Below, in pieces: positions 1-64,000 of a DNA stretch of 64,000 nucleotides. Location of the stretch: NCBI GenBank assembly GCA_025057015.1, contig JANWYG010000018.1:1-64000 (forward strand), read 5' to 3'. Positions within the stretch are counted from its first letter, which is position 1. Every line of letters begins with the position of its first letter. Under the pieces are notes generated by a model that was given only the letters and a program-made list of their open reading frames with translations, did not search any database and was not told the origin of the DNA. Both the position numbers and the translations under genes were made by a program. This stretch comes from Blastocatellia bacterium (GTDB taxonomy: Bacteria > Acidobacteriota > Blastocatellia > Chloracidobacteriales > JADJPF01).

Positions 1-1
1 C

Positions 2-142
2 TGCGTTTCATACGCAGCAGTTGCTATGGGTGTTGCAAGAAGCGGTGATCGTAACTTCTACATTGATGAGACTGGCGTGATTCGTGCTTCTACGACTGCT
101 ACTGCTACTCCGAACAGTGTTTCTACACCGCTCAACAACTAG
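2..142 (+). CDS. C-terminal end of a type IV pilin-like / prepilin-type protein (partial)
   Basis: An open frame enters from the left edge and ends at TAG 140-142, so only the last 46 residues are visible. The stretch RSGDRNFYIDETGVIRAS resembles the C-terminal end of the short pseudopilin-like proteins of Acidobacteriota and Deltaproteobacteria, where an (F/Y)xxDExGVIR motif closes the globular domain. The tail is Thr/Ser/Asn rich. The N-terminal methylation helix that would prove the assignment lies outside the window. A rho-independent terminator follows directly, so this is the end of a transcription unit. The call rests on this one motif. Confidence 0.5.
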   Translation, partial: CVSYAAVAMGVARSGDRNFYIDETGVIRASTTATATPNSVSTPLNN

Positions 143-157
143 AAGATTGTTGTTTAT

Positions 158-184
158 AAAGCTCCTACCTTGGTAGGAGCTTTT
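158..184 (+). terminator. Rho-independent terminator after the pilin-like gene
   Basis: AAAGCTCCTACC (158-169) pairs perfectly with GGTAGGAGCTTT (172-183) and is followed by T residues. It sits 15 nt after the stop codon of the pilin-like gene. Confidence 0.85.
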
Positions 185-227
185 ACGCTATTTTCAGGGT
201 AAATTTTCAGGGTATGCGGTCTTCCTG

Positions 228-1028
228 ATGATGAATCCTGTCTTAGTTATTGCTCTAAATACTTTCCGAGAGTCTGTTCGAGACAAAGTTTTATATAATC
301 TCCTTTTGTTTGTACTCCTACTAATAGCGGCCTCGCTTCTTGTGGCTGAGCTATCTCTGAACCAGGAACAGATTGTTATTGCTCGTATGGGACTTAGCGC
401 TATGCTCTTTTTTGGAGTGCTTATAGCCATCTTTATAGGCATTGGGTTGGTTTATAAGGAGATAGACAAGCGAACTGTATATACGATACTTGCTAAACCG
501 CTGTGTAGGTATGAGTTTATATTAGGCAAGTTTTTCGGATTGAGCTTAACTTTGCTTGTAAACTGTTCAGTAATGCTAGTAGCACTTCTCGCCGCGCTCA
601 GTGTTTTAGCTTATCGTCGCTATGCAAATCAGGCTTTCGGATATATCAATTTCGGTGTATTACCGGCTGGACTGTTGATATATTTGGAGCTGCTGATGGT
701 GGTAGCTATAGCGCTTCTATTTTCTTCCTTTTCTACGCCAGTCTTATCTACAGTTTTTTCTGTGCTCTTCTACATAATAGGCTCCCTTAGTCAGGATTTG
801 CTAGTATTTGCAAGGAGCATACGTTTAGTGCCTGCTAAGTACTTGCTTATCGGATTGTATTATGTGCTACCCAATTTTAGTAACTTCAACTATATCAACA
901 TAGTTGCTCATGATTTCCATTTTGTGTCTGGTAGGAAGATCCTCTTTGCGACTGTGTACGCTTTACTTTATATTTGCATGTTGCTAGTGTTGACTTCCGT
1001 AGTTTTCCAGAAACGTAATTTTAAATAG
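228..1028 (+). CDS. ABC-2 type transporter permease
   Basis: This 266-residue protein is an integral inner-membrane subunit of an ABC exporter. Hydrophobic segments lie near residues 23-43, 57-75, 103-125, 143-165, 170-190 and 240-258. The segment FIGIGLVYKEIDKRTVYTIL followed by AKPLCRYEFILGKFFG is the typical cytoplasmic gate of the ABC2_membrane_2 (NosY-like) family. ATG at 228 and ATG at 231 are both possible starts. The gene lies 1 nt from the TPR gene and 943 nt before the ATPase, so the three form one operon. The substrate is unknown. Confidence 0.85.
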   Translation: MMNPVLVIALNTFRESVRDKVLYNLLLFVLLLIAASLLVAELSLNQEQIVIARMGLSAMLFFGVLIAIFIGIGLVYKEIDKRTVYTILAKPLCRYEFILGKFFGLSLTLLVNCSVMLVALLAALSVLAYRRYANQAFGYINFGVLPAGLLIYLELLMVVAIALLFSSFSTPVLSTVFSVLFYIIGSLSQDLLVFARSIRLVPAKYLLIGLYYVLPNFSNFNYINIVAHDFHFVSGRKILFATVYALLYICMLLVLTSVVFQKRNFK

Positions 1029-1029
1029 T

Positions 1030-1953
1030 ATGTTGAAAGCTTTGCTGGCTATAGTCTTATTGCTGGGACTTAGTATCTCGGTGCAGCTTAAGTTAGATGC
1101 TGGCAAGCCACCTGAGTCTAGAATAGAAGACTTACTTTATATCCCCTCGGGAAAAACAGTGAAGGTCCTCTCATTTGGATTTGATGGGGTAGTGGCTGAT
1201 TTCTATTGGCTGCGAAGCGTCCAGTACTATGGTCGGCAATTGCTAGATGAAAATAATGAGATTAATTGGAATAGAACGGAAAACGTAAGATATGACCTGT
1301 TATATCCGCTACTTGATATTACGACCACGCTTGACCCACATTACATAATAGCTTACAGGTTTGCAGCATTGTTTTTGGTCGACTATGACCCGCAACTAGC
1401 TATCAAATTGCTCAAAAAAGGTATCGAATATAATCCTAATGAATGGCGGCTTTATCAGAATTTAGGTACGGTGTACTGGCAGATGAAGGACTATAAGGCG
1501 GCCAGCGAAGCGTTTTTCGCGGGGGCAGAGAAGCCAAAAGCACCCTATTGGATGAAGATTATGGGCGGTGTGATGTTGAGCACTTCTGGCGGGAGAGCTA
1601 CAGCGTGCAGACTTTATACCACTTTCTATGAAGAGGCACGTCAGTCGAATGACAGTTTTATAGCTGAGCAGTACGAGCTTCAGATAAAAAGGATACACGC
1701 ACTTGACGAAGTGGACTATCTGAATGAGCTACTAGATAACTACAAGAAGGTTTCTGGACGCTGTCCGAGCGGACTGTACCAATTAGGCGACTGGCTTAAA
1801 GTTCCATCTTCGACTGCCGGTTCATGTGGTCAGACAGTGCGTTTAAACGTCAAAGGCCGGGAAGTGATAAGTCCTTTAGGTGCTGCTTATGTCTTTGATG
1901 AGGAAGTATGCAAGGTGAAGATGCCGTTTGAGATGGTTGATCCGAACTACTAA
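1030..1953 (+). CDS. TPR-containing exported or membrane-anchored protein, ABC operon partner
   Basis: The 307-residue protein begins with a hydrophobic N-terminal segment (about residues 1-20) that could be a signal anchor. The central part (about 95-160) has TPR-like helical pairs with patterns such as NEWRLYQNLGTVYWQMKDY. The C-terminal part contains a small Cys-bearing region (SGRCPSGL, GSCGQT, EEVCKV). It lies between the permease and ATPase of an ABC-2 exporter, with 1 and 18 nt gaps, so it probably works with that transporter. I do not recognise a named family. Confidence 0.7.
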   Translation: MLKALLAIVLLLGLSISVQLKLDAGKPPESRIEDLLYIPSGKTVKVLSFGFDGVVADFYWLRSVQYYGRQLLDENNEINWNRTENVRYDLLYPLLDITTTLDPHYIIAYRFAALFLVDYDPQLAIKLLKKGIEYNPNEWRLYQNLGTVYWQMKDYKAASEAFFAGAEKPKAPYWMKIMGGVMLSTSGGRATACRLYTTFYEEARQSNDSFIAEQYELQIKRIHALDEVDYLNELLDNYKKVSGRCPSGLYQLGDWLKVPSSTAGSCGQTVRLNVKGREVISPLGAAYVFDEEVCKVKMPFEMVDPNY

Positions 1954-1971
1954 TCTTGCGGTTTTGGGGAA

Positions 1972-2937
1972 ATGCAGACAGCTCTGAAGATCGATAAACT
2001 TACTAAAGACTATACGATAGACTTCTTCGGTACTAAGAAAAAGAGAGCATTAGATGAGCTTAGCCTAGAGGTTTATGAGGGTGAAGTATTTGGTTTTCTA
2101 GGGGCAAATGGTGCCGGTAAAACTACAACTATTAAGATTCTGATGGGGTTGATCTATCCTACTTCGGGAACGGCCGAAATACTGGGACGCCCTATCTCGG
2201 ATATATCATCAAGGCGAGATATAGGATTTCTGCCAGAATCACCCTACTTTTATGATTATTTAACTGCTACTGAATTTCTTACCTACTGTGGAAATCTATT
2301 TAGAATAGAGAAATCGCTGTTGCGGGGGCGAATCAAGGAGCTTTTGCGGCTTGTAGGGCTCGAGCAAGCTGCTGATATCCAGCTTAGGAAGTTTTCCAAA
2401 GGGATGCTGCAACGTATAGGTATTGCTCAAGCGCTCATAAATGACCCTAAGATGGTTTTTATGGATGAGCCTATGTCGGGTCTCGATCCAATAGGCCGAC
2501 GTGAAGTTCGAGATATCATCATTTCTTTACGCGATCGTGGCAAGACTATCTTTTTTTCTACTCATATACTTTCAGATGTAGAAGTGCTTTGTGACAGAGT
2601 GGCCATACTGAAACAAGGAAAACTTGCTGGCTGTGGTCGCCTCTCCGACTTACAGCAGCAAAGCGATACCACTATGGAAGTTGTAGCACACAATGTAGAT
2701 AAAGAAGCGGTAGAGAAGCTAGGTGAGCTGGCTGTTTCGATAAGACAGACCGCTAGTGGAGTTAATATCAGAATAAGGTCTGAAGCTGAATTGGAGAGAG
2801 TAATACAAGCTGTGCATCAACACAAAGGTGGCATCGTTTCTGTTTATCCTGTTAAGACGCTCCTCGAAGACTTTTTCATTAAAGGAGAAAAGCAAAGTGA
2901 AGATGGCGTATGCGGTCATCCTAATAGTGGCAGCTAG
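1972..2937 (+). CDS. ABC transporter ATP-binding protein (ABC-2 exporter)
   Basis: The 321-residue ATPase drives the permease encoded upstream. Walker A is [10 protein letters not shown], the Q-loop lies near [10 protein letters not shown], the signature is [13 protein letters not shown] (SKG variant), Walker B is [13 protein letters not shown] and the switch His is in FFSTHILSD. The extra C-terminal region of about 80 residues after the ABC core matches the DUF4162-like extension common in this group. The 3' end overlaps the next gene by about 40 nt. Substrate unknown. Confidence 0.93.
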
Positions 2938-4522
2938 TCTGTTGTTGTTTGCAAACACTGTTACCCATCCATTTCTATATGATGATCACGTTCTGATAGT
3001 AGGAAACAAGAAGTTAGGAAGCCCTGAGTACTTGTCCTCTATTTTCAATAGCTCTTTCCAGTACGATGTCCCCCGACTTGACTATTCGGCTTTTCAGATA
3101 GATTACTATAGACCCTTTATAAGATTGTTGTTTTGGTGCATATATCAGGTAGGCGGCCTCAATTCAAAGTTTTGGCATTTGTCAAATATTATATTATTTA
3201 GTATCGTCTCAGTACTTGTCTGGGCGCTAATATATAAACTGTCTAATAACTTGGGGCTATCAACAGTATCTGGATTGCTGTTTGTTGTTCATCCGATTCA
3301 CACTGAGGCGGTAGCCTATGTCAACAGCCTGGTTGAAACTTTGCATGCCATCTTCTTTCTAAGCGCTTTACTTCTCTACTTAGGAGCCAGAGAAACTACT
3401 TCTGCTGACCGATCCAGGCAGATTGTGCTGTACCTTGGTGCTTTGTTTTTGTTTGAGGCTGCCTTATTGACTAAAGAAGCAGCACTTTGCTTTCCGATGG
3501 TAATAGTTGCTTTAGAACTGTCTTTTTGTAGTGGAAACTGGCGTGAGTGCTTGGTGCTAGTGATAAAAAGGACTTCGCTGTTCTTACTGCCTCTAGCTGG
3601 ATACTTTGCTTTGCGGTATATGACGTATGGAAATTTGATGCGTTTGCGTTCAGGAATGCCGATCTGGCAGGTATTGATAAATATTCCGCAGGCCATATTC
3701 AACTACCTGAAGATGCTAGTTTACCCTGTATCACTTACAATGCTCAACTCAATAAAGATTATTGACAGCATAATCAATCCATACTTTATTATTCCTTCGC
3801 TACTGCTACTGACGGTGACATTATTGCTGCTTATTTATAGCTCCAGACGGACATTCTTCTATTGGGCGTTTTTTATAATTACCCTAACACCTGTATTACA
3901 TCTCGGTATTTTCTCAGAGGATAGGATGTTACAGCACCGCTATGCCTTCCTAGCTTCTGTAGGGTTTTGTGCGTTGGTAGGTACCTTGTTTGACAAATTG
4001 CTTGCTAAGTCACGTGTGACGTATGCAGTACTATCTGCTGTGATTATATTTCTCTCTATACAGACGTATAAACAGAATAGCTATTGGCGTAGCGAGTATG
4101 TTCTATATCAGCGTGAGTACGCCTTAGCCCCCAATTCGGATTTTGCTGCTTGCGCGTATGCTTCTCAGCTACTACTTGCTGGTCAGGTGCAGGAGGCGGC
4201 TAGGCTTTTTACTCATGTAATCGAAAAAATAAAGCCTGACTCTGATTTTGCTCATTTTGGGATGGCTTCATACTACATGATGAAGGGCGATTATGAGCAG
4301 GCAGCTTACTTTTATGAGCGGACAATAGAGCTCCAGCAGGGTCATCGTCGAGATCTGTATATATACCTGGCTGAGTGTTATAAAAGGCTTGGCAATAGAG
4401 AGCGAGCTATACAGCTACTTGAAGAACTAGTGAAGTCTAATCCGGACTATTTGGAGGCAAAGTTTGCACTTGCAGAATTGATGGCGGCAGACGCATCTTT
4501 TGGAGGAAGTTATGCCAATTAG
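2897..4522 (+). CDS. TMTC-like multi-pass glycosyltransferase with C-terminal TPRs (copy 1)
   Basis: This is a polytopic membrane protein of the DUF1736/TMTC type, whose eukaryotic members are GT-C O-mannosyltransferases. YDDH follows the first transmembrane helix, as expected for the acidic catalytic motif of GT-C enzymes, and HPIHTEAVAYVNS is the family signature. About ten hydrophobic segments follow, then EDRMLQHRYAF and two or three TPRs (about residues 400-540). I chose GTG at 2897, 9 nt after GGAG, over ATG at 2903, which is rather far from that RBS; longer starts lie inside the ATPase gene. A paralogue lies at 6116-7723. The sugar donor and acceptor are unknown. Confidence 0.8.
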   Translation: MKMAYAVILIVAASLLLFANTVTHPFLYDDHVLIVGNKKLGSPEYLSSIFNSSFQYDVPRLDYSAFQIDYYRPFIRLLFWCIYQVGGLNSKFWHLSNIILFSIVSVLVWALIYKLSNNLGLSTVSGLLFVVHPIHTEAVAYVNSLVETLHAIFFLSALLLYLGARETTSADRSRQIVLYLGALFLFEAALLTKEAALCFPMVIVALELSFCSGNWRECLVLVIKRTSLFLLPLAGYFALRYMTYGNLMRLRSGMPIWQVLINIPQAIFNYLKMLVYPVSLTMLNSIKIIDSIINPYFIIPSLLLLTVTLLLLIYSSRRTFFYWAFFIITLTPVLHLGIFSEDRMLQHRYAFLASVGFCALVGTLFDKLLAKSRVTYAVLSAVIIFLSIQTYKQNSYWRSEYVLYQREYALAPNSDFAACAYASQLLLAGQVQEAARLFTHVIEKIKPDSDFAHFGMASYYMMKGDYEQAAYFYERTIELQQGHRRDLYIYLAECYKRLGNRERAIQLLEELVKSNPDYLEAKFALAELMAADASFGGSYAN

Positions 4523-5522
4523 ACTTGCTATAGTTGGTGTTGGCAACTGGGGATACAACCATTTGCGGACGTTTGCCGCGTTGCAAGACTGCGACTTGCG
4601 ACTAGTCTGTGACTTGTCTGAAGCGCGATTGAAGAAAGCAAAGGAAGTAGCACCCTCTGTTGAGACTGCGACTGATTATAGCAAAGTGCTAAGTGATGAC
4701 ATCGAAGCTGTTGTGATAGCTACAGATGCTGCCTCGCACTACGAGCAAGCGCGATGTGCTCTTGAAGCTGGCAAGGCTGTCTTCGTCGAAAAGCCTATTA
4801 CGCTCGAAGTCAGGCAAGCTGAGGAACTAGTCAATTTGGCCGAAAAAAAGGGACTAGTCCTGATGGTAGGCCATTTACTTCTATATCATCCAGTAGTTGT
4901 AGCGATAAAAAACTATCTGTCGAGTGGTGAGTGGGGAGAGGTGTTCTATATCTACTCGACGCGGGTTAACCTGGGTACGATCCGTACTACGGAAAATGCT
5001 TTGTGGAGCCTTGCACCGCACGATATTTCCGTGATGCTCCATTTAACTGGCAAGATGCCACGCGTCGTGAATGCCGTCGGTGGTAGCTTTATCAAGAAAT
5101 CCGTTCAAGATGTGGTCTTTTTCTCGCTTCGCTTTCCTGGCAACATAATAGGCCATGGTCAGGCAAGTTGGCTCGATCCTCATAAGATACGTAAGTTCAC
5201 AATTGTCTCTCAGCGAAAGATGGTGGTCTTTGATGACGTAGAACCTAGAGAGAAGCTTAGGATCTACGACAAAGGGTTTGATGAACCTAAAGAGTATCTG
5301 ACTTATGGTGAACAATATACTTTGCGTGATGGAGACATATTCATTCCCGCTATAAAGATGGCTGAACCGCTTAGACTCGAATGTCAGCACTTTCTGGACT
5401 GTGTGGCTACTCGAAAACGTCCTCTTACGGACGGTGTGAACGGTCTAGAAGTGCTGCGCATTCTTGATGCTGCCCAGCAATCTCTTGATAACGACGGCAC
5501 TCCGGTTATCCTTTCTGACTAA
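4512..5522 (+). CDS. Gfo/Idh/MocA-family NAD(P)-dependent oxidoreductase, WlbA/WbpB-like
   Basis: This 336-residue enzyme has the N-terminal Rossmann motif LAIVGVGNWGYNH and the Gfo/Idh signature VEKPITLEVRQAEEL. Its alpha/beta C-terminal domain has the APHDISVMLHLTG region. In bacteria this family oxidises the 3-position of UDP-GlcNAc-uronic acid (WbpB/WlbA), and the neighbouring acetyltransferase and DegT genes match that pathway. I chose ATG at 4512 because GGAGG lies at 4502-4506; the alternative TTG at 4500 would overlap more. It overlaps the TMTC-like gene by 11 nt. The exact substrate is inferred from neighbours. Confidence 0.82.
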   Translation: MPIRLAIVGVGNWGYNHLRTFAALQDCDLRLVCDLSEARLKKAKEVAPSVETATDYSKVLSDDIEAVVIATDAASHYEQARCALEAGKAVFVEKPITLEVRQAEELVNLAEKKGLVLMVGHLLLYHPVVVAIKNYLSSGEWGEVFYIYSTRVNLGTIRTTENALWSLAPHDISVMLHLTGKMPRVVNAVGGSFIKKSVQDVVFFSLRFPGNIIGHGQASWLDPHKIRKFTIVSQRKMVVFDDVEPREKLRIYDKGFDEPKEYLTYGEQYTLRDGDIFIPAIKMAEPLRLECQHFLDCVATRKRPLTDGVNGLEVLRILDAAQQSLDNDGTPVILSD

Positions 5523-5531
5523 TGAGGTAAT

Positions 5532-6119
5532 ATGTCCAACAGGAAGAACGTGTTTGTACATGAGTCCTCTTATGTGGATGAACCTTGCGAAATAGGTGAA
5601 GGCACAAAGATTTGGCACTTTTGCCATATAATGCAAAACTGTGTCATAGGCGAAAAGTGTAATATAGGGCAAAACGTCGTGATCTCACCGGGCGTGCGTA
5701 TCGGCAGAAATGTAAAGATTCAGAACAACGTTTCTGTCTATACAGGTGTGATTCTTGAAGATGATGTCTTTTGCGGACCTTCTATGGTTTTTACAAACGT
5801 TGTAAATCCACGCAGCGAGGTCGTTCGACGGGATGAATATAAACAGACGCTGGTCAAACGCGGGGCAAGTCTAGGAGCAAACTCTACGATAGTATGTGGG
5901 CACACTATAGGACGCTACGCTTTTGTAGGTGCCGGTGCTGTGGTTACTAAAGACGTTCCTGACTATGCGCTTGTCGTCGGAAATCCGGCTAGGATAGTCG
6001 GCTGGATGTGTGCCTGTGGTGTCAAACTTCCTTATTCGTTGCACCAAGATGGCGAGACTGTTTGTGTTGCTTGTGGCCGTCGCTTTCTCAAGAATGGATT
6101 AGAGGTACGCGAAGTGTGA
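5532..6119 (+). CDS. Left-handed beta-helix N-acetyltransferase, WbpD/WlbB-like
   Basis: The 195-residue protein consists of hexapeptide repeats (for example [53 protein letters not shown]) ending in the typical [11 protein letters not shown]. The motif [13 protein letters not shown] is characteristic of the UDP-amino-sugar N-acetyltransferases. The C-terminal 45 residues carry CACG and CVACG, a small zinc-ribbon tail seen in many WbpD-like enzymes. With the Gfo/Idh gene upstream and DegT gene downstream it fits synthesis of a 2,3-diacetamido-uronic acid nucleotide sugar. The stop overlaps the GTG start of the next gene. Confidence 0.88.
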
Positions 6120-7723
6120 CATCTAGTCGATATTTGCTTCTTATACTTCTGCTAACCGTTTTAGTATTTGCCGCTAGCTTGCAAGGTAAGTTCGTCTATG
6201 ATGACCACTTTATTATAGTTAACAGCAAATCTCTTCCAAGAAACGATTATTTTTCTACTATCTTTACTCATTCCTTTGCCTATGATGCTGGTAGCGATGA
6301 GAGCTATGTATCTAATCCCATAGATTATTATAGGCCGTTTATAAGACTTTTCTTTGGCTTGTGTTTTAGACTTTTCGGCCTTGATCCTTTCTATTGGCGT
6401 TTGGCTAATCTCTTGGTGTATCTTGTAGCGATCTTTTTCTGTTACTTCTTGGTGCGCGAATTGAGCGACGAGAAAATAGCTATCCTTTCGACGCTGTTTT
6501 TTGCCGTGCATCCGCTACATTCAGAATCTGTAGCATATGTTAATGGTTCAGTGGATACGCTGCATGCAGCATTCTTTTTTCCCTCGTTTCTACTCTTTGT
6601 GCTTTATCGAAAGAATGGAAAACTAGTCTATCTGCTTGGCGGGTGTACGCTTTTTCTAGCCGCTTTATTTACTAAAGAGCTTGCATTGATGCTTCCTCTG
6701 TTAGTAGTTTTATATCTGTACTTGTATGATGAGGAGAACGACCCGCGAAAGAAGTTCTGGAAAGTAGCAAGAGTCGCAGTACCTCTGCTTATCACCGTAG
6801 CTTCATACCTACTGTTGAGATCTTACACCTATAAGTCAGTATTTGCTTCTGCAAGACAAGTTTTTACTGGAAAATTGACGCTTTCAGAAACGTTATTGAC
6901 CATACCTTCTGTCATATTGGAATACCTAAGGATGATGCTTTGGCCTGTGGATCTGCGTATTCTCAGGTCTGTTCCTATAATTACTACGCTGTTTTCTGCC
7001 AGATTTCTGCTTTCGCTTGTTGCTGTAGTGCTGCTTATAGGAATCTGTCTCAGGCTACCGATACGCCTTAAGATGGCAGTGGGTTTGTTCCTTATAGGTC
7101 TATTTCCCGTGTTGAATATCTCTGCTTTCCCGCAAGATAGAATGCTGCAGGATCGGTATGCTTTCATTTCTCTACTTGGTTTCTGCATGGTGTTGGCCGA
7201 GGTAGTAGTTTGGCTCTACAGCTCGAAGGATAAGATACTGCGTCGAGTGACGGTTTGGACTACAGGGATAGTCGTCTTGTTACTTTGTTGGCTGACAATT
7301 AGACAAAATGGCTATTGGATGAGCGATAGCGCTCTTTGGATGCGGGCTAGCGCTTTAGTACCAACGTCTGTTTATGCTCATTGCAATGCTGGCTCTTTTT
7401 TGCTTGCTGAAGGTAACGAGGAATGTCTTGCTTATTACAAGCAAGCTCTTTCTCTTGATCCCAAGGCTACGTGTGCTCTTATAGGGTTTGCTGAATATTA
7501 TGGCAAGAAGCGGGACTACCGGACTGCGATAGAGTATTGGAAAAAAGCAGTAGAAGCCGGAGGTTATCGCAAGAAGATTAATATGCTATTTTTGGCTCAG
7601 ACTTACAGCATTGCAGGTGATAACAGGTCAGCTTTGGAGGTGCTGAAGCGTACTGTGCAAGAGTTTCCTGATTATGAAGAGGCAAAGGTACTGTATGCCG
7701 AGCTAAGCAGGCTGGTTGAGTAA
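6116..7723 (+). CDS. TMTC-like multi-pass glycosyltransferase with C-terminal TPRs (copy 2)
   Basis: This 535-residue paralogue of the 2897-4522 protein shares YDDH after the first transmembrane helix, [41 protein letters not shown] and a C-terminal TPR block. The open frame extends back to 6008, but that part is antisense-like overlap with the acetyltransferase. GTG at 6116, 10 nt after AGAGG, overlaps the upstream TGA and gives an N-terminus that begins directly with the first transmembrane helix. The GT-C fold and O-glycosyl transfer are inferred from the family; the two copies bracket sugar-modifying genes. Confidence 0.8.
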
Positions 7724-7785
7724 GCGGGAATAGGTTTTGTTTTAGGTGCTTTCTGAGTAGAATCTATCCCTTAAGTGAGGTGAGT

Positions 7786-8904
7786 ATGGTTGTACCGCTG
7801 CTGGATCTCAAAGCTCAGTATGAACAAATAAAGTCGGAAGTAAGGGCTGCAATAGAGGATGTCTTTGAGCGACAGCAGTTTATACTGGGTCGCGATGTAG
7901 CAGCGCTTGAGCAAGCTATAGCCGATTACTCAACTACCCAGCATGCGGTTGGATGTGCATCTGGTTCAGATGCACTGCTGCTTGCGCTGATGGCACTTGG
8001 GATAGGGCGGGATGATGAGGTAATAACTACTCCGTTTACGTTCTTTGCTACTGGTGGCTCGATAGCAAGGTTGGGTGCTCGTCCGATCTATGTCGATATT
8101 GATCCTGAGACTTTTAATATACATCCATCTGCACTGGAGCAAGCTATTACCAGTAGAACTCGTGCCATAATACCTGTCCATCTGTTCGGACAGATGGCTG
8201 AGATGGATGAGATAATGGATATAGCAAATCGCTATGGTCTCTATGTCATAGAAGATGCTGCACAAGCGATAGGTGCCGAGTACAAATCTCGGCGAGCTGG
8301 CTCTATAGGACATATTGGTTGTCTTAGCTTCTTTCCTACGAAGAACTTAGGTGGTGCTGGTGATGGTGGTATGGTGCTTACTAACGACGAGCAGCTTGCA
8401 GAAAAGATCCGCACTTTGCGCGTACACGGTGGTCGTATAGAGTATGTCTACAAAATGATAGGCTGCAACAGTCGCTTAGACGAGCTTCAAGCAGCAATCC
8501 TGCGGGTGAAGCTCAAGTATTTGGACGATTGGACTGAGCGTAGGAGAGTGAACGCTGCGATTTACGATAGGCTGTTTCTTGAATACGGATTATCTGAGCA
8601 TGTCAAAACACCGGTTAGACGCGACTACTGTAGGCATATTTTTCATCAGTACACGGTTCGTGTGACACGGCGCGAAGATTTGATCAATTGGCTTAAAGAG
8701 CACAAGATAGGCTGCAAGATCTACTATCCGCTGCCACTACATCTTCAGGAATGCTTTGCATATTTGGGTTATAAACCCGGTGACTTGCCGGTGGCTGAGC
8801 AGGCAGCTCGGGAGGTGCTTTCCTTGCCTATCTATCCTGAACTTACTGAAGAACAGATTCATTTTGTAGTAAGGACTATAGCAAAGTTCTATGATCACAG
8901 GTAA
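7786..8904 (+). CDS. DegT/DnrJ/EryC1 PLP-dependent sugar aminotransferase, WbpE-like
   Basis: This 372-residue enzyme aminates a keto-sugar nucleotide. [17 protein letters not shown] forms the PLP phosphate-binding start and [11 protein letters not shown] supplies the Asp that contacts the PLP ring nitrogen. [15 protein letters not shown] carries the Schiff-base Lys. The C-terminal part [14 protein letters not shown] is standard for the family. GTG at 7780 is an alternative in-frame start, but ATG at 7786 follows GAGG at 7777-7780 with 5 nt. With the WlbA-like and WbpD-like genes it completes a three-enzyme amino-sugar module. It overlaps the epimerase gene by 14 nt. Confidence 0.9.
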
Positions 8905-9850
8905 GAAAGTGTTTCTAACTGGAGGGGCTGGCTTTATAGGAGCCAAGCTGGCGGCTCGTCTTGTAGAGTATAATAACAAGGTTACGATTTACGATAATTT
9001 TGCCCGTAACTCCCTCAAGGATACAGATCTAGCCTTGCATCCAAACGTGCGGGTCATACAAGGTGACGTACTCGACTATGTTTCACTGCGTGATGCAATA
9101 GAAGGTCATCAGCTTGTAGTTCATTTGGCTGGTATTGCAGGTATAGATACAGTGCTGCGCAGCCCTGTACGTACGTTTCGAGTCAATCTCTTAGGCACCG
9201 CAAACGTCTGCGAGGCTGTCTATGAGGTAGGAGGATGTGAGCGGCTGATAGATTTTTCAAGCAGCGAGGTTTTTGGGCAAGTGGCGTTTCGCTTGAGCGA
9301 AGCGGATCCGACTACGATAGGAGCTGTCGGAGAACAGCGATGGAATTATGCTATCTCCAAGCTTGCTGCAGAGCATCTTACGCACGCGTATTTTAAAGAG
9401 TACGGTGTGCCGACAGTATCCGTTAGGCCGTTCAATATCTACGGACCTGGACAAGTCGGAGAAGGTGCATTACAAAGGTTTGTACTGGCAGCACTTGCTG
9501 GTAGCCCTATGAAGATCTTCGGTGATGGCAGTCAGATACGCTCTTGGTGCTTCGTAGATGATTTCGTAGATTGTATTCTCCTCTGTTTAGAAAGGCCTGA
9601 GGCTGTAGGTCAAGTCTTTAACATAGGTAATCCGCAAGCTACTGTTACAGTGCTTGGTTTAGCAGAAACTATAAAGCGGCTGCTTAAGTCAGAATCTGCT
9701 ATAGAGTTTGTCTCTCGTAAAGGAGTAGATGTCGAGCTGCGTGTACCAAATATAGACAAAGCGCGAGCATTGCTTGGCTTTGAGCCTCGTGTAGGGCTAG
9801 AGGCTGGCATATTGCGCACTGCCGAATGGTACTCTCAGAAGATGAAATAA
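8891..9850 (+). CDS. NAD-dependent nucleotide-sugar epimerase/dehydratase (extended SDR)
   Basis: The 319-residue extended SDR has the glycine motif [13 protein letters not shown], the catalytic triad with SSSEVFG and [10 protein letters not shown] (YxxxK), and [11 protein letters not shown]. The latter is typical of UDP-glucose 4-epimerases and dTDP-glucose 4,6-dehydratases. It overlaps the aminotransferase and closes the sugar operon. Substrate specificity cannot be read from sequence alone; epimerisation or dehydration of a UDP-sugar is likely. No terminator with a U-run is evident in the 145 nt that follow. Confidence 0.88.
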
Positions 9851-9995
9851 AGTAATTGGAGTATTCTGAATTTAGCAAAGGTGGTTGCTGCTCTGTAAAT
9901 TCTCAGTTACCACTATATCATAGCAGCCTCTGTTATAGCGTATTTAGAAGCAAGAGAAGGCTATTATTGGTGATTATTTACGGTGTCTTAGCTTA

Positions 9996-10757
9996 TTAAA
10001 TTCCTCCTATAAGGTATATCTCATTGCTTGGTTGAGTGCTACCTCCCTCGGGTTCTAAGGAGACCGCTGTAGCAACCTTCTCTGCCTTATTTACCTCGAT
10101 TTCAACCGGCATCTTTACTTCTAGTTCAGCACGCCCTTTTTCATCTGTCTTAAACGTGCTGCTACCGATAGGCTTACCGTCTATGATAAACCAAAGTTGA
10201 TAAGTTTTCCCTGCAGGTACCGGAGGAAGATCTTCTATATAGAAGATCCAGTTACCGCTTTTCGTGTCCCAAAAGGCTCTTCCGGAAGCTTTGACTTGCT
10301 TGCCCAGCATTACTATTAGCTTGCCGCTTCGCATTGCAGCTATCTGTTGCTCATACTTGAGCATTTGCTGTTTTATACTTTGTTTCTCTAGATTAGCAGC
10401 AGCCAGTCGGTCGCTTATATTATTTAGTTGATGCTCTAGTTTTGAGATGTAGTATCCTTCGATTGCTGCTACTAGCAACAAAGCAGCGGCTACTTGCCAC
10501 GGTAAGGATGAAAAGCGAGCGTAGCGTTCCTCCTTTATCCTTTTCATCAGAGATGTCTTAAGTTCAGGAGGTGGTGTTAGTAGAGGGCTGCTAAGTGCAA
10601 GTAAACCGAGTATTTCGAAGGTCTCTCGGGCCTCCTGCGAGCATTCCTTGCACTCGGCTACGTGCTTTCGGATCTCCTCTGCTGACTCACCGGAAAGCTC
10701 ACCAAGCAGTAACGCAACTATAGATTCTTTTTTATCCTCAGGGAAATCGCACTTCAT
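9996..10757 (-). CDS. Anti-sigma factor, RskA type with HxxxCxxC zinc-binding N-terminus
   Basis: This 253-residue membrane-bound regulator begins with a cytoplasmic anti-sigma domain carrying KHVAECKECSQ (zinc HxxxCxxC). One transmembrane helix follows near residues 86-104, then a coiled coil (about 108-145) and a C-terminal extracytoplasmic RskA-like domain with FYIEDLPPVPAGKTYQLWFI. It should hold the sigma factor encoded immediately upstream (ATGA overlap of 4 nt) inactive until an envelope signal triggers proteolysis. The pair follows the classic SigK/RskA arrangement. Confidence 0.9.
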   Translation of the reverse strand: MKCDFPEDKKESIVALLLGELSGESAEEIRKHVAECKECSQEARETFEILGLLALSSPLLTPPPELKTSLMKRIKEERYARFSSLPWQVAAALLLVAAIEGYYISKLEHQLNNISDRLAAANLEKQSIKQQMLKYEQQIAAMRSGKLIVMLGKQVKASGRAFWDTKSGNWIFYIEDLPPVPAGKTYQLWFIIDGKPIGSSTFKTDEKGRAELEVKMPVEIEVNKAEKVATAVSLEPEGGSTQPSNEIYLIGGI

Positions 10758-11344
10758 CGGCAGTACTGCTTCAACCTCTCTCGTAAAAATTGCATTGCCG
10801 CCCGTGTGCGGGTCTTGACCGTACCTAATGGCTCGCCAAGTAACTTAGCTATCTCGCTTTGGCTAAGACCCTTGAAGTAGGCAAGCTCGATAACTCGGCG
10901 TTGCTTGTCATCTAATTCAGCCAGTGCCGTTTCTATAGCTGTTCTAGCTTCCTTGACTTGTAGATTGCTGTCTTGATCTCCGTCGACACTGCTGATATAT
11001 CTCGTTATATGTTCAATGTTAGTTTCGCTAACGGCTTGCCGGCTGTCTAGTGCTCGTCGTCGGTCTATAGCGCGACTGCGAGCTATGTTTAAAACCCACG
11101 CAGTAATGCTTCCGCGCTCAGTGTCATATCTTTCTGCTTGTCGCCAAATCTGCAAGAAAACGTCAATAGTGACTTCTTCAGCATCAAGTGGTGAATTTAA
11201 TATGTTTAAAGCTAGTGAGTAAACCAGCTTGGCGTAGCGATCATAAAACTCTCCGAGGGCAGCTTCGTCCCTGCGGGCTATACGGTGCAATAACTTTCGC
11301 CCTACCTGTTCAGACATTTTCCAATCAGCCGCGCAGCCCTTCAT
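10754..11344 (-). CDS. ECF sigma-70 factor, SigK-like
   Basis: The 196-residue protein has sigma region 2 (EFYDRYAKLVYSLALNIL, DAEEVTIDVFLQIWRQA, WVLNIARSRAIDRRR) and region 4 (LDDKQRRVIELAYFKGLSQ with SEIAKLLGEPLGTVKTRTR). It directs RNA polymerase to stress or envelope promoters and is controlled by the co-translated RskA-type anti-sigma. ATG at 11344 has AAGGA 7 nt upstream, so the longer start is preferred over the internal ATG at 11317. The region upstream runs into the repeat island. Confidence 0.93.
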   Translation of the reverse strand: MKGCAADWKMSEQVGRKLLHRIARRDEAALGEFYDRYAKLVYSLALNILNSPLDAEEVTIDVFLQIWRQAERYDTERGSITAWVLNIARSRAIDRRRALDSRQAVSETNIEHITRYISSVDGDQDSNLQVKEARTAIETALAELDDKQRRVIELAYFKGLSQSEIAKLLGEPLGTVKTRTRAAMQFLRERLKQYCR

Positions 11345-11460
11345 TTTTATATCCTTACGTGTAGTCCTTGTTGACTGGTTTAGCTCACTAGAGTGCGGAT
11401 TATATCATTAGCTAAATTTTCTTAGCTTTAGTTCTTTGTGTTTCGTTTTTATTTTATTTT

Positions 11461-11855
11461 TCACCACAGAGGCACAAAGGACACAGAGAAGGCACAAAGG
11501 ACACAGAGAAGGCACAAAGGGACACAGAGAAGGCACAAAGGGACACAGAGAAGGCACAAAGGACACAGAGAAGGCACAGAGGAGGGAGAAGCTACAGGAG
11601 AGAGGAGGTACAGAGAAGAGAGAAGGCACAGGGGAGAGAGAAAGCACAGAGGAGGGAGAAGGGGCAGGGCAGAGAGAAGGGGCACAGGGGAGGGAGAAGC
11701 CACAGGAGAGAGGAGGTACAGAGAAGAGAGAAGGCACAGGGGAGAGAGAAAGCACAGAGGAGGGAGAAGGCACAGGGCAGAGAGAAGGGGCACAGGGGAG
11801 GGAGTATAGGATATTCTTTGTGCAACCTCTTGTGTCCTTTGTGTCTCTGTGGTGA
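11461..11855. repeat. Composite CACCACAGAG repeat element with 25-bp terminal inverted repeats
   Basis: The element begins TCACCACAGAGGCACAAAGG (11461-) and ends with the inverted copy at 11831-11855, a 24/25 match. Inside are five head-to-tail units of 20-21 bp (ggcacaaaggacacagagaa, 11471-11572) and then two copies of a purine-rich 108-bp unit (about 11585-11801). The strand bias is extreme, with one strand almost free of T. Long open frames exist in all phases here, but they are low-complexity artefacts. Similar CACCACAGAGrCACAGAG repeats are dispersed in many bacterial genomes; no transposase is present. Confidence 0.85.
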
Positions 11856-11885
11856 AGAAAATCAAAGGCTTAAGGAGGAAGTGTA

Positions 11886-12789
11886 ATGGATATACTCGCA
11901 GGTGCTTTTGTTATATAGGTAAGTATATCGCTAAAGCTCTTCTTGAAGGAGGCTAGAGAGGTTCGTACGACAACACATCCAAATTAGGCTAAACCCATTT
12001 GAGTCAGCAGTTAAGGCATTCTCATATAGCTTTGAGAACGAAAAGGTGCTGACCAGTAAGCTTAAGGGTGCAGAGATACTTTATAATACCTACTGGATTC
12101 GCTTTCCATATAATAGTCAAGCCTATGAGTCAGCTTTGAATAATACCCGGATTCTGTTTCGATGTGCTAAGCAAGTAGGTGTGAAAAGAATAGTGCACAT
12201 TGGGGTTACTCGTGCTTCTCTTGATTCTTATTTGCCGTATTGCAAAGGAAAGGCGATGCAAGAGTTGATACTTAAAGAGTCTGGCGTGCCTTTTGTTCGA
12301 CCTACACTAGTCTTTGGAAAAGAAGATATTCTTGTAAATAACATAGCTTGGCTTATTCGAAAAAGTCCTGTATTTCTAATCTTTGAGTCAGAGAATTATA
12401 GAATCCAACCAGTTTATGTTGGAGATCTAGCAGAAATTGCAATATGCCAATCGACAATTGACTCAGGAACTACTATGGATGCAACAAGACCGGAGACTTT
12501 CACTTTTCGAGAGTTTGTAGAATTTATTGTGCAGAAGGTAGGTAGCAAGACAGTCTTTATCAAGACTCCGTCGTCTGTTGGAATTTTTTGTGGCAAGATT
12601 TTAGGTTTATTTTTACGGGACGTTCTGCTTACTTATGATGAGTTGAAGGGTCTAATGGATAAGATGCTTACTTCCACACAAGTTCCAAAAATGACGAGAA
12701 TTTCCGATTGGCTAGCGGAGAATAAAGCCATGGTTGGTAGTACTTATTCGTCTGAAATTGTGAGGCGTTTCCGATGGTCGCCTACTTAG
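11886..12789 (+). pseudogene. Decayed NAD(P)-binding atypical SDR (NmrA/NDUFA9-like) gene
   Basis: The region from 12046 translates into an intact 247-residue C-terminal part (VKRIVHIGVTRAS, VPFVRPTLVFGKED, YRIQPVYVGDLAE) of an atypical SDR. The missing Rossmann start lies upstream in broken frames. MDILAGAFVI (11886-11915) is followed by GKYIAKALLEGG from 11918 in another frame, REVRTTTHPN from 11955 in the first frame again, and RLNPFESAVKAFSYSFENEKVL from 11987 in the frame of the intact part. At least three frameshifts in about 100 nt, plus an apparent deletion in the GxxGxxG loop, indicate decay. A truncated product from 12046 might still be made but would lack the cofactor site. Confidence 0.8.
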
Positions 12790-12799
12790 GTTGTAGATA

Positions 12800-12849
12800 C
12801 TCTGTGTCTTTGTGGTTTTATTTTTTCCTCTCACCACAAGGACACAGAG
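12800..12849. repeat. Short CACCACAGAG-family inverted repeat
   Basis: CTCTGTGTCTTTGTGGT (12800-12816) is the near-perfect inverse of ACCACAAGGACACAGAG (12833-12849), separated by a 16-nt T-rich loop. It is related to the termini of the 11461-11855 element and lies 10 nt after the decayed SDR gene. The pseudogene is thus bracketed by two members of one repeat family. It could also act as a terminator. Confidence 0.75.
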
Positions 12850-12925
12850 AGGGCAAAGACTTCTGTTACTTTTTTCCTATTTGAGCGTTAAACATCAAGA
12901 GGTATTGAATTGAAAGGGGTTTTCT

Positions 12926-13984
12926 ATGCACACAGTGTTTATGATGACTGCAGTGTTTTTTCAGCTTTTTTTTGTGCAGCAACCTACGCGGGTGTTGGGC
13001 GAAGTGATAGCCGTGGATGTAGCTGCTATGCAGCTGAAGGTTAAAGCGGCTGGTGGGGAGTATACAGTGGTGGTAGATGAGTCGGTAATTTGTAAGCGAG
13101 TAGCGCCTGAAGCTCGTTCGCTTGAAGGAGCAGAGCTAATAACACTTGCTGATATTCGGCCTGGCGATCGCGTCTGGGCAAGGAACATTACGCCTTCCGA
13201 AAAGGCTACAAACCTTGTCTTTTCTCGTGAGCTTGTTTTGATGAGCGCAGAATCAATAGCTGAACGTAATCGTCGAGAGCGTGAGGCATGGCAGCGGCGT
13301 AGTATTCGAGGCGAAGTGATGTCTGTTGCTGCCAAAAATCGCGAAGTAGTGCTGCGGGTTGCTGATGGTCAGTCGGTAACGGTGAAATTTAAGGACGGAG
13401 CTGAATTGCGCATATATCCACCTGACTCTACGGACTTTTTTTCTGCAAAACCTGTCGAACTATCTCAGCTGAAAGTCGGTACGAAGCTTTTGGCGCGTGG
13501 GGATCGTTCTCAAGATGGGACCGTGTTTACCGCGGAGATGGCTGTTGGTGGAGATATTCCAAGGCCAACTTTTGGACAGGTGTCTAGGATAGACTCTGAG
13601 AAGGGAGAAGTTATCGTTAGGATGCAAGATCAAACTGCTGTGATAAAGGTAGACTCAGAGACTCTTGTGCGGGCTATGCCGGATTTTGTGCTTAATCCGG
13701 ACCGCAAAGAGCCGGTGCGGGCTTCAGGGAAGGGATCGGAAGAATCAACTCGTAGAATGACGCTAAATCCTTCGGTCATACTGGAGTTGCTGCGCCGTAT
13801 GCCTGAGGTAAAAATAAATGAACTAAAGACAGGTGAATACGTTTTGGCTAATGGCCCTCGTTCAGCTGATGGATCTATTAAAGCCATCTTTGTAGTTCGA
13901 GTGCCTGTTCCGACGGGTTTCGATTCGAACGTTAGCGTGGGCGATTTTGGAGGGGCATTTAGTAACTTAGGAGTGTTTCAATAA
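12926..13984 (+). CDS. Secreted protein with repeated DUF5666-like beta domains
   Basis: The 352-residue protein starts with a hydrophobic signal-like segment (about residues 1-20). At least three repeats of a small beta-barrel-like unit follow, visible as RVLGEVIAVDVAAMQLKVK, SIRGEVMSVAAKNREVVLRV and TFGQVSRIDSEKGEVIVRM. Each is followed by a Val-rich strand and a GDRVWAR or GTKLLARG turn. This matches the DUF5666-like pattern frequent in Acidobacteriota. AAAGGGG precedes the ATG. It lies 3 nt before the TonB receptor gene, so both are probably co-transcribed and act at the cell envelope. Molecular role unknown. Confidence 0.7.
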   Translation: MHTVFMMTAVFFQLFFVQQPTRVLGEVIAVDVAAMQLKVKAAGGEYTVVVDESVICKRVAPEARSLEGAELITLADIRPGDRVWARNITPSEKATNLVFSRELVLMSAESIAERNRREREAWQRRSIRGEVMSVAAKNREVVLRVADGQSVTVKFKDGAELRIYPPDSTDFFSAKPVELSQLKVGTKLLARGDRSQDGTVFTAEMAVGGDIPRPTFGQVSRIDSEKGEVIVRMQDQTAVIKVDSETLVRAMPDFVLNPDRKEPVRASGKGSEESTRRMTLNPSVILELLRRMPEVKINELKTGEYVLANGPRSADGSIKAIFVVRVPVPTGFDSNVSVGDFGGAFSNLGVFQ

Positions 13985-13987
13985 CCT

Positions 13988-16870
13988 ATGAGGTTTTCTA
14001 TTTTTGTGGTGACTTTACTTCTATCTAGCTCTGCTTTTGCTCAGCAAGGCCGAAGCAATGTTCTTCGCGGGCAAGTCTTGGATCAGACTGGGGCAGGGAT
14101 TTCTGGGGCAGAGCTACGGCTGATAGATTCAGCTGGTAACAGCAAGACGATGGTGGCTGACGAGAGAGGTTCTTTCAGCATTGCTAAGCTAGCTCCAGGT
14201 GAGTATGTTCTCAAGGTGGAGGTGCCCGGTTTTGAACCTTTTACCAGCGAGCCGCTAAAAGTTGGTGATAGACCTCTTGAGCCTCTGCTGATAAAGCTTG
14301 TCGTGGCATCTACAGTGGAACAGGTTACTATAGACAGTACCTCACAGCTTTCTGTTTCAAGCTCTAGCGATACATCAGCATTAGTGTTTAAGGGCAAAGA
14401 TTTAGAGCAGCTACCTGATGATCCGAACGAGCTGCAGCAGGCGCTTCAGGAATTAGCAGGACCTTCGGCCGGTCCAAACGGAGCACAGCTGTTTGTGGAT
14501 GGTTTTTCGGGTTTGCGCTTGCCACCTAAGAGTTCTATTCGTGAGATAAGAATTAACTCGAATCCGTTTTCGGCCGAATATGCTCAGATAGGGTTTGGCA
14601 GGATAGAGATCTTGACCAAACCTGGCACGGATAAATTACGTGGAGATGCTTCGTTTAGTTTTAACGATGAAAGTCTTAATGCTCGGAATGCTTTTGTAGG
14701 ATTTCGTGCTCCGTTGCAAGTACGCCGCTATGCGTTGAATTTGTCAGGTCCAGTTATACGTAACAAAGCTTCTTTTGCTTTTGACTTTGAGCGAAGAACT
14801 CAAGATGAGAACGCTAACATTAATGTCACGTTGCTTGATAAGGACCTTAATCCTGCAGAATTTAGCACTGTCATACTTACTCCGCAGGTCGGTACCAACT
14901 TTGGTTTAAGATTTGACTATCAGTTTGGTACGGCTCATACGCTGGTCTCGCGTTATTCTTATGCTGAGGACAGCAACAAGAATCAAGGAGTTGGCACTTT
15001 TGAGCTACCGACACGTGCTTTTGATACTTTTAGTCGCAATCAGAATGTCTACTTAACCCTTACCTCTATAGTTTCACCTAAGGTGGTCAACGAGGCACGG
15101 CTACAGCTAAGTCGTACGGTAACTACGATGAGGGACGTAGTTAATGCCACTGCTGTTGTGGTTAATGGCTCGTTCATAGGTGGAGGAGCACAGAATGGTC
15201 AGAATCGTCAGCTTAGCGAGCGTTTTGAGCTACAAAACTTTGTCTCTTTGTCGCTGGATAAGCATAGTGTAAAGACTGGGGCTGTGCTACGAGGTGGCAG
15301 GCTAAGCGACATAAACACGTCTAACTTTGGGGGTACGTTTATCTTTGCCGGCGACGTTGAACGCGATGCTCAAGGTAGACCGTTGCCATCTGCTCGTCCG
15401 ATTAGCTCGCTTGAACACTACAGACGTACCCTACTAGGCTTGCCGGGGTATTATCCTTCGCAGTTTACTATTCGCAGCGGAGATCCTTTTGCTTCGGTTA
15501 ATCAATATGAGCTTTCTCTGTTCGTTCAAGATGAGTGGCGCTTGCGGCAGAATCTCAGCGTGAGTGCCGGAATGAGGTATGAAGTGCAGACAAATCTGGG
15601 TGCGAGATACAATTTTGCGCCGCGTTTAGCTATAGCTTATTCGCCGCGTAGTTCAGCTGGGCAACCTTCTACTGTAATACGTGCTGGATTTGGCATATTT
15701 TATGACAGGTTTAATGAGAATCTAACCTTGAACGCAAGACGACTTGACGGTACGCGAGTGGCACAGTTTTTTGCTATTAATCCAAAGTTCTTTCCTCGAA
15801 TTCCGTCAGTGTCTGAGCTGCAAGCCGCATGGCCTATAAGGCAGTTTGTTGCCGAGGGGATGACTGCTCCTTATGTAATGCAAGGAGTAGTTAGCTTCGA
15901 ACGACAATTGCCAAAGCGTCTCACGCTTTCTGTAAATTACCTTTGGGCTAGAGGAGTGCACCAGCTACGTTCGCGCAACATCAATGCTCCATTGCCTGGT
16001 ACTTTCACTGGTCAGGGAAGCGGAATTCGGCCATTTGGTAACGTCGGTGAGATCTATCTTTATGAATCTACAGGCTTTACTACTTTGCACCAGTTACGAA
16101 TAGGATTAAACCAACGATTCTCGCGCAACTTCTCGTTTTTCACTACTTATGCTCTTTCTGATGGAAAGGGTGATACGGAAGGTGTTGGAACTTTTCCGGC
16201 AAATAGCTACGATCTAAGCGGTGAATTTGGCAGAAGTGCAATACAAGTTAAGCATTTCTTTGTGACTGGATCGAGCATACAGTTACCGTGGCGTATTTCT
16301 GCTTCGCCTTTTGTGATAGCGCGTTCAGGTAGGCCGTTTAATATAGTTACTGGCGTAGATAGTAACGGGGATAGCTTGTTTACAGAGCGACCTTCTTTTG
16401 CTTTGCCAGGTAGCAGTGGAGCGATCACCACTGCTTTTGGAGGTTTTAATGTTAATCCACAACCTGGAGAGCAAATTATACCCAGGAATTTTGGCGATGG
16501 ACCTGCTTTCTTCAATGTTAATCTTTCTCTTAGTCGGACATTTGGTTTTGGTGGCAGGGCAGCAGGCAACGTTGCGGCTGACCAGCAGCAAAGTGGTCCT
16601 CCTACAGGTATGATAGCAGTACCTGCTGGCCGTGGCCTTGGCGGTCCTGGAGGTAGGGGAGGAGGAGGATTTCGAGGATTTGGAGGCTTTGCAGATGCTG
16701 CGGTGACCGATAGTCGGTATAATCTTACTGTTGCTGTCCGAGCTAATAATCTGTTCAATAGGGTTAATGAGACCGCTTTTGCTGGTGCCCTTACGTCGCC
16801 TTTCTTTGGTAGGGCTAACGCTGCGTTCCCAGCGCGTAGAGTAGAACTCCAAGTGCGTTTTCGCTTCTAG
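13988..16870 (+). CDS. TonB-dependent outer-membrane receptor with carboxypeptidase-regulatory-like N-domain (Oar-like)
   Basis: The 960-residue protein has a signal peptide (residues 1-18, ending AFAQ). A carboxypeptidase-regulatory-like beta domain follows (about 25-105, LRGQVLDQTGAGISGAELRL). Then come a plug-like region with LFVDGFSGLRLPPKSSIREI and NPFSAEYAQIGFGRIEI, and a large beta-barrel ending in aromatic RVELQVRFRF, as required for Bam recognition. A Gly-rich low-complexity loop lies near 880-900. This Oar/CarboxypepD_reg architecture is strongly expanded in Acidobacteriota. The ligand is unknown; uptake or surface attachment are both possible. Confidence 0.88.
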   Translation: MRFSIFVVTLLLSSSAFAQQGRSNVLRGQVLDQTGAGISGAELRLIDSAGNSKTMVADERGSFSIAKLAPGEYVLKVEVPGFEPFTSEPLKVGDRPLEPLLIKLVVASTVEQVTIDSTSQLSVSSSSDTSALVFKGKDLEQLPDDPNELQQALQELAGPSAGPNGAQLFVDGFSGLRLPPKSSIREIRINSNPFSAEYAQIGFGRIEILTKPGTDKLRGDASFSFNDESLNARNAFVGFRAPLQVRRYALNLSGPVIRNKASFAFDFERRTQDENANINVTLLDKDLNPAEFSTVILTPQVGTNFGLRFDYQFGTAHTLVSRYSYAEDSNKNQGVGTFELPTRAFDTFSRNQNVYLTLTSIVSPKVVNEARLQLSRTVTTMRDVVNATAVVVNGSFIGGGAQNGQNRQLSERFELQNFVSLSLDKHSVKTGAVLRGGRLSDINTSNFGGTFIFAGDVERDAQGRPLPSARPISSLEHYRRTLLGLPGYYPSQFTIRSGDPFASVNQYELSLFVQDEWRLRQNLSVSAGMRYEVQTNLGARYNFAPRLAIAYSPRSSAGQPSTVIRAGFGIFYDRFNENLTLNARRLDGTRVAQFFAINPKFFPRIPSVSELQAAWPIRQFVAEGMTAPYVMQGVVSFERQLPKRLTLSVNYLWARGVHQLRSRNINAPLPGTFTGQGSGIRPFGNVGEIYLYESTGFTTLHQLRIGLNQRFSRNFSFFTTYALSDGKGDTEGVGTFPANSYDLSGEFGRSAIQVKHFFVTGSSIQLPWRISASPFVIARSGRPFNIVTGVDSNGDSLFTERPSFALPGSSGAITTAFGGFNVNPQPGEQIIPRNFGDGPAFFNVNLSLSRTFGFGGRAAGNVAADQQQSGPPTGMIAVPAGRGLGGPGGRGGGGFRGFGGFADAAVTDSRYNLTVAVRANNLFNRVNETAFAGALTSPFFGRANAAFPARRVELQVRFRF

Positions 16871-16896
16871 TATGTTTGAGTCTTTGGGAACGTAGG

Positions 16897-16918
16897 AGAG
16901 GGCGCGTATGCGCCCTCT
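16897..16918. terminator. Hairpin between convergent TonB-receptor and HU genes
   Basis: AGAGGGCGC-GTAT-GCGCCCTCT forms a perfect 9-bp stem with a tetraloop, located 27 nt after the receptor stop and 6 nt before the HU stop. Neither strand has a strong U-run, but the position between convergent genes supports a bidirectional terminator. Confidence 0.65.
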
Positions 16919-16923
16919 GTGGA

Positions 16924-17220
16924 CTATTTAGCATCGACATGAGATGCTTTTGCCAGTAGCGATTTGAGTTCCTTACCTAGCTTAAAGTAGGTAACTCGTT
17001 TGGGGGGAATGTCAACTGCTTGACCTGTTTTTGGATTACGACCTTTGCGCGCTTTTCGTTCGCGTTGACGGAAAGTGCCAAATCCTCGCAGTTCGATCTC
17101 GTCCCCTTTTTTAAGCGAGTCTATCATTGCCTGAAATATCTCATTTACTATAGCTTCTGCATCTTTAACAGTCAGTTCCGCAACTTTAGCAACTTCTTGT
17201 ATCAAATCCGCTTTGGTCAT
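16924..17220 (-). CDS. HU/IHF-family DNA-binding protein
   Basis: The 98-residue nucleoid protein has the full HU fold: MTKADLIQEVAK, then DEIELRGFGTFRQRERKARK and GRNPKTGQAVDIPP of the DNA-clasping arm with its intercalating Pro region, and a C-terminal helix. HU bends and compacts DNA and assists replication and recombination. The RBS AAGGAG lies in the loop of an inverted repeat just before the start codon (17221-17244), which may tune expression. Confidence 0.95.
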   Translation of the reverse strand: MTKADLIQEVAKVAELTVKDAEAIVNEIFQAMIDSLKKGDEIELRGFGTFRQRERKARKGRNPKTGQAVDIPPKRVTYFKLGKELKSLLAKASHVDAK

Positions 17221-17244
17221 CTATCACTCTCCTTAGTGTGATAG
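17221..17244 (-). promoter_or_regulatory. Hairpin presenting the HU ribosome-binding site
   Basis: CTATCAC (17221-17227) and GTGATAG (17238-17244) can pair, leaving a 10-nt loop that contains the AAGGAG of the HU gene on the minus strand. The stem abuts the start codon. Formation of the hairpin would affect ribosome access; this is inferred from sequence only. Confidence 0.4.
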
Positions 17245-17327
17245 TGGTATTTACTCATCGAATTATTTTGCTATAGCTTGCAACAAAACTCTTTTTTTGG
17301 CAAGAAGCAAGGACAGGTACTGCTGTT

Positions 17328-17951
17328 TTAAGCAGATAAAGTCATCGAGTCAATCAGATCCTCAACGGCTTTTTCGTTGAAGTGTTTGCCTTGTTCATCT
17401 ATCCAGCAGGCAGCTTCTGCAGCAGATACTCCTTCATCTACTGCAGTTTTGCTCAGGATAAAATATAGCCTAGTTATCATGTCTGGATGCTTACCTTCTA
17501 TTAGTCGCCATATTTGTGCTCCAGCTATAGCAGAATTGTCCCTGAATATAGGGAATAACTGTCCTGAGAGTTGTTCATAGAGGGCCACATCGATGCGTAT
17601 GCCGGGTCTTTTGCCTTTGTTATAGAAGATTTCCATTCGTTCGCCGAGCGCTTCGCGAAGCTGAAATCGCATGGACACGTCTTTATAGGTTTCTATAGAG
17701 AACACTTGCTGTTTGGAGAAGAGCTCAAGCAGTGTCAGAGCAGCTGCTTTGATGGCGTTGTGCTTTTTCTTTTCGTCTTCTTTGAGGTATTTACAGACGA
17801 GAGATATTCTGTTTTTAAAAAGAGCAAACAGCTTTCGTGGTGCTTGTGAACGTGCCTTTTCGGCTATCTTGAACATTTTTGATCCTTGAGATGACTTGTC
17901 TTGATCTTTTCCGATGCGGGCAGCCGTTCTTCTTGCCCATTCTTCTGACAT
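17328..17951 (-). CDS. Conserved-looking protein of unknown function (207 aa, helical)
   Basis: I do not recognise this protein. It is soluble, rich in Lys/Glu and predicted mainly helical, without signal peptide or membrane segments. Visible patterns include a basic N-terminal third (WARRTAARIGKD, EKARSQAPRKLFALFKNR) and an acidic C-terminal half (AEAACWIDEQGKHFNEKAVED). AAGGAG precedes the ATG at normal distance, supporting the start. It is divergent from the coiled-coil gene at 17990, with only 38 nt between starts, so the two may share a regulatory region. Confidence 0.65.
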   Translation of the reverse strand: MSEEWARRTAARIGKDQDKSSQGSKMFKIAEKARSQAPRKLFALFKNRISLVCKYLKEDEKKKHNAIKAAALTLLELFSKQQVFSIETYKDVSMRFQLREALGERMEIFYNKGKRPGIRIDVALYEQLSGQLFPIFRDNSAIAGAQIWRLIEGKHPDMITRLYFILSKTAVDEGVSAAEAACWIDEQGKHFNEKAVEDLIDSMTLSA

Positions 17952-17989
17952 AGTTAGTTTCTCCTTGCAGAAGATGTAGTTATGCGAGC

Positions 17990-19516
17990 ATGGAGAAGGT
18001 GTATAATTATGCTCGCATGGGCGTCGATGCTAGAAGTATAACAGAGCAACAGTATAGAAACTGCGTGCTTAGATTCAAGCACTTACATAATGCTCAGGCT
18101 GTCTTTGCAAAGATAGGGCATGTCCCTGCTGGGACGACTGCTGTTGAAATGAGGATATTTGCTGGCCTGAAAAAGCTTAAGACCTTACTTGATACTGCAC
18201 CTGCCTTAGTTATCACTGCTCAGCTTAATGCTGTCGAAGGAATGTTGAAGGAGTATGAGGAATGGTTGGATCAGAGTGAGAGTACGGTCACTCCTTTTGA
18301 CCTGCGGCAGTATATTCGCCGTAATGAACTTGGTCGCGAAGACTTGATTGAATATGCCAGGTATCTAAGCTTACGGCGGCAAAATACAACTGATGGGCGC
18401 GGAAAGTTGGAGTTACTTCTGTCTGAGTTGCACAAAACTCTAGGGCATGCTGAGCGCGAGATGTTACTTTCTGAGCTTTTTCCCGAGGCTACCATTTCGC
18501 CAGCAGCATTACAGGTGCTTGAGCAGATCAAGCTGCTTGCAGCGCGTGTGGACGAGCTTGCGACGCTGGCAGATCTAGTAGATTCTGACATAGTTAATGT
18601 TGCAAGGAGGCTCAAAGCTGACCTAGGAACTTCGCTTTGGACTTCTGAAGCGATAGCTGTAGTAAGTGAGTTCAACGCTAGGCTCGGAGAGGAATTGCGC
18701 CGGCTTTTCGTTGCAGAACGGCACTTCGTTATAGAGTCTTGTAGGCGACTAAGAAGTCTAGGTATAAGTTACATAGCTAAAGCTAATGAATCGGGAGCGT
18801 TAAATGTCGAACAAGCAGCGCGGCTTGCAGAAAGATCTGAGGAACTGCTTGAGCAGAACTACAACACTAATTTCCAGAAGTTGCAACAGTTGGCTAAAGT
18901 AGGTACTTGGCTACGGCAAGCGTTGCGCACGCTTGAGCCACAGCCAGCAACTACTGCTGAGCTCAAGCGGCTTGCTGTAGCTCGTCCAAAGCCAGAAAGG
19001 GAAAGCAGTATAGACCCTATTAGCTTTACGCTTGATTATGCCGACTACAAGGTTGTTGAAGAGCAACTTGTTCGACGAGTGGAAGAGCTTAAATCGATTC
19101 TAGAGCAACGTCGAAGGCTGTCTGGCATGGAGGTAGTGCAGCTAAAAAACAGCGTGTTACTTTTGACCGAGTGGGAGATAGCCTCAGTTATGTCTGTGAG
19201 AGAGATGGTGGATAAGTCTAAGCGGATGCCGTATGAGTTGATAAGACGAGGTATAGGACTGGTGGCAGAACTACAGGAAACGACGGCAGTGCTTGCAGGA
19301 AACCCTGGGGAAATCCCTCAGAGAACTATAAGAAACCTGTCTTACTTACTAGAGCAATCTAAGCAGGTACAGGGAGAATTAGAAACTATCAGCCGGGCTT
19401 GTAGAAGAGCTCAACAGATAGAACTCGCTCTGAACCTGCATTGTACTCGCAACAAACTGCAGGACTGTAGCCAGCGTGCGCAGCAAGCTTTGCGTAGTTT
19501 AGGCTATGAGGTTTAG
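17990..19516 (+). CDS. Large helical/coiled-coil protein of unknown function
   Basis: The 508-residue soluble protein is almost entirely helical, with heptad-like Leu/Glu/Arg/Gln runs (for example near residues 170-200, 265-300, 350-380 and 440-500). No enzymatic motif, signal peptide or transmembrane helix is visible. The start is uncertain: ATG at 17990 gives the longest product but lacks a clear RBS, while ATG at 18017 follows GGAGAAGG at some distance. Its stop overlaps the convergent KH-protein gene by 4 nt. A structural or scaffolding role is possible but not supported by any motif. Confidence 0.6.
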   Translation: MEKVYNYARMGVDARSITEQQYRNCVLRFKHLHNAQAVFAKIGHVPAGTTAVEMRIFAGLKKLKTLLDTAPALVITAQLNAVEGMLKEYEEWLDQSESTVTPFDLRQYIRRNELGREDLIEYARYLSLRRQNTTDGRGKLELLLSELHKTLGHAEREMLLSELFPEATISPAALQVLEQIKLLAARVDELATLADLVDSDIVNVARRLKADLGTSLWTSEAIAVVSEFNARLGEELRRLFVAERHFVIESCRRLRSLGISYIAKANESGALNVEQAARLAERSEELLEQNYNTNFQKLQQLAKVGTWLRQALRTLEPQPATTAELKRLAVARPKPERESSIDPISFTLDYADYKVVEEQLVRRVEELKSILEQRRRLSGMEVVQLKNSVLLLTEWEIASVMSVREMVDKSKRMPYELIRRGIGLVAELQETTAVLAGNPGEIPQRTIRNLSYLLEQSKQVQGELETISRACRRAQQIELALNLHCTRNKLQDCSQRAQQALRSLGYEV

Positions 19517-19764
19517 CGCTTTTCGCGAACATCCACTATAGCCTCAATCTGAGCCTTGGAAGCAGCAGCGCGGATTATTGATCGGATAGAGTTGATGGTT
19601 TGGCCTCCTCGGCCGATAATTCTGCTGTAGTCACTTCTAGCTACTTCCACAAAGTAGTGGTGTTTATTGCCTTGGACAGTTTCGGTCACTACTACCGCTT
19701 CGGGTCGTTCGGCGAGGCTTCGTAGGAGATACTCTATTAGTTGTTTGAACCTTTTGTGTTTCAT
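19513..19764 (-). CDS. KH-domain RNA-binding protein, KhpA/YlqC-like
   Basis: The 83-residue protein is a single type II KH domain with the GxxG loop in SRIIGRGGQTINSIRSIIRA. Length and start (KQLIEYLLRSLAERPEAVVV) match the KhpA (YlqC) family, small RNA chaperones linked to cell-wall and translation control. Such genes usually sit with rpsP-rimM-trmD; here it stands alone beside an unknown coiled-coil gene, which is atypical. Confidence 0.88.
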   Translation of the reverse strand: MKHKRFKQLIEYLLRSLAERPEAVVVTETVQGNKHHYFVEVARSDYSRIIGRGGQTINSIRSIIRAAASKAQIEAIVDVREKR

Positions 19765-19831
19765 AAGTTTGAGGCAATTGGCTTCCTTAGCTATTATTTA
19801 TTTATAAAAATCTTATGGGAGGCTGGCTTGT

Positions 19832-20872
19832 ATGCGCAAGCTAGTAATAATGTTGGTTTTGCTTACATTAGATGTTTATTCTCAGCAGAAGTATCGAGTG
19901 ATTAAGGTACTGAGCGGAGATCTTATGGTATTGGAGGATGGTCAGAAGCTAAGGTTAATGGGTGCTGACGCACCGGTTATGGCACAAGGTAAGCGCCTGG
20001 GGCAGGAACCTTGGGCAAGTGCTGCAAAGGCTACTCTGGAAGAGCTAGTTTTGGATAAAGAGGTGATTGTAGATAGTCTTGGGCTCAAGTTGGATGAGTA
20101 CGGCAGGAGAATAGGCTTGGTTTATGTAGGTGGGCTTTGGATTGACAGGGAGATGGTGGCGCGTGGGCAGGCAGTTGTTCAGAATAATCAGTATCTTGAA
20201 CGTAAGCATAAGGTAGAGCTGATGGCTGCTCAGAGCGAGGCTCGCAGGCAAGGTTTGGGCATATGGGATCCGTTTAACTTGCTGCCGATGCCGCCGCGTG
20301 AGTTTCGGGCCGCTCACAAGATGAGCGAAGGAGATGACTCTAAAGTAGATGCGTGGAAATATGCTGTAAAGCCATCGGAAAAACCGTCAGAGCAGAAAGA
20401 AGTTAAGGATCTTATTGTAAGACAGCAGCCAAAGCCGAAAGGGGGTGTAGAGCCGAGGCTTGCTCAAATTCAACGGGCAATGGATCTAAACACTCCGCCG
20501 CCTACGGGCAAGGCTGCTGGGATTGAACAAGCTTCCTTGATGTATGAGACGTTGAAGCAGATTAAGCAAAAGGTAGATACCGGGATAGGTATGGCCGAAC
20601 TCGAAGCACTTACTCATCATGCTGAAGCTCAATATCGAGGTATAGCGGATTTGGGGATAGATAAAGCCCTGATGGGTGATTTTAACGATGCCATCGAAGG
20701 TTATAAGCTAGCTATAGCAGCCTATAAGAAATCCAAGGAGGCGACTGGCGAGAACGCAGAAAGGTATAGAAAATTGATGAACGACGCTCTAGATCTTTCG
20801 GATAGAGCGATAGAACTGGCTAGGCGGCGCGTCGAATTTCTTAAAAAACCCAGGGACTGGGCTGATCGCTAG
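19832..20872 (+). CDS. Exported SNase-like (TNase fold) protein with helical C-terminal region
   Basis: The 346-residue protein has a signal peptide (about residues 1-18) and a staphylococcal-nuclease-like OB domain (about 20-145) with RVIKVLSGDLMVLEDGQKLR, LMGADAP and GLGIWDP near its end. In true thermonucleases the first motif reads DGDT; here it is SGDL, and the Arg of the usual RLxGIDxPE is followed by LMGADAPVM, so nuclease activity is doubtful. The C-terminal half (about 215-345) is helical with a TPR/MIT-like pattern (DFNDAIEGYKLAIAAYKK). The 3' end overlaps the convergent DHS-like gene by 4 nt. Confidence 0.75.
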   Translation: MRKLVIMLVLLTLDVYSQQKYRVIKVLSGDLMVLEDGQKLRLMGADAPVMAQGKRLGQEPWASAAKATLEELVLDKEVIVDSLGLKLDEYGRRIGLVYVGGLWIDREMVARGQAVVQNNQYLERKHKVELMAAQSEARRQGLGIWDPFNLLPMPPREFRAAHKMSEGDDSKVDAWKYAVKPSEKPSEQKEVKDLIVRQQPKPKGGVEPRLAQIQRAMDLNTPPPTGKAAGIEQASLMYETLKQIKQKVDTGIGMAELEALTHHAEAQYRGIADLGIDKALMGDFNDAIEGYKLAIAAYKKSKEATGENAERYRKLMNDALDLSDRAIELARRRVEFLKKPRDWADR

Positions 20873-21849
20873 TGATTTAGTATTAGCGCAAACATAAGTG
20901 GACAGACTATTGAAGCGTCTGATTCTATTATATACTTAGGTGTATCTAGGCCTAGCTTACCCCAAGTGATTTTTTCGTTCGGTACCGCTCCGGAGTACGA
21001 TCCGTAGCTGGTAGTAGAGTCACTTATTTGACAGAAGTATGCCCAGAGGGGCACGTGTTCTCGCCGTAAATCTTGGTGTAGCATCGGAACGACGCATATT
21101 GGAAAGTCACCTGCTATTCCGCCTCCTATTTGATAGAAGCCGATCGGATGTTCTGCTGAGGTTTTTGTATACCACTCAGCAAGCTGTATCATATACTCTA
21201 TTCCAGTGCGTACGGTATGGACGTGCTTGATTTCACCGCTTATGCAGTGTGCTGCATACATGTTTCCCATGGTTGAATCTTCCCAACCGGGAACGACTAT
21301 TGGCAAGTCATGCTCCATAGCTGCGTACACCCAGCAGTCGCGTACATCTATCTGGTAGTATTCTTCGAGGGCACCACTACGCAGTATCTTGTACATGAAT
21401 TCATGTGGAAAGTAAGACTCACCAGCTCGATCTGCACGTATCCATTCTTCCAACAAAGCTGCTTCCAGTCGGCGCATTGCTTCCATTTCGGGGATACAAG
21501 TATCTGTTACGCGGTTGAGGTGACGTTCAAGCAGAGCTTGTTCATCTTCTGGACGCAGATCTCTATAGTTTGGTATTCGTTCGTAGAAGTCATGGGCTAC
21601 GAGATTGAATAGATCCTCTTCTAAGTTCGCTCCGGTACATGAGATAGCGTGTATTTTGCCGCAGCGTATCATCTCAGCAAGTGAGACCCCTAGCTCGGCA
21701 GTGCTCATGGCGCCGGCTATAGTGACCATCATGTAGCCGCCGGATTCGATATGCCTGATGTAGGCGTCAGAAGCATCTATCAAAGCAGCTGCATTGAAGT
21801 GCCGGAAATGATGTCTTAGGTATGTGCTGATCGGCCCATATTTGGACAT
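20869..21849 (-). CDS. Deoxyhypusine synthase-family protein
   Basis: The 326-residue protein matches the DHS fold: MMVTIAGAMSTAELGVSLAE, ISCTGANLEEDLFNLVAHD, IVVPGWEDSTMGNMYA and IGGGIAGDFPICVVPM with the NAD-binding elements. EKITWGKLG carries the Lys that forms the enzyme-aminobutyl intermediate in eukaryotic DHS. In eukaryotes and archaea DHS modifies eIF5A; bacteria have no eIF5A lysine target, and some bacterial members make homospermidine or act on other amines. No polyamine gene is adjacent, so the substrate is open. Confidence 0.88.
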   Translation of the reverse strand: MSKYGPISTYLRHHFRHFNAAALIDASDAYIRHIESGGYMMVTIAGAMSTAELGVSLAEMIRCGKIHAISCTGANLEEDLFNLVAHDFYERIPNYRDLRPEDEQALLERHLNRVTDTCIPEMEAMRRLEAALLEEWIRADRAGESYFPHEFMYKILRSGALEEYYQIDVRDCWVYAAMEHDLPIVVPGWEDSTMGNMYAAHCISGEIKHVHTVRTGIEYMIQLAEWYTKTSAEHPIGFYQIGGGIAGDFPICVVPMLHQDLRREHVPLWAYFCQISDSTTSYGSYSGAVPNEKITWGKLGLDTPKYIIESDASIVCPLMFALILNH

Positions 21850-21893
21850 CGAATAACCCTCCTGCAGGTATAGGTAAATTCTATAGATACATC

Positions 21894-22394
21894 CTATTCG
21901 CTGGATAGATCAACGCTGATTGTCCGAATAAAGTCTGCTACTGCCGATATCCGGCGTTTCAAACTCTCTTGGCGGATATTGTTGAGTGTCTCTGTAAGCG
22001 ATTGTAGCCGTTTAAGGGCTTGTTGCCGGTGTTGTGGCAGCAGTAGAGCATCGAGGCAAGTAGCCACGGCAGCAAATATCTTTGTCTTGTCAATTCCTTC
22101 TTCTTTTGCCGGCAAGAGAAGTAGCTCGGCAAGCTGTGAACGTAACCGAAATACAGAAGGTTCGTCAAGAGATTCAAGCGATGCTTCTAGATCTTCCAGA
22201 TAAGGTAGCAGCAGGTCGAAAAGTAAATCTTTACTGCTGCTGTCTTCGGTTGGCGTATTAGAGAGGCTGTGAGTAGCGGCTGCTGGTGCTACTCGCTCGA
22301 GAACTTGTTCTTCTAGTGACTTAGTGGGCTTGCCTGAAGAAGCTTTGCCAAGCTCTTCTTGTAGTAGGCTATCTAGATTATCTAGTTTGGACAT
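21894..22394 (-). CDS. Small acidic helical protein of unknown function
   Basis: I do not recognise this 166-residue protein. It has a Ser/Thr/Glu-rich disordered N-terminal third and a helical remainder (LLFDLLLPYLEDLEASLESL, ALKRLQSLTETLNNIRQ). No signal peptide, membrane segment or zinc motif is visible. It lies 44 nt upstream of and co-directional with the DHS-like gene, which suggests one operon. The start ATG is supported by a GGAG-like sequence nearby. Confidence 0.6.
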   Translation of the reverse strand: MSKLDNLDSLLQEELGKASSGKPTKSLEEQVLERVAPAAATHSLSNTPTEDSSSKDLLFDLLLPYLEDLEASLESLDEPSVFRLRSQLAELLLLPAKEEGIDKTKIFAAVATCLDALLLPQHRQQALKRLQSLTETLNNIRQESLKRRISAVADFIRTISVDLSSE

Positions 22395-22416
22395 GGTGTC
22401 TCCTCGGATTTCTTCG

Positions 22417-22445
22417 TTGACAAACTTAGACTAGGTCTTTATCCT
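22417..22445 (+). promoter_or_regulatory. Sigma-70 promoter for tRNA-Val (and possibly thrS)
   Basis: TTGACA (22417-22422), a 17-nt spacer and TATCCT (22440-22445) form a near-consensus promoter. The predicted start is about 45 nt upstream of the tRNA gene. It is divergent from the 21894-22394 gene. Confidence 0.6.
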
Positions 22446-22495
22446 TAGCATCTCAAATAGTTGTTTCAATTTTTGCAGAAGGTTCGGCAAAGTTT

Positions 22496-22567
<72 letters not shown>

Positions 22568-22591
22568 TCTCCGTATAGCAAGCGCCGGGGG

Positions 22592-22724
22592 AACTTATTT
22601 TATATCAGGTCCGCAAGATCTGTAGCTAAATTTCTAAGCGACAGACGCTGATATAAGTTGTTTTAGTCCGGGCCTCAGTGCTGAGGCTACTTAAGCCGAT
22701 TATGAACTCTTATTGTGTGCCCGG
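22592..22724 (+). promoter_or_regulatory. Structured 5' leader upstream of thrS
   Basis: The 170 nt between the tRNA and thrS contain nested complementarities. AACTTATTTTATATCAG (22592-22608) pairs with CTGATATAAGTT (22648-22659), enclosing CTGTAGCT/AGCGACAG (22620-22627 with 22637-22644). A second domain pairs CCGGGC (22668-22673) with GCCCGG (22719-22724), next to the hairpin GCCTCA-GTGC-TGAGGC (22672-22687). No T-box AGGGUGG element and no SRP GGAA core are present. A threonyl-tRNA or ThrRS autoregulatory leader is a plausible but untested role. Confidence 0.5.
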
Positions 22725-22737
22725 CAAAATCTAGGTT

Positions 22738-24657
22738 ATGAGTTTGCAGGAGAGACCTTATACTGCTTTTGACGCCATCAAGGCTCGTGATCATGAACTA
22801 GCGAAGCAAGCTATAGCGGCCCGCGTAAATGGTGAGCTACGTGACCTGAATTCTCAGGTTGAGCCAGGGGATGTTGTAGAAGCTGTTGTGCCAGGTACGC
22901 GTGAAGCGCTGGAGATATATCGTCATTCGAGCGCTCACTTGCTTGCAGCAGCTGTGTTAGAGCTGTTTCCTGGCACGCGTTTGGGAATAGGGCCAGCCCT
23001 GCTTGACGATCCTAAGGGAGGATTCTTCTACGATTTTCAGCGTGATGAAAAGTTTACTCCTGAGGATCTGGAAAAAATAGAACGTAAGATGAAAGAGTTG
23101 GTGCGTCGAAACCTGCCGTATGTTCGAGTAGAGCTTCCCAAGCAGAAAGCTCTAGAGCAGTTTAGGGCTATGGGTGAAGAGCTCAAGTGCGAGTTGATAG
23201 ACGACAAGGGTGGCGAGATGGTGAGTTGTTATAAGCTAGGTGAGACGTTCATAGATTTCTGTCTTGGCCCGCATATTCCGTCGACAGGTAGGATCAAGGC
23301 GTTCAAATTACTTTCGCTGGCCGGGGCGTATTGGTTGGGAGACAGCGACCGACCGCAGATGCAACGTATCTATGGTACTTCGTTCTTTACTCAGGAGGAG
23401 CTTGATAGCTGGCTACGTCAGCGAGAAGAGGCTGAAAAGCGCGACCATCGCCGCTTGGGACGTGAGCTCGACCTGTTTAGTATACAGGAAGAATATGGCG
23501 CTGGGTTAGTCTTTTGGCATCCTAAGGGTGGGATAATTAGAAAGGAAATAGAGGATTTTCTACGTGAGCAGCTGATTCGGCGTGGCTACGGGTTGGTGTT
23601 TACCCCTCAGCTAGCTAAGCGCGAGCTGTGGAAAGTTTCCGGTCATGAGGAAAATTATGCTGAATCTATGTTTGCTCCTATGCAGATGGACGAAGTAGAC
23701 TACCGTGTCCGTCCTATGAACTGTCCGTTTCACATAGGCATATACAAGTCCGAACAGCGCTCCTATAGAGATCTTCCCTTGCGATATGCTGAATTTGGTA
23801 CGGTCTATAGATACGAACTAGCTGGTGCTCTTCATGGACTGCTGCGTGTCCGAGGCTTTACTCAGGATGATGCCCATCTGTTCTGTACGCCGGAGGTGCT
23901 TAAGGATGAGATACGGGGTTGTATAGACTTTACTCGTTGTGTTTACTCTACGTTTGGGTTTCATGAGTTCAAAGTAGAACTTTCGGTACGCGGCGCGCAG
24001 AAGAGATACATGGGCGATGACAAAAGCTGGGAGCAAGCCGAAAATGCTCTTGCCGAAGCTTTGGCTGATGAAGAAATAGCGTATGAGCGCATGGAAGGGG
24101 AAGCTGCTTTCTATGGTCCAAAGATAGACTTTAAAGTGGTAGATGCTATAGGCCGAACATGGCAACTTACCACTATTCAGGTGGATTTCAACCTGCCACA
24201 GCGTTTTCAGCTAGAGTATATAGGAAGTGATAATCAGCCTCATCGACCTATAATGATACATAGAGCGTTGCTTGGTAGCTTGGAGCGCTTCTTTGGTATA
24301 TTGATAGAGCACTTTGAAGGTAAGTTTCCGCTGTGGCTTGCGCCGGTGCAGGTGAAAGTACTGCCTATCACTGATAGGCAAAACGACTTCTGTCGCAACT
24401 TGCAGGCGCAGCTTATGAGGTCTGGTATTAGGGCTGAGGTTGATCTCAAAGGTGATAAGATAGGTGCTAAGATACGTAATGCCCGGCTTGAGCGCGTGCC
24501 TTTTATGTTAATCGTAGGTGATAGGGAGGCTGAAGCTGGGCTTGTAGCTGTGCGCGAGAGGACGAAAGGTGAGCTTGGAGTAATGTCTGTCGGAAGTTTC
24601 ATAGAACGTGCGAAAGCTCTGATAACCTCTAGAGCGCTCGATCATGGGCATTTTTGA
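22738..24657 (+). CDS. thrS: Threonine--tRNA ligase
   Basis: The 639-residue class II synthetase has an N-terminal TGS domain (about 1-65) and the editing domain with [17 protein letters not shown] and a second metal/editing motif around DFCLGPHIP. The catalytic core has [10 protein letters not shown] (zinc Cys), [20 protein letters not shown] and [12 protein letters not shown], and the C-terminal anticodon-binding domain ([16 protein letters not shown]) completes it. It charges tRNA-Thr. It heads the translation operon thrS-infC-rpmI-rplT-pheST and has a structured leader. The RBS before ATG 22738 is weak. Confidence 0.97.
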
Positions 24658-24681
24658 AACTAGAAGACAAGGAGGCAGAGT

Positions 24682-25236
24682 ATCAGTACACACTATCCGC
24701 ATGGAAAACGTTCGAAGCAAAATCAAGGGCCGCAGGTACGTACAAACGAGCATATACGTGGTGTATCCGAGGTCAGGGTGATAGATGAAGACGGCATGCA
24801 GCTTGGAATAATGCCGCCGATGCAGGCTCTGGAAATAGCTAGGGAAAGAGGTCTAGATCTAGTGGAAATAGCTCCTCAAGCTAATCCGCCGGTCTGTAGG
24901 ATTATCAACTATGGAAAATGGCTGTACGAGCAGAAAAAGAAGGCGCATGAAGCTAAGAAAAAGCAGACTACTATCACGGTTAAGGAAATCAAGTTCAGAC
25001 CAGGTACAGACGATCATGATTACGAGTTTAAAAAGAACAACGCTATAAGGATCTTGCAGGATGGTGACAAGGTAAAAGCCAGCGTGAGGTTTGTAGGAAG
25101 GGAAATAACGCACAAGGAGCTTGGCGAACAGTTGTTGGCTCGACTTGAGCAGGATTTAGCTAAGTTTGCAAATGTAGAATCCAGGCCGAAGATGGAAGGT
25201 ATGTATATGTTTGTCATCTTTGCGCCAAAGAAGTGA
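24682..25236 (+). CDS. infC: Translation initiation factor IF-3 (AUC start codon)
   Basis: The 184-residue factor prevents premature 50S joining and checks start-codon pairing. Starting at GTG 24778 would lose the essential N-terminal segment [18 protein letters not shown]. Reading back in frame gives an open stretch to TAG 24661, and ATC at 24682 stands 6 nt after the strong AAGGAGG (24669-24675) with no ATG, GTG or TTG available between. IF-3 genes are known to use AUU/AUC/AUA starts for autoregulation, so AUC is the best start. The C-terminal domain [17 protein letters not shown] is standard. Confidence 0.93.
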
Positions 25237-25248
25237 GGAAAAGGACTT

Positions 25249-25452
25249 ATGCCGAAACTGAAAACTCATAAGGGTGCAGCTAAACGCTTCCGCTTTACGG
25301 CAAGTGGCAAGATAAAGCGTGGCCATTCGCATGCACGTCACATACTTACGAAAAAGAGTGCTAAGCGCAAACGTCGGTTGGATATAGATACGTTTGTTTC
25401 CGAAGCAGACGAAAGACATGTAAGTATTATGCTACCTTACGGGCGTAAATAG
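25249..25452 (+). CDS. rpmI: Ribosomal protein bL35
   Basis: The 67-residue basic protein has the canonical [17 protein letters not shown] start and [20 protein letters not shown], a 50S subunit component. It lies 12 nt after infC, with the RBS GAGG at the infC stop, in the conserved infC-rpmI-rplT order. Confidence 0.97.
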
Positions 25453-25464
25453 GGAGGATGTGTT

Positions 25465-25836
25465 ATGCCTCGTGCTAAGCGTGGAAACAAGCGCCTACAA
25501 AGGCGCAAGAAGATCTTGCAGTTGGCTAAAGGTTATCGAGGGAATAAAAGCAAGCTGTATAGGCATGCTAAAGAGTCGGTCGAGCGAGCGCTGAAATTTG
25601 CTTATATAGGCCGTAAGCTTAAAAAACGCGATTATCGTAGTTTATGGATAGTGCGGATAGGAGCGGCGGCTAGGGAAAATGGCCTCAACTATAGCCAGTT
25701 GATGCACGGCTTGAAGCTTGCTGGCGTTGAGCTGGATCGTAAGACCTTAGCTGACCTTGCAGTTAATGACTCCAAAGGGTTTGGCGAAATAGTAGCTATA
25801 GCTAAGAAAGCGCTTGCTTCTGAAAAAGCTGCGTAG
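25465..25836 (+). CDS. rplT: Ribosomal protein bL20
   Basis: The 123-residue 50S assembly protein has [35 protein letters not shown] and the C-terminal domain [20 protein letters not shown]. bL20 represses its own operon in several bacteria by binding the rpmI or rplT leader; no obvious pseudoknot was checked here. It lies 12 nt after rpmI with AGGAGG-like RBS. Confidence 0.97.
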
Positions 25837-25863
25837 CCAAGTGCGTTAGGTTGCATTGGGAAG

Positions 25864-26889
25864 ATGAAACAGGCGGTAGAGCAGCTGAAAGAGCAGTTTC
25901 TGAATGATCTACAAGACGTCTATTCGAGTGACGGATTGCAACAAGTACGGGACACGTATTTTTCTAGGAAGAGTGGACGCATAACGCTCCTTATGAGACA
26001 GCTTGGTAAGCTGTCACCTGAGGAACGCAAAGAGGCTGGAAGACTCGTAAATGAGCTGAGGGATTTTGCAGAGTCTCTTTTTGCTGAACGTCAGCAGGCT
26101 CTGCGTCTGCAAGACGAAGCCCGCCGAGCTGAATCAGAGCGGCTGGATGTCACTTTACCGGGTAGGAGAATCAAGCCTGGTAGCGAACACCCTATAGTGC
26201 GTGTAAAGCAGCGCATAGAAGATATATTTGTTTCTATGGGGTACAGTGTCGAAGATGGTCCTGAAATAGACACTACCTTTTATAACTTCGATGCCTTAAA
26301 CATACCTGTTGGACACCCAGCACGTGAATCGCAAGACACGTTCTATATTGACTCCGAGCTTGCTCTTAGGTCGCAGACTTCCAACATACAGATACATGCT
26401 ATGCAGAAGCGTCGCCCTCCTATACGCATCATAGCTCCAGGGAAGGTCTTCCGCAGAGACAATCCAGATCCTACGCATAATCCTATGTTCTTTCAAGTAG
26501 AAGGGTTGAACGTGGCAGAAGGTATACATATGGGGCATTTGAAAGGAACTCTTCAGATCTTTTTGGAAAAGCTCTTCTCGCAGAGCGTTAGGTTGCGTTT
26601 TCGCCCCAGTTATTTTCCCTTTGTAGAGCCTGGCGCTGAGACTGATTTCAGCTGCATCTTTTGTAAAGCTGAAAGCGATTGTAGGGTTTGTAAAGGGGTA
26701 GGTTGGATCGAGCTTGGTGGAAGCGGAATGGTACATCCTAACGTGCTAAGTGCCTGTGGCATAGATCCGAAAAAGTATTCCGGCTTTGCTTTTGGCTTCG
26801 GTATAGATCGAATGACTGCCATGCTCTACGGCGTGGACGATATTCGTAATTTCTTCTCTGGTGACCTAAGGTTCCTCGAGCAGTTCTAG
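25864..26889 (+). CDS. pheS: Phenylalanine--tRNA ligase alpha subunit
   Basis: The 341-residue subunit has an N-terminal coiled coil for tRNA contact and class II motif 1 ([18 protein letters not shown]). Motif 2 is [21 protein letters not shown], and motif 3 lies in [19 protein letters not shown] Cys cluster ([18 protein letters not shown]) near residues 265-280 binds zinc, as in many bacterial PheS. It forms the alpha2beta2 enzyme with PheT, encoded 6 nt downstream. Confidence 0.96.
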
Positions 26890-26895
26890 TTTATT

Positions 26896-28941
26896 ATGAG
26901 GATCAGTTTCAATTGGTTAAGAGAGCTGGTGGATGTTTCTTCCCCTGAAGATGCTGCGCTACGGCTCACTATGGCTGGTTTGGCTGTGGACAGCGTTTGT
27001 AAGGTAGATGATGATTATATTCTCGATTTTGACCTAACATCTAATCGGCCAGACGCTTTATCACATTACGGTATTGCCCGCGAGTTGGCTGCCTTGTTAG
27101 GAGTCAAAGCTCGACTGCCGCAGCTTCGGCCTGCAGAGCAAGCTGTAGCAGTATCTAAGCTTACCTCGGTTGAAATAACTTCTCCACGGCTTTGTCCTCG
27201 GTATTGTGCTAGAGTCATTCTTGATGTAGAAGTCGGGCCTTCACCTGAGTGGTTGGTGCGCCGGCTTGAACGTTTAGGTCAACGTAGCATAAACAACATA
27301 GCAGATGTTACGAACTTTGTGCTGTTGGAACAAGGACATCCGCTGCATGCGTTCGATTTTGATTGCCTTAGAGGTAGGCGAATAGTGGTACGTACTGCGA
27401 CTGAGGGAGAGCAGATTAAGACTTTGGATGGCGTAGAGCGGCGATTGTCGGCGGGGATGCTCGTTATAGCTGACGCTGAAGTTCCGGTTGCCATAGCTGG
27501 GATTATGGGCGGCGAACATTCGGCTATTTCAAATACTACTCGTAACGTATTGCTTGAGAGTGCTTACTTTCTACCCTCTTCGGTTAGGAAAACTGCGCGG
27601 GCGTTGGGGATGTCTACTGAAGCTTCGTATCGTTTCGAACGCGGTGCTGACCCAGAAGCTTGCCTGCGGGCTATCGATAGGTGCGCGCAGCTAATTCAGG
27701 AGATAGCAGGCGGCCAAGTCGCAAAAGGCGTGATAGATGTGCGTCCTGAAGTGCTGCTGCCTACTCAGATAGAGCTAAGGCTTGACCGAATTAAGGCACT
27801 TACTGGCCTTGAGCTAGAGCCTGAGCAAGTAGAAGCAGTGCTCACGCGGCTAGGTTTTTCTGTCGAAGTATTGTTTAAAGGTGCTCGTTGGCTAGTCTTG
27901 CCACCGTCTTATCGGACGGATATTCACATAGAGGAGGATCTAATAGAAGAGATAGCTCGGCACGTAGGTTACGATCGTATTCCCTCAGTGCTACCCTTAA
28001 CTGACGGTGCCGGTAGTTACTTGGAGCATGAAGAGAGCCGGCGCAAGTGCAGGAACGCTCTTGTAGCGAATGGATATTTTGAAACTATATCTTTCAGTTG
28101 GGTGAAACCCGAGCTGGATATGCGGTTTAGGCCTGAAGGCTGGCAGCCAATATCTATAAGCAATCCTATAGATGAAGAACGTCCGATAATGCGTACTTCG
28201 TTGCTGACAGGTCTGTTAGAGGCTGTTTCAAGGAACTTCAGTTATGGTGTGCGTAATGTCAAGTTGTTTGAATTTGGTCGTGTCTACAGGCAGTCAGTCG
28301 GTCGACCTGATGAGTTTGAGCGCTTAGCTCTGGCAGCTACGGGTGAGGCCTGGCCAAATGACTGGAGTAGGCATGAAGAGATAGATTTTTATATTTTTAA
28401 AGGTACAGTAGAGACTTTGCTTGAAAGCATCGGTTACAGCGATTATAAATTCAGTAGTTTGGCGACGGGCTTTTTGCATCCGACTAGAGCGGCGAGCATT
28501 GTTGTAGCAGGGCAGGCAGTAGGAGTATTTGGGCAACTTGCAACACAGCTGTGTGAGGTATTTAAATTTAAGCAGCCTGTTTTTGTGTGCGAACTAAACT
28601 TAGACAGGTTGTTTTCATTGACTGTCGGCAGGATTGTCTATAGACCTCTTGCGAAGTTACAAGCAGTTAGTCGCGATTTTTCTTTTCTTGTTTCAAGATC
28701 TGCTGTGTATGCTGAAATCGAGAGTGCGGTGATGTCGCTTGGCATACCTGAGCTTGTTGCGGTGAGCTTGGTTGATGTCTATAAGGGTGGTGGGATACCG
28801 GAGGATCAGATCTCTTTGTGCCTCAGTGTTAAGTTTCAGCCACAAGCTGAAAGTTTAACCGATGAGCAGTTGGCCGAGTATGATAGGTCAATAATAGAGT
28901 TGTTACAGATGCGTTTTGGAGCAAGGCTGCGAGATAAGTAA
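26896..28941 (+). CDS. pheT: Phenylalanine--tRNA ligase beta subunit, short form without tRNA-binding OB domain
   Basis: The 681-residue beta subunit lacks the EMAPII-like OB domain normally inserted near residue 40-150. The sequence passes directly from [16 protein letters not shown] to [20 protein letters not shown]. The B3/B4 editing region ([12 protein letters not shown], [18 protein letters not shown] part), the B5 fold, the inactive catalytic-like core and the C-terminal FDX-ACB anticodon-binding domain ([12 protein letters not shown]) are present. Full-length PheT is about 790 residues; short forms exist in several lineages, so it is probably functional rather than broken. Confidence 0.95.
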
Positions 28942-28953
28942 GGGATAGAGCAA

Positions 28954-29277
28954 ATGGGCTTAAGTGGATTGGAGAAGCTGTCCCATCTAGAAGATAAGAT
29001 CTACAGGACTATTGAGCAGTTTAACCAATTACGTCAGCAGAAAGAACAGCTTGAGAAAGAACTGGTTAAAGCCAGGCAGGAGCTTGATTTACTGAGGAGC
29101 GAAAAACAGGAGTTACTTACTAAAGTGGCCACACTTTCTGCTGAGCGTGAGCAACATCTTAAGCGGCTCGAGACCCTTCTTGCTGAGCGTGATGAGGTAC
29201 GTTCGAAGGTAGAATCGATGCTTGAAGCCATCGCTGTATTTGAGTCGGGGGTAGTAGGCGGTGGTCCGGAAGCGTAA
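28954..29277 (+). CDS. Coiled-coil protein, ZapB-like cell-division factor
   Basis: The 107-residue protein is one continuous predicted coiled coil (LEDKIYRTIEQFNQLRQQKE, ELVKARQELDLLRSEKQELL) rich in Gln, Glu, Lys and Leu. It is encoded between pheT and zapA and overlaps zapA by 17 nt, the position taken by ZapB-like genes in several Proteobacteria and Acidobacteriota. ZapB links ZapA-decorated FtsZ filaments. No enzymatic motif is present. Confidence 0.7.
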   Translation: MGLSGLEKLSHLEDKIYRTIEQFNQLRQQKEQLEKELVKARQELDLLRSEKQELLTKVATLSAEREQHLKRLETLLAERDEVRSKVESMLEAIAVFESGVVGGGPEA

Positions 29278-29575
29278 TACTTCGCAAACGGTTGAGGTGA
29301 AGATATACAACCAAACTTATCAGATACGCGGGGAGAGTAATGCAGATTACATTCGTGAGTTAGCTGAATATGTTGATAAGCGAATGAAAGAAGTGGCTGA
29401 GGAGACGATGACAGCCGACTCTTTGCGCGTAGCTATTCTGACGGCTTTAAATATTGCCGATGAACTCCACAAGGTACGTGACCGGCTTGAACAGCTTGAC
29501 GCTTCGCTTATTGAGCGAAGTAAGGAATGTTCAGAACTGCTCGATACCATACTGACTAAACCGCGCATGCCTTGA
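29261..29575 (+). CDS. zapA: Cell division protein ZapA
   Basis: The 104-residue protein has the ZapA signature VEVKIYNQTYQIRGESNADY, ELAEYVDKRMKEVAEET and the helical dimerisation tail IADELHKVRDRLEQLD. ZapA bundles FtsZ filaments at mid-cell. The start is a GTG at 29261 inside the upstream coiled-coil gene. The gene ends just before a promoter and the 6S RNA candidate, a synteny (zapA-ssrS) found widely. Confidence 0.93.
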   Translation: MVRKRNTSQTVEVKIYNQTYQIRGESNADYIRELAEYVDKRMKEVAEETMTADSLRVAILTALNIADELHKVRDRLEQLDASLIERSKECSELLDTILTKPRMP

Positions 29576-29600
29576 CCTGCGTGTTCGAGCGGTTTATATT
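29572..29600 (+). promoter_or_regulatory. Sigma-70 promoter of the 6S RNA candidate
   Basis: TTGACC (29572-29577), 17-nt spacer, TATATT (29595-29600). The predicted transcription start near 29606-29607 coincides with the first base of the long closing stem of the RNA. The -35 overlaps the zapA stop codon. Confidence 0.7.
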
Positions 29601-29605
29601 TAGTA

Positions 29606-29797
29606 AAGAAGCTCTCTGCAAAGTTGGTATAGGTAGCTCAATTTTTGAACCAACGACTATAGAAAGGGAAACTGCGTGCGTCCACTCCCACGCGTATGCC
29701 CGACAAAGTTTCGGGTGGTCAACGGATGGAGCCAGGTTACCCACCTGCTTTTGCAGGTTCAAATAAGAGCACCTTACGGCTGAGCGGAGAGCTTCTT
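29606..29797 (+). ncRNA. ssrS: 6S RNA candidate (RNA polymerase inhibitor)
   Basis: An approximately 192-nt region between zapA and ymdB begins and ends with a perfect 11-bp stem: AAGAAGCTCTC (29606-29616) pairs with GAGAGCTTCTT (29787-29797), followed by TTTTATCTTT. Inside are further stems, for example GTTGGT/ACCAAC and ACCTGC-TTTT-GCAGGT. It has its own promoter ending 6 nt upstream. Size, terminal stem and the zapA-proximal position all match 6S RNA, which binds the sigma-70 holoenzyme in stationary phase. The central bubble could not be verified by covariance. Confidence 0.75.
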
Positions 29798-29870
29798 TTA
29801 TCTTTGACCTTCTCTTGCTTTGTTGGATTACTGCTAGATAACCTTCCGAAAATGGGCTAAACTTACGCTT

Positions 29871-30656
29871 ATGAGAATACTTGCACTTGGTGACGTCGTG
29901 GGTCGGGCAGGAAGAAAGGCCATCATTGATGCCCTGCCGGAAGTTAAGAAAGAGTATAAGGTAGATTTTGTAGTAGTAAACGTCGAGAATGCCGCTGGTG
30001 GTTTTGGACTGATGCCTTATATGGGGGAAGAGTTTCTTGCTTCTGGAGTGGATGTGATGACTTCTGGAAACCACATCTATGATAAGAGAGATATCTATGA
30101 TTACATAGCGACGCAACCGAGGCTATTGCGCCCAGCAAACTATGCTCCTGAAGCACCGGGCAAAGGCATGTGGATTGGTGAGTCTAGTTGTGGTGTGCTG
30201 GTTGCAGTGATTAACTTGCAGGGTAGAGTTTTTATGGCAGCAAATGACTGTCCGTTTCGGGCAGCCGATAGCTGTATAGCTATCGCAAAGGCCAAGGGAG
30301 CCAAGATTATATTAGTAGACCATCATGCTGAAGCGACCAGCGAGAAGATGGCTCTTGCGTGGTATTTAGATGGACGTGTGACGGCTGTAGTTGGGACACA
30401 TACGCATATTCAGACTGCTGACGAGAGAATTCTAGCAGACGGTACTGCTTACATTACGGACCTTGGTATGACTGGTCCATATAATTCTGTAGTAGGACTA
30501 GAGACGCAAGGGATTATAGAACGATTTTTGTACGGTATGCCGAAAAAATTTGAACCGGCAAAAGACAATGTAAAGCTCTGTGGTGTACTAATAGATGCTG
30601 ATGCCACGACGGGTAAGGCTACGTCGATAAGGCGTCTTCAGATTCCTTACGATTAG
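29871..30656 (+). CDS. ymdB: YmdB/TIGR00282-family metallophosphoesterase
   Basis: The 261-residue protein has the dinuclear metal ligands of this calcineurin-like family: LALGDVVGRAGR, VVNVENAAGG, MTSGNHIYDKRD, LVDHHAEATSEK and VGTHTHIQTADE. In Bacillus YmdB hydrolyses cyclic nucleotides and is linked to RNase Y and biofilm control. In many genomes rny precedes it directly; rny is absent here. It lies 8 nt before the DUF4870-like gene and so probably heads the transcript that enters the ubiquitin-like operon. Confidence 0.93.
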   Translation: MRILALGDVVGRAGRKAIIDALPEVKKEYKVDFVVVNVENAAGGFGLMPYMGEEFLASGVDVMTSGNHIYDKRDIYDYIATQPRLLRPANYAPEAPGKGMWIGESSCGVLVAVINLQGRVFMAANDCPFRAADSCIAIAKAKGAKIILVDHHAEATSEKMALAWYLDGRVTAVVGTHTHIQTADERILADGTAYITDLGMTGPYNSVVGLETQGIIERFLYGMPKKFEPAKDNVKLCGVLIDADATTGKATSIRRLQIPYD

Positions 30657-30664
30657 GAGTCAAA

Positions 30665-31240
30665 ATGAGCGAGCAGAATAGGAAAACAAACTCTATCAAC
30701 GCTCAAACAAGAAGGGATATTTCTGAGCAAACTGGAGCAGTAGAGGCGGAACAGACTTTGCCTTATCAGCAGTACCATGGTCATCACCAGTACGGTTACT
30801 ACGATCCGAGATCTAACGTTTCACCTCATGAGCCTGGGCAAAATCAGTATTTTCAGCAGCCGATGGATTTGGGCTTAAGGTTTGAGCCTCGTGTAGCTGC
30901 AGCGCTTTCATACGTGGCATTTATTATATCGGGCATAGCTTTTCTGTTGATAGAGCGTAAGAATCGATTTGTGCGCTTTCATGCTATGCAATCGGTAATT
31001 TTCAGTGCCGTCTGGATAGTCACTACTTTAGGTATAGGTTTTTTAATGATGACGGTTGGAATGGTTGCAGCTATTATAGGCATCAGCTTGGTGCTCCAAA
31101 TGATAGGTTTCGTAGTTAATTTGGTATCGGTAGGTTTTTTTGTTCTCTGGGTAGTGCTGATAGTGAAAGCCTATCAGGGTAATAAGTATAAGCTGCCGAT
31201 TATAGGTGATTGGGCTGAAAAACAGCTAGATAGGTTTTAA
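30665..31240 (+). CDS. DUF4870-like membrane protein with Gln/Tyr-rich N-terminus
   Basis: The 191-residue protein has a disordered N-terminal half (QQYHGHHQYGYYDP, many Gln/Tyr/His) and a DUF4870-like membrane domain (about 70-180). The pattern RVAAALSYVAFIISGIAF, ERKNRFVRFHAMQSVIFS and a final VLIVKAYQGNKYKLPIIG is typical. About three transmembrane helices are present. The stop overlaps the E1 start by 1 nt, placing it in the ubiquitin-like operon. Function unknown; a membrane partner is possible. Confidence 0.8.
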   Translation: MSEQNRKTNSINAQTRRDISEQTGAVEAEQTLPYQQYHGHHQYGYYDPRSNVSPHEPGQNQYFQQPMDLGLRFEPRVAAALSYVAFIISGIAFLLIERKNRFVRFHAMQSVIFSAVWIVTTLGIGFLMMTVGMVAAIIGISLVLQMIGFVVNLVSVGFFVLWVVLIVKAYQGNKYKLPIIGDWAEKQLDRF

Positions 31241-32430
31241 TGAAGTACCAGCAGGATGATGATCCGTTCGAGCGGCAAAGTAGAATAGAGTGGTGGCATC
31301 AGCAAGTGCTTCGTAACGCTAAGATATGCGTAGTAGGAGCAGGGGCGCTTGGAAACGAAGTATTGAAGAACTTGGCACTGCTGGGATTAGGACACATCCT
31401 GATACTGGATTTTGATGAGATTGTCGGCTCGAATTTGTCTAGGACAGTTCTTTTTCGACAGGAGGATATAGGTAAGAACAAGGCTGAGGTGGCTGCCTCT
31501 GCTATTAAGCAGATGATGCTTGAGCCTACAGCTAAGCTAGAGTACTTCAATGGAGACGTTGTTTGGGACCTGGGAGCTGGTATCTTCAGACGGTTCGACA
31601 TAGTAATAGGCTGTGTGGACAATGACGAGGCACGGCTTGCTATCAACCGTGCTTGCCGAAGTACGCAGCGCCCTTGGATAGACGGTGGTATACATGGGCT
31701 TGCTGGTAGCGTTACTGTCTATGCTCCTAAAGGGCCTTGCTTTGAGTGTAACGTAACTAGCGATCAGCTGGCGGATGCACTGTCCCGCTATGACAGCTGT
31801 GAAAATGTCAAGCGACGCTATATACAGCAGGAGCGCCTTCCAGCTGTGCAGGTTACGTCGGCAGTTATAGCGGCTTTGCAGGTACAGGAAGCTATTAAGT
31901 ACTTGCATGGGCAAGCGGTTACAGGTCGGAAGTATTACTTTAATGGTATGGTGAATGGCCTAACTAGCATAGAGCTGCAGGAAAATCCCAACTGCCTTGC
32001 CCACGGTGTTTATGGTGAAATCGTAGAGCTTGCCGCTTCAACTACAAGTACTTTAGCTGAGCTGATCGATGAGTTGAGGCGATATTTCAGCGGCGAGTTT
32101 ACTATTCTGCTAGGAAGGCGTTTTATAGTGGCTATTGCTTGTCGTAATTGTGGCGAGCGAGTTCGGTTAATGCGTCCGGCTCATATGATATACGATGATG
32201 AGTTGTACTGTGCTACCTGTAGACGCAATCCTGCTAGCAAGGTTGCTGAAACCTATGCTGATGCTGACTATATAGAGGTTTTCAGCTCTCTTTCTTCGGA
32301 CTCGTCGGCAGAGTATGCTCGAATGTCGCTTGGGCAACTTGGACTGCCGCCGTTGCATATATTTACTGCTTTTGATGCTAATAAGTCTCTCAGTTTCGAG
32401 CTAGCTGGTGATGTCAGCAGGGGTTTATGA
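31240..32430 (+). CDS. E1-like ThiF/MoeB-family adenylating enzyme with C-terminal zinc ribbon
   Basis: The 396-residue protein activates a C-terminal glycine by adenylation. ATP-site features are ICVVGAGALGNEVLKN (33-38 GAGALG), LDFDEI (Asp57), NLSRTVLF (Arg68), GKNKAE (Lys79/81) and VDNDEAR (Asp127). CFEC (167-170) is one zinc pair; Cys187 in YDSCENVKRR stands at the crossover position where E1 enzymes carry the catalytic Cys, before PAVQVTSAVIAALQVQEAIK. An added domain of about 150 residues holds CRNC (301-304) and CATC (324-327). It is co-translated with its neighbours and should charge the Ubl encoded at 33132. Confidence 0.9.
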   Translation: MKYQQDDDPFERQSRIEWWHQQVLRNAKICVVGAGALGNEVLKNLALLGLGHILILDFDEIVGSNLSRTVLFRQEDIGKNKAEVAASAIKQMMLEPTAKLEYFNGDVVWDLGAGIFRRFDIVIGCVDNDEARLAINRACRSTQRPWIDGGIHGLAGSVTVYAPKGPCFECNVTSDQLADALSRYDSCENVKRRYIQQERLPAVQVTSAVIAALQVQEAIKYLHGQAVTGRKYYFNGMVNGLTSIELQENPNCLAHGVYGEIVELAASTTSTLAELIDELRRYFSGEFTILLGRRFIVAIACRNCGERVRLMRPAHMIYDDELYCATCRRNPASKVAETYADADYIEVFSSLSSDSSAEYARMSLGQLGLPPLHIFTAFDANKSLSFELAGDVSRGL

Positions 32431-32789
32431 TGGTCATTGCTTTGCTGATGATAACTTATTTGGTGATCTGGGTAGTTCTTCTAGCAATAGCACAGGGCCG
32501 TTACCTTTACCTGCAGTCCAGAAACGGCTCTAAAGTGCTTGAAAAATACCCTGCCATTTTCAGGTCGGCTTTAGTGGCGTTGATCGAGTTAGGACGGCTC
32601 TACGAGCATGAGCGTCAGGGTAGTATAATAGAGCAACTGACCAGAGTCGAGCACTATGGACAGGGGCTACAGAGCGTCTTCAGAGTAAACTATGGTGGAT
32701 TACCACAGCGGTGTGAGGTCTGTCACCTTACTGATAAGTTTGATGTTGAGACCGGAATTTGTAGTCGATGCCTTCACACTACCCGATAG
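32427..32789 (+). CDS. Membrane-anchored CxxC-x12-CxxC mini-protein (copy 1)
   Basis: The 120-residue protein has one N-terminal transmembrane helix (about residues 3-22), a helical linker and a C-terminal zinc-binding module RCEVCHLTDKFDVETGICSR with CLH following (Cys96, 99, 112, 115; His100 and His117 nearby). It overlaps the E1 stop by 4 nt. A paralogue follows at 32832. The module recalls a treble-clef or zinc-ribbon, a size and place where an E3-like adaptor could be expected, but only one zinc site is visible, so it is not a canonical RING. Confidence 0.75.
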   Translation: MMVIALLMITYLVIWVVLLAIAQGRYLYLQSRNGSKVLEKYPAIFRSALVALIELGRLYEHERQGSIIEQLTRVEHYGQGLQSVFRVNYGGLPQRCEVCHLTDKFDVETGICSRCLHTTR

Positions 32790-32831
32790 AGAGTTCTTTT
32801 GATATGCTTAGAAAACAACTCTAATTTGCCT

Positions 32832-33116
32832 ATGGAATTCTTTTCTTTTCTGCTTTTTGTCCTCTTTTTTGGCTTTTTGGGTATGAATGTATGGGATATA
32901 TGGCAGGAAAGAGTTTTTGGAGATCCTCTTGATATGAAATTTATTCCTCGTGTTTCAAGATATATCAGGTCAAGCGAAGTCGAGCCGGTATTGATGCAGG
33001 GTACGTTTAGTATAAACTCAGTAGGCATTGCATTGCGTTGTGAGATATGTCATCAGTCCGACCTATTTGACGAAGCTACCGGCCTGTGCTCTAGATGTAA
33101 TCATGTTACGTCGTAG
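32832..33116 (+). CDS. Membrane-anchored CxxC-x12-CxxC mini-protein (copy 2)
   Basis: The 94-residue protein has a hydrophobic helix at residues 3-20 and ends in RCEICHQSDLFDEATGLCSR plus CNHVTS (Cys70, 73, 86, 89). This matches the copy 1 motif RCE(V/I)CHxxDxFDxxTGxCSRCxH almost residue by residue, while the linkers differ. ATG at 32832 was chosen; TTG at 32799, 7 nt after GAGAG, is an alternative adding 11 residues. It lies 15 nt before the Ubl gene. The two are clearly duplicated domains fixed in one operon. Confidence 0.72.
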   Translation: MEFFSFLLFVLFFGFLGMNVWDIWQERVFGDPLDMKFIPRVSRYIRSSEVEPVLMQGTFSINSVGIALRCEICHQSDLFDEATGLCSRCNHVTS

Positions 33117-33131
33117 TTAGGAGGCTGGCGG

Positions 33132-33404
33132 ATGGCAGATATAGATGTTACTTTTAGAAATGAAAATAACGGCAAAGAAGTAGAAGTAACAGTTTCGGAT
33201 GATATGCCTGCCGATGCGATATTGCGCAACCTGGCTGAGGCTGGGCTGATACCGAATATACCGGGCACGGCTTTAGTTTACCGTGGAGTGCAGCTACGGC
33301 CTGGTCAGACGCTTGCTCAGATGGGCGTTCGCAATAACGATACGATAAGTATCTTCTTGAATACTCGCGGCGGAGGTCTCAAGTGGGTACACCAGAAGAA
33401 GTAA
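33132..33404 (+). CDS. Ubiquitin-like beta-grasp protein with GGG and 8-residue tail
   Basis: The 90-residue protein fits the ubiquitin fold: DIDVTFRNENNGKEVEVTVS (beta hairpin), ADAILRNLAEAGL (helix), LVYRGVQLRPGQTLAQMGVR and DTISIFLNTRGGG. Gly80-81-82 is followed by LKWVHQKK, so a protease would have to expose the diglycine before E1 charging. GGAGG precedes ATG 33132. The Gly codons include the GGAGG used as RBS of the E2 gene, which starts inside this gene. YukD-like Ubls of type VII secretion lack such E1/E2 neighbours, so a conjugation role is the better inference. Confidence 0.88.
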   Translation: MADIDVTFRNENNGKEVEVTVSDDMPADAILRNLAEAGLIPNIPGTALVYRGVQLRPGQTLAQMGVRNNDTISIFLNTRGGGLKWVHQKK

Positions 33405-33940
33405 GACGGGCAAGGTTAGAGGCCGACTATGAGGAGATGAAGTCCATACGTGGTACTGTAATAAGCTGGCAGGCTATAGGTGTGCCGCCCAGCGAGTACA
33501 TTGTGACATTTAACGTAAGAAGTTATATAAGCGCTGTACAGCAGCGTAATCAGCATCGTGTTAGAATAATACTTTCCCCGAACCACCCTTTTGAAAAGCC
33601 ACTGGTGATGATGCATGAAATGTCGCCTATATTTCATCCTCACGTGTGGCCGGATGGTAAGATCTGTGTAGGAAATTGGGATTATCGTGAAGGACTGGGC
33701 TCATTTGTAGTTAAGTTGGCCAGGATCTTTCAATACGATCCGACTCTTATTGATCCTTACTCTGTAGCCAACTATAACGCTGCAGATTGGTTCTATGCGA
33801 ACCCTACGCTTTTTCCTACCGATAGACAACCTTTGCCTGTACCTGGTAACAAAGAGGTAGGCGGTCAGACTTTTAGAATCAAATCTCCAGTGTCGTCTAG
33901 TACACAACAGAAACCAAAGTTTGTAATAAAGCAGAAATGA
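33383..33940 (+). CDS. E2-like ubiquitin-conjugating (UBC-fold) protein
   Basis: The 185-residue protein has the UBC layout: an N-terminal helix (EEVRRARLEADYEEMKSI), strands ending RVRIILSPNHPFEKPLVMM (the usual YPxxxP place) and then SPIFHPHVWPDGKICVGNWD. Cys95 aligns with the catalytic Cys of E2 enzymes, and HPH (85-87) replaces the eukaryotic HPN, so the Asn is His. After Cys95 the family pattern ARIFQYDPTLIDPYSVANYN continues. GTG at 33383 stands 6 nt after GGAGG and overlaps the Ubl gene by 22 nt. It ends with a Ser/Gln/Lys-rich tail and overlaps rtcB by 4 nt. Confidence 0.88.
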   Translation: MGTPEEVRRARLEADYEEMKSIRGTVISWQAIGVPPSEYIVTFNVRSYISAVQQRNQHRVRIILSPNHPFEKPLVMMHEMSPIFHPHVWPDGKICVGNWDYREGLGSFVVKLARIFQYDPTLIDPYSVANYNAADWFYANPTLFPTDRQPLPVPGNKEVGGQTFRIKSPVSSSTQQKPKFVIKQK

Positions 33941-35397
33941 AAGAAGTGTTTAAAGGGCCTCTTGAGCGGGTAACGGACTATTGCTGGCGGATACCAAAAT
34001 CCTATAAACCTGGTATGCGCGTTGACGGGCTTATATATGCTAGTAGTAAGCAAATTCGAACAATTAGAGAAGATCTAGCGCCTGAACAAGTGGCAAACGT
34101 CGCCTTTTTACCAGGTATTCAGTACGCAAGCATTGCCATGCCGGACATACACTGGGGCTATGGGTTTTCAATAGGTGGTGTTTGCGCAACAGATCCAGAA
34201 GAAGATGGCGTAATTTGCCCTGGAGGAATAGGCTACGATATAAACTGCGGCGTGCGTTTAGTCGCAACGAATCTGCACTTGGAGGAAGTGCGACCAGTTC
34301 TGCGCCAGCTTGTAGAGGAACTTTTCAAAGAAATTCCTACTGGTGTTGGACGTTCTGGCAGGTACTACTTTGATAAGAAGGAACTGCGGCACTTAATGAG
34401 AGATGGTGTCAGCTACCTTTTCAAGAAGGGGCTTGCTACTCAGCAAGACATAGATCATACGGAAGAGAATGGTAAGCTCGTTTCTGCTGATCCAGACGCA
34501 GTAAGTGACCGTGCGCTTGAACGCGGCGCCGAGCAGTGCGGGACGCTGGGTTCTGGCAACCATTTTTTAGAAGTTCAGGTAGTTGATGAGGTAGTGGACG
34601 AGGCTGTGGCACTTGTCATGGGTATAGAAGTCGGACAAGTAGTAGTGATGATCCACTCTGGTTCGCGGGGTCTTGGCTATCAAGTTTGTGAGGATGCTCT
34701 CAAATCACTTAGAAAAGCTACAGAAAAATATTCTATACAGCTACCTGATAAGCAGCTTGCTTGTGCACCTATTAAAAGCAGCGAAGGACAGCAATATCTG
34801 GCGGCGATGTCTGCTGCTGCAAACTTTGCTTGGTGTAACCGGCAACTTTTGATGTGGCAAACTCGGGAAGTGTTTGAAAGATTTTTTGGTCGTTCCTGGC
34901 AACAATTGGGAATGCGGCTGGTTTATGACGTAGCACATAACATAGCTAAGTTCGAGCAGCACTCTGTAAACAACACAGTTAAGACGGTCTGCGTTCATCG
35001 AAAAGGTGCTACGAGAGCTTTTCCCGCAGGGCACGCTGATGTGCCTTCCTCTTATCGCTCGATCGGCCAGCCAGTCATTATCCCCGGTGATATGGGTAGG
35101 TCTAGCTGGCTTTTAGTGGGTACGGAAGGTAGCCTACAAAAGACTTTTGGTACAACTTGTCACGGGGCCGGACGCGTTCTTAGTCGTTCTGCGGCAGTAA
35201 AACAGGCTGAAGGACATCATATAAGCAAGGAGTTAGAAGATAGAGGAGTTATTGCTAGGGCACGTAGTTGGAAGGGTTTAGCAGAAGAAATGCCCGCTGC
35301 TTACAAGGATGTCGATGAGGTGGTCGATGTCGTAGAGCGAGCTGGTATTACTCGCAAAGTGGCTAGAATGCGTCCTATTGGGGTAATCAAGGGTTGA
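33937..35397 (+). CDS. rtcB: RNA-splicing ligase RtcB
   Basis: The 486-residue ligase joins 2',3'-cyclic-phosphate or 3'-phosphate RNA ends to 5'-OH ends using GTP and Mn. Metal and GMP-site motifs are DINCGVR (Cys104), GTLGSGNHFLEVQ, MIHSGSRGLGYQ, YDVAHNIAKFE, HRKGATRAFPAG and TCHGAGRVLSRS with the His that accepts GMP. Length is normal for the family. It overlaps the E2 gene (ATGA) and is the last gene of the operon. No archease or rtcA/rtcR gene lies beside it, so its regulation differs from the classic rtc operon. Confidence 0.95.
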   Translation: MKEVFKGPLERVTDYCWRIPKSYKPGMRVDGLIYASSKQIRTIREDLAPEQVANVAFLPGIQYASIAMPDIHWGYGFSIGGVCATDPEEDGVICPGGIGYDINCGVRLVATNLHLEEVRPVLRQLVEELFKEIPTGVGRSGRYYFDKKELRHLMRDGVSYLFKKGLATQQDIDHTEENGKLVSADPDAVSDRALERGAEQCGTLGSGNHFLEVQVVDEVVDEAVALVMGIEVGQVVVMIHSGSRGLGYQVCEDALKSLRKATEKYSIQLPDKQLACAPIKSSEGQQYLAAMSAAANFAWCNRQLLMWQTREVFERFFGRSWQQLGMRLVYDVAHNIAKFEQHSVNNTVKTVCVHRKGATRAFPAGHADVPSSYRSIGQPVIIPGDMGRSSWLLVGTEGSLQKTFGTTCHGAGRVLSRSAAVKQAEGHHISKELEDRGVIARARSWKGLAEEMPAAYKDVDEVVDVVERAGITRKVARMRPIGVIKG

Positions 35398-36094
35398 GTA
35401 GAAAGTTGATGTCGTCTTCTGCGGAGTACTCTGTCGGAGCGCCGCCTGCAAAAAACACCTTGAGCGGTTTGTCTCCAAGCAGAGTAAGGCGTCTTCCTTC
35501 TACCCTCAACATGCTGCCCTCACGTAGTCCTAAGACGTACACTCCTGGATTCAGCGCTAAGAACTCTTCTAGGCGCATATCTCTGGTTTCGCCTTGATGA
35601 CCCGGTATACGGTAGTTTATATAGTGCGGATTGATTTGAAACGGTACTAGGTTCAGTGCATCAAAGCTGCCGGGAAACACTATTGGCATGTCATTCGTGG
35701 TCTTTATCGTAGGACAAGCAATGTTTGCGCCGGCACTCCAACCGATATATGGCACACCAGCTTTAATTACCTCTCTCATCGGTTCGAGTAGGTTATTTTT
35801 ATAGAGTTGGTAAAGCAGATGAAAGGTATTCCCACCGCAGGTAACTATGGCTTCGGCTCTGTTTATGGCTTCTATCGGATCGCTGTGAAGATGTATCGAG
35901 TCTAGTTCGTAGCCGAACTCTCTGAATCGAGCAGAGACAGTTTCAAACCGCCTATCGTAACTGTCTGAGACGACAGCATAGGGAACGAAAAGAGCACGCT
36001 TTACAGTGCCGAGAAAGTCTCTAATAGCATCTTCAGCGTGATCTAACAATCCTTGCCCGTAGTTGTAGGAGTTGCTAAGAAGCAGTAACTTCAT
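35387..36094 (-). CDS. pepE: Peptidase E (S51 family, Asp-specific dipeptidase)
   Basis: The 235-residue enzyme hydrolyses N-terminal Asp-X dipeptides. GWSAGANIACPT holds the nucleophile Ser, and AEAIVTCGGNTFHLLYQLY and NPHYINYRIPGHQGETRD are standard for PepE. The open frame extends 11 codons further, but ATG at 36094 has AAGG 7 nt upstream and gives the usual MKLLLLSNS start. It is convergent with rtcB, overlapping by 11 nt. Its proximity to the Ubl operon is probably accidental; it is not a known deubiquitinase family. Confidence 0.9.
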   Translation of the reverse strand: MKLLLLSNSYNYGQGLLDHAEDAIRDFLGTVKRALFVPYAVVSDSYDRRFETVSARFREFGYELDSIHLHSDPIEAINRAEAIVTCGGNTFHLLYQLYKNNLLEPMREVIKAGVPYIGWSAGANIACPTIKTTNDMPIVFPGSFDALNLVPFQINPHYINYRIPGHQGETRDMRLEEFLALNPGVYVLGLREGSMLRVEGRRLTLLGDKPLKVFFAGGAPTEYSAEDDINFLLNP

Positions 36095-36189
36095 AACTTG
36101 ACCTTCTTTTTCCAAAAACTGGCACAATTTTATTTATTTTTCTGCTAGAAGCAACCTGTGGTTTCTCTTATGTGCTTGATATGGCTATC

Positions 36190-36831
36190 TTAGCCTTGTA
36201 TGTCAATTGCTTCGATAAAAAAGAGCATGGTAGATGCTACGGGCTTACCGTCTTTAATGGCAGGTCTAAAGCTAGCTCTTTTGAGCACTTCGTCAACTTT
36301 GTTGTGTATTACTGGGTCGTCTGCATGGCCAACTAAATGTAGCAATCGAGCTTTACCTTTATCGCTGACTTCGGCTACGACAAAAAGCTCGTGAGGTCTG
36401 TTAGAGTCAGCTTCTATGAGTGCTAGTTCTACTATTGCTTGGGTTGATTCGACACTTGCAGCAGTATCGTTGAGAGGGGTCTCTGGTTGAGAGAGCACTG
36501 CTACAAGTTTGTCTTCTATTTTGCGAAAGCTTGGGAAGTACACTAGAACGGCTATGCAAGCCAAGGCAGCAACTGCTGATGCCAGTCTAAAGCTTAACTG
36601 TGAAGAGGAACTGCTTTGTTTGGCCCGAAGGATGATATTTTGTACTAGCTGTTCTGGGACAGCTTCAGGTTTTAGCGATTTAAGCAGGCGAACGCATTCG
36701 CTGAGCTCTTCTATGTCTTTTGAGCATTGGTCGCACGACCTTAGGTGTGCTAGCAGCAGGTTGGCCTCTAGTTTTGGTAGCTGTTTGTCTATGAACTGAG
36801 AAGCTTTTGTCTTTACGGTCTTGCAGTTCAT
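36190..36831 (-). CDS. Anti-sigma factor with zinc-finger N-terminus and TonB-like C-terminal patch
   Basis: The 213-residue protein has an N-terminal zf-HC2 domain (HLRSCDQCSKDIEEL), one transmembrane helix (about 80-98) and a C-terminal extracytoplasmic domain. The latter ends in VDEVLKRASFRPAIKDGKPV, a pattern resembling TonB C-terminal or related secreted domains. It is co-directional with and 8 nt after the ECF sigma gene, so it is its cognate anti-sigma. Confidence 0.85.
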   Translation of the reverse strand: MNCKTVKTKASQFIDKQLPKLEANLLLAHLRSCDQCSKDIEELSECVRLLKSLKPEAVPEQLVQNIILRAKQSSSSSQLSFRLASAVAALACIAVLVYFPSFRKIEDKLVAVLSQPETPLNDTAASVESTQAIVELALIEADSNRPHELFVVAEVSDKGKARLLHLVGHADDPVIHNKVDEVLKRASFRPAIKDGKPVASTMLFFIEAIDIQG

Positions 36832-36839
36832 AACTATCC

Positions 36840-37490
36840 TTATCTCATCGGTTCCGACGTACGATAGTCTGTTTGTTGCTGGCCTTGACAGACTTTCGAC
36901 CCAGTCGGTATTAGCGTCGCCGGAACCGATGCAGAAGTCTGCTTTAGCAGCTTACGTAGTTCCTCTCGACCTCTGGCAATCCTTGACTTGACTGTGCCGA
37001 CAGAGATGCCGAGTGTTTCAGATATCTGTTCATAACTTAGTCCTTCTATATCACGTAATATGACAGCTACTCTGTACTCGAACTTTATTTTTTGTAGAGC
37101 TGCTTGCACTATTTTCTGCTCTTCTGCTCGAAGAAGCGATCTTTCGGGAGTTTCTATACTGTTTTGCACTTGTAGGTGTTGTCTAAGTCTTCGCTTCCAC
37201 CATCGCTTCAGGTTTGATGAAAGGTTTACTGTAATTCTATATATCCAGGTCTTGAGCTCTGCATCGCCTCGAAAAGTTCGAATATGGTGATAGACTTTTA
37301 TAAACGTCTCTTGGGTGATGTCGCTAGCGTCTTCGGGATCATCAGTCAGCCTTAGTGCTAGGTTGTAGACCTGGCGATAGTACAGTTGCACTAGGTCTTC
37401 AAATGCTGCTTCATCACCGTTTTGAACTCTCTCTACGAGCGATATGCTGTCTAAGCAAGTCAGTTCTAGGTCTAGAAGGTTGCTTATCAT
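36840..37490 (-). CDS. ECF sigma factor, RpoE-like
   Basis: The protein (216 residues from ATG 37490; TTG at 37520 would add ten) has region 2 (AAFEDLVQLYYRQVYNLALR, DASDITQETFIKVYHHIRT, WIYRITVNLSSNLKR) and region 4 (EYRVAVILRDIEGLSYEQIS, GISVGTVKSRIARGREELR). It transcribes envelope-stress-like genes under control of the downstream anti-sigma. The start is uncertain because neither candidate has a strong RBS. Confidence 0.92.
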   Translation of the reverse strand: MISNLLDLELTCLDSISLVERVQNGDEAAFEDLVQLYYRQVYNLALRLTDDPEDASDITQETFIKVYHHIRTFRGDAELKTWIYRITVNLSSNLKRWWKRRLRQHLQVQNSIETPERSLLRAEEQKIVQAALQKIKFEYRVAVILRDIEGLSYEQISETLGISVGTVKSRIARGREELRKLLKQTSASVPATLIPTGSKVCQGQQQTDYRTSEPMR

Positions 37491-37594
37491 GTTCTTACTG
37501 ATTTTGACACCGCGATTCAAAAATAAGTTCCCAGAAAATTTTAGTTGCTTCGAATGATTTTATTAGCCGAAAATCTAATGAGAGGGAAAATTCT

Positions 37595-37879
37595 ATGGAC
37601 TTTATAGCGAGCCAGATATTTTTTTATCTCAAGAAGGATACCGATAATGCCATACTTTCTTTTGAGTCGAGTGATGGAGTGACAGTACCATTTTTCAGTT
37701 CGGTTGATACGGCCAGAGAGTTTTTGGAGCAAGCCAGGATTCGCGGCCATGGTATCGATATGATTTCGCCTACCGAGTTTGGTGCTTTTGCAGATGCCTG
37801 CAAAGCTGCTGGGGCGAAGTACTTGCAGCTGGATCCTATGGCGGATGTTTTTAAGACCGCAAAACTTAAAAGTCTGTAG
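37595..37879 (+). CDS. Small soluble protein of unknown function
   Basis: The 94-residue protein has a mixed alpha/beta pattern (FESSDGVTVPFFSSVDTARE, SPTEFGAFADACKAAGAKYL). SseB-like or similar enhancer proteins show comparable short strands, but I cannot assign a family. GAGAGGG precedes the ATG at normal distance, and codon use matches neighbours, so the gene appears real. It is divergent from the sigma gene and convergent with the small zinc-ribbon gene 3 nt away. Confidence 0.65.
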   Translation: MDFIASQIFFYLKKDTDNAILSFESSDGVTVPFFSSVDTAREFLEQARIRGHGIDMISPTEFGAFADACKAAGAKYLQLDPMADVFKTAKLKSL

Positions 37880-37881
37880 AG

Positions 37882-38082
37882 CTATCTATCAAACTTTAGC
37901 TCTTCACGTAGGAAATAGCCTCTGCACCAGCCACAGATTCCTACAAACATCTCTATTTCAGCTTTTGGGACGAGCCTTTCGCACTCAGGACACTTCTCGT
38001 AATAACGTTCATAGCCGGGCTCGTTCTCGTATTGCTTTAGCGCATCTTCTAGAAACTTTTTTAGCTTGTCGTTGTTTTTCAT
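37882..38082 (-). CDS. Small zinc-ribbon protein
   Basis: The 66-residue protein (from ATG 38082; AAGGATGA upstream looks like its RBS, so the longer ATG at 38091 is less likely) has a charged helix and KCPECERL...ICGWCRGY, two CxxC knuckles 17 residues apart that should bind one zinc. It lies 16 nt after the transglycosylase-like gene on the same strand. Role unknown. Confidence 0.65.
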   Translation of the reverse strand: MKNNDKLKKFLEDALKQYENEPGYERYYEKCPECERLVPKAEIEMFVGICGWCRGYFLREELKFDR

Positions 38083-38098
38083 AGGCTTCATCCTTGCG

Positions 38099-39361
38099 TC
38101 AACGCTTGCGTCGTAGTTGCTTTACGGTAAGCTTTCTCGAGGGCGAGTTTTTTCTTGAAGCGGCGACTTTAGCTGACCTTTTTTTTGCAGAGCGTGTAAC
38201 TGTCTTATGACGCAGTTGGCTAGATTTCTTTGCTCGTACTGAGGCTATCTTCTTGCTGCTGCGAGTGCTTGACTTTGGCCTGTATACTGCTACAACTTCG
38301 GTTGGGGCATTTATGTCTCCTGTAGTTATCGAACTGTCTAGGGCATGCAGTATAGACAGATAGACTTTTGTTTCTTTAGGCAAGTAATATTTCCAGTACT
38401 TGCCGTAGGAAAGCCTTCTGGGCACATTCACGGGATTAGAGTTATAACCAGCAGCCATCAGTTCTTCTTCAGTGGCAATACCGTTTTTGATAGCCTCAAT
38501 TACTTGTTCTTTTTCTAGAAAGAAGCTGTGGTAGCGCTTAAGATATAGCAACATTGCTTTGGCAGCGTTGTGATGGTCAGTCATAGCTTCTTCGAAATCA
38601 GCTATAAGAGATATCTGTGGGAAGGCATTGCGAACCTCTTTATATGTGCTAGGAATCATCTGTACCATACCGCCAGCACCTGCTCTGCTTACCGAGTATC
38701 GATAGGTGTTGTTTTGATTGAGAGCGTATAGTACTTCAACTTCTTTAAATAGAGATTCTGCTGGTTCAGTCATAAAGCGTTTATGGTCTATATGCTCCAC
38801 TATACAAAGCAGTTTTGCCAAGGAGATCACCTTTTCTGGAATTTCTAGCTTGCTTTTTCTGAGACTCGTTGCTGCTTTTTCTATGGTTTGCTCGAGGTAC
38901 TCGCTGCCTAACTTGGCAAGCACAGCTTCCTGTAGCACTTTATGCGCGGGCGTATAGTATGCCATCTCTTTGAGTTTATCGTTTTTAACTATCGGATACT
39001 TTACTGTTAAAGGCACGTACTTTGGGTTATCCGTGCTTAGCTTTGTGTTTACATAATTTGGATGATCGATGGTCAGTTTGACTATGTCTTCATCAAATGT
39101 GAAACTCTCGCTGTGATGCTGCGTCAAGAAGTCAGATTTGCTCATCTTGGCTAGATAGAGCTTTTTTGTTTCAGTGTTCAGTAGTGAGATGCAGACCGTC
39201 TGATTATCAACTTCGCACTTGTTTTCGAGTAATTTTCTAGCTTCAACTAACTTAATTAGAATACAAACTCGTGTGCTGCGCTTTCTTGTATGCTGCTTAG
39301 CTTCCTCTTGGCAAAAATTTAACATTGCTAGGAAGAGCAAAGTAAATATAGAGGTATACAA
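38099..39361 (-). CDS. Exported lytic transglycosylase-like protein with basic C-terminal tail
   Basis: The 420-residue protein has a hydrophobic export signal (about 1-18), a beta-rich middle with repeated YPIVKN-like strands, and an SLT-like core near 225-320. RYSVSRAGAGGMVQMIPSTY, ALLYLKRYH-like helices and MAAGYNSNP correspond to the family's E-S-x-x-x-A-GAxGLMQxxP and AYNAG blocks. The usual catalytic Glu context is weak (EVEVLYALNQNN), so activity is uncertain. The last 60 residues are extremely Lys/Arg/Ser rich. The start is TTG 39361, 8 nt after AAGGAG; no ATG lies close. Confidence 0.65.
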   Translation of the reverse strand: MYTSIFTLLFLAMLNFCQEEAKQHTRKRSTRVCILIKLVEARKLLENKCEVDNQTVCISLLNTETKKLYLAKMSKSDFLTQHHSESFTFDEDIVKLTIDHPNYVNTKLSTDNPKYVPLTVKYPIVKNDKLKEMAYYTPAHKVLQEAVLAKLGSEYLEQTIEKAATSLRKSKLEIPEKVISLAKLLCIVEHIDHKRFMTEPAESLFKEVEVLYALNQNNTYRYSVSRAGAGGMVQMIPSTYKEVRNAFPQISLIADFEEAMTDHHNAAKAMLLYLKRYHSFFLEKEQVIEAIKNGIATEEELMAAGYNSNPVNVPRRLSYGKYWKYYLPKETKVYLSILHALDSSITTGDINAPTEVVAVYRPKSSTRSSKKIASVRAKKSSQLRHKTVTRSAKKRSAKVAASRKNSPSRKLTVKQLRRKR

Positions 39362-39632
39362 GCTTTTGGCTCCTTGTGCGCGGTCTTCGAAAAGTAAGAC
39401 GACGCATTTATTGAGGTAGGTTTGCTTTCTTATAGTATATTGCTGGAAATTCTAGAAGATTGTCAAGCAAGGCATATTTACTTTCTGCATCACAGAAGCT
39501 TAATCAGGCTTCGTCATTTCTCTTCTCTGCTTCTTGGGCTTTTCAACTTGGCGGATATTTCCGTTTGCCTAGGGTAATAACCTACTGCAGGCACTTCAAT
39601 TGTTAAGATGAGGATTTTGAAGGTTTATCACT

Positions 39633-40139
39633 CTAGTAGGCTTCTACGTCTTTTTTAAATTTTTCTAACTCTTCTGCCGAAAGTGGAGAAACTGGTATTA
39701 GTGAAGATATCTCGGGGTTGAAGGTGACTGCTATAATGTTTTGGGATCTTACTGCATATCCTCGCTGGTTAGTGTAAAACTCGTTGACCTTGTCGAAAGA
39801 AGCGGCGGCTTTTTCTGCGTTCTCATACAGTAGGAACACATATCGGCGCTTGTTTTCATCAGAGGACATCTTTGTTTTTTCAGAGTCATAGAGCGGTATG
39901 GTATCTTTTAACTCACCTAACTTCCAGCCTTTCTGCTTGAGGCTCTCGTAGAGTCCTTCCAATGTACGGTTGCCGGTTACTTGTTTTGGTGCTTTAGGTT
40001 CTAAGTTAGGTGGTGCGGGAGGAATTATTTTGGGCTGAGATTTTGTTGTTTCGGTAGTTGTAGTAGTTACAGTAGGTTGAACGTTGTTATTGCAACTGAA
40101 TGAAAAGAGAAGCAGTATAGTAAATAGAACTTTCTTCAT
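39633..40139 (-). CDS. Putative lipoprotein with Thr/Pro-rich linker
   Basis: The 168-residue protein begins MKKVLFTILLLFSFSC, a signal with a lipobox-like FSFSC, so Cys16 is probably lipidated. A Thr/Pro-rich linker follows (about 22-55), then an alpha/beta domain of about 110 residues (LEGLYESLKQKGWKLGELKD, FYTNQRGYAVRSQNIIAVTF). The fold is not recognised. It overlaps the NUDIX gene by 4 nt (ATGA) and is co-transcribed with it. Confidence 0.7.
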   Translation of the reverse strand: MKKVLFTILLLFSFSCNNNVQPTVTTTTTETTKSQPKIIPPAPPNLEPKAPKQVTGNRTLEGLYESLKQKGWKLGELKDTIPLYDSEKTKMSSDENKRRYVFLLYENAEKAAASFDKVNEFYTNQRGYAVRSQNIIAVTFNPEISSLIPVSPLSAEELEKFKKDVEAY

Positions 40140-40882
40140 CTTTTTTGATCCTTTCTTCTCAGCAAAGTATAGAGTATAGAGTGAGATCTAGACGGATTGG
40201 TCAACTGCAGTGCTTCTTGTACAGTCATCCATCTGCTATCTACAAATCCTTCAAGCGTGTTTACCTTTGGCAAGCTATCAGGTTGAGCAAGGTACATGGC
40301 ATAGTAGCTAATGCGTTTGTAAATGATAGCTTTGCCCTCGGGGACAAAGTAGGCTTCTCTACCAAGCAATCTGCCTAACTTAATGTCTGCAATTCCTGTC
40401 TCTTCTTTAACTTCTCTCAGAGCAGTTTCGCGCTTTTTTTCACCTGCTTTGCATTTGCCTTTTGGCAGTACCCAAGTAAGAGATTTACCATCTCTTTTTA
40501 GGAGCAGCAGTAGCTCATCTTCTGTACTTGATTTGAAAAGCACGCCGCCTGCGCCTTCAACTTTCTGTAAGTTTTCGAACTTACCTGGTAACTTACTACA
40601 GGAAAGCTGTTCGATAAATATGCGGTCTGCTGTATATGAGTCTTCAAGTTTGTGAAAATTTGTTCCTGAGTAGCTAGCAGGCCATACGGAGACTCTGACT
40701 AGTATGCTTTTTTTACAATGCTTAAGCGCTTTAGGATGTTCAAACAATTTTGCCTTTTCATTGAGGTGTAGTTCGCGTGTACTGATAGCTTGTTTTAGCT
40801 GCTTACGTGTCAGAGCGCAATAGAGCCATAGCGGCAACGACTTCACTTCTGGATTTAAGCTATAGACGAGCTGCTTATCCAT
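40136..40882 (-). CDS. NUDIX hydrolase with extra N-terminal domain
   Basis: The 248-residue protein has the complete NUDIX box GKCKAGEKKRETALREVKEETGI (G-x5-E-x7-REVxEExGI) at about 142-164 in a domain spanning 105-240. The first 100 residues form a separate domain (LWLYCALTRKQLKQAISTRE, LFEHPKALKHCKKSILVRVS) that resembles DUF952 or RNA 2'-phosphotransferase-like folds by eye. The substrate is an X-linked nucleoside diphosphate, not defined. Confidence 0.85.
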   Translation of the reverse strand: MDKQLVYSLNPEVKSLPLWLYCALTRKQLKQAISTRELHLNEKAKLFEHPKALKHCKKSILVRVSVWPASYSGTNFHKLEDSYTADRIFIEQLSCSKLPGKFENLQKVEGAGGVLFKSSTEDELLLLLKRDGKSLTWVLPKGKCKAGEKKRETALREVKEETGIADIKLGRLLGREAYFVPEGKAIIYKRISYYAMYLAQPDSLPKVNTLEGFVDSRWMTVQEALQLTNPSRSHSILYTLLRRKDQKR

Positions 40883-40926
40883 CGCAAAAGAACTCTTATA
40901 GCACGATGGAAAAAGCCTTGCAACAG

Positions 40927-40964
40927 GAGGGAGAGAAGACTTCTCTCCCTCTACGTGAGGGAGA
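40927..40964 (-). terminator. Terminator after the lipase gene
   Basis: GAGGGAGAGAA-GAC-TTCTCTCCCTC (40927-40951) is a perfect 11-bp stem. An alternative CTCCCTC/GAGGGAG stem overlaps it at 40946-40964. On the minus strand it follows the lipase stop, with CTTTTT about 15 nt further on. Confidence 0.6.
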
Positions 40965-40965
40965 T

Positions 40966-42078
40966 TTAGTTAGTGCAAGAATAACCGTAACCGCTGCAGC
41001 AGCTTGTGCCAGTGCAGTTTGTAGTAAGCATGTTGACTTGAATTCTGCCTGTGTTGTTCTTTGCACGGAAATGGCCGACGCCATCTGAATCGCCGCCCAT
41101 TACGTTGTAAGGGCTCCAGTCAAGAAAGTTGTAATCCATTTGTGCGGCTGTAGTTCCGCGACCTACGTTGAGCTGTGCGCGGACGTTGCTGTAAGAGTTA
41201 AACAGGGGTGTGTCTTGGCAGGTGCTAGTGTAAGCCGTAGTTGTGCAAGCTATTTGGTCATGCTTGCCTGCGCGTATAGTGTAGAAGATAGTTGACTTGC
41301 CGGAAGGTTTATTGCGATAACCGCTGCTGCCACTGCCCATCTTGGGGTTATATGCTGGATAGACATCGGGGTAGAAGCCGAAGATGTTGCTCGAGTATAT
41401 GTTTTCGCTGCCGCAGGTAGTTGCAGAAGGGTTAGCATAACCTACCCAATAGCAGGAGGCTAGTCCGCGTAATCCACCTGCTATGCCTATGAACCGCCGC
41501 ACGCTGCTCCACAAGTTGCCATAATCTATTCCGTGTATGGCTACTGTTACGCCCATCGAATGACCTACTATATCTACTTGGCTCTTTCCAGTATAAAGTT
41601 TGACATCGTTTATGAAGTCACGTATCATCGCCGCTTTGGTTGGATTGTGATAGTTGAGATTAGGAGCTAAGCGTTCGGAGGCTGATAGCCAGGTGATTCC
41701 AAACAGTTCACAATCGTTGTAGCCTGCAGCGCGAAACTGATCATAGACCGACAGCACGCCGGTCGAGCTAGGAGCATCCCAGTTCTTAGCTTCGTCTCCG
41801 TTACCGTGTATAAAGATAACGGGTGTTCTACTAGCAGTGCAGTATCCACCGCCAAATCCGCCATACGGAGCATTCGAAGGCGAAAATCCACCACCAAATT
41901 GATATGCCCCACCTAGATAAGTTAAACTTGTCGCTGTTTCTGGTACCGCTTCTACTGCTTCAGTACCTATTCTCAACTTCACTGTATTGTCGTCCGCTAC
42001 CTTTGCTATAGGTGTAGCCCCGCTTAGATACGCTACTGTTGCGATTCCAACTATAAGCATCCAACCGGCTGTCCTCAC
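40966..42078 (-). CDS. Secreted triacylglycerol lipase / esterase
   Basis: The 370-residue alpha/beta hydrolase has a signal peptide (GTG start, RTAGWMLIVGIATVAYLSGA). A Gly-rich linker precedes the oxyanion segment VIFIHGNGDEAKNWD, followed by VDIVGHSMGVTVAIHG (nucleophile Ser) and SDGVGHFRAKN (candidate catalytic His). Several Cys residues at the C-terminus (TNCTGTSCCSGYGYSC) suggest disulfides. The frame continues upstream to 42153, but GTG 42078 is preceded by GGGAGGAG and starts the signal sequence. A GAACGTTC palindrome upstream may bind a TetR-type regulator. Confidence 0.85.
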   Translation of the reverse strand: MRTAGWMLIVGIATVAYLSGATPIAKVADDNTVKLRIGTEAVEAVPETATSLTYLGGAYQFGGGFSPSNAPYGGFGGGYCTASRTPVIFIHGNGDEAKNWDAPSSTGVLSVYDQFRAAGYNDCELFGITWLSASERLAPNLNYHNPTKAAMIRDFINDVKLYTGKSQVDIVGHSMGVTVAIHGIDYGNLWSSVRRFIGIAGGLRGLASCYWVGYANPSATTCGSENIYSSNIFGFYPDVYPAYNPKMGSGSSGYRNKPSGKSTIFYTIRAGKHDQIACTTTAYTSTCQDTPLFNSYSNVRAQLNVGRGTTAAQMDYNFLDWSPYNVMGGDSDGVGHFRAKNNTGRIQVNMLTTNCTGTSCCSGYGYSCTN

Positions 42079-42100
42079 CTTGACTCCTCCCTTAACTTCT

Positions 42101-42116
42101 ACGAACGTTCGTTCGT
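42101..42116. promoter_or_regulatory. GAACGTTC palindrome upstream of the lipase gene
   Basis: ACGAACGTTCGTTCGT contains the perfect 12-bp palindrome ACGAACGTTCGT (42101-42112) and a further half-site. It lies 22 nt before the lipase start. Such GAAC/GTTC palindromes are typical of TetR/AcrR-family operators; no tetR gene is adjacent. Confidence 0.4.
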
Positions 42117-42234
42117 TATGATTATCGGATGTGGTGTGCAAAAGTTGCGTCATCAGAAAAATTCTGCTCTTCGGGAAGGCATGTTGCGTGGTTTTTATCT
42201 GGTAGCCAGCAATTTAGAGAAGTATGCTGAGTAG

Positions 42235-42471
42235 CTACCTGCGAATAGTGTCTAGGAGTCTGTCAAGTAGTGACCGATCTTCTGGTGTTTTCCAAACCCG
42301 AGCTCGCCAAATGCCAGGACTGTTGTTGTCATGTGTCAGCAGGTCTTTCCAAGAGTCTATGTAGACTTTGTGGCCAGGGTGCTTTGCTTGGTACTCTGCT
42401 GCGGCCTTTTCTACCTCTTCCTTATTTGGAGATTGACATATCAAGGTAAACTGCGGTCGTGGGGCTCCCAT
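42235..42471 (-). CDS. Small soluble protein of unknown function
   Basis: The 78-residue protein contains FTLICQSPNKEEVEKAAAEY followed by KVYIDSWKDLL and WRARVWKTPEDRSLLDRLLD, a short alpha/beta pattern. It lies 10 nt after the molybdopterin oxidoreductase gene and is probably co-transcribed with it. The family is not recognised. Confidence 0.6.
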   Translation of the reverse strand: MGAPRPQFTLICQSPNKEEVEKAAAEYQAKHPGHKVYIDSWKDLLTHDNNSPGIWRARVWKTPEDRSLLDRLLDTIRR

Positions 42472-42481
42472 GGACTACTCC

Positions 42482-44623
42482 TCAACTTGTTGTGCCAATA
42501 GTTTTGCTATCGATTATAAGATGATCGTGTTTGTTTAGTCCATCTTGGCTAGCTGCACAGAGTTTGACAGGGATACCGCTAAACGCGGCGTTACCTGATA
42601 CTGAATCAAGAGCTAGATCGTCGGTTAGCTCGTTGATGTTTGTGTTGCTCCAGCCATGCGGAATACTGACCGTACCAGGCATTATCTCATCGCTTATACG
42701 GGCTGCTAAGACGATGCTACCCGTTCTAGAACTAACTTCAACTAGCTTACCGTCAGAAATACCAATCTTCTTTGCATCTTCTGGATGAATAAGCAGCATG
42801 CAACTGCTGCGTTTGGTAAGTCGTTCGTACCTGTGCATCCAGGAGTTGTTGCTACGTAGTTGCCTGCGGCCTATTAGCACGATCTCTTGCTGCTCTAGCT
42901 CGCTAAGTTTTGTCTCAAGTTGTTTCAGTTGAGAGATATACTCTTTTGGAGTAAGCTCTATTTTAGATAGCCGTTGCTTCAGACAAGGCCGTAGCGCACC
43001 TAAGTCGACACCGTGTTCTGCAGCTTCGAGCTTTCTAAGCGTAAGCCCGCGGCTGAAGGGATTGAGTCCAGCTCCATATGGACCAAATCTGATTAGCGCA
43101 GCTACTATGCCTTTCGGGCCTAGTTTACGTAGCACTGCCAGTCGCAGTTTTGCCACTAACCCCCGCCTTCGTGTTTTTTTCTCAAGACGTGTGCAGAGCT
43201 CGTAGAATATCTCCCAATCATGTTTTGCTTCTGGTGGAGGCTCAAAAAGCGCTTTGTTGAACCTTGCCACGTTTCTTACAGAAAGCATATAGAATACCAA
43301 ATCGTAGTGATCGTGCTCTAGTGGCGCAGTTGGTGGGAGGATTATGTGTGAATACTTTGTTGTTTCGTTGATGTAGAAATCTATGCTTACCATAAATTCC
43401 AAGGCTTGTAAGGCCTGTTCTAGCTTCTTGCTGTTGGGAGCCGATACTACCGGATTGCCAGCAGAGGTAATAAGTAGCTTTATTTGTCCTTCGCCCGGAG
43501 TCAGTATTTCGTCGGCAAGAGTGGCTACAGGTAGCTCTCCTCCGCTTTCGGGTAGTCCTCTTACGCGGCTCTTCCATAAGCCAAAATGACCGCGCTGGCC
43601 AAAAAGATCGACGTGCTTTATTACGTCTGCTGCCGGTAGCGTGAACATAGCGCCACCCTCGCGGTCAAAGTTGCCTGTCAATATGTTCAGAAGGTTGATT
43701 AGCCATTGACAGAGGCTGCCAAAAGGCTGTGTACAGACTCCCAATCGACCGTAGCAGACAGCTCTTGGTGCTGTAGCAAATGCTACAGCCAGCTCGATTA
43801 TCTCCTCGGCTGCTATACCACAAACCTTTGCTACCCGCTCGGGTGGGTACTCTGACACTATGCGTTGTATTTCATCTGTCGAAGTGACAAGCGGAGATGG
43901 TCTTGTGAGCTGCTTGTCAAAGATTACGTGCAGCATGGCAAGTAGTAGGTAAGCGTCTGTACCTGGACGAATGAAGATATGCTTGTTTGCAAGTGCTGCT
44001 GTTTCAGTGCGCCTTGGGTCTATTACTACGATTGTCCCGTTGCGAGCTCGCAGTTCTTTGAGCCTTTTTGCTATACCTGGTGCCGTCATCAAGCTGCCGT
44101 TGGATACTACGGGATTAGCTCCTAGGATTAAAAAATAGTCTGTACGATCTATGTCTGGCACAGGTAGAAGTAGCTGATTGCCAAACATCAGGTATGAAGT
44201 GAGCATATGCGGTAGCTGATCGACACTCGTAGCAGAATATCTGTTTTTTGTCTTCAGAGCTCGGATAAATTCTGGAGCATAGAGCATTGAGCCGTAGTTA
44301 TGTACTGTTGGATTACCTTGATAGATAGCGACGCTGTTACGGCCATATGCCCTTTGTATAGCAACTATCTTGTCGACTACAGTATCAAATGCTTCGTCCC
44401 AGCTTATTTGTTGCCAGTTGCCACCGACTCGTTTTACTGGATAGCGGAGCCGTTCTGGATCGTTTTGTATATCCTGCAATGCTACGGCCTTTGGACAGAT
44501 ATGGCCACGGCTAAATTTATCGTTTACGTCGCCTCGGATCGAAACTATGCGCCCTTCTTCTACTCGAATTTCAAGACCGCAGATGGCTTCGCAGAGATTG
44601 CATGCGCGGTAGTATGTTGGCAT
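42482..44623 (-). CDS. Cytoplasmic Mo-bisMGD oxidoreductase (formate dehydrogenase-like catalytic subunit)
   Basis: The 713-residue protein belongs to the DMSO-reductase superfamily. CNLCEAICGLEI and GHICPKA supply four Cys for an N-terminal [4Fe-4S] cluster. FLILGANPVVSNGSL and IVVIDPRRTETA are MGD-binding segments, and the C-terminal domain with LVEVSSRTGSIVL binds the second MGD. No Tat signal is present. No electron-transfer or membrane subunits are adjacent, so it may act with soluble partners. The substrate is not determinable from this sequence. Confidence 0.88.
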   Translation of the reverse strand: MPTYYRACNLCEAICGLEIRVEEGRIVSIRGDVNDKFSRGHICPKAVALQDIQNDPERLRYPVKRVGGNWQQISWDEAFDTVVDKIVAIQRAYGRNSVAIYQGNPTVHNYGSMLYAPEFIRALKTKNRYSATSVDQLPHMLTSYLMFGNQLLLPVPDIDRTDYFLILGANPVVSNGSLMTAPGIAKRLKELRARNGTIVVIDPRRTETAALANKHIFIRPGTDAYLLLAMLHVIFDKQLTRPSPLVTSTDEIQRIVSEYPPERVAKVCGIAAEEIIELAVAFATAPRAVCYGRLGVCTQPFGSLCQWLINLLNILTGNFDREGGAMFTLPAADVIKHVDLFGQRGHFGLWKSRVRGLPESGGELPVATLADEILTPGEGQIKLLITSAGNPVVSAPNSKKLEQALQALEFMVSIDFYINETTKYSHIILPPTAPLEHDHYDLVFYMLSVRNVARFNKALFEPPPEAKHDWEIFYELCTRLEKKTRRRGLVAKLRLAVLRKLGPKGIVAALIRFGPYGAGLNPFSRGLTLRKLEAAEHGVDLGALRPCLKQRLSKIELTPKEYISQLKQLETKLSELEQQEIVLIGRRQLRSNNSWMHRYERLTKRSSCMLLIHPEDAKKIGISDGKLVEVSSRTGSIVLAARISDEIMPGTVSIPHGWSNTNINELTDDLALDSVSGNAAFSGIPVKLCAASQDGLNKHDHLIIDSKTIGTTS

Positions 44624-44708
44624 AACAGCTCCAATCTACATCTTTTGAAACCTAGGAGTTTGTGTTCTAATAGTTTAGCTGTTTTTTTCTACTGGGAGTA
44701 AGACTGTT

Positions 44709-46553
44709 ATGCTAGTCCTTATGTTCTTTTTGGCGGTGACTATCGGTGCTAAGGATGTTCATAGCTATGCAAACTCTGATCGTATGCGGGTAAAGCACTT
44801 GGTGCTGGATTTAGAGGTACTGTTTGATCGCAAAGTACTACGGGGCTTTGCAACACTTGAAATCGAGCGGGTAGGCAGTGGTGATAGACTGCTCAAACTT
44901 GACACACGCGAGCTCAAGATCGAGCGTGTTGAGATTTCGAAAGATGGTAAATTGTTTCGCCAGACGGAGTATAAATTAGGAGCTCCTGACAAGATACTTG
45001 GTTCGGAACTGAGCGTATCAGTCGATAGAAACACCAGGTATGTTAGGATAAGTTATGAGACTTCTCCGAGCGCTACTGCTTTGCAGTGGTTAGAGCCAGA
45101 GCAGACGGCAGGTAAAAAATATCCGTTTTTGTTTACTCAGTCGCAGGCAATACATGCTCGTAGTTGGATACCGCTTCAGGATTCGCCGGCAGTGCGAGTA
45201 ACTTACAGCGCGCATATAAAGACACCTCGAGAGCTGCTGGCTGTGATGAGTGCCAAGAATGTCTTGCCACCGGTACGTTCAGGAGAGTACAGCTTTGAGA
45301 TGGAGTTACCGATAGCTCCATATCTGATAGCGCTTGCTGTCGGGGATATCGCTTTTAAGCCGCTCGGGCCACGTACGGGAGTCTATGCTGAAGCTTCTGT
45401 AGTGGATAGGGCAGCGAAAGAGTTTGAGGACGTAGAACAGATGATGAAAGCCGTGGAGAAACTCTATGGCGAGTATCGCTGGGGCAGGTACGATATACTA
45501 GTGTTGCCACCTAGCTTTCCTTTCGGCGGTATGGAAAATCCGAGACTGACCTTTGTTACGCCGTCGCTACTTGCTGGAGATAAGAGCTTAGTCTCGACCG
45601 TAGCTCATGAGTTAGCTCATTCTTGGTCAGGTAATTTGGTGACTAACGCTACTTGGAGCGATTTCTGGTTGAATGAAGGCTTTACCACTTACTTGACCTA
45701 TCGAATACAGGAAGAAGTCTACGGTAAGCAACGTACAGAGATGGAAGCGGTGCTTGGCAGACGGGGGCTAGAAAAGACGCTAGAGGAGTTTGAGGATAAA
45801 GACGAGATATTGAATATAGATTTGCGCGGGCGTGACCCTGACGATGGTATGAATGACATACCTTATGAAAAAGGAGCGCTTTTTCTGCGTCATCTCGAGG
45901 AGGTCTTCGGACGAGAGACGTTTGATAATTTCCTAAAGAGCTACTTCAATCATTTTGCTTTCAAGAGTATCACTACGGCTGACTTCGAGGCATACCTTAA
46001 AGCGAACCTGCTTGATAAGTATCCTGAGCTTGCAGCGAAAGTACCGGTTGCAGAGTGGATACACGCTCCAGGTTTGCCGAAATCTGCACCGCTGGTTACG
46101 GCACGGGCTTTCGCCGAAGTGGAACAGCAGGCTGATAAGTGGTTACGTGGCTGTGTTAGCGCTGCTGAGATGCGCACTTCAAGCTGGTCGCACGCTGAAT
46201 GGATGCATTTTCTCAATTACCTACCTGCCGATCTGGATGCGAAACGTATGGCGGAGTTGGATGAGGCATTTAGACTTACATCGTCCGGTAATCAAATTTT
46301 GCTGAGCCAGTGGTTGGTAATGAGCGTGCGCAGTAACTACACTCAAGGTATGCAACGCTTAGAGTCCTACTTGGGTAGTATCGGGCGACGTTTGCTTATT
46401 CTGCCCATATACAATGAGTTAGTCAAAGCTGATAAGGCAATGGCTATCGGAATCTATAAAAAAGTAAGAGCTACGTATCATCCTGTAGCCCAGGCTACAC
46501 TAGATAAACTGCTTGGTTTTACTCCAGACTTTGGAGGTAAGGATGCTAACTGA
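44709..46553 (+). CDS. M1-family zinc aminopeptidase, LTA4H-like
   Basis: The 614-residue peptidase has a short N-terminal signal-like segment (MLVLMFFLAVTIGA), the N-terminal beta domain (about 25-215) and FPFGGMENPRLTFV, the GxMEN substrate motif. HELAHSWSGNLVTNATWSDF with WLNEG following is the HEXXH-x18-E zinc site. The C-terminal helical domain matches leukotriene-A4-hydrolase-type aminopeptidases. It overlaps the next gene by 11 nt. Confidence 0.92.
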   Translation: MLVLMFFLAVTIGAKDVHSYANSDRMRVKHLVLDLEVLFDRKVLRGFATLEIERVGSGDRLLKLDTRELKIERVEISKDGKLFRQTEYKLGAPDKILGSELSVSVDRNTRYVRISYETSPSATALQWLEPEQTAGKKYPFLFTQSQAIHARSWIPLQDSPAVRVTYSAHIKTPRELLAVMSAKNVLPPVRSGEYSFEMELPIAPYLIALAVGDIAFKPLGPRTGVYAEASVVDRAAKEFEDVEQMMKAVEKLYGEYRWGRYDILVLPPSFPFGGMENPRLTFVTPSLLAGDKSLVSTVAHELAHSWSGNLVTNATWSDFWLNEGFTTYLTYRIQEEVYGKQRTEMEAVLGRRGLEKTLEEFEDKDEILNIDLRGRDPDDGMNDIPYEKGALFLRHLEEVFGRETFDNFLKSYFNHFAFKSITTADFEAYLKANLLDKYPELAAKVPVAEWIHAPGLPKSAPLVTARAFAEVEQQADKWLRGCVSAAEMRTSSWSHAEWMHFLNYLPADLDAKRMAELDEAFRLTSSGNQILLSQWLVMSVRSNYTQGMQRLESYLGSIGRRLLILPIYNELVKADKAMAIGIYKKVRATYHPVAQATLDKLLGFTPDFGGKDAN

Positions 46554-47292
46554 GGATATGCAGCGGATCGTAAATAAGCTGCAAGAAGCTGTTGAGCAAG
46601 CACTTGATGTTGCCCTTACAGACGAACAGCGAGCTACTTTTAGCGAAGCAGTGGCTGCTGAAGTAGCTGCAAACGAGCGAGCTAAGGATGAGCTAGCGGC
46701 TGCTGTGCAGATGTTTGCCCAGATGAGCGAACAGATAGCTAAACTCGTGCCTGCGAAACGTAAACTTGCTTTGCGGGAATTCGGACGCCAGCTCTATTGC
46801 TATGCTGAGCAGAGTGGCCAAGGTAATCCTGTTGCTCAGATGATCATTGATGCTTACAAGGCTAAGAATGAACTGTTAGTTGATTCTAGCCCGCCACTGA
46901 GCAGACAGGCGGCGGAAAGCTATGCTGAGATGAATCATTTTTTACATGCCGTTATAACGCGTTCCTCTCCGCTGTTAGATAAGGCCCGTAAGGAACAGCT
47001 TGTAGAGACACTCAAAGCCGAGTTTACTAACTATCCGCTGGCTCTACGTGAGCAGATAAGTCAAGCCGACGCACTTTGGGGAGTGCTCAGGTATAACTAT
47101 GCGCAGGCCTCGCATGATGAACGCGAGCAATTTCGTAAGGAGCTTATCGAGCAGTTGAGACAAGGGCAAAGTGGAGTTGCTGATACTCAGGCCGCAGATC
47201 CCCAATCGCTGGCCGCTAACAGCAAGTTCCAGCAAGCTGTGCAAAAGCTTAGACTGAGTGCTAGGCAGGGTATGCCGAAAAAGCTCTGGTAA
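46543..47292 (+). CDS. Helical protein of unknown function (249 aa)
   Basis: The protein is all-helical and acidic (EDMQRIVNKLQEAVEQALDV, EAVAAEVAANERAKDELAAA), without signal peptide or membrane helix. ATG 46543 with GGAGG 6 nt upstream was chosen over the longer frame starting 46513. Its stop overlaps the plsC start (TAATG), so it is translated with both neighbours. The family is not recognised. Confidence 0.65.
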   Translation: MLTEDMQRIVNKLQEAVEQALDVALTDEQRATFSEAVAAEVAANERAKDELAAAVQMFAQMSEQIAKLVPAKRKLALREFGRQLYCYAEQSGQGNPVAQMIIDAYKAKNELLVDSSPPLSRQAAESYAEMNHFLHAVITRSSPLLDKARKEQLVETLKAEFTNYPLALREQISQADALWGVLRYNYAQASHDEREQFRKELIEQLRQGQSGVADTQAADPQSLAANSKFQQAVQKLRLSARQGMPKKLW

Positions 47293-47915
47293 TGCAGTTT
47301 ATCGTAGATTTTGTAAGGCCTGCTACAAAGCTCGCTTTTCAGAAGCTTTACAGGATGCGGTTCTTCGGAGTTGAGAACGTGCCTTTAGAAGGACCGCTCA
47401 TAATAACTCCAAACCATGTCAGTTACTATGATCCTATATTAATACACCTGCCGATAGCGCGACCGATTTACTACATGGCTTGGGATAGGCTCTTTGAGAT
47501 ACCGGTGCTTGGCAGTGTCATAAGTAAGTTGGGGGCATTTCCTGTAAAGCTTGCCGGTCATGATTTGGCAGCAATGCGACGTGCGACCGCAGTGCTCAAA
47601 GCTGGTGGCGCGTTGGTGATTTTTCCCGAAGGAAGTAGATCACATACTGGTCAGTTAACGGAGTTCAAGCCCGGTGCTTTTCGCCTTGCGGTTAAATTAG
47701 ACGTGCCGGTGCTGCCTGTAGCTATGAAGGGAGCTTGGGAGGTTTGGCCACCGCACAAGAGGCTACCAAAACTGCGTGGCAAAATAGATATCTATTATGG
47801 CAAGCCAGTTTGCCCGATGCCAGGCGGTAGTACTAAGCAACGAGTCGAGCGTCTCTCGGCATGTGTTTATCAGGCAGTTTTAGAGATGTTGGAGTCAGCG
47901 CGTCGGCACGATTAG
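47292..47915 (+). CDS. 1-acyl-sn-glycerol-3-phosphate acyltransferase, PlsC-like
   Basis: The 207-residue membrane-associated acyltransferase has the PlsC motifs ITPNHVSYYDPI (HX4D), FPVKLAGHDLAAMRRA, VIFPEGSRSHTGQL and VLPVAMKGAWEVWP. It makes phosphatidic acid from lysophosphatidate. Its 3' end overlaps the convergent DASS transporter gene by 21 nt. Confidence 0.92.
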   Translation: MQFIVDFVRPATKLAFQKLYRMRFFGVENVPLEGPLIITPNHVSYYDPILIHLPIARPIYYMAWDRLFEIPVLGSVISKLGAFPVKLAGHDLAAMRRATAVLKAGGALVIFPEGSRSHTGQLTEFKPGAFRLAVKLDVPVLPVAMKGAWEVWPPHKRLPKLRGKIDIYYGKPVCPMPGGSTKQRVERLSACVYQAVLEMLESARRHD

Positions 47916-49346
47916 GGTTGTGATAATTGTTATGACGACTATTCCTATTGAGTCTAACAGAAGCCCGTACTTAATCATCTGTGAGAGTTTGATATAACCT
48001 GAGCTGTAGACTATCGCGTTTGTAGGAGTGGAAATCGGTAGCATAAAGCCGAGCGAAGCTGCAAGACAGGCTGCGACTGCTGGTCGGAGGCTACCTGTTA
48101 TAGCTATTACTGCCGGGATGACCATATTTGCTGCTGAGACATTGGAAGTAAGTTCGCTTATCATAGTCGATACTGCCGATGTGACTGCTATGAGTCCATA
48201 TTCGCTTTGTGGTATAAGGCCGATTGTCCATTGACCGACTGCTTGCGAGAGCTTCGTCTCAAAAGCCATATGCCCAAGCGTTATTCCTCCTCCGTAGAGA
48301 GCCATCACTGCCCAATCTATTTTGACTGCTTCGGCAAAGCTTAAGGTAGAACGTCCATCTTTGTCTGGCAAGATGAAAAGCAGGCAGGCACCTACCAGAG
48401 CTGCTACACTTTCTGGAAAGTGTTTTAATAAATCTGTCAAGACGTGCTTTTCACCGATTAGCAGATTAACTGTACTAGGAGCTATCCAGAGTACTACGGT
48501 CACGGTAAATGCTAAAAGCGTGTTTATTTCGCCTCTGCTGAACCGGCCAAGTTGTGACTGTTCGGTTTTTAGCAAACTGCTGATACCGGCAAGCGGTTGT
48601 AGTTTACGTGCGCATAGAAGGTAGAGGTAGCTAAAAAGGATTAGGTAAAGCAGCGCGACTGTGGGTAGCCCGAAGCTCATCCACTCGATAAAAGTTATCT
48701 GTCTGCCAAGTTGTTGTTTTATGAATGAAATGCCTATCAGGTTAGGCGGTGTGCCTACGGGTGTAGCTAGTCCGCCGAGCGATGCAGCGAAGGCGCAGAT
48801 AAGCATAAGCGCTGCTTTGTAGTCTCTTGTTTCGATATGCAATCTATCAAAAGTTCCTATTATTGCTAAGCCGATAGGAAACATCATAGCCACGGTGGCG
48901 GTGTTTGATATCCACATAGAAATGAGGCAGCAAGTAGCTCCATATGCAAAAAGAATTCGGCTGGGGTTTTCTCCTACTAGTCTTGACGTGAGCACGCTAT
49001 AGGCAAACCGGCGGTCAAGGCCATGTAATTGTATTGCGCGAGAGAGAATAAATGCACCAAGGAAGAGAAACATTATGGGATCAGCAAATGGTGCAAAGGC
49101 TTTCTGTGCTGATGTTACGCCGAAGATTATCAGCAAAGTAGGTGCAAGTAGACCGGTAACGGCTAGTGGCAATGCCTCGGTAATCCATAGGCAAACTGTG
49201 GCAGCTATAATTGCTGCTGTTTTATGAGCTTCTTCTGTAAGAGGTAGCGGAAGCCAGAGTACGGCACACATTGCGGCTAAAGAGAGGAGTAGACCGGCTC
49301 GGCTAGGAGGTTTGTCGAGCAGTGTTTCTTTATTGGTGGTATTCAT
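47895..49346 (-). CDS. DASS/SLC13-family anion (dicarboxylate or sulfate) transporter
   Basis: The 483-residue protein has about 11-12 transmembrane helices. The two SNT motifs that bind Na and carboxylate are MWISNTATVAMMFPIGLA and MISELTSNVSAANMVIPAV. The range of DASS substrates includes succinate, citrate and sulfate, and the pocket cannot be read safely here. It is convergent with plsC. Confidence 0.88.
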   Translation of the reverse strand: MNTTNKETLLDKPPSRAGLLLSLAAMCAVLWLPLPLTEEAHKTAAIIAATVCLWITEALPLAVTGLLAPTLLIIFGVTSAQKAFAPFADPIMFLFLGAFILSRAIQLHGLDRRFAYSVLTSRLVGENPSRILFAYGATCCLISMWISNTATVAMMFPIGLAIIGTFDRLHIETRDYKAALMLICAFAASLGGLATPVGTPPNLIGISFIKQQLGRQITFIEWMSFGLPTVALLYLILFSYLYLLCARKLQPLAGISSLLKTEQSQLGRFSRGEINTLLAFTVTVVLWIAPSTVNLLIGEKHVLTDLLKHFPESVAALVGACLLFILPDKDGRSTLSFAEAVKIDWAVMALYGGGITLGHMAFETKLSQAVGQWTIGLIPQSEYGLIAVTSAVSTMISELTSNVSAANMVIPAVIAITGSLRPAVAACLAASLGFMLPISTPTNAIVYSSGYIKLSQMIKYGLLLDSIGIVVITIITTLIVPTR

Positions 49347-49422
49347 AGAATTGTCAGCTTAAGTCTGAAAGCTTATAATTAAGGACTTTTTAAAAACCGA
49401 TTTCACCACAGTGGAGTAAGCA

Positions 49423-50574
49423 GTGTCAAAGAAAACAAGTCCAGACATAAGAATGGTAGCGCGGCTCATACCGCCTAGCGGAAATCTCGTGCAAGGGCAG
49501 TCTGAAGTTGATTTGCATCCTGCGCTTGCACAAGCACTTTCAGAAGTGATAGCCGAAGGCTTGAATCACTACTCATTCTTCGAGGGTGTAGAGCCTTTGC
49601 GTAGGGCAGTAGCTGAAAAAGTGAGACGCTTTAATAAGATCGAAGTTGATGCCGAACGTGTGCCTTACGAAATTTTGATCACTCCTGGTGCTACGGGAGC
49701 ACTGGTAGCGCTGGCAGCTGCTTATCTAGCAAAGCGTACTACGATCTTGTTCGATCCCTACTATCCTTATCACCGCAAGATCATAGAAAGTTTTGATGGC
49801 CAGGTTTCTATTGTGCCACTGCACGGTGATAAGCTTAGTTTAGACGTAGATGAGCTGCGCTTACGGTGCTCGGCTCTGAAGTCAAGTCCTGATTATCCTC
49901 TGAAAGCTATCTTAGTCTGTAGTCCGACAAATCCTACTGGGAAGGTATTTAGTAGACAAGAGTTGACTGCTATAGCCGAGGTATGCGAGGAATTTGACCT
50001 ACTTTGTGTTTCTGACGAGGTATACGAACATTTTGTAATAGCTCCCGACGGGCATGTCTCGATAGCATCGCTTGAGGGCATGTATGAAAGGACGATTACC
50101 TGCAACTCCTTTTCGAAATCGTGGGCAGTATCTGGTTGGAGGTTGGGTTATGTCTACGGACCAGGAGAGCTGATTCATAGGCTACATGCACCGGGCAATG
50201 TGTTTTATGTCTGTACGCCGACGCCGCTACAGCATGCCCTTGCCAGAGTATTGATGTCGGCTGAGGGTTATTATGACGAACTACGGCGTAGCTACACGCG
50301 TAAGCGGCAGATACTGACTGAGGCGGTGGAGTCAGTGGGTTTTAAAGTTTATGACTCCGGGTCTGCATTCTACTTGTGGGCAAGGATACCTGATGGGTTT
50401 GGCACTGCTGAGGAGCTTAATACCTATTTAATAGAGCAGGCTCAGGTAGCGGGAGTACCAGGTACGGCCTTTTCAGAACTTAGTGAGGCAAATCATTTTA
50501 TGCGTTTCTGCTTTGCACGCAAGGACGAGATGTTACGTGAGGCTGCTTCAAGAATAGCGACTGCTTTGTCCTGA
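49423..50574 (+). CDS. PLP-dependent class I/II aminotransferase (AspC-like)
   Basis: The 383-residue enzyme has EILITPGATGALVALAAAYL, LVCSPTNPTGKVFSRQEL (N that contacts PLP O3'), VSDEVYEHFV and NSFSKSWAVSGWRLGYVYG with the Schiff-base Lys. It transfers an amino group between an amino acid and 2-oxo acid; the exact amino acid is not clear. GTG 49423 is preceded by GGAG at 6 nt. Confidence 0.9.
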   Translation: MSKKTSPDIRMVARLIPPSGNLVQGQSEVDLHPALAQALSEVIAEGLNHYSFFEGVEPLRRAVAEKVRRFNKIEVDAERVPYEILITPGATGALVALAAAYLAKRTTILFDPYYPYHRKIIESFDGQVSIVPLHGDKLSLDVDELRLRCSALKSSPDYPLKAILVCSPTNPTGKVFSRQELTAIAEVCEEFDLLCVSDEVYEHFVIAPDGHVSIASLEGMYERTITCNSFSKSWAVSGWRLGYVYGPGELIHRLHAPGNVFYVCTPTPLQHALARVLMSAEGYYDELRRSYTRKRQILTEAVESVGFKVYDSGSAFYLWARIPDGFGTAEELNTYLIEQAQVAGVPGTAFSELSEANHFMRFCFARKDEMLREAASRIATALS

Positions 50575-50582
50575 CTGTACGT

Positions 50583-53500
50583 ATGAGAAACCTGTTAGTT
50601 TTGTTGCTAGCTGTATCTGTTGTCTTCGGGCAGGTAGCAGCGGGGGGCTTCGAGCCAGATATAAGCTACGTTGATGCCAAGGTACAGTCACTGAAAGTTC
50701 GTCAGAGGCTAAATCAGCAGCAGCTTGAACGTGTCTTGGCCGTATATGCTGAGGTGAAAGAACGTATAAGTGCTCGTGACAGGTGGGTTGAAAAGCTCAA
50801 ACTTCTTAAGACCGAGCAGGAAGATCTAGCGACTCATCTCGACCGCTTAGAGCGACAGATTACTGGGCTACGGGCTGAGCAGGCACTTCCGCAGCTTTCT
50901 CAAGACGCTAGTGTAGAACAGCTTGAGCAATCTTATAGGCAATCCAGCGTAGCTTTGGAACTAGCTAAAGATGAGTTAGTAACTGCCGAGCAGAATTTAA
51001 AGGAGCTTGCTGAGCGACGAAGAAAACTTCCTGAACTGCTTGGCGAGCTCAGAGTGCACCTCAGCGAATTGGATAAACGTCGTTTAGAGGATGATTATGA
51101 GGAATTAGCTGAGGCTAGCCAGCTGCTTAAGCATGTAAGTATTCAGGCTGTCCGTAGCGAGATGCAGTACTATGAAGCCGAGCTTATGGTTTTGCCTCAG
51201 CGCGAGAGGCTGCTTATAGCGCAGCGCGAGCTAGCTGCTCTGAAGGTTACTCGAGAACAACAGTTGAACGCTTTTTGGCGAGAGCGTTTAGCAGAAGGGA
51301 TGCGGCTTGAGGCTGAGCGTGCTGTCCTCCTGGCAGAAAAGGAGCTACAGCAAGTAGCAGCGCTGCTTCGACCTGTTGCTGAGGAAAACCTGAAAATAGC
51401 GAAGTTGCGCGCAGAGCGTAGGATTGCTGTGAAGATAGATCAGACGAGGAAAGAACTCGAACAGACCCGTCAAATGCTGCTACGCGTGCAACAGAATCTG
51501 GTTCGTCTAAAAGGACGGATAGAAACAGTAGGATTGACTGACTCTACCGGTGTTTTGCTGAGAAAAGTACTGGACGAACTGCCTGATCTTAGAGACTATC
51601 AACGTAGGATAGTCAGCAGGCAGCAAGAGCTATCTAATTTACAGACGCAGATATTCGAGCTGGAAGAGCAACAAGGGCGTGCAGGGGAAGTAAGAGATGA
51701 ACTATTTCGTAAGCTCAAGCTAGCCCGAGAAGAGAAGTTGGAAACTGATGCAGAACGTCTGCTGCAGACCCGGTCGTCACTTCTTAAGACCCAACTTGCG
51801 GAGCTTGGAGTCTACTTTGATTTAGTTATGGAGCTGGATGCTGAGCAGCGTCAGCTAGTTGCAGACCTGACAGGCACGCGCAAGTTCATAGAGGAGAATA
51901 TACTCTGGGTTAAGACACTTCCCGCTATTTCTTTGTCTGACTTTTCAAAAGCAGTTTCGTTTGTCCGTAGGCTTACTTGGGGATTGGTCAAGTCGACTGC
52001 AGCCGGGCTTTTGGAAAACGTACTGAGGGAAACGTTTAAGCTGCTGCTAGTACTTACTGGGGCTGTGGCGGTTTTTTATCTTCTGCTGAGGATTAGAAAG
52101 CGTCTCCATGATTATATCGTGGCCGTAGGTACGGTTGAGGTTGAGCGTCCCGGTATAGAGAGTGTGGCCGGTACTCTCAAGGTCTTTTTTGCGACGATAG
52201 CATTGTCTGCTGTAGCTCCTGCTTTACTTGTAGTGATCTTTGGAATAATTCATTCTCTTGGTGAGAATCTAGTGCTGCTACAGGCTGTTGCTGCTGGTCT
52301 TGGTACGGTCATAGTGCCGTATCTAACTACTCGCTTTTTGCTAGCATTTGGCATGCGTATGGGCCTAGCGCAGGCACATCTTGAATGGTCAGAGCAGCGA
52401 ATAGCTACGCTTTGCTCATTAGTGGAGCGGATAAACATACTAGTTATACCGAGCATATTCTTTGTTTCTTTTATACAGTCTTTGAATTTCTCCGAAACCG
52501 AGCAAGCGTTGACCGGTAGGTTTTTTTATGTCTTCGGCAATGTTGCCTTAGCCTATGTGATATTTCGGCTGCTTCATCCGATACGTGGGGTGGTTTATGA
52601 AGACAGTGAGGAGCACAAATACTGGTATCGCTATATCTTATGTATTTGTGTAGCCTCTATACCTGTAGTGCTGGCAGTGATTTCAGCTTTAGGTTATACC
52701 TACGCTGCTATGCAGCTATGGGAAGTGTTTGGTAAGACTGTATTAGCTGCAAGCTACGTTATAGTGTTCAAAGCACTTGCCTATACTTTGATAGTGGCGA
52801 AGGCATCAAAGAGCGAGGACAAGCAAGCTGTTTCAGAAGAAGAGCTCAAGCAATTCAAGTTGCAGGCTTATAGTATGGTCTCTCAGGCGAGCATAATAGC
52901 TCTGACCTTGTACGTGCTGTTTATTTGGATGCCTGTAATACCTGCCCTGAACTATCTGAACAAAGTGGAGTTATGGTCGACAAGCGTTGAGGTTGTCAAG
53001 GAAGGCGGTACGGCCTATGAGGTGGTCTCTATTAAACTTACTGATGTGGTTTTGTGTGCTGTCGTACTTGTTTTGACCGTTATTACTGCACGTAACGTAC
53101 CAGGCCTTGTCGAGCTCATTTTTCTGCAAAGATTGCCTCTGGATGCTGGCACGAGATATGCCTTTATATTGATCTCGCGGTACGTGATAGTGATCGTTGG
53201 AACGGTTTTAGCTGCTGGTAGGCTAGGTGTAAAGTGGGGGCATGTGCAGTGGATGATAGCTGCGGTATCCGTAGGACTGGGCTTTGGGCTACAGGAGATC
53301 TTCAGCAATTTCATATCGGGGCTGATCATACTGTTAGAGAGACCTGTACGTGTTGGCGATATAGTTACAGTAGAGGGAGTGACTGGTACTATAACTCGCA
53401 TTCGTATCCGCTCTACTACTGTCACCGACTATGATATGAAAGAGCTGATTATACCGAACAAGAACTTTATTACGGGACAGGTGATAAATTGGACGCTCAG

Positions 53501-53822
53501 TAGCACAGTCAGTCGGGTTAGTGTACCTATACAGGTGGCTTACGGAACAGATACGGACCTTGTAACGAAGTTGCTGCTTCAAGCTGTCGAGGTAGACGAG
53601 GTAGTTTTAAAGGAGCCACCTCCGGTAGTCGTCTTTTCAGGTTTTGGCGATTCGGGCCTAGAGATAAAGCTGTTTTACTATATCCCTAACCGCAATGTTT
53701 ATAACGACACGCTGACTCGTGTAAACCGTAGGATCGATACTTTGCTCAGGGAGGCAGGAGTAAAGATCCCTTATCCGCAACGGGATATTCATATAGTCTC
53801 TCAGGTGACAGCAAAACCATAA
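50583..53822 (+). CDS. Large MscS-family mechanosensitive channel with periplasmic coiled coil
   Basis: The 1079-residue protein is a MscK/MscM-like channel. A signal peptide (about 1-21) is followed by a long periplasmic coiled-coil region (about 30-430) and several transmembrane helices (about 475-900). The MscS pore and beta domain is VGLGFGLQEIFSNFISGLII, LERPVRVGDIVTVEGVTGTI and LIIPNKNFITGQVINWTL. It relieves osmotic pressure; large forms often respond to ions or envelope state. It lies 8 nt after the aminotransferase. Confidence 0.9.
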   Translation: MRNLLVLLLAVSVVFGQVAAGGFEPDISYVDAKVQSLKVRQRLNQQQLERVLAVYAEVKERISARDRWVEKLKLLKTEQEDLATHLDRLERQITGLRAEQALPQLSQDASVEQLEQSYRQSSVALELAKDELVTAEQNLKELAERRRKLPELLGELRVHLSELDKRRLEDDYEELAEASQLLKHVSIQAVRSEMQYYEAELMVLPQRERLLIAQRELAALKVTREQQLNAFWRERLAEGMRLEAERAVLLAEKELQQVAALLRPVAEENLKIAKLRAERRIAVKIDQTRKELEQTRQMLLRVQQNLVRLKGRIETVGLTDSTGVLLRKVLDELPDLRDYQRRIVSRQQELSNLQTQIFELEEQQGRAGEVRDELFRKLKLAREEKLETDAERLLQTRSSLLKTQLAELGVYFDLVMELDAEQRQLVADLTGTRKFIEENILWVKTLPAISLSDFSKAVSFVRRLTWGLVKSTAAGLLENVLRETFKLLLVLTGAVAVFYLLLRIRKRLHDYIVAVGTVEVERPGIESVAGTLKVFFATIALSAVAPALLVVIFGIIHSLGENLVLLQAVAAGLGTVIVPYLTTRFLLAFGMRMGLAQAHLEWSEQRIATLCSLVERINILVIPSIFFVSFIQSLNFSETEQALTGRFFYVFGNVALAYVIFRLLHPIRGVVYEDSEEHKYWYRYILCICVASIPVVLAVISALGYTYAAMQLWEVFGKTVLAASYVIVFKALAYTLIVAKASKSEDKQAVSEEELKQFKLQAYSMVSQASIIALTLYVLFIWMPVIPALNYLNKVELWSTSVEVVKEGGTAYEVVSIKLTDVVLCAVVLVLTVITARNVPGLVELIFLQRLPLDAGTRYAFILISRYVIVIVGTVLAAGRLGVKWGHVQWMIAAVSVGLGFGLQEIFSNFISGLIILLERPVRVGDIVTVEGVTGTITRIRIRSTTVTDYDMKELIIPNKNFITGQVINWTLSSTVSRVSVPIQVAYGTDTDLVTKLLLQAVEVDEVVLKEPPPVVVFSGFGDSGLEIKLFYYIPNRNVYNDTLTRVNRRIDTLLREAGVKIPYPQRDIHIVSQVTAKP

Positions 53823-53922
53823 CATGTTGCTTTAAGATAACACGCTTAAGCTTATATGAAGAGAGCACTTTCAAACTTTCAGACTTTTTGTTAAAATTAG
53901 GTATCTTAATCGGAGACTGGCT

Positions 53923-54117
53923 ATGTTTCGGCTAAGACAAGTTTTTCACAAGCATAGCTGGAGTACGCCGCACTTTGAAGATGGGCGGCATATAATGCGC
54001 TGTTATGAATGTGGCGCTGTTCGCGTGGTGCGGGCTGAACTGATGCCTTCGGCGGAGATTCAGCGTAGGCAGCAGGAAGCGAAGGAAGCGTTGCGGAGGT
54101 TAAACGAGGCGTCCTGA
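53923..54117 (+). CDS. Small protein with CxxC zinc-like motif
   Basis: The 64-residue protein has HKHSWSTPHFEDGRHIMRCY followed by ECGAVRVVR: one CxxC and several His that may bind zinc, then an Arg/Glu-rich helix. Its stop overlaps the ATG of the DegT gene by 1 nt, so both are co-translated. Function unknown. Confidence 0.6.
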   Translation: MFRLRQVFHKHSWSTPHFEDGRHIMRCYECGAVRVVRAELMPSAEIQRRQQEAKEALRRLNEAS

Positions 54118-55211
54118 TGCCCATACCAATCGCTCGTCCAACTTTTGATACTGCTGAGGAAAAGGCGGCACAAGATGTCATACGTTCTGGTTGGATACTT
54201 CAAGGCCCACAGGTAGCTGATTTTGAGCGAGAATTTGCTGCATACGTAGGAGCGAAAGAAGCGGTTGCTGTGTCTTCTGGTACTGCAGCGCTTCACCTTA
54301 CACTGCTTGCTGCTGGCATAGGAGCCGGCGATTCCGTTATCTGTCCCAGTTATTCCTTCATAGCAACTGCAAACGCTATACGCCACTGCGGCGCCGAAGC
54401 CGTTTTCATAGACATCGATCCTAGTACGTATAACCTGGATCCAAAGTTGTTAGAACCTGCACTTAGACCTGACACTAAGGCAGTAATGGCAGTCCATCAA
54501 GTGGGTTTTCCAGCAGAGCTCGATGAAATAAAAGCTTTTTGCGATAAACACGGATTGCTGTTGATAGAAGATGCTGCTTGTGCTCTTGGTTCTAGATATA
54601 AAGGCGAGCCAATAGGACGTCCACATGGACTAGCGGCATGTTTTAGTTTTCATCCGCGCAAAATAATAACCACGGGCGACGGTGGTATGGTTACAACTTC
54701 CTCTTCCGAACTTGCTCGCCGTATTCGAGCTTTGCGTCAGCACGGGATTTTGAGTGCAGAAGAAGGGTATCTTGAAGTAGGTTACAATTTCCGAATGACT
54801 GATCTGCAAGCAGCGGTCGGCAGGCAGCAGTTAAAGAAATTACCTGATCTGCTAGAGCGTCGGCGGCTGCAGGCCGTACGGTATATAGAGGCTTTTCTCC
54901 CATGGGGACTGAAACCGCAGCTAGAGTCTCCAGGAGTGTTTAGTAACTATCAGTCTTTTCAGCTTCGCTTTCCGTCTGGTGGCACTGTATCGCAACAGCA
55001 GGTGCTTAGGCATCTCAACTCGAAGGGAATTGCTGCTCAGCCTGGGATTTTGCCCATACATTGGCAAAAGTTTTATGCTTCCGTAAAGGAATATCACCTT
55101 CCGCAAACAGATACTGCCCGCCGAGAAGTCGTCATGCTGCCCATCTATCACTCGCTCAGCGATGATGAGCAGCAGTTTGTCATTGATTCTGTGTTGGAGC
55201 TGGTTTTGTAG
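54117..55211 (+). CDS. DegT/DnrJ/EryC1 aminotransferase
   Basis: The 364-residue PLP enzyme has AVSSGTAALHLTLLAAGIG, LIEDAACALGSRYKG and CFSFHPRKIITTGDGGMVTT with the Lys that forms the internal aldimine. The C-terminal part VVMLPIYHSLSDDEQQFV is normal. It probably aminates a nucleotide-linked keto-sugar; no sugar cluster is adjacent, unlike the copy at 7786. The 3' end overlaps the convergent CreD-like gene by 32 nt. Confidence 0.9.
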   Translation: MPIPIARPTFDTAEEKAAQDVIRSGWILQGPQVADFEREFAAYVGAKEAVAVSSGTAALHLTLLAAGIGAGDSVICPSYSFIATANAIRHCGAEAVFIDIDPSTYNLDPKLLEPALRPDTKAVMAVHQVGFPAELDEIKAFCDKHGLLLIEDAACALGSRYKGEPIGRPHGLAACFSFHPRKIITTGDGGMVTTSSSELARRIRALRQHGILSAEEGYLEVGYNFRMTDLQAAVGRQQLKKLPDLLERRRLQAVRYIEAFLPWGLKPQLESPGVFSNYQSFQLRFPSGGTVSQQQVLRHLNSKGIAAQPGILPIHWQKFYASVKEYHLPQTDTARREVVMLPIYHSLSDDEQQFVIDSVLELVL

Positions 55212-56427
55212 CCATAGCGAAACGCTCACTCCATTTGATCCTACCTGTAAGCTGCATCACTAGGAATAGCGTTATGATCGAACCAATCGTGATAGCAAGC
55301 CCTGAGAATCCTTTGAAAAAAAAGGCGTAGGAAAACAGTACGAGGTAGATAAATTGTGCAAGACTAGTTTCAAGCAGCGCAAATCGAATACCTACAACTA
55401 GTCGCATATAGCTAACTACTAGAAAGATAGAAACTGCCGAACAGATTGCAAAGCTGCTATGTATAGAGATGTGGTCTACAAGATAGGCTAGCAATAAGTG
55501 AAACGCGAAGAAGGCGCAAGCTAAGAAAAAATAGTTCATTGGGTGTAGATCAATACCCCGTATGGTAGTAATTATGAACATCAGAAAGAAGAAGAAAAAC
55601 AGCGATACAGGAGCGAAAAGACTTATCTCACCGGCAAGTGGGCCAGGTTGGAGCTTTTCCGGCATGACCATAGCTATGGTGAAGCCAGAAAGCAAGTTGT
55701 TGTACTGCCAAGTAAGTTCCCATCCGCGGTCGGTCTGTTGTTTAAAAGATGGCGATATCGAGTTTTCGGGAAAATCTATGTCGCGAAAATTTGTCGTCAT
55801 CACCAGTCTGAAATTTCTTACTTGTGAGACTTCGCTGCCGAAATTATATGTCCAGCGCTGCATGCCTTGTGATTTATAGCCTATCTGTAAGGCAACCTTT
55901 GACCCTTTGGCTACTTTTGTGCTTGTACTTATCGAATCGCCGGCGTTAGAAAAAGTACTGTCTTCACCGTTTACCTTGAATACCAGGTCGTCGTATATTG
56001 CTTGTGATGTGGGAAACGTAAAGGTCAGCGTCACGTCTTCAGTATCACTATCATTAATAAACACATATGTTCCGTTGAAAGCTACTTTATACGTGCTGTA
56101 CCAAAGTAGACCTTTCTGGCGATGTTCTAACTCGAGGGCAACTTTTATGTCACTTGACTCGATCTTAAGCAGCTGAACTACACTGTCCTGTATTTCCTTG
56201 ACTACAGGCTGATTATTTTCTATTGCTTGTACTTTCTTAAGAATAGTTTGTTGGGTCGATGCTCTGGGCGGTGACTGGTAGTGTTCGGCACCCCATATGG
56301 ATGCTACTTGCCCTCGAAGCTTATCTTGAAAGTTGTATGTCCGAGTGAAGATGGTAAAACTTAGTATTCCCCAAGCTATTGAGCTACAGATAAATATGAA
56401 TACTATCGCTGCTATTCGCTTTACCAT
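55180..56427 (-). CDS. CreD-like inner-membrane protein
   Basis: The 415-residue protein has an N-terminal transmembrane helix, a large periplasmic beta domain (about 30-265) and five or so C-terminal helices. HPMNYFFLACAFFAFHLLLA, LVDHISIHSSFAICSAVSIF and LITLFLVMQLTGRIKW-like segments are typical of CreD, a membrane protein of the CreBC regulon linked to envelope stress. No creBC genes are nearby. Confidence 0.8.
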   Translation of the reverse strand: MVKRIAAIVFIFICSSIAWGILSFTIFTRTYNFQDKLRGQVASIWGAEHYQSPPRASTQQTILKKVQAIENNQPVVKEIQDSVVQLLKIESSDIKVALELEHRQKGLLWYSTYKVAFNGTYVFINDSDTEDVTLTFTFPTSQAIYDDLVFKVNGEDSTFSNAGDSISTSTKVAKGSKVALQIGYKSQGMQRWTYNFGSEVSQVRNFRLVMTTNFRDIDFPENSISPSFKQQTDRGWELTWQYNNLLSGFTIAMVMPEKLQPGPLAGEISLFAPVSLFFFFFLMFIITTIRGIDLHPMNYFFLACAFFAFHLLLAYLVDHISIHSSFAICSAVSIFLVVSYMRLVVGIRFALLETSLAQFIYLVLFSYAFFFKGFSGLAITIGSIITLFLVMQLTGRIKWSERFAMATKPAPTQNQ

Positions 56428-56590
56428 AAAAGCTAATCGCTCCTTTCAGTATGCAAGTTACTTAGCATTATAAAGTACTTTATATCAACTACAAAAGGTT
56501 TTTGTCTAAGAGCTGTAGCGATCATGTCGGCACGTGAGATGGAAATAGTTTTAGTTTTGCTACTAAAATCCAGAGAAGAAAGGAGCGGGT

Positions 56591-58030
56591 ATGCTGATTT
56601 ACTTAGCGGCGATGATTTTATTATCAGTAATTCCAGCAGAGGAGTATCCTAAGGCTAGTGTTTCAGCAAGATACGAGTTGGCGTTACGTACTCGTAGGGT
56701 CGAGCGGGCTTGGCGTAATTGCACTGATAAGCAAGTGAAGGAACAAGTCACAGGCTTGATGAAGCAAGCAGTGGCAGACTTTTTCATAGGACGACCTGCT
56801 ATGGTTGCTGCTACTTTGGATAAGGCAGCTAGGTTACTAGAGGGCAAGGAGTCTACGGATGAGCTTCGTCTAGCGGATGCTCTTGCAGTGGCTTTTTCAC
56901 ACTATTTCTTGAGTACCCAAGCAGTTAATGTAGGGTTGAGTGTACAAGTTTTCTACGAATCGGTGGCCGAGATTGCTAAGCAGAACTTGGTTGTTGAGAT
57001 CTCGGAAGGAGGAAAGGCTTTAAAGACGTTGCAGGTGGTTGCGGAAAGGCAGGATGATGGATTCAAGCTTGCTGCGGCTAGCTCTGCGGATCGTCTGATA
57101 GATATTACTGTAAAGAGTAGTAAAGGCAAGCTACTACGCAAGTTTTCTGTCACCTTGTCTCGCGCTGATGATCCTACAGCGGAACTAGCTGCTATAAATA
57201 AGGCACTGTCAGAACGATTACTGCATCCGGTCGATATGTCTACGATAAAGTTCAGAGAGCAGTTGCTTACAGGACTACTTGATGGCCGAAGGTATGAAAT
57301 TGACTATCAGGCTGTACAACTTTTGAACGAAATGGAACACTGTCTTAGTGCTAGCAAAGGTGTTAGTGAATCTGTCTTCTTGAAGATGACTGGTGATATG
57401 CAACTAGCTGTGCCGAGAGGCTCAGGAGGAGGTGACTGGCCTGTGAGAGTCTACGTACCAAAAGAGCCAACTTCAGTAGCAGTAGTTACTTTACATGGTG
57501 CGGGTGGCAGCGAGAATATGTTCTTTGAGGGCTATGGCGACGGTTTGCTTTTAGAGCTTTGCAAAGAAAAGAATTGGCTGTTGATAGCACCCAAAGTGAA
57601 TTCTCCGCTTGATGATTATGCCTACTTGTTGGATAGACTTAGTCCGCTTTTGAGCGGTAAGAGAATTTTGCTACTAGGTCATTCTCTTGGAGCGATAGCA
57701 AGCCTTGTTGCTGCACAGAAGTCACCTGAGCGGTTTTCGGCCGTGGCTGTTATTTCAGGCTCGCCAATAGGCGAATTAAAAAGGCTAAAAGACATACCTA
57801 TTTTTGTTGCGGTAGGTACAGAAGATTTTTCCTTGAGGGGTTCAGGCATGCTAGCCAAACTGCTTGCTGAGCTGCAAGCAAATGTTGTGTACAAGACCTA
57901 TGAAGCTGAGCATTTACTGGTAGTAACGGAAGCGCTACCTGACATAGTGGAATGGTTTAGTTCGATTATTAGAGGCAAGAGTGAAGAGGTTAAACAACTT
58001 GATAGAACAGAAACAGATAACGGCCGATAG
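56591..58030 (+). CDS. Exported alpha/beta serine hydrolase with N-terminal helical domain
   Basis: The 479-residue protein has a hydrophobic N-terminus (about 1-17), an N-terminal region (about 20-280) not recognised, and an alpha/beta hydrolase domain. The hydrolase has VVTLHGAGGSENMFFEGYGD (oxyanion segment), ILLLGHSLGAIASLVAAQ (nucleophile Ser), VAVGTEDFSLRG (candidate Asp) and YEAEHLLV (candidate His). Such LpqC/PHB-depolymerase-like fusions are probably periplasmic esterases or peptidases. AAAGGAGCG precedes the ATG. Confidence 0.82.
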   Translation: MLIYLAAMILLSVIPAEEYPKASVSARYELALRTRRVERAWRNCTDKQVKEQVTGLMKQAVADFFIGRPAMVAATLDKAARLLEGKESTDELRLADALAVAFSHYFLSTQAVNVGLSVQVFYESVAEIAKQNLVVEISEGGKALKTLQVVAERQDDGFKLAAASSADRLIDITVKSSKGKLLRKFSVTLSRADDPTAELAAINKALSERLLHPVDMSTIKFREQLLTGLLDGRRYEIDYQAVQLLNEMEHCLSASKGVSESVFLKMTGDMQLAVPRGSGGGDWPVRVYVPKEPTSVAVVTLHGAGGSENMFFEGYGDGLLLELCKEKNWLLIAPKVNSPLDDYAYLLDRLSPLLSGKRILLLGHSLGAIASLVAAQKSPERFSAVAVISGSPIGELKRLKDIPIFVAVGTEDFSLRGSGMLAKLLAELQANVVYKTYEAEHLLVVTEALPDIVEWFSSIIRGKSEEVKQLDRTETDNGR

Positions 58031-58575
58031 CAGTGCAGCTAAGTCTTGTAGTTTCGGTAGCGACTAGCGTTTTTTTAAGGTTACCTAAAAGTAATACCAC
58101 GGGCATTGTCACGTAGGTAGTGACGTAGTACATTACTTGATCAGATGTAGCTATATGACGGCTCTAGATTTGACTACTTGCTGGACGGATATATCTTACC
58201 ACTTCAGCTGGGATGGCTTTAGCAGGTGTTAAATAGCTCGTTAGGTATACAGGAACTCAACTTGCATCATCCGCTTGCTCTAAAAGGGCTATCATGACGC
58301 TTATCTACCAGAGCCGCCGCTTGGTTGGCCGATACATATCACTTAGAGTAGGTGATCGCATCGGCTTACCTTAGTTGCCTGTCCGCTGGAGAGGGTTGTT
58401 AGCGATAGGTTGCTCTTATGTGCTTAGCCTGGGCTGAATGATTTTTCAAGAGCGGTTGAGCTACACCTTCGTTTTCTACGCACAGGTTCGGAGTTGCCTT
58501 AATTTGCCTACACTTGTTGATTGAGTGTTGGGCTGGTGATATTGTGTTTATCATTTCACACAAATGAGGGGTGAT
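58031..58575. other. 545-nt intergenic region without recognisable gene
   Basis: No credible open frame is present on either strand; the 58399-58926 minus frame is a shadow of the dehydrogenase gene. Two hairpins stand out: GTCAC-gtaggta-GTGAC (58108-58124) and GCCGAT...ATCGGC enclosing ATCAC/GTGAT (58328-58365). I searched by eye for RNase P, tmRNA and TPP-riboswitch signatures and found none. GAGGGGTGAT immediately before the next ATG is the RBS of the dehydrogenase gene. Confidence 0.5.
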
Positions 58576-60687
58576 ATGACCACAACGCAAGCTGCTACGA
58601 CGGCGAAATATGCCGGCCTTGACCGAGAGACACTTGTGAAAATGTATCGTACTATCTACCTGTCCCGTAGAATTGACGACAAAGAGATTCAGATGAAGGG
58701 ACAAAATAGGATCTTTTTTCAAATAAGCGGTGCTGGACACGAAGCTGTGCTCGTTGCGGCTGGGCTGCTTCTCAAGCCGGGGTATGATTGGTTTTATGCG
58801 TACTACCGTGACCGCGCTCTTATGCTGCAACTTGGTATGACGCCGCTGGATATGTTTTTGGGTGCCGTAGGAGCTGCGGCAGATCCTAATTCTGGTGGCC
58901 GGCAGATGCCTTCGCATTGGGGGCATAAAGCACTTAATGTAGTTTCTAAATCCAGCCCAACCGGTACGCAGTTTTTACAGGCCGTGGGTTGTGCCGAAGC
59001 TGGTAGGTATTATCAGTTAGTTAAAGAAGCTGGACCGGATAAGTTTAAACAAGATGAGATTGTTTATGTTTCTACTGGAGATGGCACGACTAGTGAAGGA
59101 GAGTTCTTCGAGTCGCTGAACACTGCATGTAATCTAAAGCTGCCTGTACTTTATCTTGTCGAGGATAATGGTTACGCAATATCTGTGCCAGTGTCGGTAC
59201 AGACTGCTGGCGGAAGCATATCTAAACTGCTTATTGGTTATCCTAACTTGCTTATAATGGAAGTCGACGGTACGGACCCGATAGCTAGCTATGCTGTGCT
59301 GCGTGAAGCTGTTGCCTATTGCCGAATGCGTCGTGGTCCGGCCCTTGTGCATGCTCACGTTATCAGACCGTACTCGCACTCGCTATCGGATGAAGAACGT
59401 CTTTACAAGACTGATAAAGAGCGGGAAGAGGAGCAGAAGCGGGATCCTATAGTCACGTTTGCTGATTTCTTGCTTAGAGAAGAGCTGATATCGGCTGAAG
59501 AGCTCGATCGGCTCAAAGCCGAAGTTGACGAAGAGGTCAATGCTGCTGCAGATGCGGCGATGGCTAGTCCACAACCTCCCAAAGACAGTATAGAGCTTTA
59601 CGTCTACTCGCCGGATGTCGATCCCACCAGTGACGCTTTTGCTACTGAACCTGAGTTTTCCGGTGCTCCTGGTACTATGGTTGACCTGATCAACCGATGC
59701 TTGCACGAAGAAATGGCACTGAATCCTAGAATCGTGGTTTTTGGCGAAGATGTAGCTGATTGTTCTAAAGAGGAGAATCTCGACTTAGTTAAGGGCAAGG
59801 GAGGGGTATTTAAGGTAACTGCAGGGTTGCAGCGCCGCTATGGTAGTCATCGAGTGTTTAACTCGCCACTTGCTGAAGCAAATATAATAGGTCGTGCGAT
59901 AGGTATGGCTACTCGCGGTCTCAAGCCTGTCGTGGAAATACAGTTTTTCGACTATATCTGGCCGGCGATGATGCAGCTTCGCAACGAACTTGCTTTGCTT
60001 AGATGGCGGTCTAATAATGCCTTCTCTTGTCCGGTGGTGGTACGTGTTCCCATAGGTGGCTATCTTAAGGGTGGTGCTATCTATCATAGCCAGTCTGGCG
60101 AGTCTATATTTACTCATATACCTGGGCTGAGGGTAGTATTTCCATCGAACGCTCTAGACGCAAATGGACTGCTACGGACTGCTATTCGCTCGGACGATCC
60201 TGTGCTGTTTCTCGAGCACAAACATCTATATCGTCAGACTTACAACAAATCCCAGTATCCCGGGCCGAACTATATGATACCTTTTGCAAAGGCCAGCATC
60301 TTAAGGCCGGGCAGTGATCTAACAGTGATAACCTATGGTGCACTTGTGCAGCGGACTCTTATTGCTGCTAAGGAGGCTGCCGAAGAGGGTATAGATGTAG
60401 AAGTAATAGATCTCAGAACACTTTCGCCTTATGATTGGAAAGCGATAGAGTCGTCTGTAAAGAAGACAAATCGGGTTATTGTGGCACACGAAGACTGTCT
60501 ATCCTGGGGTTATGGCGCAGAGATAGCCGCGCGGATAGGTAGCGAGTTGTTTGAATATCTTGACGCGCCGGTTCGTCGCGTTGCTGGTATGGATACTTTT
60601 GTTGCTTATGCTCCGGAACTTGAAGACGAGATATTGCCGCAGTCTAGCGATGTGCTTGCGGCTATCAGAGAACTATACAGGTATTAG
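58576..60687 (+). CDS. Fused alpha-beta E1 component of a 2-oxoacid dehydrogenase
   Basis: The 703-residue protein joins the TPP-binding alpha part (about 1-350, [20 protein letters not shown] to [15 protein letters not shown]-x27-N) with the beta part (about 375-703, [54 protein letters not shown]). Alpha and beta are normally separate. It decarboxylates pyruvate or a branched-chain 2-oxo acid and passes the acyl group to an E2 lipoyl protein; no E2/E3 genes lie nearby. ATG 58576 follows GAGGGGTGAT; the frame extends 4 codons further. Confidence 0.93.
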
Positions 60688-60766
60688 CGAAGCCTAAACT
60701 TGTTCTTGGCCGCATCCTGTGTTAATAAATACACATCCTTCCACCACCAATTGTTTCGAGGTAGAC

Positions 60767-61513
60767 ATGTCAGGACATAGCAAATGGCACACTATTAAGC
60801 ATAAGAAAGGTGCGCTAGACGCAAAAAGGGGTAAGATTTTTACTAAGCTTATCAAAGAAATTACCGTAGCTGCGCGCACTGGCGGTGGCGACGTAGCTGG
60901 TAACCCGCGCTTGCGCAAGGCTATTGCAGACGCCAAGGCGCAGAATATGCCGAATGACACCATAGAGCGTGCTATAAAGCGTGGCACCGGAGAGTTGAGT
61001 GGTGACGTAATCGAAGAAATCACCTACGAAGGCTATGGGCCAGGTGGCGTAGCTATAATGATCGATGCTGCTACAGATAATAAGAACCGTACTGTAGGTG
61101 AGCTGCGGCATATCTTTTCCAAAAACGGCGGTAACCTTGGTGAAGCTGGCTGTGTAAGCTGGATGTTTAGTAAAAAGGGTGTAATTGTGATAGATAAAAC
61201 TGCTCGTAGCGAGGAAGAGCTGTTTGAGTTGGCACTGGGTGCTGGTGCTGATGACTTAAAGGATGATGGTGACGGATGGACTATCTATACGTCAGTTGAA
61301 AACTTCGAGACTGTGCTCGACGCCGTAAAGACAAGCGGCGTAACGCCTATCTCGGCAGATATTGTACGTGTTCCGCAAAATACTGTCCGAATCGAAGGTA
61401 GAGAGGCGCAGATGTTGCTTAAGCTGCTTGATACGCTCGAAGACCACGATGATGTACAGAAGGTCGCCTCAAACTTTGATATGGATGTAGAAGAATTGCA
61501 GAAAGCCGTATGA
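60767..61513 (+). CDS. yebC: YebC/PmpR-family DNA-binding or translation-associated protein
   Basis: The 248-residue protein has the family start MSGHSKWHTIKHKKGALDAK, AARTGGGDVAGNPRLRKAI and NMPNDTIERAIKRGTGE. The frame begins 16 codons earlier, but GAGG at 5 nt supports ATG 60767. YebC-like proteins act as transcriptional regulators, and recent work links some to translation of proline stretches. In many genomes it precedes ruvC; here a RecU-like gene overlaps its stop by 4 nt. Confidence 0.95.
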   Translation: MSGHSKWHTIKHKKGALDAKRGKIFTKLIKEITVAARTGGGDVAGNPRLRKAIADAKAQNMPNDTIERAIKRGTGELSGDVIEEITYEGYGPGGVAIMIDAATDNKNRTVGELRHIFSKNGGNLGEAGCVSWMFSKKGVIVIDKTARSEEELFELALGAGADDLKDDGDGWTIYTSVENFETVLDAVKTSGVTPISADIVRVPQNTVRIEGREAQMLLKLLDTLEDHDDVQKVASNFDMDVEELQKAV

Positions 61514-62172
61514 TATCTAGACGAGGTGCAGATGTAGGTAGCGGTTTTCAGGCAGCTGTCAATGCGACAAACGAAGCCTATGCCCGCCTGGGCCGTGCCT
61601 ATATCACCCGTAAGGCCGTACCTGGTAAGTATCTCCGACGCCAAACTCAACTGCTTGTAGACCTACCTGAGCAAGATGAAGGCCGTCTTTCATCTGAAGA
61701 GCTGAGACGACTGCTAGCATCGCAGCAAGGTCAGTCTAGGGTATTTGTTCCAGAATCGAAGGCTGAACCAGACTACGGTGGAGCAGTGGCCCCAGAGGGA
61801 AGAGCCATATTCTATGATGCTAAATCTACACGCCGTGAACGGCTCGATCTGGATAACCTGCATCCACATCAGATACATTTCCTCGAACAAATGGCAAAAA
61901 ATGGTGCTATTGCTGGCTTCTTAGTCGAGTTTACTAGATATCAACAGGTTTTCTTTCTGCCCATACAACTCGCTGTTAGATATATCTCGCTTACCGGCTA
62001 TCGCAGCATACCTTATAACTTCTTCAAATCTAAACTTGTGGCCGTGCAGCATGGTACAGGCTATCTCATCTTTGATTATCTTGCTGCTATCAAAGAGCAG
62101 GAACTAGCCTATGGCAGAGATTACGCAGCATTGGATTTATCTGCTGAACGTATTAAGCAAGCAAAGTCTTGA
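61510..62172 (+). CDS. RecU-like Holliday junction resolvase / PD-(D/E)xK nuclease
   Basis: The 220-residue protein has the RecU order: FQAAVNATNEAYARLGRAYI, TRKAVPGKY, PDYGGAVAPEGRAIFYDAKS with the D...(D)xK core (Asp where E is usual) and LHPHQIHFLEQMAKNGAIAG with FLVEF following. C-terminal strands contain VRYISLTGYRSIPYNFF. RecU resolves Holliday junctions in Bacillota, in place of RuvC. It overlaps yebC (ATGA), the site where ruvC normally stands, which supports a role in recombination. The substituted catalytic residue leaves activity to be tested. Confidence 0.8.
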   Translation: MISRRGADVGSGFQAAVNATNEAYARLGRAYITRKAVPGKYLRRQTQLLVDLPEQDEGRLSSEELRRLLASQQGQSRVFVPESKAEPDYGGAVAPEGRAIFYDAKSTRRERLDLDNLHPHQIHFLEQMAKNGAIAGFLVEFTRYQQVFFLPIQLAVRYISLTGYRSIPYNFFKSKLVAVQHGTGYLIFDYLAAIKEQELAYGRDYAALDLSAERIKQAKS

Positions 62173-62352
62173 GTTGTAGCTTGCTTTAAAAAACATTTCT
62201 TCAAAATATCTAAAGAATGTTTAGAAAAACGCTATGGATAATGTAGTCAATACTTATTTGAAAAAGCTTGACCTTCCTGAGAAACATCTACCTGTGCTAT
62301 GCTGACTGACGAATGGCCGGGTTGGTGTGCAGAGTAGTTGACCTACTTGCTT

Positions 62353-64000
62353 TCATTCGATACCGGGACGCACTTTAGGTTGAAGGTCTTCACGGTACAA
62401 CTTACGGTAGTTCCAGTAGTTGCACATCACCTTATAGACATAGTCTTTAGACTCGACGTAAGCAACTTCGGGTAAAAACCTTTCCGGTTCGCTGCTTTTT
62501 GCTCGTCCAAGCCAGCGTCTTGTAGCGGCTTCTCCCGCATTGTAACTTGCAGCAACCGCATAAGGGTTATCGCTAAACTCTGCAAATAGCTCGCCTAGAT
62601 AGGCCGCTGCAAATCTGATCGATACGGTTGGGTTATACAACTTGCTCTGATCGAAGTTCTTTTCGCCCAAGCTTGACCCTATGCGTTCGGCGGTAGAAGC
62701 GATGAACTGAAACATGCCGCGTGCTGCTGCTGGGCTCTTGGCATGCGTGTAGAAGCGACTTTCTTGCCTTGCTATCGCTAACAAGTATCTGGCATCTAGT
62801 CCGCGCAAGTTCGCTTCGCTACGGATATCATCTTTGTAAGGTGCTGGATAAAGAAGTTCGGCTATATCGCGTGGGATTAGCTCTATTTTCATGTCTTCTG
62901 GTATGTCGAGGTTGCGTTCGGCATATAGCATTGCTTCGTGTGCGAGGCCTCCGCGATTAAGATAGACAGCTACTGAATACTGCGTATAACGCTCGTCATC
63001 GTTTCTGGCTAGTAAGACCGTGTTCATCCATCCGGATCCAAATGTTCGGAATATTAGTTCTAGCGCTGCCTCGTCATATAGTCCGAGAAATAGTAACTCT
63101 TCTGCACGCGAAACAGATGTGTGCGGAAGAGGCTTTCTGCTATCTACTACTTGCGTTCTGCCAAGAGGCACCAGCTTATAGTTGACATAATGACTGTAAC
63201 TGGGTAGCTGTTCGTAACATTCTTTGAGCATCTTAAGTAGCTCTGAATTGATACTCCGATCGGTTGTAAGGCGGAGAGCTTGATCTATGGCGACTTTTGC
63301 AGCAGCGTATTTTTTTGTAGAAAAATTCTGTTTTGCAGTAGCATAAAATCGCTCAAATCTTGTGGTTATTTCAGCTCTACCTGCTTTAGCAAGTGACTGC
63401 AACCGCATGCTTGCTCTATGCCCATAGAAACTGTTCCTAGTATCCGGCAGTGACAGATAAACCTCTATGGCTTCAGAGTACCTGCCGAGCTGCTCCAGAC
63501 AGTAACCTTTCAAGAACTCTACTTCTTGGCGGTTCGTAGAACCGGGAGCTCGCTGCGTGAGGTTACGTTCGGAGAGTTTTTGTAGCTGTTCTAAAGCCTT
63601 CTGATACTCAGATCGGTAGAGAAATATCTTAACTTTGTTGAAGATAGCGGTAGATGCCGTGACATCGCTGCCATAACGATTTATCGTGAGGTCGCACCAA
63701 GCGAGCGCTTCGTCGAACTCTCCCAAGGAACGCAGCGAGTCTATGGCGTTAAGATGGGCTCCCCGGAGCCACTGACTGTTTGGATAGTTGTCTATCATCT
63801 GTTTGTAGCGAGCTACAGCAGCTCTGTATCGACCGAGGTTCTGTAAAGCATGCCCTACGTGGTAGAATCCGAGCTCGCCTTCATCCGAATTGGGATATTC
63901 TTTGTGCACGCGTTCATACCAAACTATGGCGTTTTCGAAGTCATCGGCTATGTAATATGCACGTCCTATTGAGTAGAGAGCTTCGGGTCGGTACTTGCTG
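62353..64000 (-). CDS. Soluble lytic murein transglycosylase with N-terminal TPRs (5' end beyond window)
   Basis: The frame is open to the right edge (RPEALYSIGRAYYIADDFEN continues upstream of the GTG at 63909), so the start is outside. TPR-like repeats occupy about the first 300 visible residues. The SLT domain near the C-terminus has LAIARQESRFYTHAKSPAAA (catalytic Glu), RGMFQFIASTAERIG and AVAASYNAGEAATRRWLG. It cleaves peptidoglycan glycan strands between MurNAc and GlcNAc, forming 1,6-anhydro ends. An Slt-type enzyme exported to the periplasm is inferred. Confidence 0.92.
   Translation of the reverse strand, partial: SKYRPEALYSIGRAYYIADDFENAIVWYERVHKEYPNSDEGELGFYHVGHALQNLGRYRAAVARYKQMIDNYPNSQWLRGAHLNAIDSLRSLGEFDEALAWCDLTINRYGSDVTASTAIFNKVKIFLYRSEYQKALEQLQKLSERNLTQRAPGSTNRQEVEFLKGYCLEQLGRYSEAIEVYLSLPDTRNSFYGHRASMRLQSLAKAGRAEITTRFERFYATAKQNFSTKKYAAAKVAIDQALRLTTDRSINSELLKMLKECYEQLPSYSHYVNYKLVPLGRTQVVDSRKPLPHTSVSRAEELLFLGLYDEAALELIFRTFGSGWMNTVLLARNDDERYTQYSVAVYLNRGGLAHEAMLYAERNLDIPEDMKIELIPRDIAELLYPAPYKDDIRSEANLRGLDARYLLAIARQESRFYTHAKSPAAARGMFQFIASTAERIGSSLGEKNFDQSKLYNPTVSIRFAAAYLGELFAEFSDNPYAVAASYNAGEAATRRWLGRAKSSEPERFLPEVAYVESKDYVYKVMCNYWNYRKLYREDLQPKVRPGIE

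Follow-up and report, generated by a model that had tools for sequence, protein, structure and literature searches.

A probable ubiquitin-type E1 with a UFD-like C-terminal domain encoded in a Blastocatellia gene cluster

The window analyzed here is a stretch of 64,000 nucleotides from a Blastocatellia bacterium of the order Chloracidobacteriales (contig JANWYG010000018.1). Within this window, an E1-like gene is followed by two genes for small zinc proteins (Z1 and Z2), a gene for a ubiquitin-like protein (Ubl), an E2 gene and an RNA ligase gene, all in the same direction, while a JAB peptidase is encoded elsewhere in the genome. The features of the locus are listed below.

30665–31240, + strand: DUF4870-like membrane protein, upstream of and co-directional with the E1 gene (Pfam DUF4870 at its 25-bit cut-off)
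31240–32430, + strand: E1-like activating enzyme, 396 amino acids, ATG start (open reading frame; Pfam ThiF, E 8e-53)
31297–31998, + strand: adenylation domain of ThiF/MoeB fold, residues 20–253 (Pfam ThiF, conservation, match of the model to MoeB)
31738–31749, + strand: putative zinc pair 1, C167-x2-C170 (CFEC; 64 of 64 rows)
31798–31800, + strand: Cys187 of the crossover loop (SCENVKRRY), a candidate for the thioester cysteine (64 of 64 rows; full-length model)
31993–32004, + strand: putative zinc pair 2, C252-x2-H255 (NCLAH; CxxH where MoeB has CxxC; 64 of 64 rows)
32005–32427, + strand: UFD-like C-terminal domain, residues 256–396, 141 amino acids (model, Foldseek, VIA, Pfam UAE_UbL in few members)
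32140–32220, + strand: putative zinc ribbon inside the UFD-like domain, C301/C304 (CRNC) and C324/C327 (CATC) (column counts, weak Pfam zinc-ribbon matches)
32427–32789, + strand: Z1, with a hydrophobic N-terminal segment, a CxxCH...CxxCxH knuckle and FRVNY just before it (open reading frame, comparison)
32799–33116, + strand: Z2, paralogue of Z1, with TFSIN ahead of the knuckle (likely start ATG 32832 by comparison with relatives)
33132–33404, + strand: Ubl, 90 amino acids, ending in NTRGG plus a tail of nine residues (Pfam Rad60-SLD)
33383–33940, + strand: E2 conjugating enzyme, HPH at residues 85–87, Cys95 at 33665–33667 (Pfam UQ_con, E2s of the PDB)
33937–35397, + strand: RtcB RNA ligase, overlapping the E2 stop by 4 bases (Pfam RtcB, E 6e-174)
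C23, 191956–192684: JAB peptidase, on another contig of the same genome (G000)

The sequence-only reading of this stretch had described an E1-like enzyme extended by a further C-terminal domain. This is borne out, with a ThiF fold at residues 20–253 and an extra domain of 141 residues. The positions given for three CxxC pairs (167/170, 301/304 and 324/327) and for C187 within SCENVKRRY agree with the translation as well. Three separate zinc sites formed by these three pairs were rejected, since the first CxxC pairs with C252/H255. The latter had been overlooked and represents the second half of the first zinc pair, thus the likely partner of CFEC. Judged from the sequence, zinc would be bound by pairs 1 and 2 together and by the ribbon. 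The adenylation domain of the window E1 contains G33, G35, D57, D59, N65, R68, K81, D127 and R132.

Among solved structures, phmmer places Uba1 (E 4e-28) and the SUMO E1 (E 1.5e-27) closest to this protein, and MoeB at E 1.3e-19. The full-length model has a mean pLDDT of 84.9, and residues 188–200, which directly follow Cys187, fall below 50. Its core matches MoeB best (1jw9_B, Z 31.1, VIA-align).

For the conservation analysis, 64 rows were aligned, consisting of the window, 12 further sequences from a search of the phylum and 51 of the 54 loci from a scan of genome contigs. These include two duplicated records (L036/L082 and L041/L095), leaving 62 different records with several close relatives among them. 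In the phylum search, 73 of 297 genomes gave a match at E 1e-20, by length mostly partial MoeB-like matches; 14 stretches were taken and 12 of them used (L047 and L048 were excluded), which together with the window gives 13 long-E1 rows. A single-sequence query returned zero matches against the genome contigs, and an alignment query (A1) returned the 54 loci, which span Acidobacteriota, Planctomycetota, Verrucomicrobiota, Bacillota, Synergistota, Ignavibacteriota, Bacteroidota, Thermoplasmatota and others. Three of these loci were dropped from the alignment, where no E1 open reading frame passed. As controls, 12 of 21 MoeB-type loci were usable; L017 turned out to be a family member, L004 was a poor match and seven were in the wrong frame.

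Each of C167, C170, C187, C252 and H255 is present in all 64 family rows. The same holds for the adenylation residues K81, D127 and R132, and R68 is found in 61 rows; the window has all of them. Cys187 had been singled out earlier as the candidate catalytic residue, and its absence from close homologues was looked for as a sign against this, yet it is retained throughout. Its SCENV context had also been regarded as a special feature of this protein. This view did not survive the comparison, since a cysteine occupies the same position in 12/12 MoeB-type controls, so that Cys187 is expected rather than special. The second zinc pair behaves differently, being CxxC in all 12 controls vs. CxxH in all 64 family rows. 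By these column counts the crossover cysteine is a feature of the superfamily, the family is marked by CxxH together with the C-terminal domain, and CxxH is a better family marker than Cys187. In a tree of 74 rows, the 12 controls and 62 family rows are split at 100/100.

The suggestion that the C-terminal domain differs from a plain MoeB element was likewise upheld. The columns of C301 and C304 are gaps in all 12 controls, and a Pfam scan of three controls revealed a C-terminal rhodanese in two, no C-terminal match in one and a UFD match in none. At column 327 MAFFT aligned a cysteine in ten of the 12 controls; in the two scanned, its position falls within or close to the rhodanese.

The nature of the C-terminal domain was approached by sequence and by structure prediction. 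Residues 256–396 alone reach no Pfam family above its cut-off. At the loose limit of E 1, UAE_UbL is matched by two of 50 members (best E 4.9e-4), and zinc-ribbon families are matched weakly among the members. A profile search of the PDB using the alignment of this domain gave no UFD; its 17 matches were weak (best E 0.086), with many zinc-ribbon proteins among them. With residues 141–396, E1 and MoeB matches fell on the adenylation part and three weak ones on the C-terminal domain (E 0.33 to 1.1). A model of the domain alone (residues 256–396, 50 sequences) has a pLDDT of 92.5. In Foldseek, ranks 1–12 obtained with this model are taken by chains of UBA3 or UBA2 or by UFDs (best E 0.017, probability 0.97), and no UFD match reaches E 0.001. 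In VIA, ranks 1–27 are all E1 chains aligned over their UFD, with Z from 10.0 to 6.4, where the best value covers 86 of the 141 residues and the tool itself notes Z of 7 to 8 as typical without clear relatives; ubiquitins come next (Z about 6). Furthermore, SAE2 of the E1-E2-SUMO complex (9dqb_B), UBA3 of an E1-E2 complex (2nvu_B) and Uba1 align with the full-length model over about 300 residues, reaching the C-terminus (VIA-align), with an rmsd of 4.3 for 9dqb_B and 8.2 for 2nvu_B, each over 311 residues. On balance, these results support a UFD into which a putative zinc ribbon is presumably inserted. In its abstract, Burroughs 2011 reportedly notes that the E1s of prokaryotes may have a UFD at the C-terminus.

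Recruitment of the E2 by the added domain is plausible, given the resemblance of this domain to the UFDs of eukaryotic E1s. Eukaryotic UFDs contact helix A of the E2 via a basic (K/R)RXX(K/R) motif, as described in PMC12355090. In helix 1 of the E2 studied here, VRxARL is found in 14/14 genomes, with a basic run that has one basic residue fewer in two of the 14; in comparison with the eukaryotic motif this is alike, not an exact fit. The domain does not always appear to be needed, because three Thermoplasmata relatives (L125, L129 and L132) are without it, and in L125 and L132 an E2-like gene lies beside the E1 gene.

The ribbon within this domain is less conserved. Its cysteines occur, column by column, in 45, 45, 45 and 38 of the 64 rows; 38 rows have the full set of four, and 19 rows have none. 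Among the latter, 16 from Ignavibacteriota and Bacteroidota keep the C-terminal domain, and the three Thermoplasmata lose it as a whole. In L106, L116, L117 and L118, the ribbon is absent and an E2 is still found a few genes from the E1. Since the ribbon is missing in 19/64 rows, some of them from loci with an E2, it is probably structural, stiffening or decorating the UFD.

Concerning the neighboring genes, the Ubl scores 29.7 bits against Pfam Rad60-SLD (cut-off 23.8, E 6e-7) and 21.9 bits against Pfam ubiquitin, under the cut-off of 25.4 (E 1.5e-4). Compared with single ubiquitins, E values of about 0.0005–0.01 are obtained, and the match stops at residue 81, corresponding to ubiquitin residue 76, with GG on GG. 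The E2 matches Pfam UQ_con with E 5e-4 at 20.1 bits, under the cut-off of 27. Against E2s in the PDB its best E is 0.003, with Cys95 aligned on the E2 cysteine. From their sequences, Z1 and Z2 are putative membrane zinc proteins. At E 1, Pfam gave no RING family on either of them, the Z proteins having one CxxCH/CxxCxH knuckle, and no RING gene was recognized in the window. RtcB was considered as a pathway member and rejected, as translations read around the E2 in G302, G303, G304, G051, G063 and G123 show that it is not beside the E2 there.

Within the order, Ubl, E2 and JAB are each present in 14/14 genomes and the E1 in 13; the one genome without it, G301, is assembled in about 1,090 contigs. 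In all 13 genomes with the E1, the genes for E1, zinc protein and Ubl are adjacent. In 10 of 14 genomes the E2 gene and the Ubl gene lie apart. JAB adjoins the E2 in G051, G063 and G301, and JAB, E1 and E2 form one cluster in G302, G303 and G304. From this synteny we infer that E1, Ubl and E2 are cognate. The Ubl sequences are 73–97% identical among the 14 genomes. In each of them the core closes with RGG; the tail after it has 0 to 21 residues, unrelated in sequence, and three stop exactly at GG; as far as sequence comparison goes, this variation is the pattern of a trimmed precursor.

In the contig scan, 51 loci with an E1 had Ubl, E2 or JAB nearby in 41 cases, all three in 17 and none in ten; these are lower bounds owing to picked open reading frames, contig ends and simple gene finding, and six of the loci (L080–L085) are near relatives of the window. 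For example, L081 and L082 were counted as having no partner, although L036, a second copy of the L082 record, had yielded a Ubl.

A further feature of the pathway is a short motif. The C-terminal tail of the window E2 contains FRIK and FVIK, and F-x-[IVL]-[KR] occurs in the E2 tails of all 14 genomes, with two copies in 13. All 14 JAB N-termini read M-[KT]-F-x-I-K (ten by pattern and four, as MTF-x-IK, by eye). In the zinc proteins, an invariant F followed by x-[ILV] stands right before the knuckle in 10/10 aligned sequences, and the K or R thereafter is not constant. A similar motif is seen at five of 13 E1 N-termini, the window E1 being without it, and in the Ubls it is absent. As background, a somewhat stricter form lies near an end in 16 of 217 comparison open reading frames (≥100 amino acids, same stretches; unproven frames included), and shuffled pathway proteins have the motif near an end in 4.2%. 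The pathway rows are homologues and therefore represent few independent events. As DNA, the motif is not enriched in the window, since its codon pattern is observed five times vs. 2.8 expected and 20 of 100 shuffles reach this count. Because three unrelated families (E2, JAB and zinc proteins) share the FxIK-like motif, its sequence suggests one binding partner. This partner is possibly the Ubl, and by analogy to SUMO-interacting motifs, an SIM-like bond to an acidic groove of the Ubl would be conceivable.

Taken together, the gene at 31240–32430 probably encodes the E1 of a bacterial pathway for ubiquitin-type conjugation. This reading rests on conservation, fold matches of the predicted models, gene content and synteny, from which we infer the catalytic steps and E2 binding. 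Here, the JAB peptidase probably trims any Ubl tail beyond RGG, and the Ubl would be adenylated at its C-terminal glycine by the ThiF-fold domain. A thioester with the Ubl would then form at Cys187, which lies in the mobile crossover loop, and the UFD at the C-terminus, stiffened or decorated by the ribbon, would hold the E2, so that the Ubl may pass to Cys95 of the E2. The E2 would attach the Ubl to targets, presumably near the membrane, and JAB would remove it again. The zinc proteins are likely a membrane anchor, an adaptor or the first substrate.

A sulfur-transfer activator of the MoeB/ThiF type would adenylate the beta-grasp protein as a sulfur carrier and use the extra domain otherwise. 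MoeB, MoeZ and ThiF share the adenylation fold, the CxxC and the crossover cysteine with the E1, and Cys187 and the CFEC pair are common to the MoeB-type controls. The NCBIfam models for ThiF (TIGR02356, E 6.5e-37) and MoeB (NF004281, E 3.7e-33) are matched as well, however far under their cut-offs (126.9 vs. 275.25 bits and 114.8 vs. 266 bits, respectively). The genome carries separate MoeB-type genes (L001 and L002), and the MoeB-type proteins differ by their CxxC where the E1 has CxxH, by the rhodanese in two of three scanned controls and by the separate branch of 12 rows, supported at 100/100. E2 and JAB co-occur with the E1 in the genomes of the order, and the Ubl is nearest to SUMO and ubiquitin families, which makes a sulfur-transfer role quite improbable. 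In this argument JAB alone is not discriminating, since a JAB also occurs in sulfur-carrier operons (PMC1779556). Unlikely, too, is a conjugation system for phage defense such as Bil, type II CBASS (Cap2) or Bub. The adenylation core, shared with BilD and Cap2, is matched by the E1-E2 models of PADLOC (best E 2e-16) and by BilD (E 2.7e-8), and related systems conjugate Ubls or act in defense (PMC11354881 and PMC13373217); for Bub, the latter source gives protection against phage as not demonstrated. Nevertheless, the BilD match comprises 65 residues (27–91) at model positions 209–278 of 453. Compared with BilD and Cap2, this E1 covers a part of the models, having neither a fused E2 nor the N-terminal half: its ThiF domain starts at residue 20 and the E2 is a gene of its own, distant from the Ubl gene in most genomes of the order. 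One pattern scan of IMG/VR gave no relative, phage records gave six partial matches (49–62% of the query; four annotated as ThiF or MoeB, two unannotated) and plasmid records a single match, from Crinalium. Since Ubl, E2 and JAB occur in every genome of the order and the E1 in 13/14, a core pathway fits better than a mobile defense island.

A rival view of the ribbon was already contained in the sequence-only reading, which proposed that it recruits the twin zinc proteins or the E2. That the E1 and the zinc proteins are both cysteine-rich modules, encoded by adjacent genes in 13/13 genomes having the E1, speaks for a functional docking element for the zinc proteins. However, the ribbon also occurs widely at loci in which a zinc protein of this type is not seen beside the E1: the RCE[VI]CH pattern was found in four of the 54 scan loci, all Acidobacteriota, in a search of picked open reading frames that missed at least one copy (L084/L143). 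The E2 variant of this proposal is not supported by L106, L116, L117 and L118, whose clusters retain an E2 without the ribbon. Recruitment of the zinc proteins by the ribbon appears highly improbable.

With respect to known systems, the E1 reading above places this locus in a kind already known, since related operons were described earlier (PMC1779556 and PMC4197634). Bacterial E1/E2/JAB/Ubl operons of other designs were reported by Iyer 2006 (PMC1779556). Burroughs, Iyer and Aravind predicted in 2011 E1/E2/JAB/Ubl(/RING) operons of the same kind of parts, a ubiquitylation type related to that of Caldiarchaeum and found in Actinobacteria, Planctomycetes and Acidobacteria (as cited in PMC4197634). 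In contrast to these, a zinc-knuckle protein lies here between E1 and Ubl, and a RING gene is not recognized in the window. According to PMC4197634, bacterial ubiquitylation operons are sporadic and often missing in close relatives, whereas the pathway found here is present in 14/14 genomes of the order. In most of these genomes its parts lie scattered.

The Ub/E1/E2/srfp/Rpn11 set of Caldiarchaeum subterraneum likewise comprises a pro-Ubl tail after GG, a separate E2 and a JAMM/Rpn11-type peptidase, and a figure legend of the same source mentions, for E1-like proteins of archaea, a UBL domain at the C-terminus (PMC5654768). It differs by its RING-H2 E3 and by a separate domain of 60 amino acids for the catalytic Cys (PMC11354881), whereas here the cysteine lies in a short MoeB-like loop. 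Since this loop is short, there is no room for an SCCH-type catalytic-Cys domain. The eukaryotic UBA3 and SAE2, of the NEDD8 and SUMO E1, have the adenylation fold and the C-terminal UFD in common with this E1, which in contrast carries CxxH instead of the second CxxC and a zinc ribbon in the UFD. As no partner subunit was seen, this E1 is probably a homodimer. In a limited look at the open-access literature, which did not target CxxH or FxIK, no mention was found of a zinc ribbon in the UFD, of CxxH as a signature, of a presence throughout the order or of the common motif.

A complete ubiquitin-type tagging pathway appears to be a standard part of this bacterial order. Bacterial ubiquitin-like pathways of known role are mostly anti-phage systems. 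Here we tentatively propose, as a possibility held with less than even confidence, that the order runs such a pathway as core machinery and not for defense, with one Ubl, one E1 with a zinc-ribbon UFD, one E2, one JAB and one membrane zinc protein. These would be held together by the FxIK-like motif of the E2 tail, the JAB N-terminus and the segment just before the zinc knuckle, binding the Ubl as a SUMO-interacting motif binds SUMO and so directing tagging to the inner membrane.

In this E1, a catalytic loop of the MoeB type is combined with a domain resembling the one that docks the E2 in eukaryotes, which may make it a useful intermediate for studies of E1 evolution. Since the pathway is present in 14/14 genomes and near relatives are publicly named Chloracidobacterium, its cellular role would be testable in a culturable relative.

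Comparison across the order (14 genomes) revealed that an FxIK-like motif, a short sequence of the type F-x-[IVL]-[KR], is common to the tail of the conjugating enzyme E2, the N-terminus of the JAB peptidase and, in a looser form, the zinc proteins (10 aligned):

33872-33883 and 33920-33931 of the window, tail of E2
L141:5957-6688 (locus outside the window), JAB, with the motif at its N-terminus
Z1 and Z2, the putative membrane zinc proteins encoded between the E1 and Ubl genes

It is possible that this motif serves in docking of the ubiquitin-like protein Ubl.

By eye, operons akin to that of the window are present in records titled Deltaproteobacteria (L087), Synergistaceae (L088) and Lachnospiraceae (L089). 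They contain additional E2 genes and JAB-like genes, and those of L088 and L089 also an ATPase-like gene. Here, KIKIK-, TIQIQR- or RIRIG-like strands were seen at protein ends, which are perhaps a counterpart of FxIK.

The Thermoplasmata E1s of L125, L129 and L132 comprise about 265 amino acids and lack the C-terminal domain; in L125 and L132, Ubl, E2 and JAB-like genes adjoin the short E1. One plasmid-borne E1 relative was found, on a Crinalium plasmid (NC_019754.1:38816-39859; 36% identity over 86% of E1).

Downstream of E2, with a 4-base overlap with its stop codon, lies RtcB (33937-35397), a pairing seen in none of the six relatives whose E2 neighbourhoods were read. Upstream of E1, the translations of three sister genomes (L142, L143, L144) display a PP2C-phosphatase-like gene, and additionally a zinc-ribbon/FHA-like protein in L143 and L144. 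In lineages other than that of the window, translations revealed cysteine-rich RING-like proteins a few genes from E1 (L042, 10896-11480; L100, 9368-9727), which, judged by their sequences, represent candidate E3s.

Follow-up and report, generated by a model that had tools for sequence, protein, structure and literature searches.

Ubiquitin-like conjugation is already known in bacteria, although its targets and E3-type partners for the most part are not, and the locus described here strictly links such a system with a membrane zinc protein, referred to below as Z. Among the closest described systems, the ubiquitin operon of Caldiarchaeum subterraneum, which encodes ubiquitin, E1, E2, a small RING protein and Rpn11 (PMC5654768), resembles this locus in its single ubiquitin-like modifier (Ubl) with a tail after the GG, its E1, E2 and JAMM protease, and its small zinc protein. 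However, the Caldiarchaeum zinc protein is a two-zinc RING-H2 protein shown to be an E3 (PMC5654768), whereas Z is membrane-anchored and has one predicted zinc site. The Bil and Bub systems are likewise bacterial E1/E2/Ubl/JAB cascades, but their operons belong to immune pathways, known or putative, and BilA has two Ubl domains (PMC11354881, PMC13373217); here, a single ubiquitin-like Ubl is conserved throughout an order, and E2 and JAB are unlinked in some of its members. The Synechocystis sll6052-type Ubl operon (row 6e, PMC1779556) also carries a potential treble-clef zinc protein, proposed to recognize targets, yet this has a C-x3-C-x(35-38)-H-x2-C signature and is accompanied by an inactive E2 (PMC1779556). 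Operons of other Acidobacteriota that contain Prok-RING_1 (PF14446) proteins (loci L162, L163, L164 and L166), likely to have been described elsewhere, are similar to this system in the type of E1, in the presence of E2 and JAB, and in encoding a membrane-anchored zinc protein within the operon. They differ in that the finger is of the binuclear RING/PHD type and fused to TM2 or VWA, the Ubl is YukD-type where tested (L164) and not SUMO/ubiquitin-type, and the divergent E2 has an HPN motif in place of the HPH found here. A literature search limited to open papers found no relevant paper on Chloracidobacterium and ubiquitin.

The window (the whole stretch of 64,000 nucleotides that was analysed) contains the following features at this locus.

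30665..31240 (+), DUF4870 membrane protein (PF09685, E=1.9e-5), upstream of E1 and overlapping it
31240..32430 (+), E1-like activating enzyme with a ThiF/UBA3-like adenylation domain, C-terminal CxxC..CxxC and UFD-like tail (PF00899, E=8.2e-53)
32427..32789 (+), Z1, membrane-anchored zinc protein of 120 aa, an extra copy seen only in this genome
32673..32786 (+), zinc module of Z1, matching a 37-sequence zinc-domain profile (E=2.4e-17)
32832..33116 (+), Z2, conserved membrane-anchored zinc protein with orthologues in 13/13 other members of the order
33000..33113 (+), zinc module of Z2, C-x2-C-H-x11-C-x2-C (37-sequence domain profile, E=1.1e-19)
33132..33404 (+), Ubl, a SUMO/ubiquitin/YukD-like beta-grasp protein with FLNTRGG and a variable tail (Rad60-SLD, 5.7e-7)
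33383..33940 (+), E2-like conjugating enzyme with an HPH motif and catalytic Cys (FHPHVWPDGKICVG; UQ_con, 5e-4)
33937..35397 (+), RtcB, the next gene after E2 (PF01139, E=5.8e-174; ATGA overlap)

The overlapping junctions (DUF4870/E1 TAATG, E1/Z1 ATGA, Ubl/E2, and E2/RtcB ATGA) identify the locus as an operon. RtcB and DUF4870 were considered as members of the system and rejected, RtcB because it does not lie beside E2 in the loci of relatives and DUF4870 because it has no match there. On the minus strand of the window, at 37882-38091, a 69-aa protein carries a zinc-like C-x2-C-x16-C-x2-C motif that differs from, and is unrelated to, that of Z.

The locus encodes the E1, Ubl and E2 of a complete bacterial ubiquitin-like conjugation cascade, the JAB protease being encoded elsewhere in the genome (G000:C23:191956, outside the window), so that every component expected of a conjugation system is present: an E1 with an invariant cysteine, a di-glycine beta-grasp Ubl, an E2 with a catalytic cysteine and a JAB in the same genome. 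The nearest PDB relatives of the E1 profile are UBA7, SAE2 and UBA1, and Foldseek matched E1 to UBA3 over its full length, including the UFD region (E=8.6e-19); the invariant cysteine in the orthologue alignment is C187. The Ubl, which matches the ubiquitin family as well as Rad60-SLD, gives an alignment that is gap-free and conserved exactly to FLNTRGG and not beyond. Its RGG is invariant and is followed by a tail that ranges from 0 to about 21 residues, three orthologues stopping at RGG, as expected for a modifier that is trimmed to the di-glycine. A Ubl-profile search of genome contigs gave matches only in this order, a restriction that is due to the close range of the search patterns. The UQ_con match of E2 lies below the Pfam cut-off, but the catalytic cysteine is present; this residue and the HPH that replaces HPN are invariant among the E2 orthologues, which are found in all members of the order and are 65-76% identical. 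A defence identity (PADLOC, Bil or Bub) was considered and discarded, the only matches being partial ThiF-domain hits to E1-E2 fusion models and, in one case, to BilD; none of the PADLOC defence models was matched by Ubl or Z.

The preliminary description of this DNA had reported, between E1 and Ubl, two adjacent genes that each encode one transmembrane helix and a C-terminal cysteine motif, and both ORFs are indeed present. A single helix is predicted at residues 3-21 of Z1 and of Z2 alike; Z1 ends in RCEVCHLTDKFDVETGICSRCLHTTR and Z2 in RCEICHQSDLFDEATGLCSRCNHVTS, the latter at position 33116. We have revised the start of Z2 from TTG 32799 to ATG 32832 (94 aa), because all orthologues begin MDF or MEG. 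A search of the genome in all six frames matched the two C-terminal modules to each other (E=2.5e-9) and, judged from their sequences, they are alike beyond chance. Selection on the module, also proposed in that description, was borne out by the 24-codon motif, in which synonymous differences exceed non-synonymous ones: between Z1 and Z2 the differences amount to 0.89 of synonymous and 0.29 of non-synonymous sites, and the means over 11 Z sequences are 0.92 and 0.25, indicating purifying selection. In the orthologue alignment, strong conservation of Z is confined to the helix and the module, and from the four invariant cysteines of the module we infer that it binds zinc. The AF2 model of Z2 (mean pLDDT 73.9, pTM 0.31) has a helix at residues 2-29; its confident parts are limited to this helix and the zinc loop, the mean pLDDT of the module being about 83-90 over the last ten-residue blocks. 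An average of 0.31 K/R precedes the helix of Z and 3.23 follow it, the zinc side being the richer in 12/13 cases. Z2 is thus predicted to have its N-terminus outside and its C-terminus inside, and its single-zinc module would therefore face the cytoplasm.

Conservation was assessed in an order sample of 14 genomes, comprising Chloracidobacterium and other Blastocatellia (this genome, G000, and its relatives G001-G013). The placement of Z between E1 and Ubl proved to be real and conserved, the gene order E1-Z-Ubl being kept in 14/14 genomes, although the G012 contig stops short of E1. E2 and JAB were each detected in 14/14, so that a full cascade of E1, ubiquitin-like tag, E2 and JAB is common to all members of this bacterial order that were examined. 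JAB lies directly 3' of E2 in G002, G003 and G004. E2 is far from the E1-Z-Ubl trio in Chloracidobacterium and relatives, and in Chloracidobacterium JAB has also been relocated away from it, yet Z still lies between E1 and Ubl. Because the order of the trio is conserved even where E2 and JAB lie elsewhere, we regard Z as a core part of the conjugation system. The 'twin' genes of the preliminary description hold for this genome, whereas each of the 13 relatives has a single Z at the same place and Z1 is without a counterpart between E1 and Z. As Z stands between E1 and Ubl everywhere and Z1 is absent from relatives, the assignment of Z2 as the core membrane component of the system is well supported, and Z1 is a local extra copy, which would be of recent origin.

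The zinc module, of about 38 residues, is not confined to Z, and there are from 2 to more than 40 copies of it per genome in the order. When Z2 was used as the query, matches with E<=1 numbered 48 in G004, 43 in G005, 39 in G002, 17 in G003, 16 in G012 and 13 in G001, with 4 in this genome and only 2 in the majority of Chloracidobacterium genomes; of the two copies that each of Chloracidobacterium G006-G008 has, one is Z. With some variation, the copies share the pattern F-x-I-x(7)-[PA]-x-RCE[IV]CHQ-x-D-x-FD-x(2)-TG-x-C-x-RC, in which no lysine is conserved. In nearly all of the copies other than Z the module is N-terminal, its first cysteine mostly at residue 14-19, on membrane proteins that are often encoded in tandem gene arrays. 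A helix was predicted in 63/66 distinct module proteins, a count that is inflated by tandem paralogues. The N-terminal copies have 2.60 K/R before the helix and 1.22 after it (35/43 unequal cases), and the module is therefore predicted to be cytoplasmic in both arrangements. The remainder of these proteins is mostly unannotated and otherwise unrelated, two having ankyrin repeats, one TPR, and others multiple helices. L046, L049, L050, L051 and L057, from G004 and G005, are arrays of 3-5 tandem genes encoding an N-terminal module and diverged membrane helices, and represent a lineage-specific expansion. Searching for the motif in other E1/Ubl operons, as had been suggested, gave a divided answer: the E1-Z-Ubl arrangement was found in all 14 genomes, but most copies of the module are in other membrane-protein genes, so that by count the motif occurs mainly in unrelated operons, the outcome named in the preliminary description as one that would refute its proposal. 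In a phylum sample of 396 genomes, each of the 7 members of the order that it contains carried the module, and there was one further, weak match in G321 (E=1.1e-6; NCPVCHRSDKIDSLSNRCLRC ahead of a helix), a genome that lacks a matching E2. Scoring in this search was restricted to the top candidates from each genome, and its copy counts are therefore lower bounds. A close E2 was present in the same 7 genomes and an E2 also in four divergent ones, and E1 in the same 7 and seven more. Within the order, module and E2 are each found in 14/14 genomes, a co-distribution that is suggestive only, since it comes from one clade and is not statistically independent. Given that copies occur only in genomes with the Ubl system, bar one weak relative, and that Z is one of two in G006-G008, we regard this as a lineage-wide zinc module with one stable Ubl-system member, and the proteins that bear it across the lineage as an immediate source of candidates for partners or clients.

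An E3-like or docking role for Z, as first suggested, is plausible but unproven. The view that Z is a reduced RING or treble-clef E3 that directly activates discharge of E2~Ubl would fit the membrane proteins with Prok-RING_1 that stand in the place of Z in related systems, but we consider it highly improbable: there are four invariant cysteines only, and not the eight ligands of a cross-brace. This upholds the earlier conclusion that a protein with a single zinc site is not a RING, and excludes the canonical RING mechanism. Comparison of the module with the Prok-RING_1 profile gave no detectable relation (hhalign probability 5.5%), Z matched none of the Pfam RING families, and no Pfam family scored above its cut-off for the module. 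A Foldseek search returned no significant match, the best being chains of ribosome structures (E>5), and the relatives of the module among solved structures were only chance-level zinc fingers. The spacing of the module resembles the uS14-like C-x2-C-x12-C-x2-C, a likeness and no more. CxxCH is also the form of a c-type haem attachment site, and weak Cytochrome_C7 matches (best 0.0095) were obtained; however, haem c is attached outside the cytoplasm, the module is predicted to be cytoplasmic at either terminus, and a second invariant motif, CxRC, follows CxxCH, making haem attachment barely conceivable.

The best explanation of the whole is, in our tentative judgement, which falls a little short of an even chance, that Z2 is a membrane-anchored adaptor bringing Ubl conjugation to the inner membrane. 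Z2 would be the conserved membrane component of the E1/Ubl/E2/JAB cascade, its cytoplasmic module serving as an inner-membrane docking point for E1, E2~Ubl or Ubl, in an E3-like or scaffold role that would steer Ubl onto membrane proteins, and N-terminal copies of the module on other membrane proteins might mark proteins that partner with this machinery or are its clients; we infer both the docking function and the client role. This is consistent with the unbroken E1-Z-Ubl order despite the displaced E2 and JAB of Chloracidobacterium, the predicted cytoplasmic position of the module at either terminus and the helix that nearly always accompanies it, the coincident distributions of module and E2 in the order and in the phylum sample, the membrane-anchored Prok-RING_1 proteins of related acidobacterial YukD-Ubl/E1/JAB/E2 operons, the full-length likeness of E1 to UBA3 and the conservation of Ubl exactly to RGG. 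If the link is real, it would represent a bacterial ubiquitin-like pathway directed at membrane proteins, testable in cultivated Chloracidobacterium. Against an adaptor stand the small size of the module, with one zinc site and no detectable RING relation, the location of most copies in operons without Ubl genes, a co-distribution that is drawn from one clade, and the weak relative of the module in G321, which lacks a matching E2. Alternatively, the module could be a generic zinc domain of the membrane proteins of this order, serving stability, redox or metal sensing, or oligomerization, and incidental to the role of Z in the Ubl operon. Membrane proteins frequently carry zinc ribbons at a terminus, most copies here lie in tandem arrays outside Ubl operons, and the weak relative in G321 is again in keeping with this view. 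We nevertheless consider a generic domain rather unlikely, as no part of Z other than the helix and the module is strongly conserved, and every genome has one Z between E1 and Ubl, including those with only two copies. The module might instead be a substrate tag and not part of a ligase, Z2 being the founding or obligate Ubl acceptor and N-terminal copies marking further targets. Most non-Z copies are at the extreme N-terminus of host proteins that are otherwise unrelated, and HPH instead of HPN is specific to the eukaryotic UBE2W family (PMC4630614), members of which attach ubiquitin to protein N-termini (PMC9527308), so that with an HPH-type E2 the attachment could perhaps be to N-terminal amines. 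This would be inapplicable to Z itself, the module of which is C-terminal and the N-terminus outside; moreover, the module lacks a conserved lysine, and HPH also occurs in the E2 of the distant system at locus L133, where the module was not detected, and we judge a substrate tag unlikely. Slightly more doubtful still is the broadest proposal, that the portable module is a docking code on Z and up to about 40 membrane proteins, which would be recruited to or modified by the HPH-type E2, possibly at N-terminal amines, in a Ubl system dedicated to the inner membrane.

Returning to the adaptor proposed for Z2, the divergent acidobacterial operons suggest by analogy that cascades of this type may repeatedly be partnered by a zinc protein bound to the membrane, since those operons carry membrane Prok-RING_1 proteins. 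In L163 (9896-10480) and L164 (10225-10746), Pfam matches place a Prok-RING_1 finger fused to TM2 in an E1/E2 neighbourhood, and the same combination occurs in L166, as judged by sequence; L162 (1535-3130) has a VWA-helix-Prok-RING_1 protein, the RING match of which (27.7 bits) is just below the Pfam cut-off, and the L165 protein, which matches Prok-RING_1 weakly, is soluble. A YukD-like Ubl and JAB were seen in several E1/E2 operons of other Acidobacteriota with membrane-anchored Prok-RING_1 proteins. L133 (5265-8529, G219) is an E1-Ubl-E2-JAB cluster followed, on the opposite strand, by a gene whose product begins with a helix and is rich in Cys in its C-terminal part.
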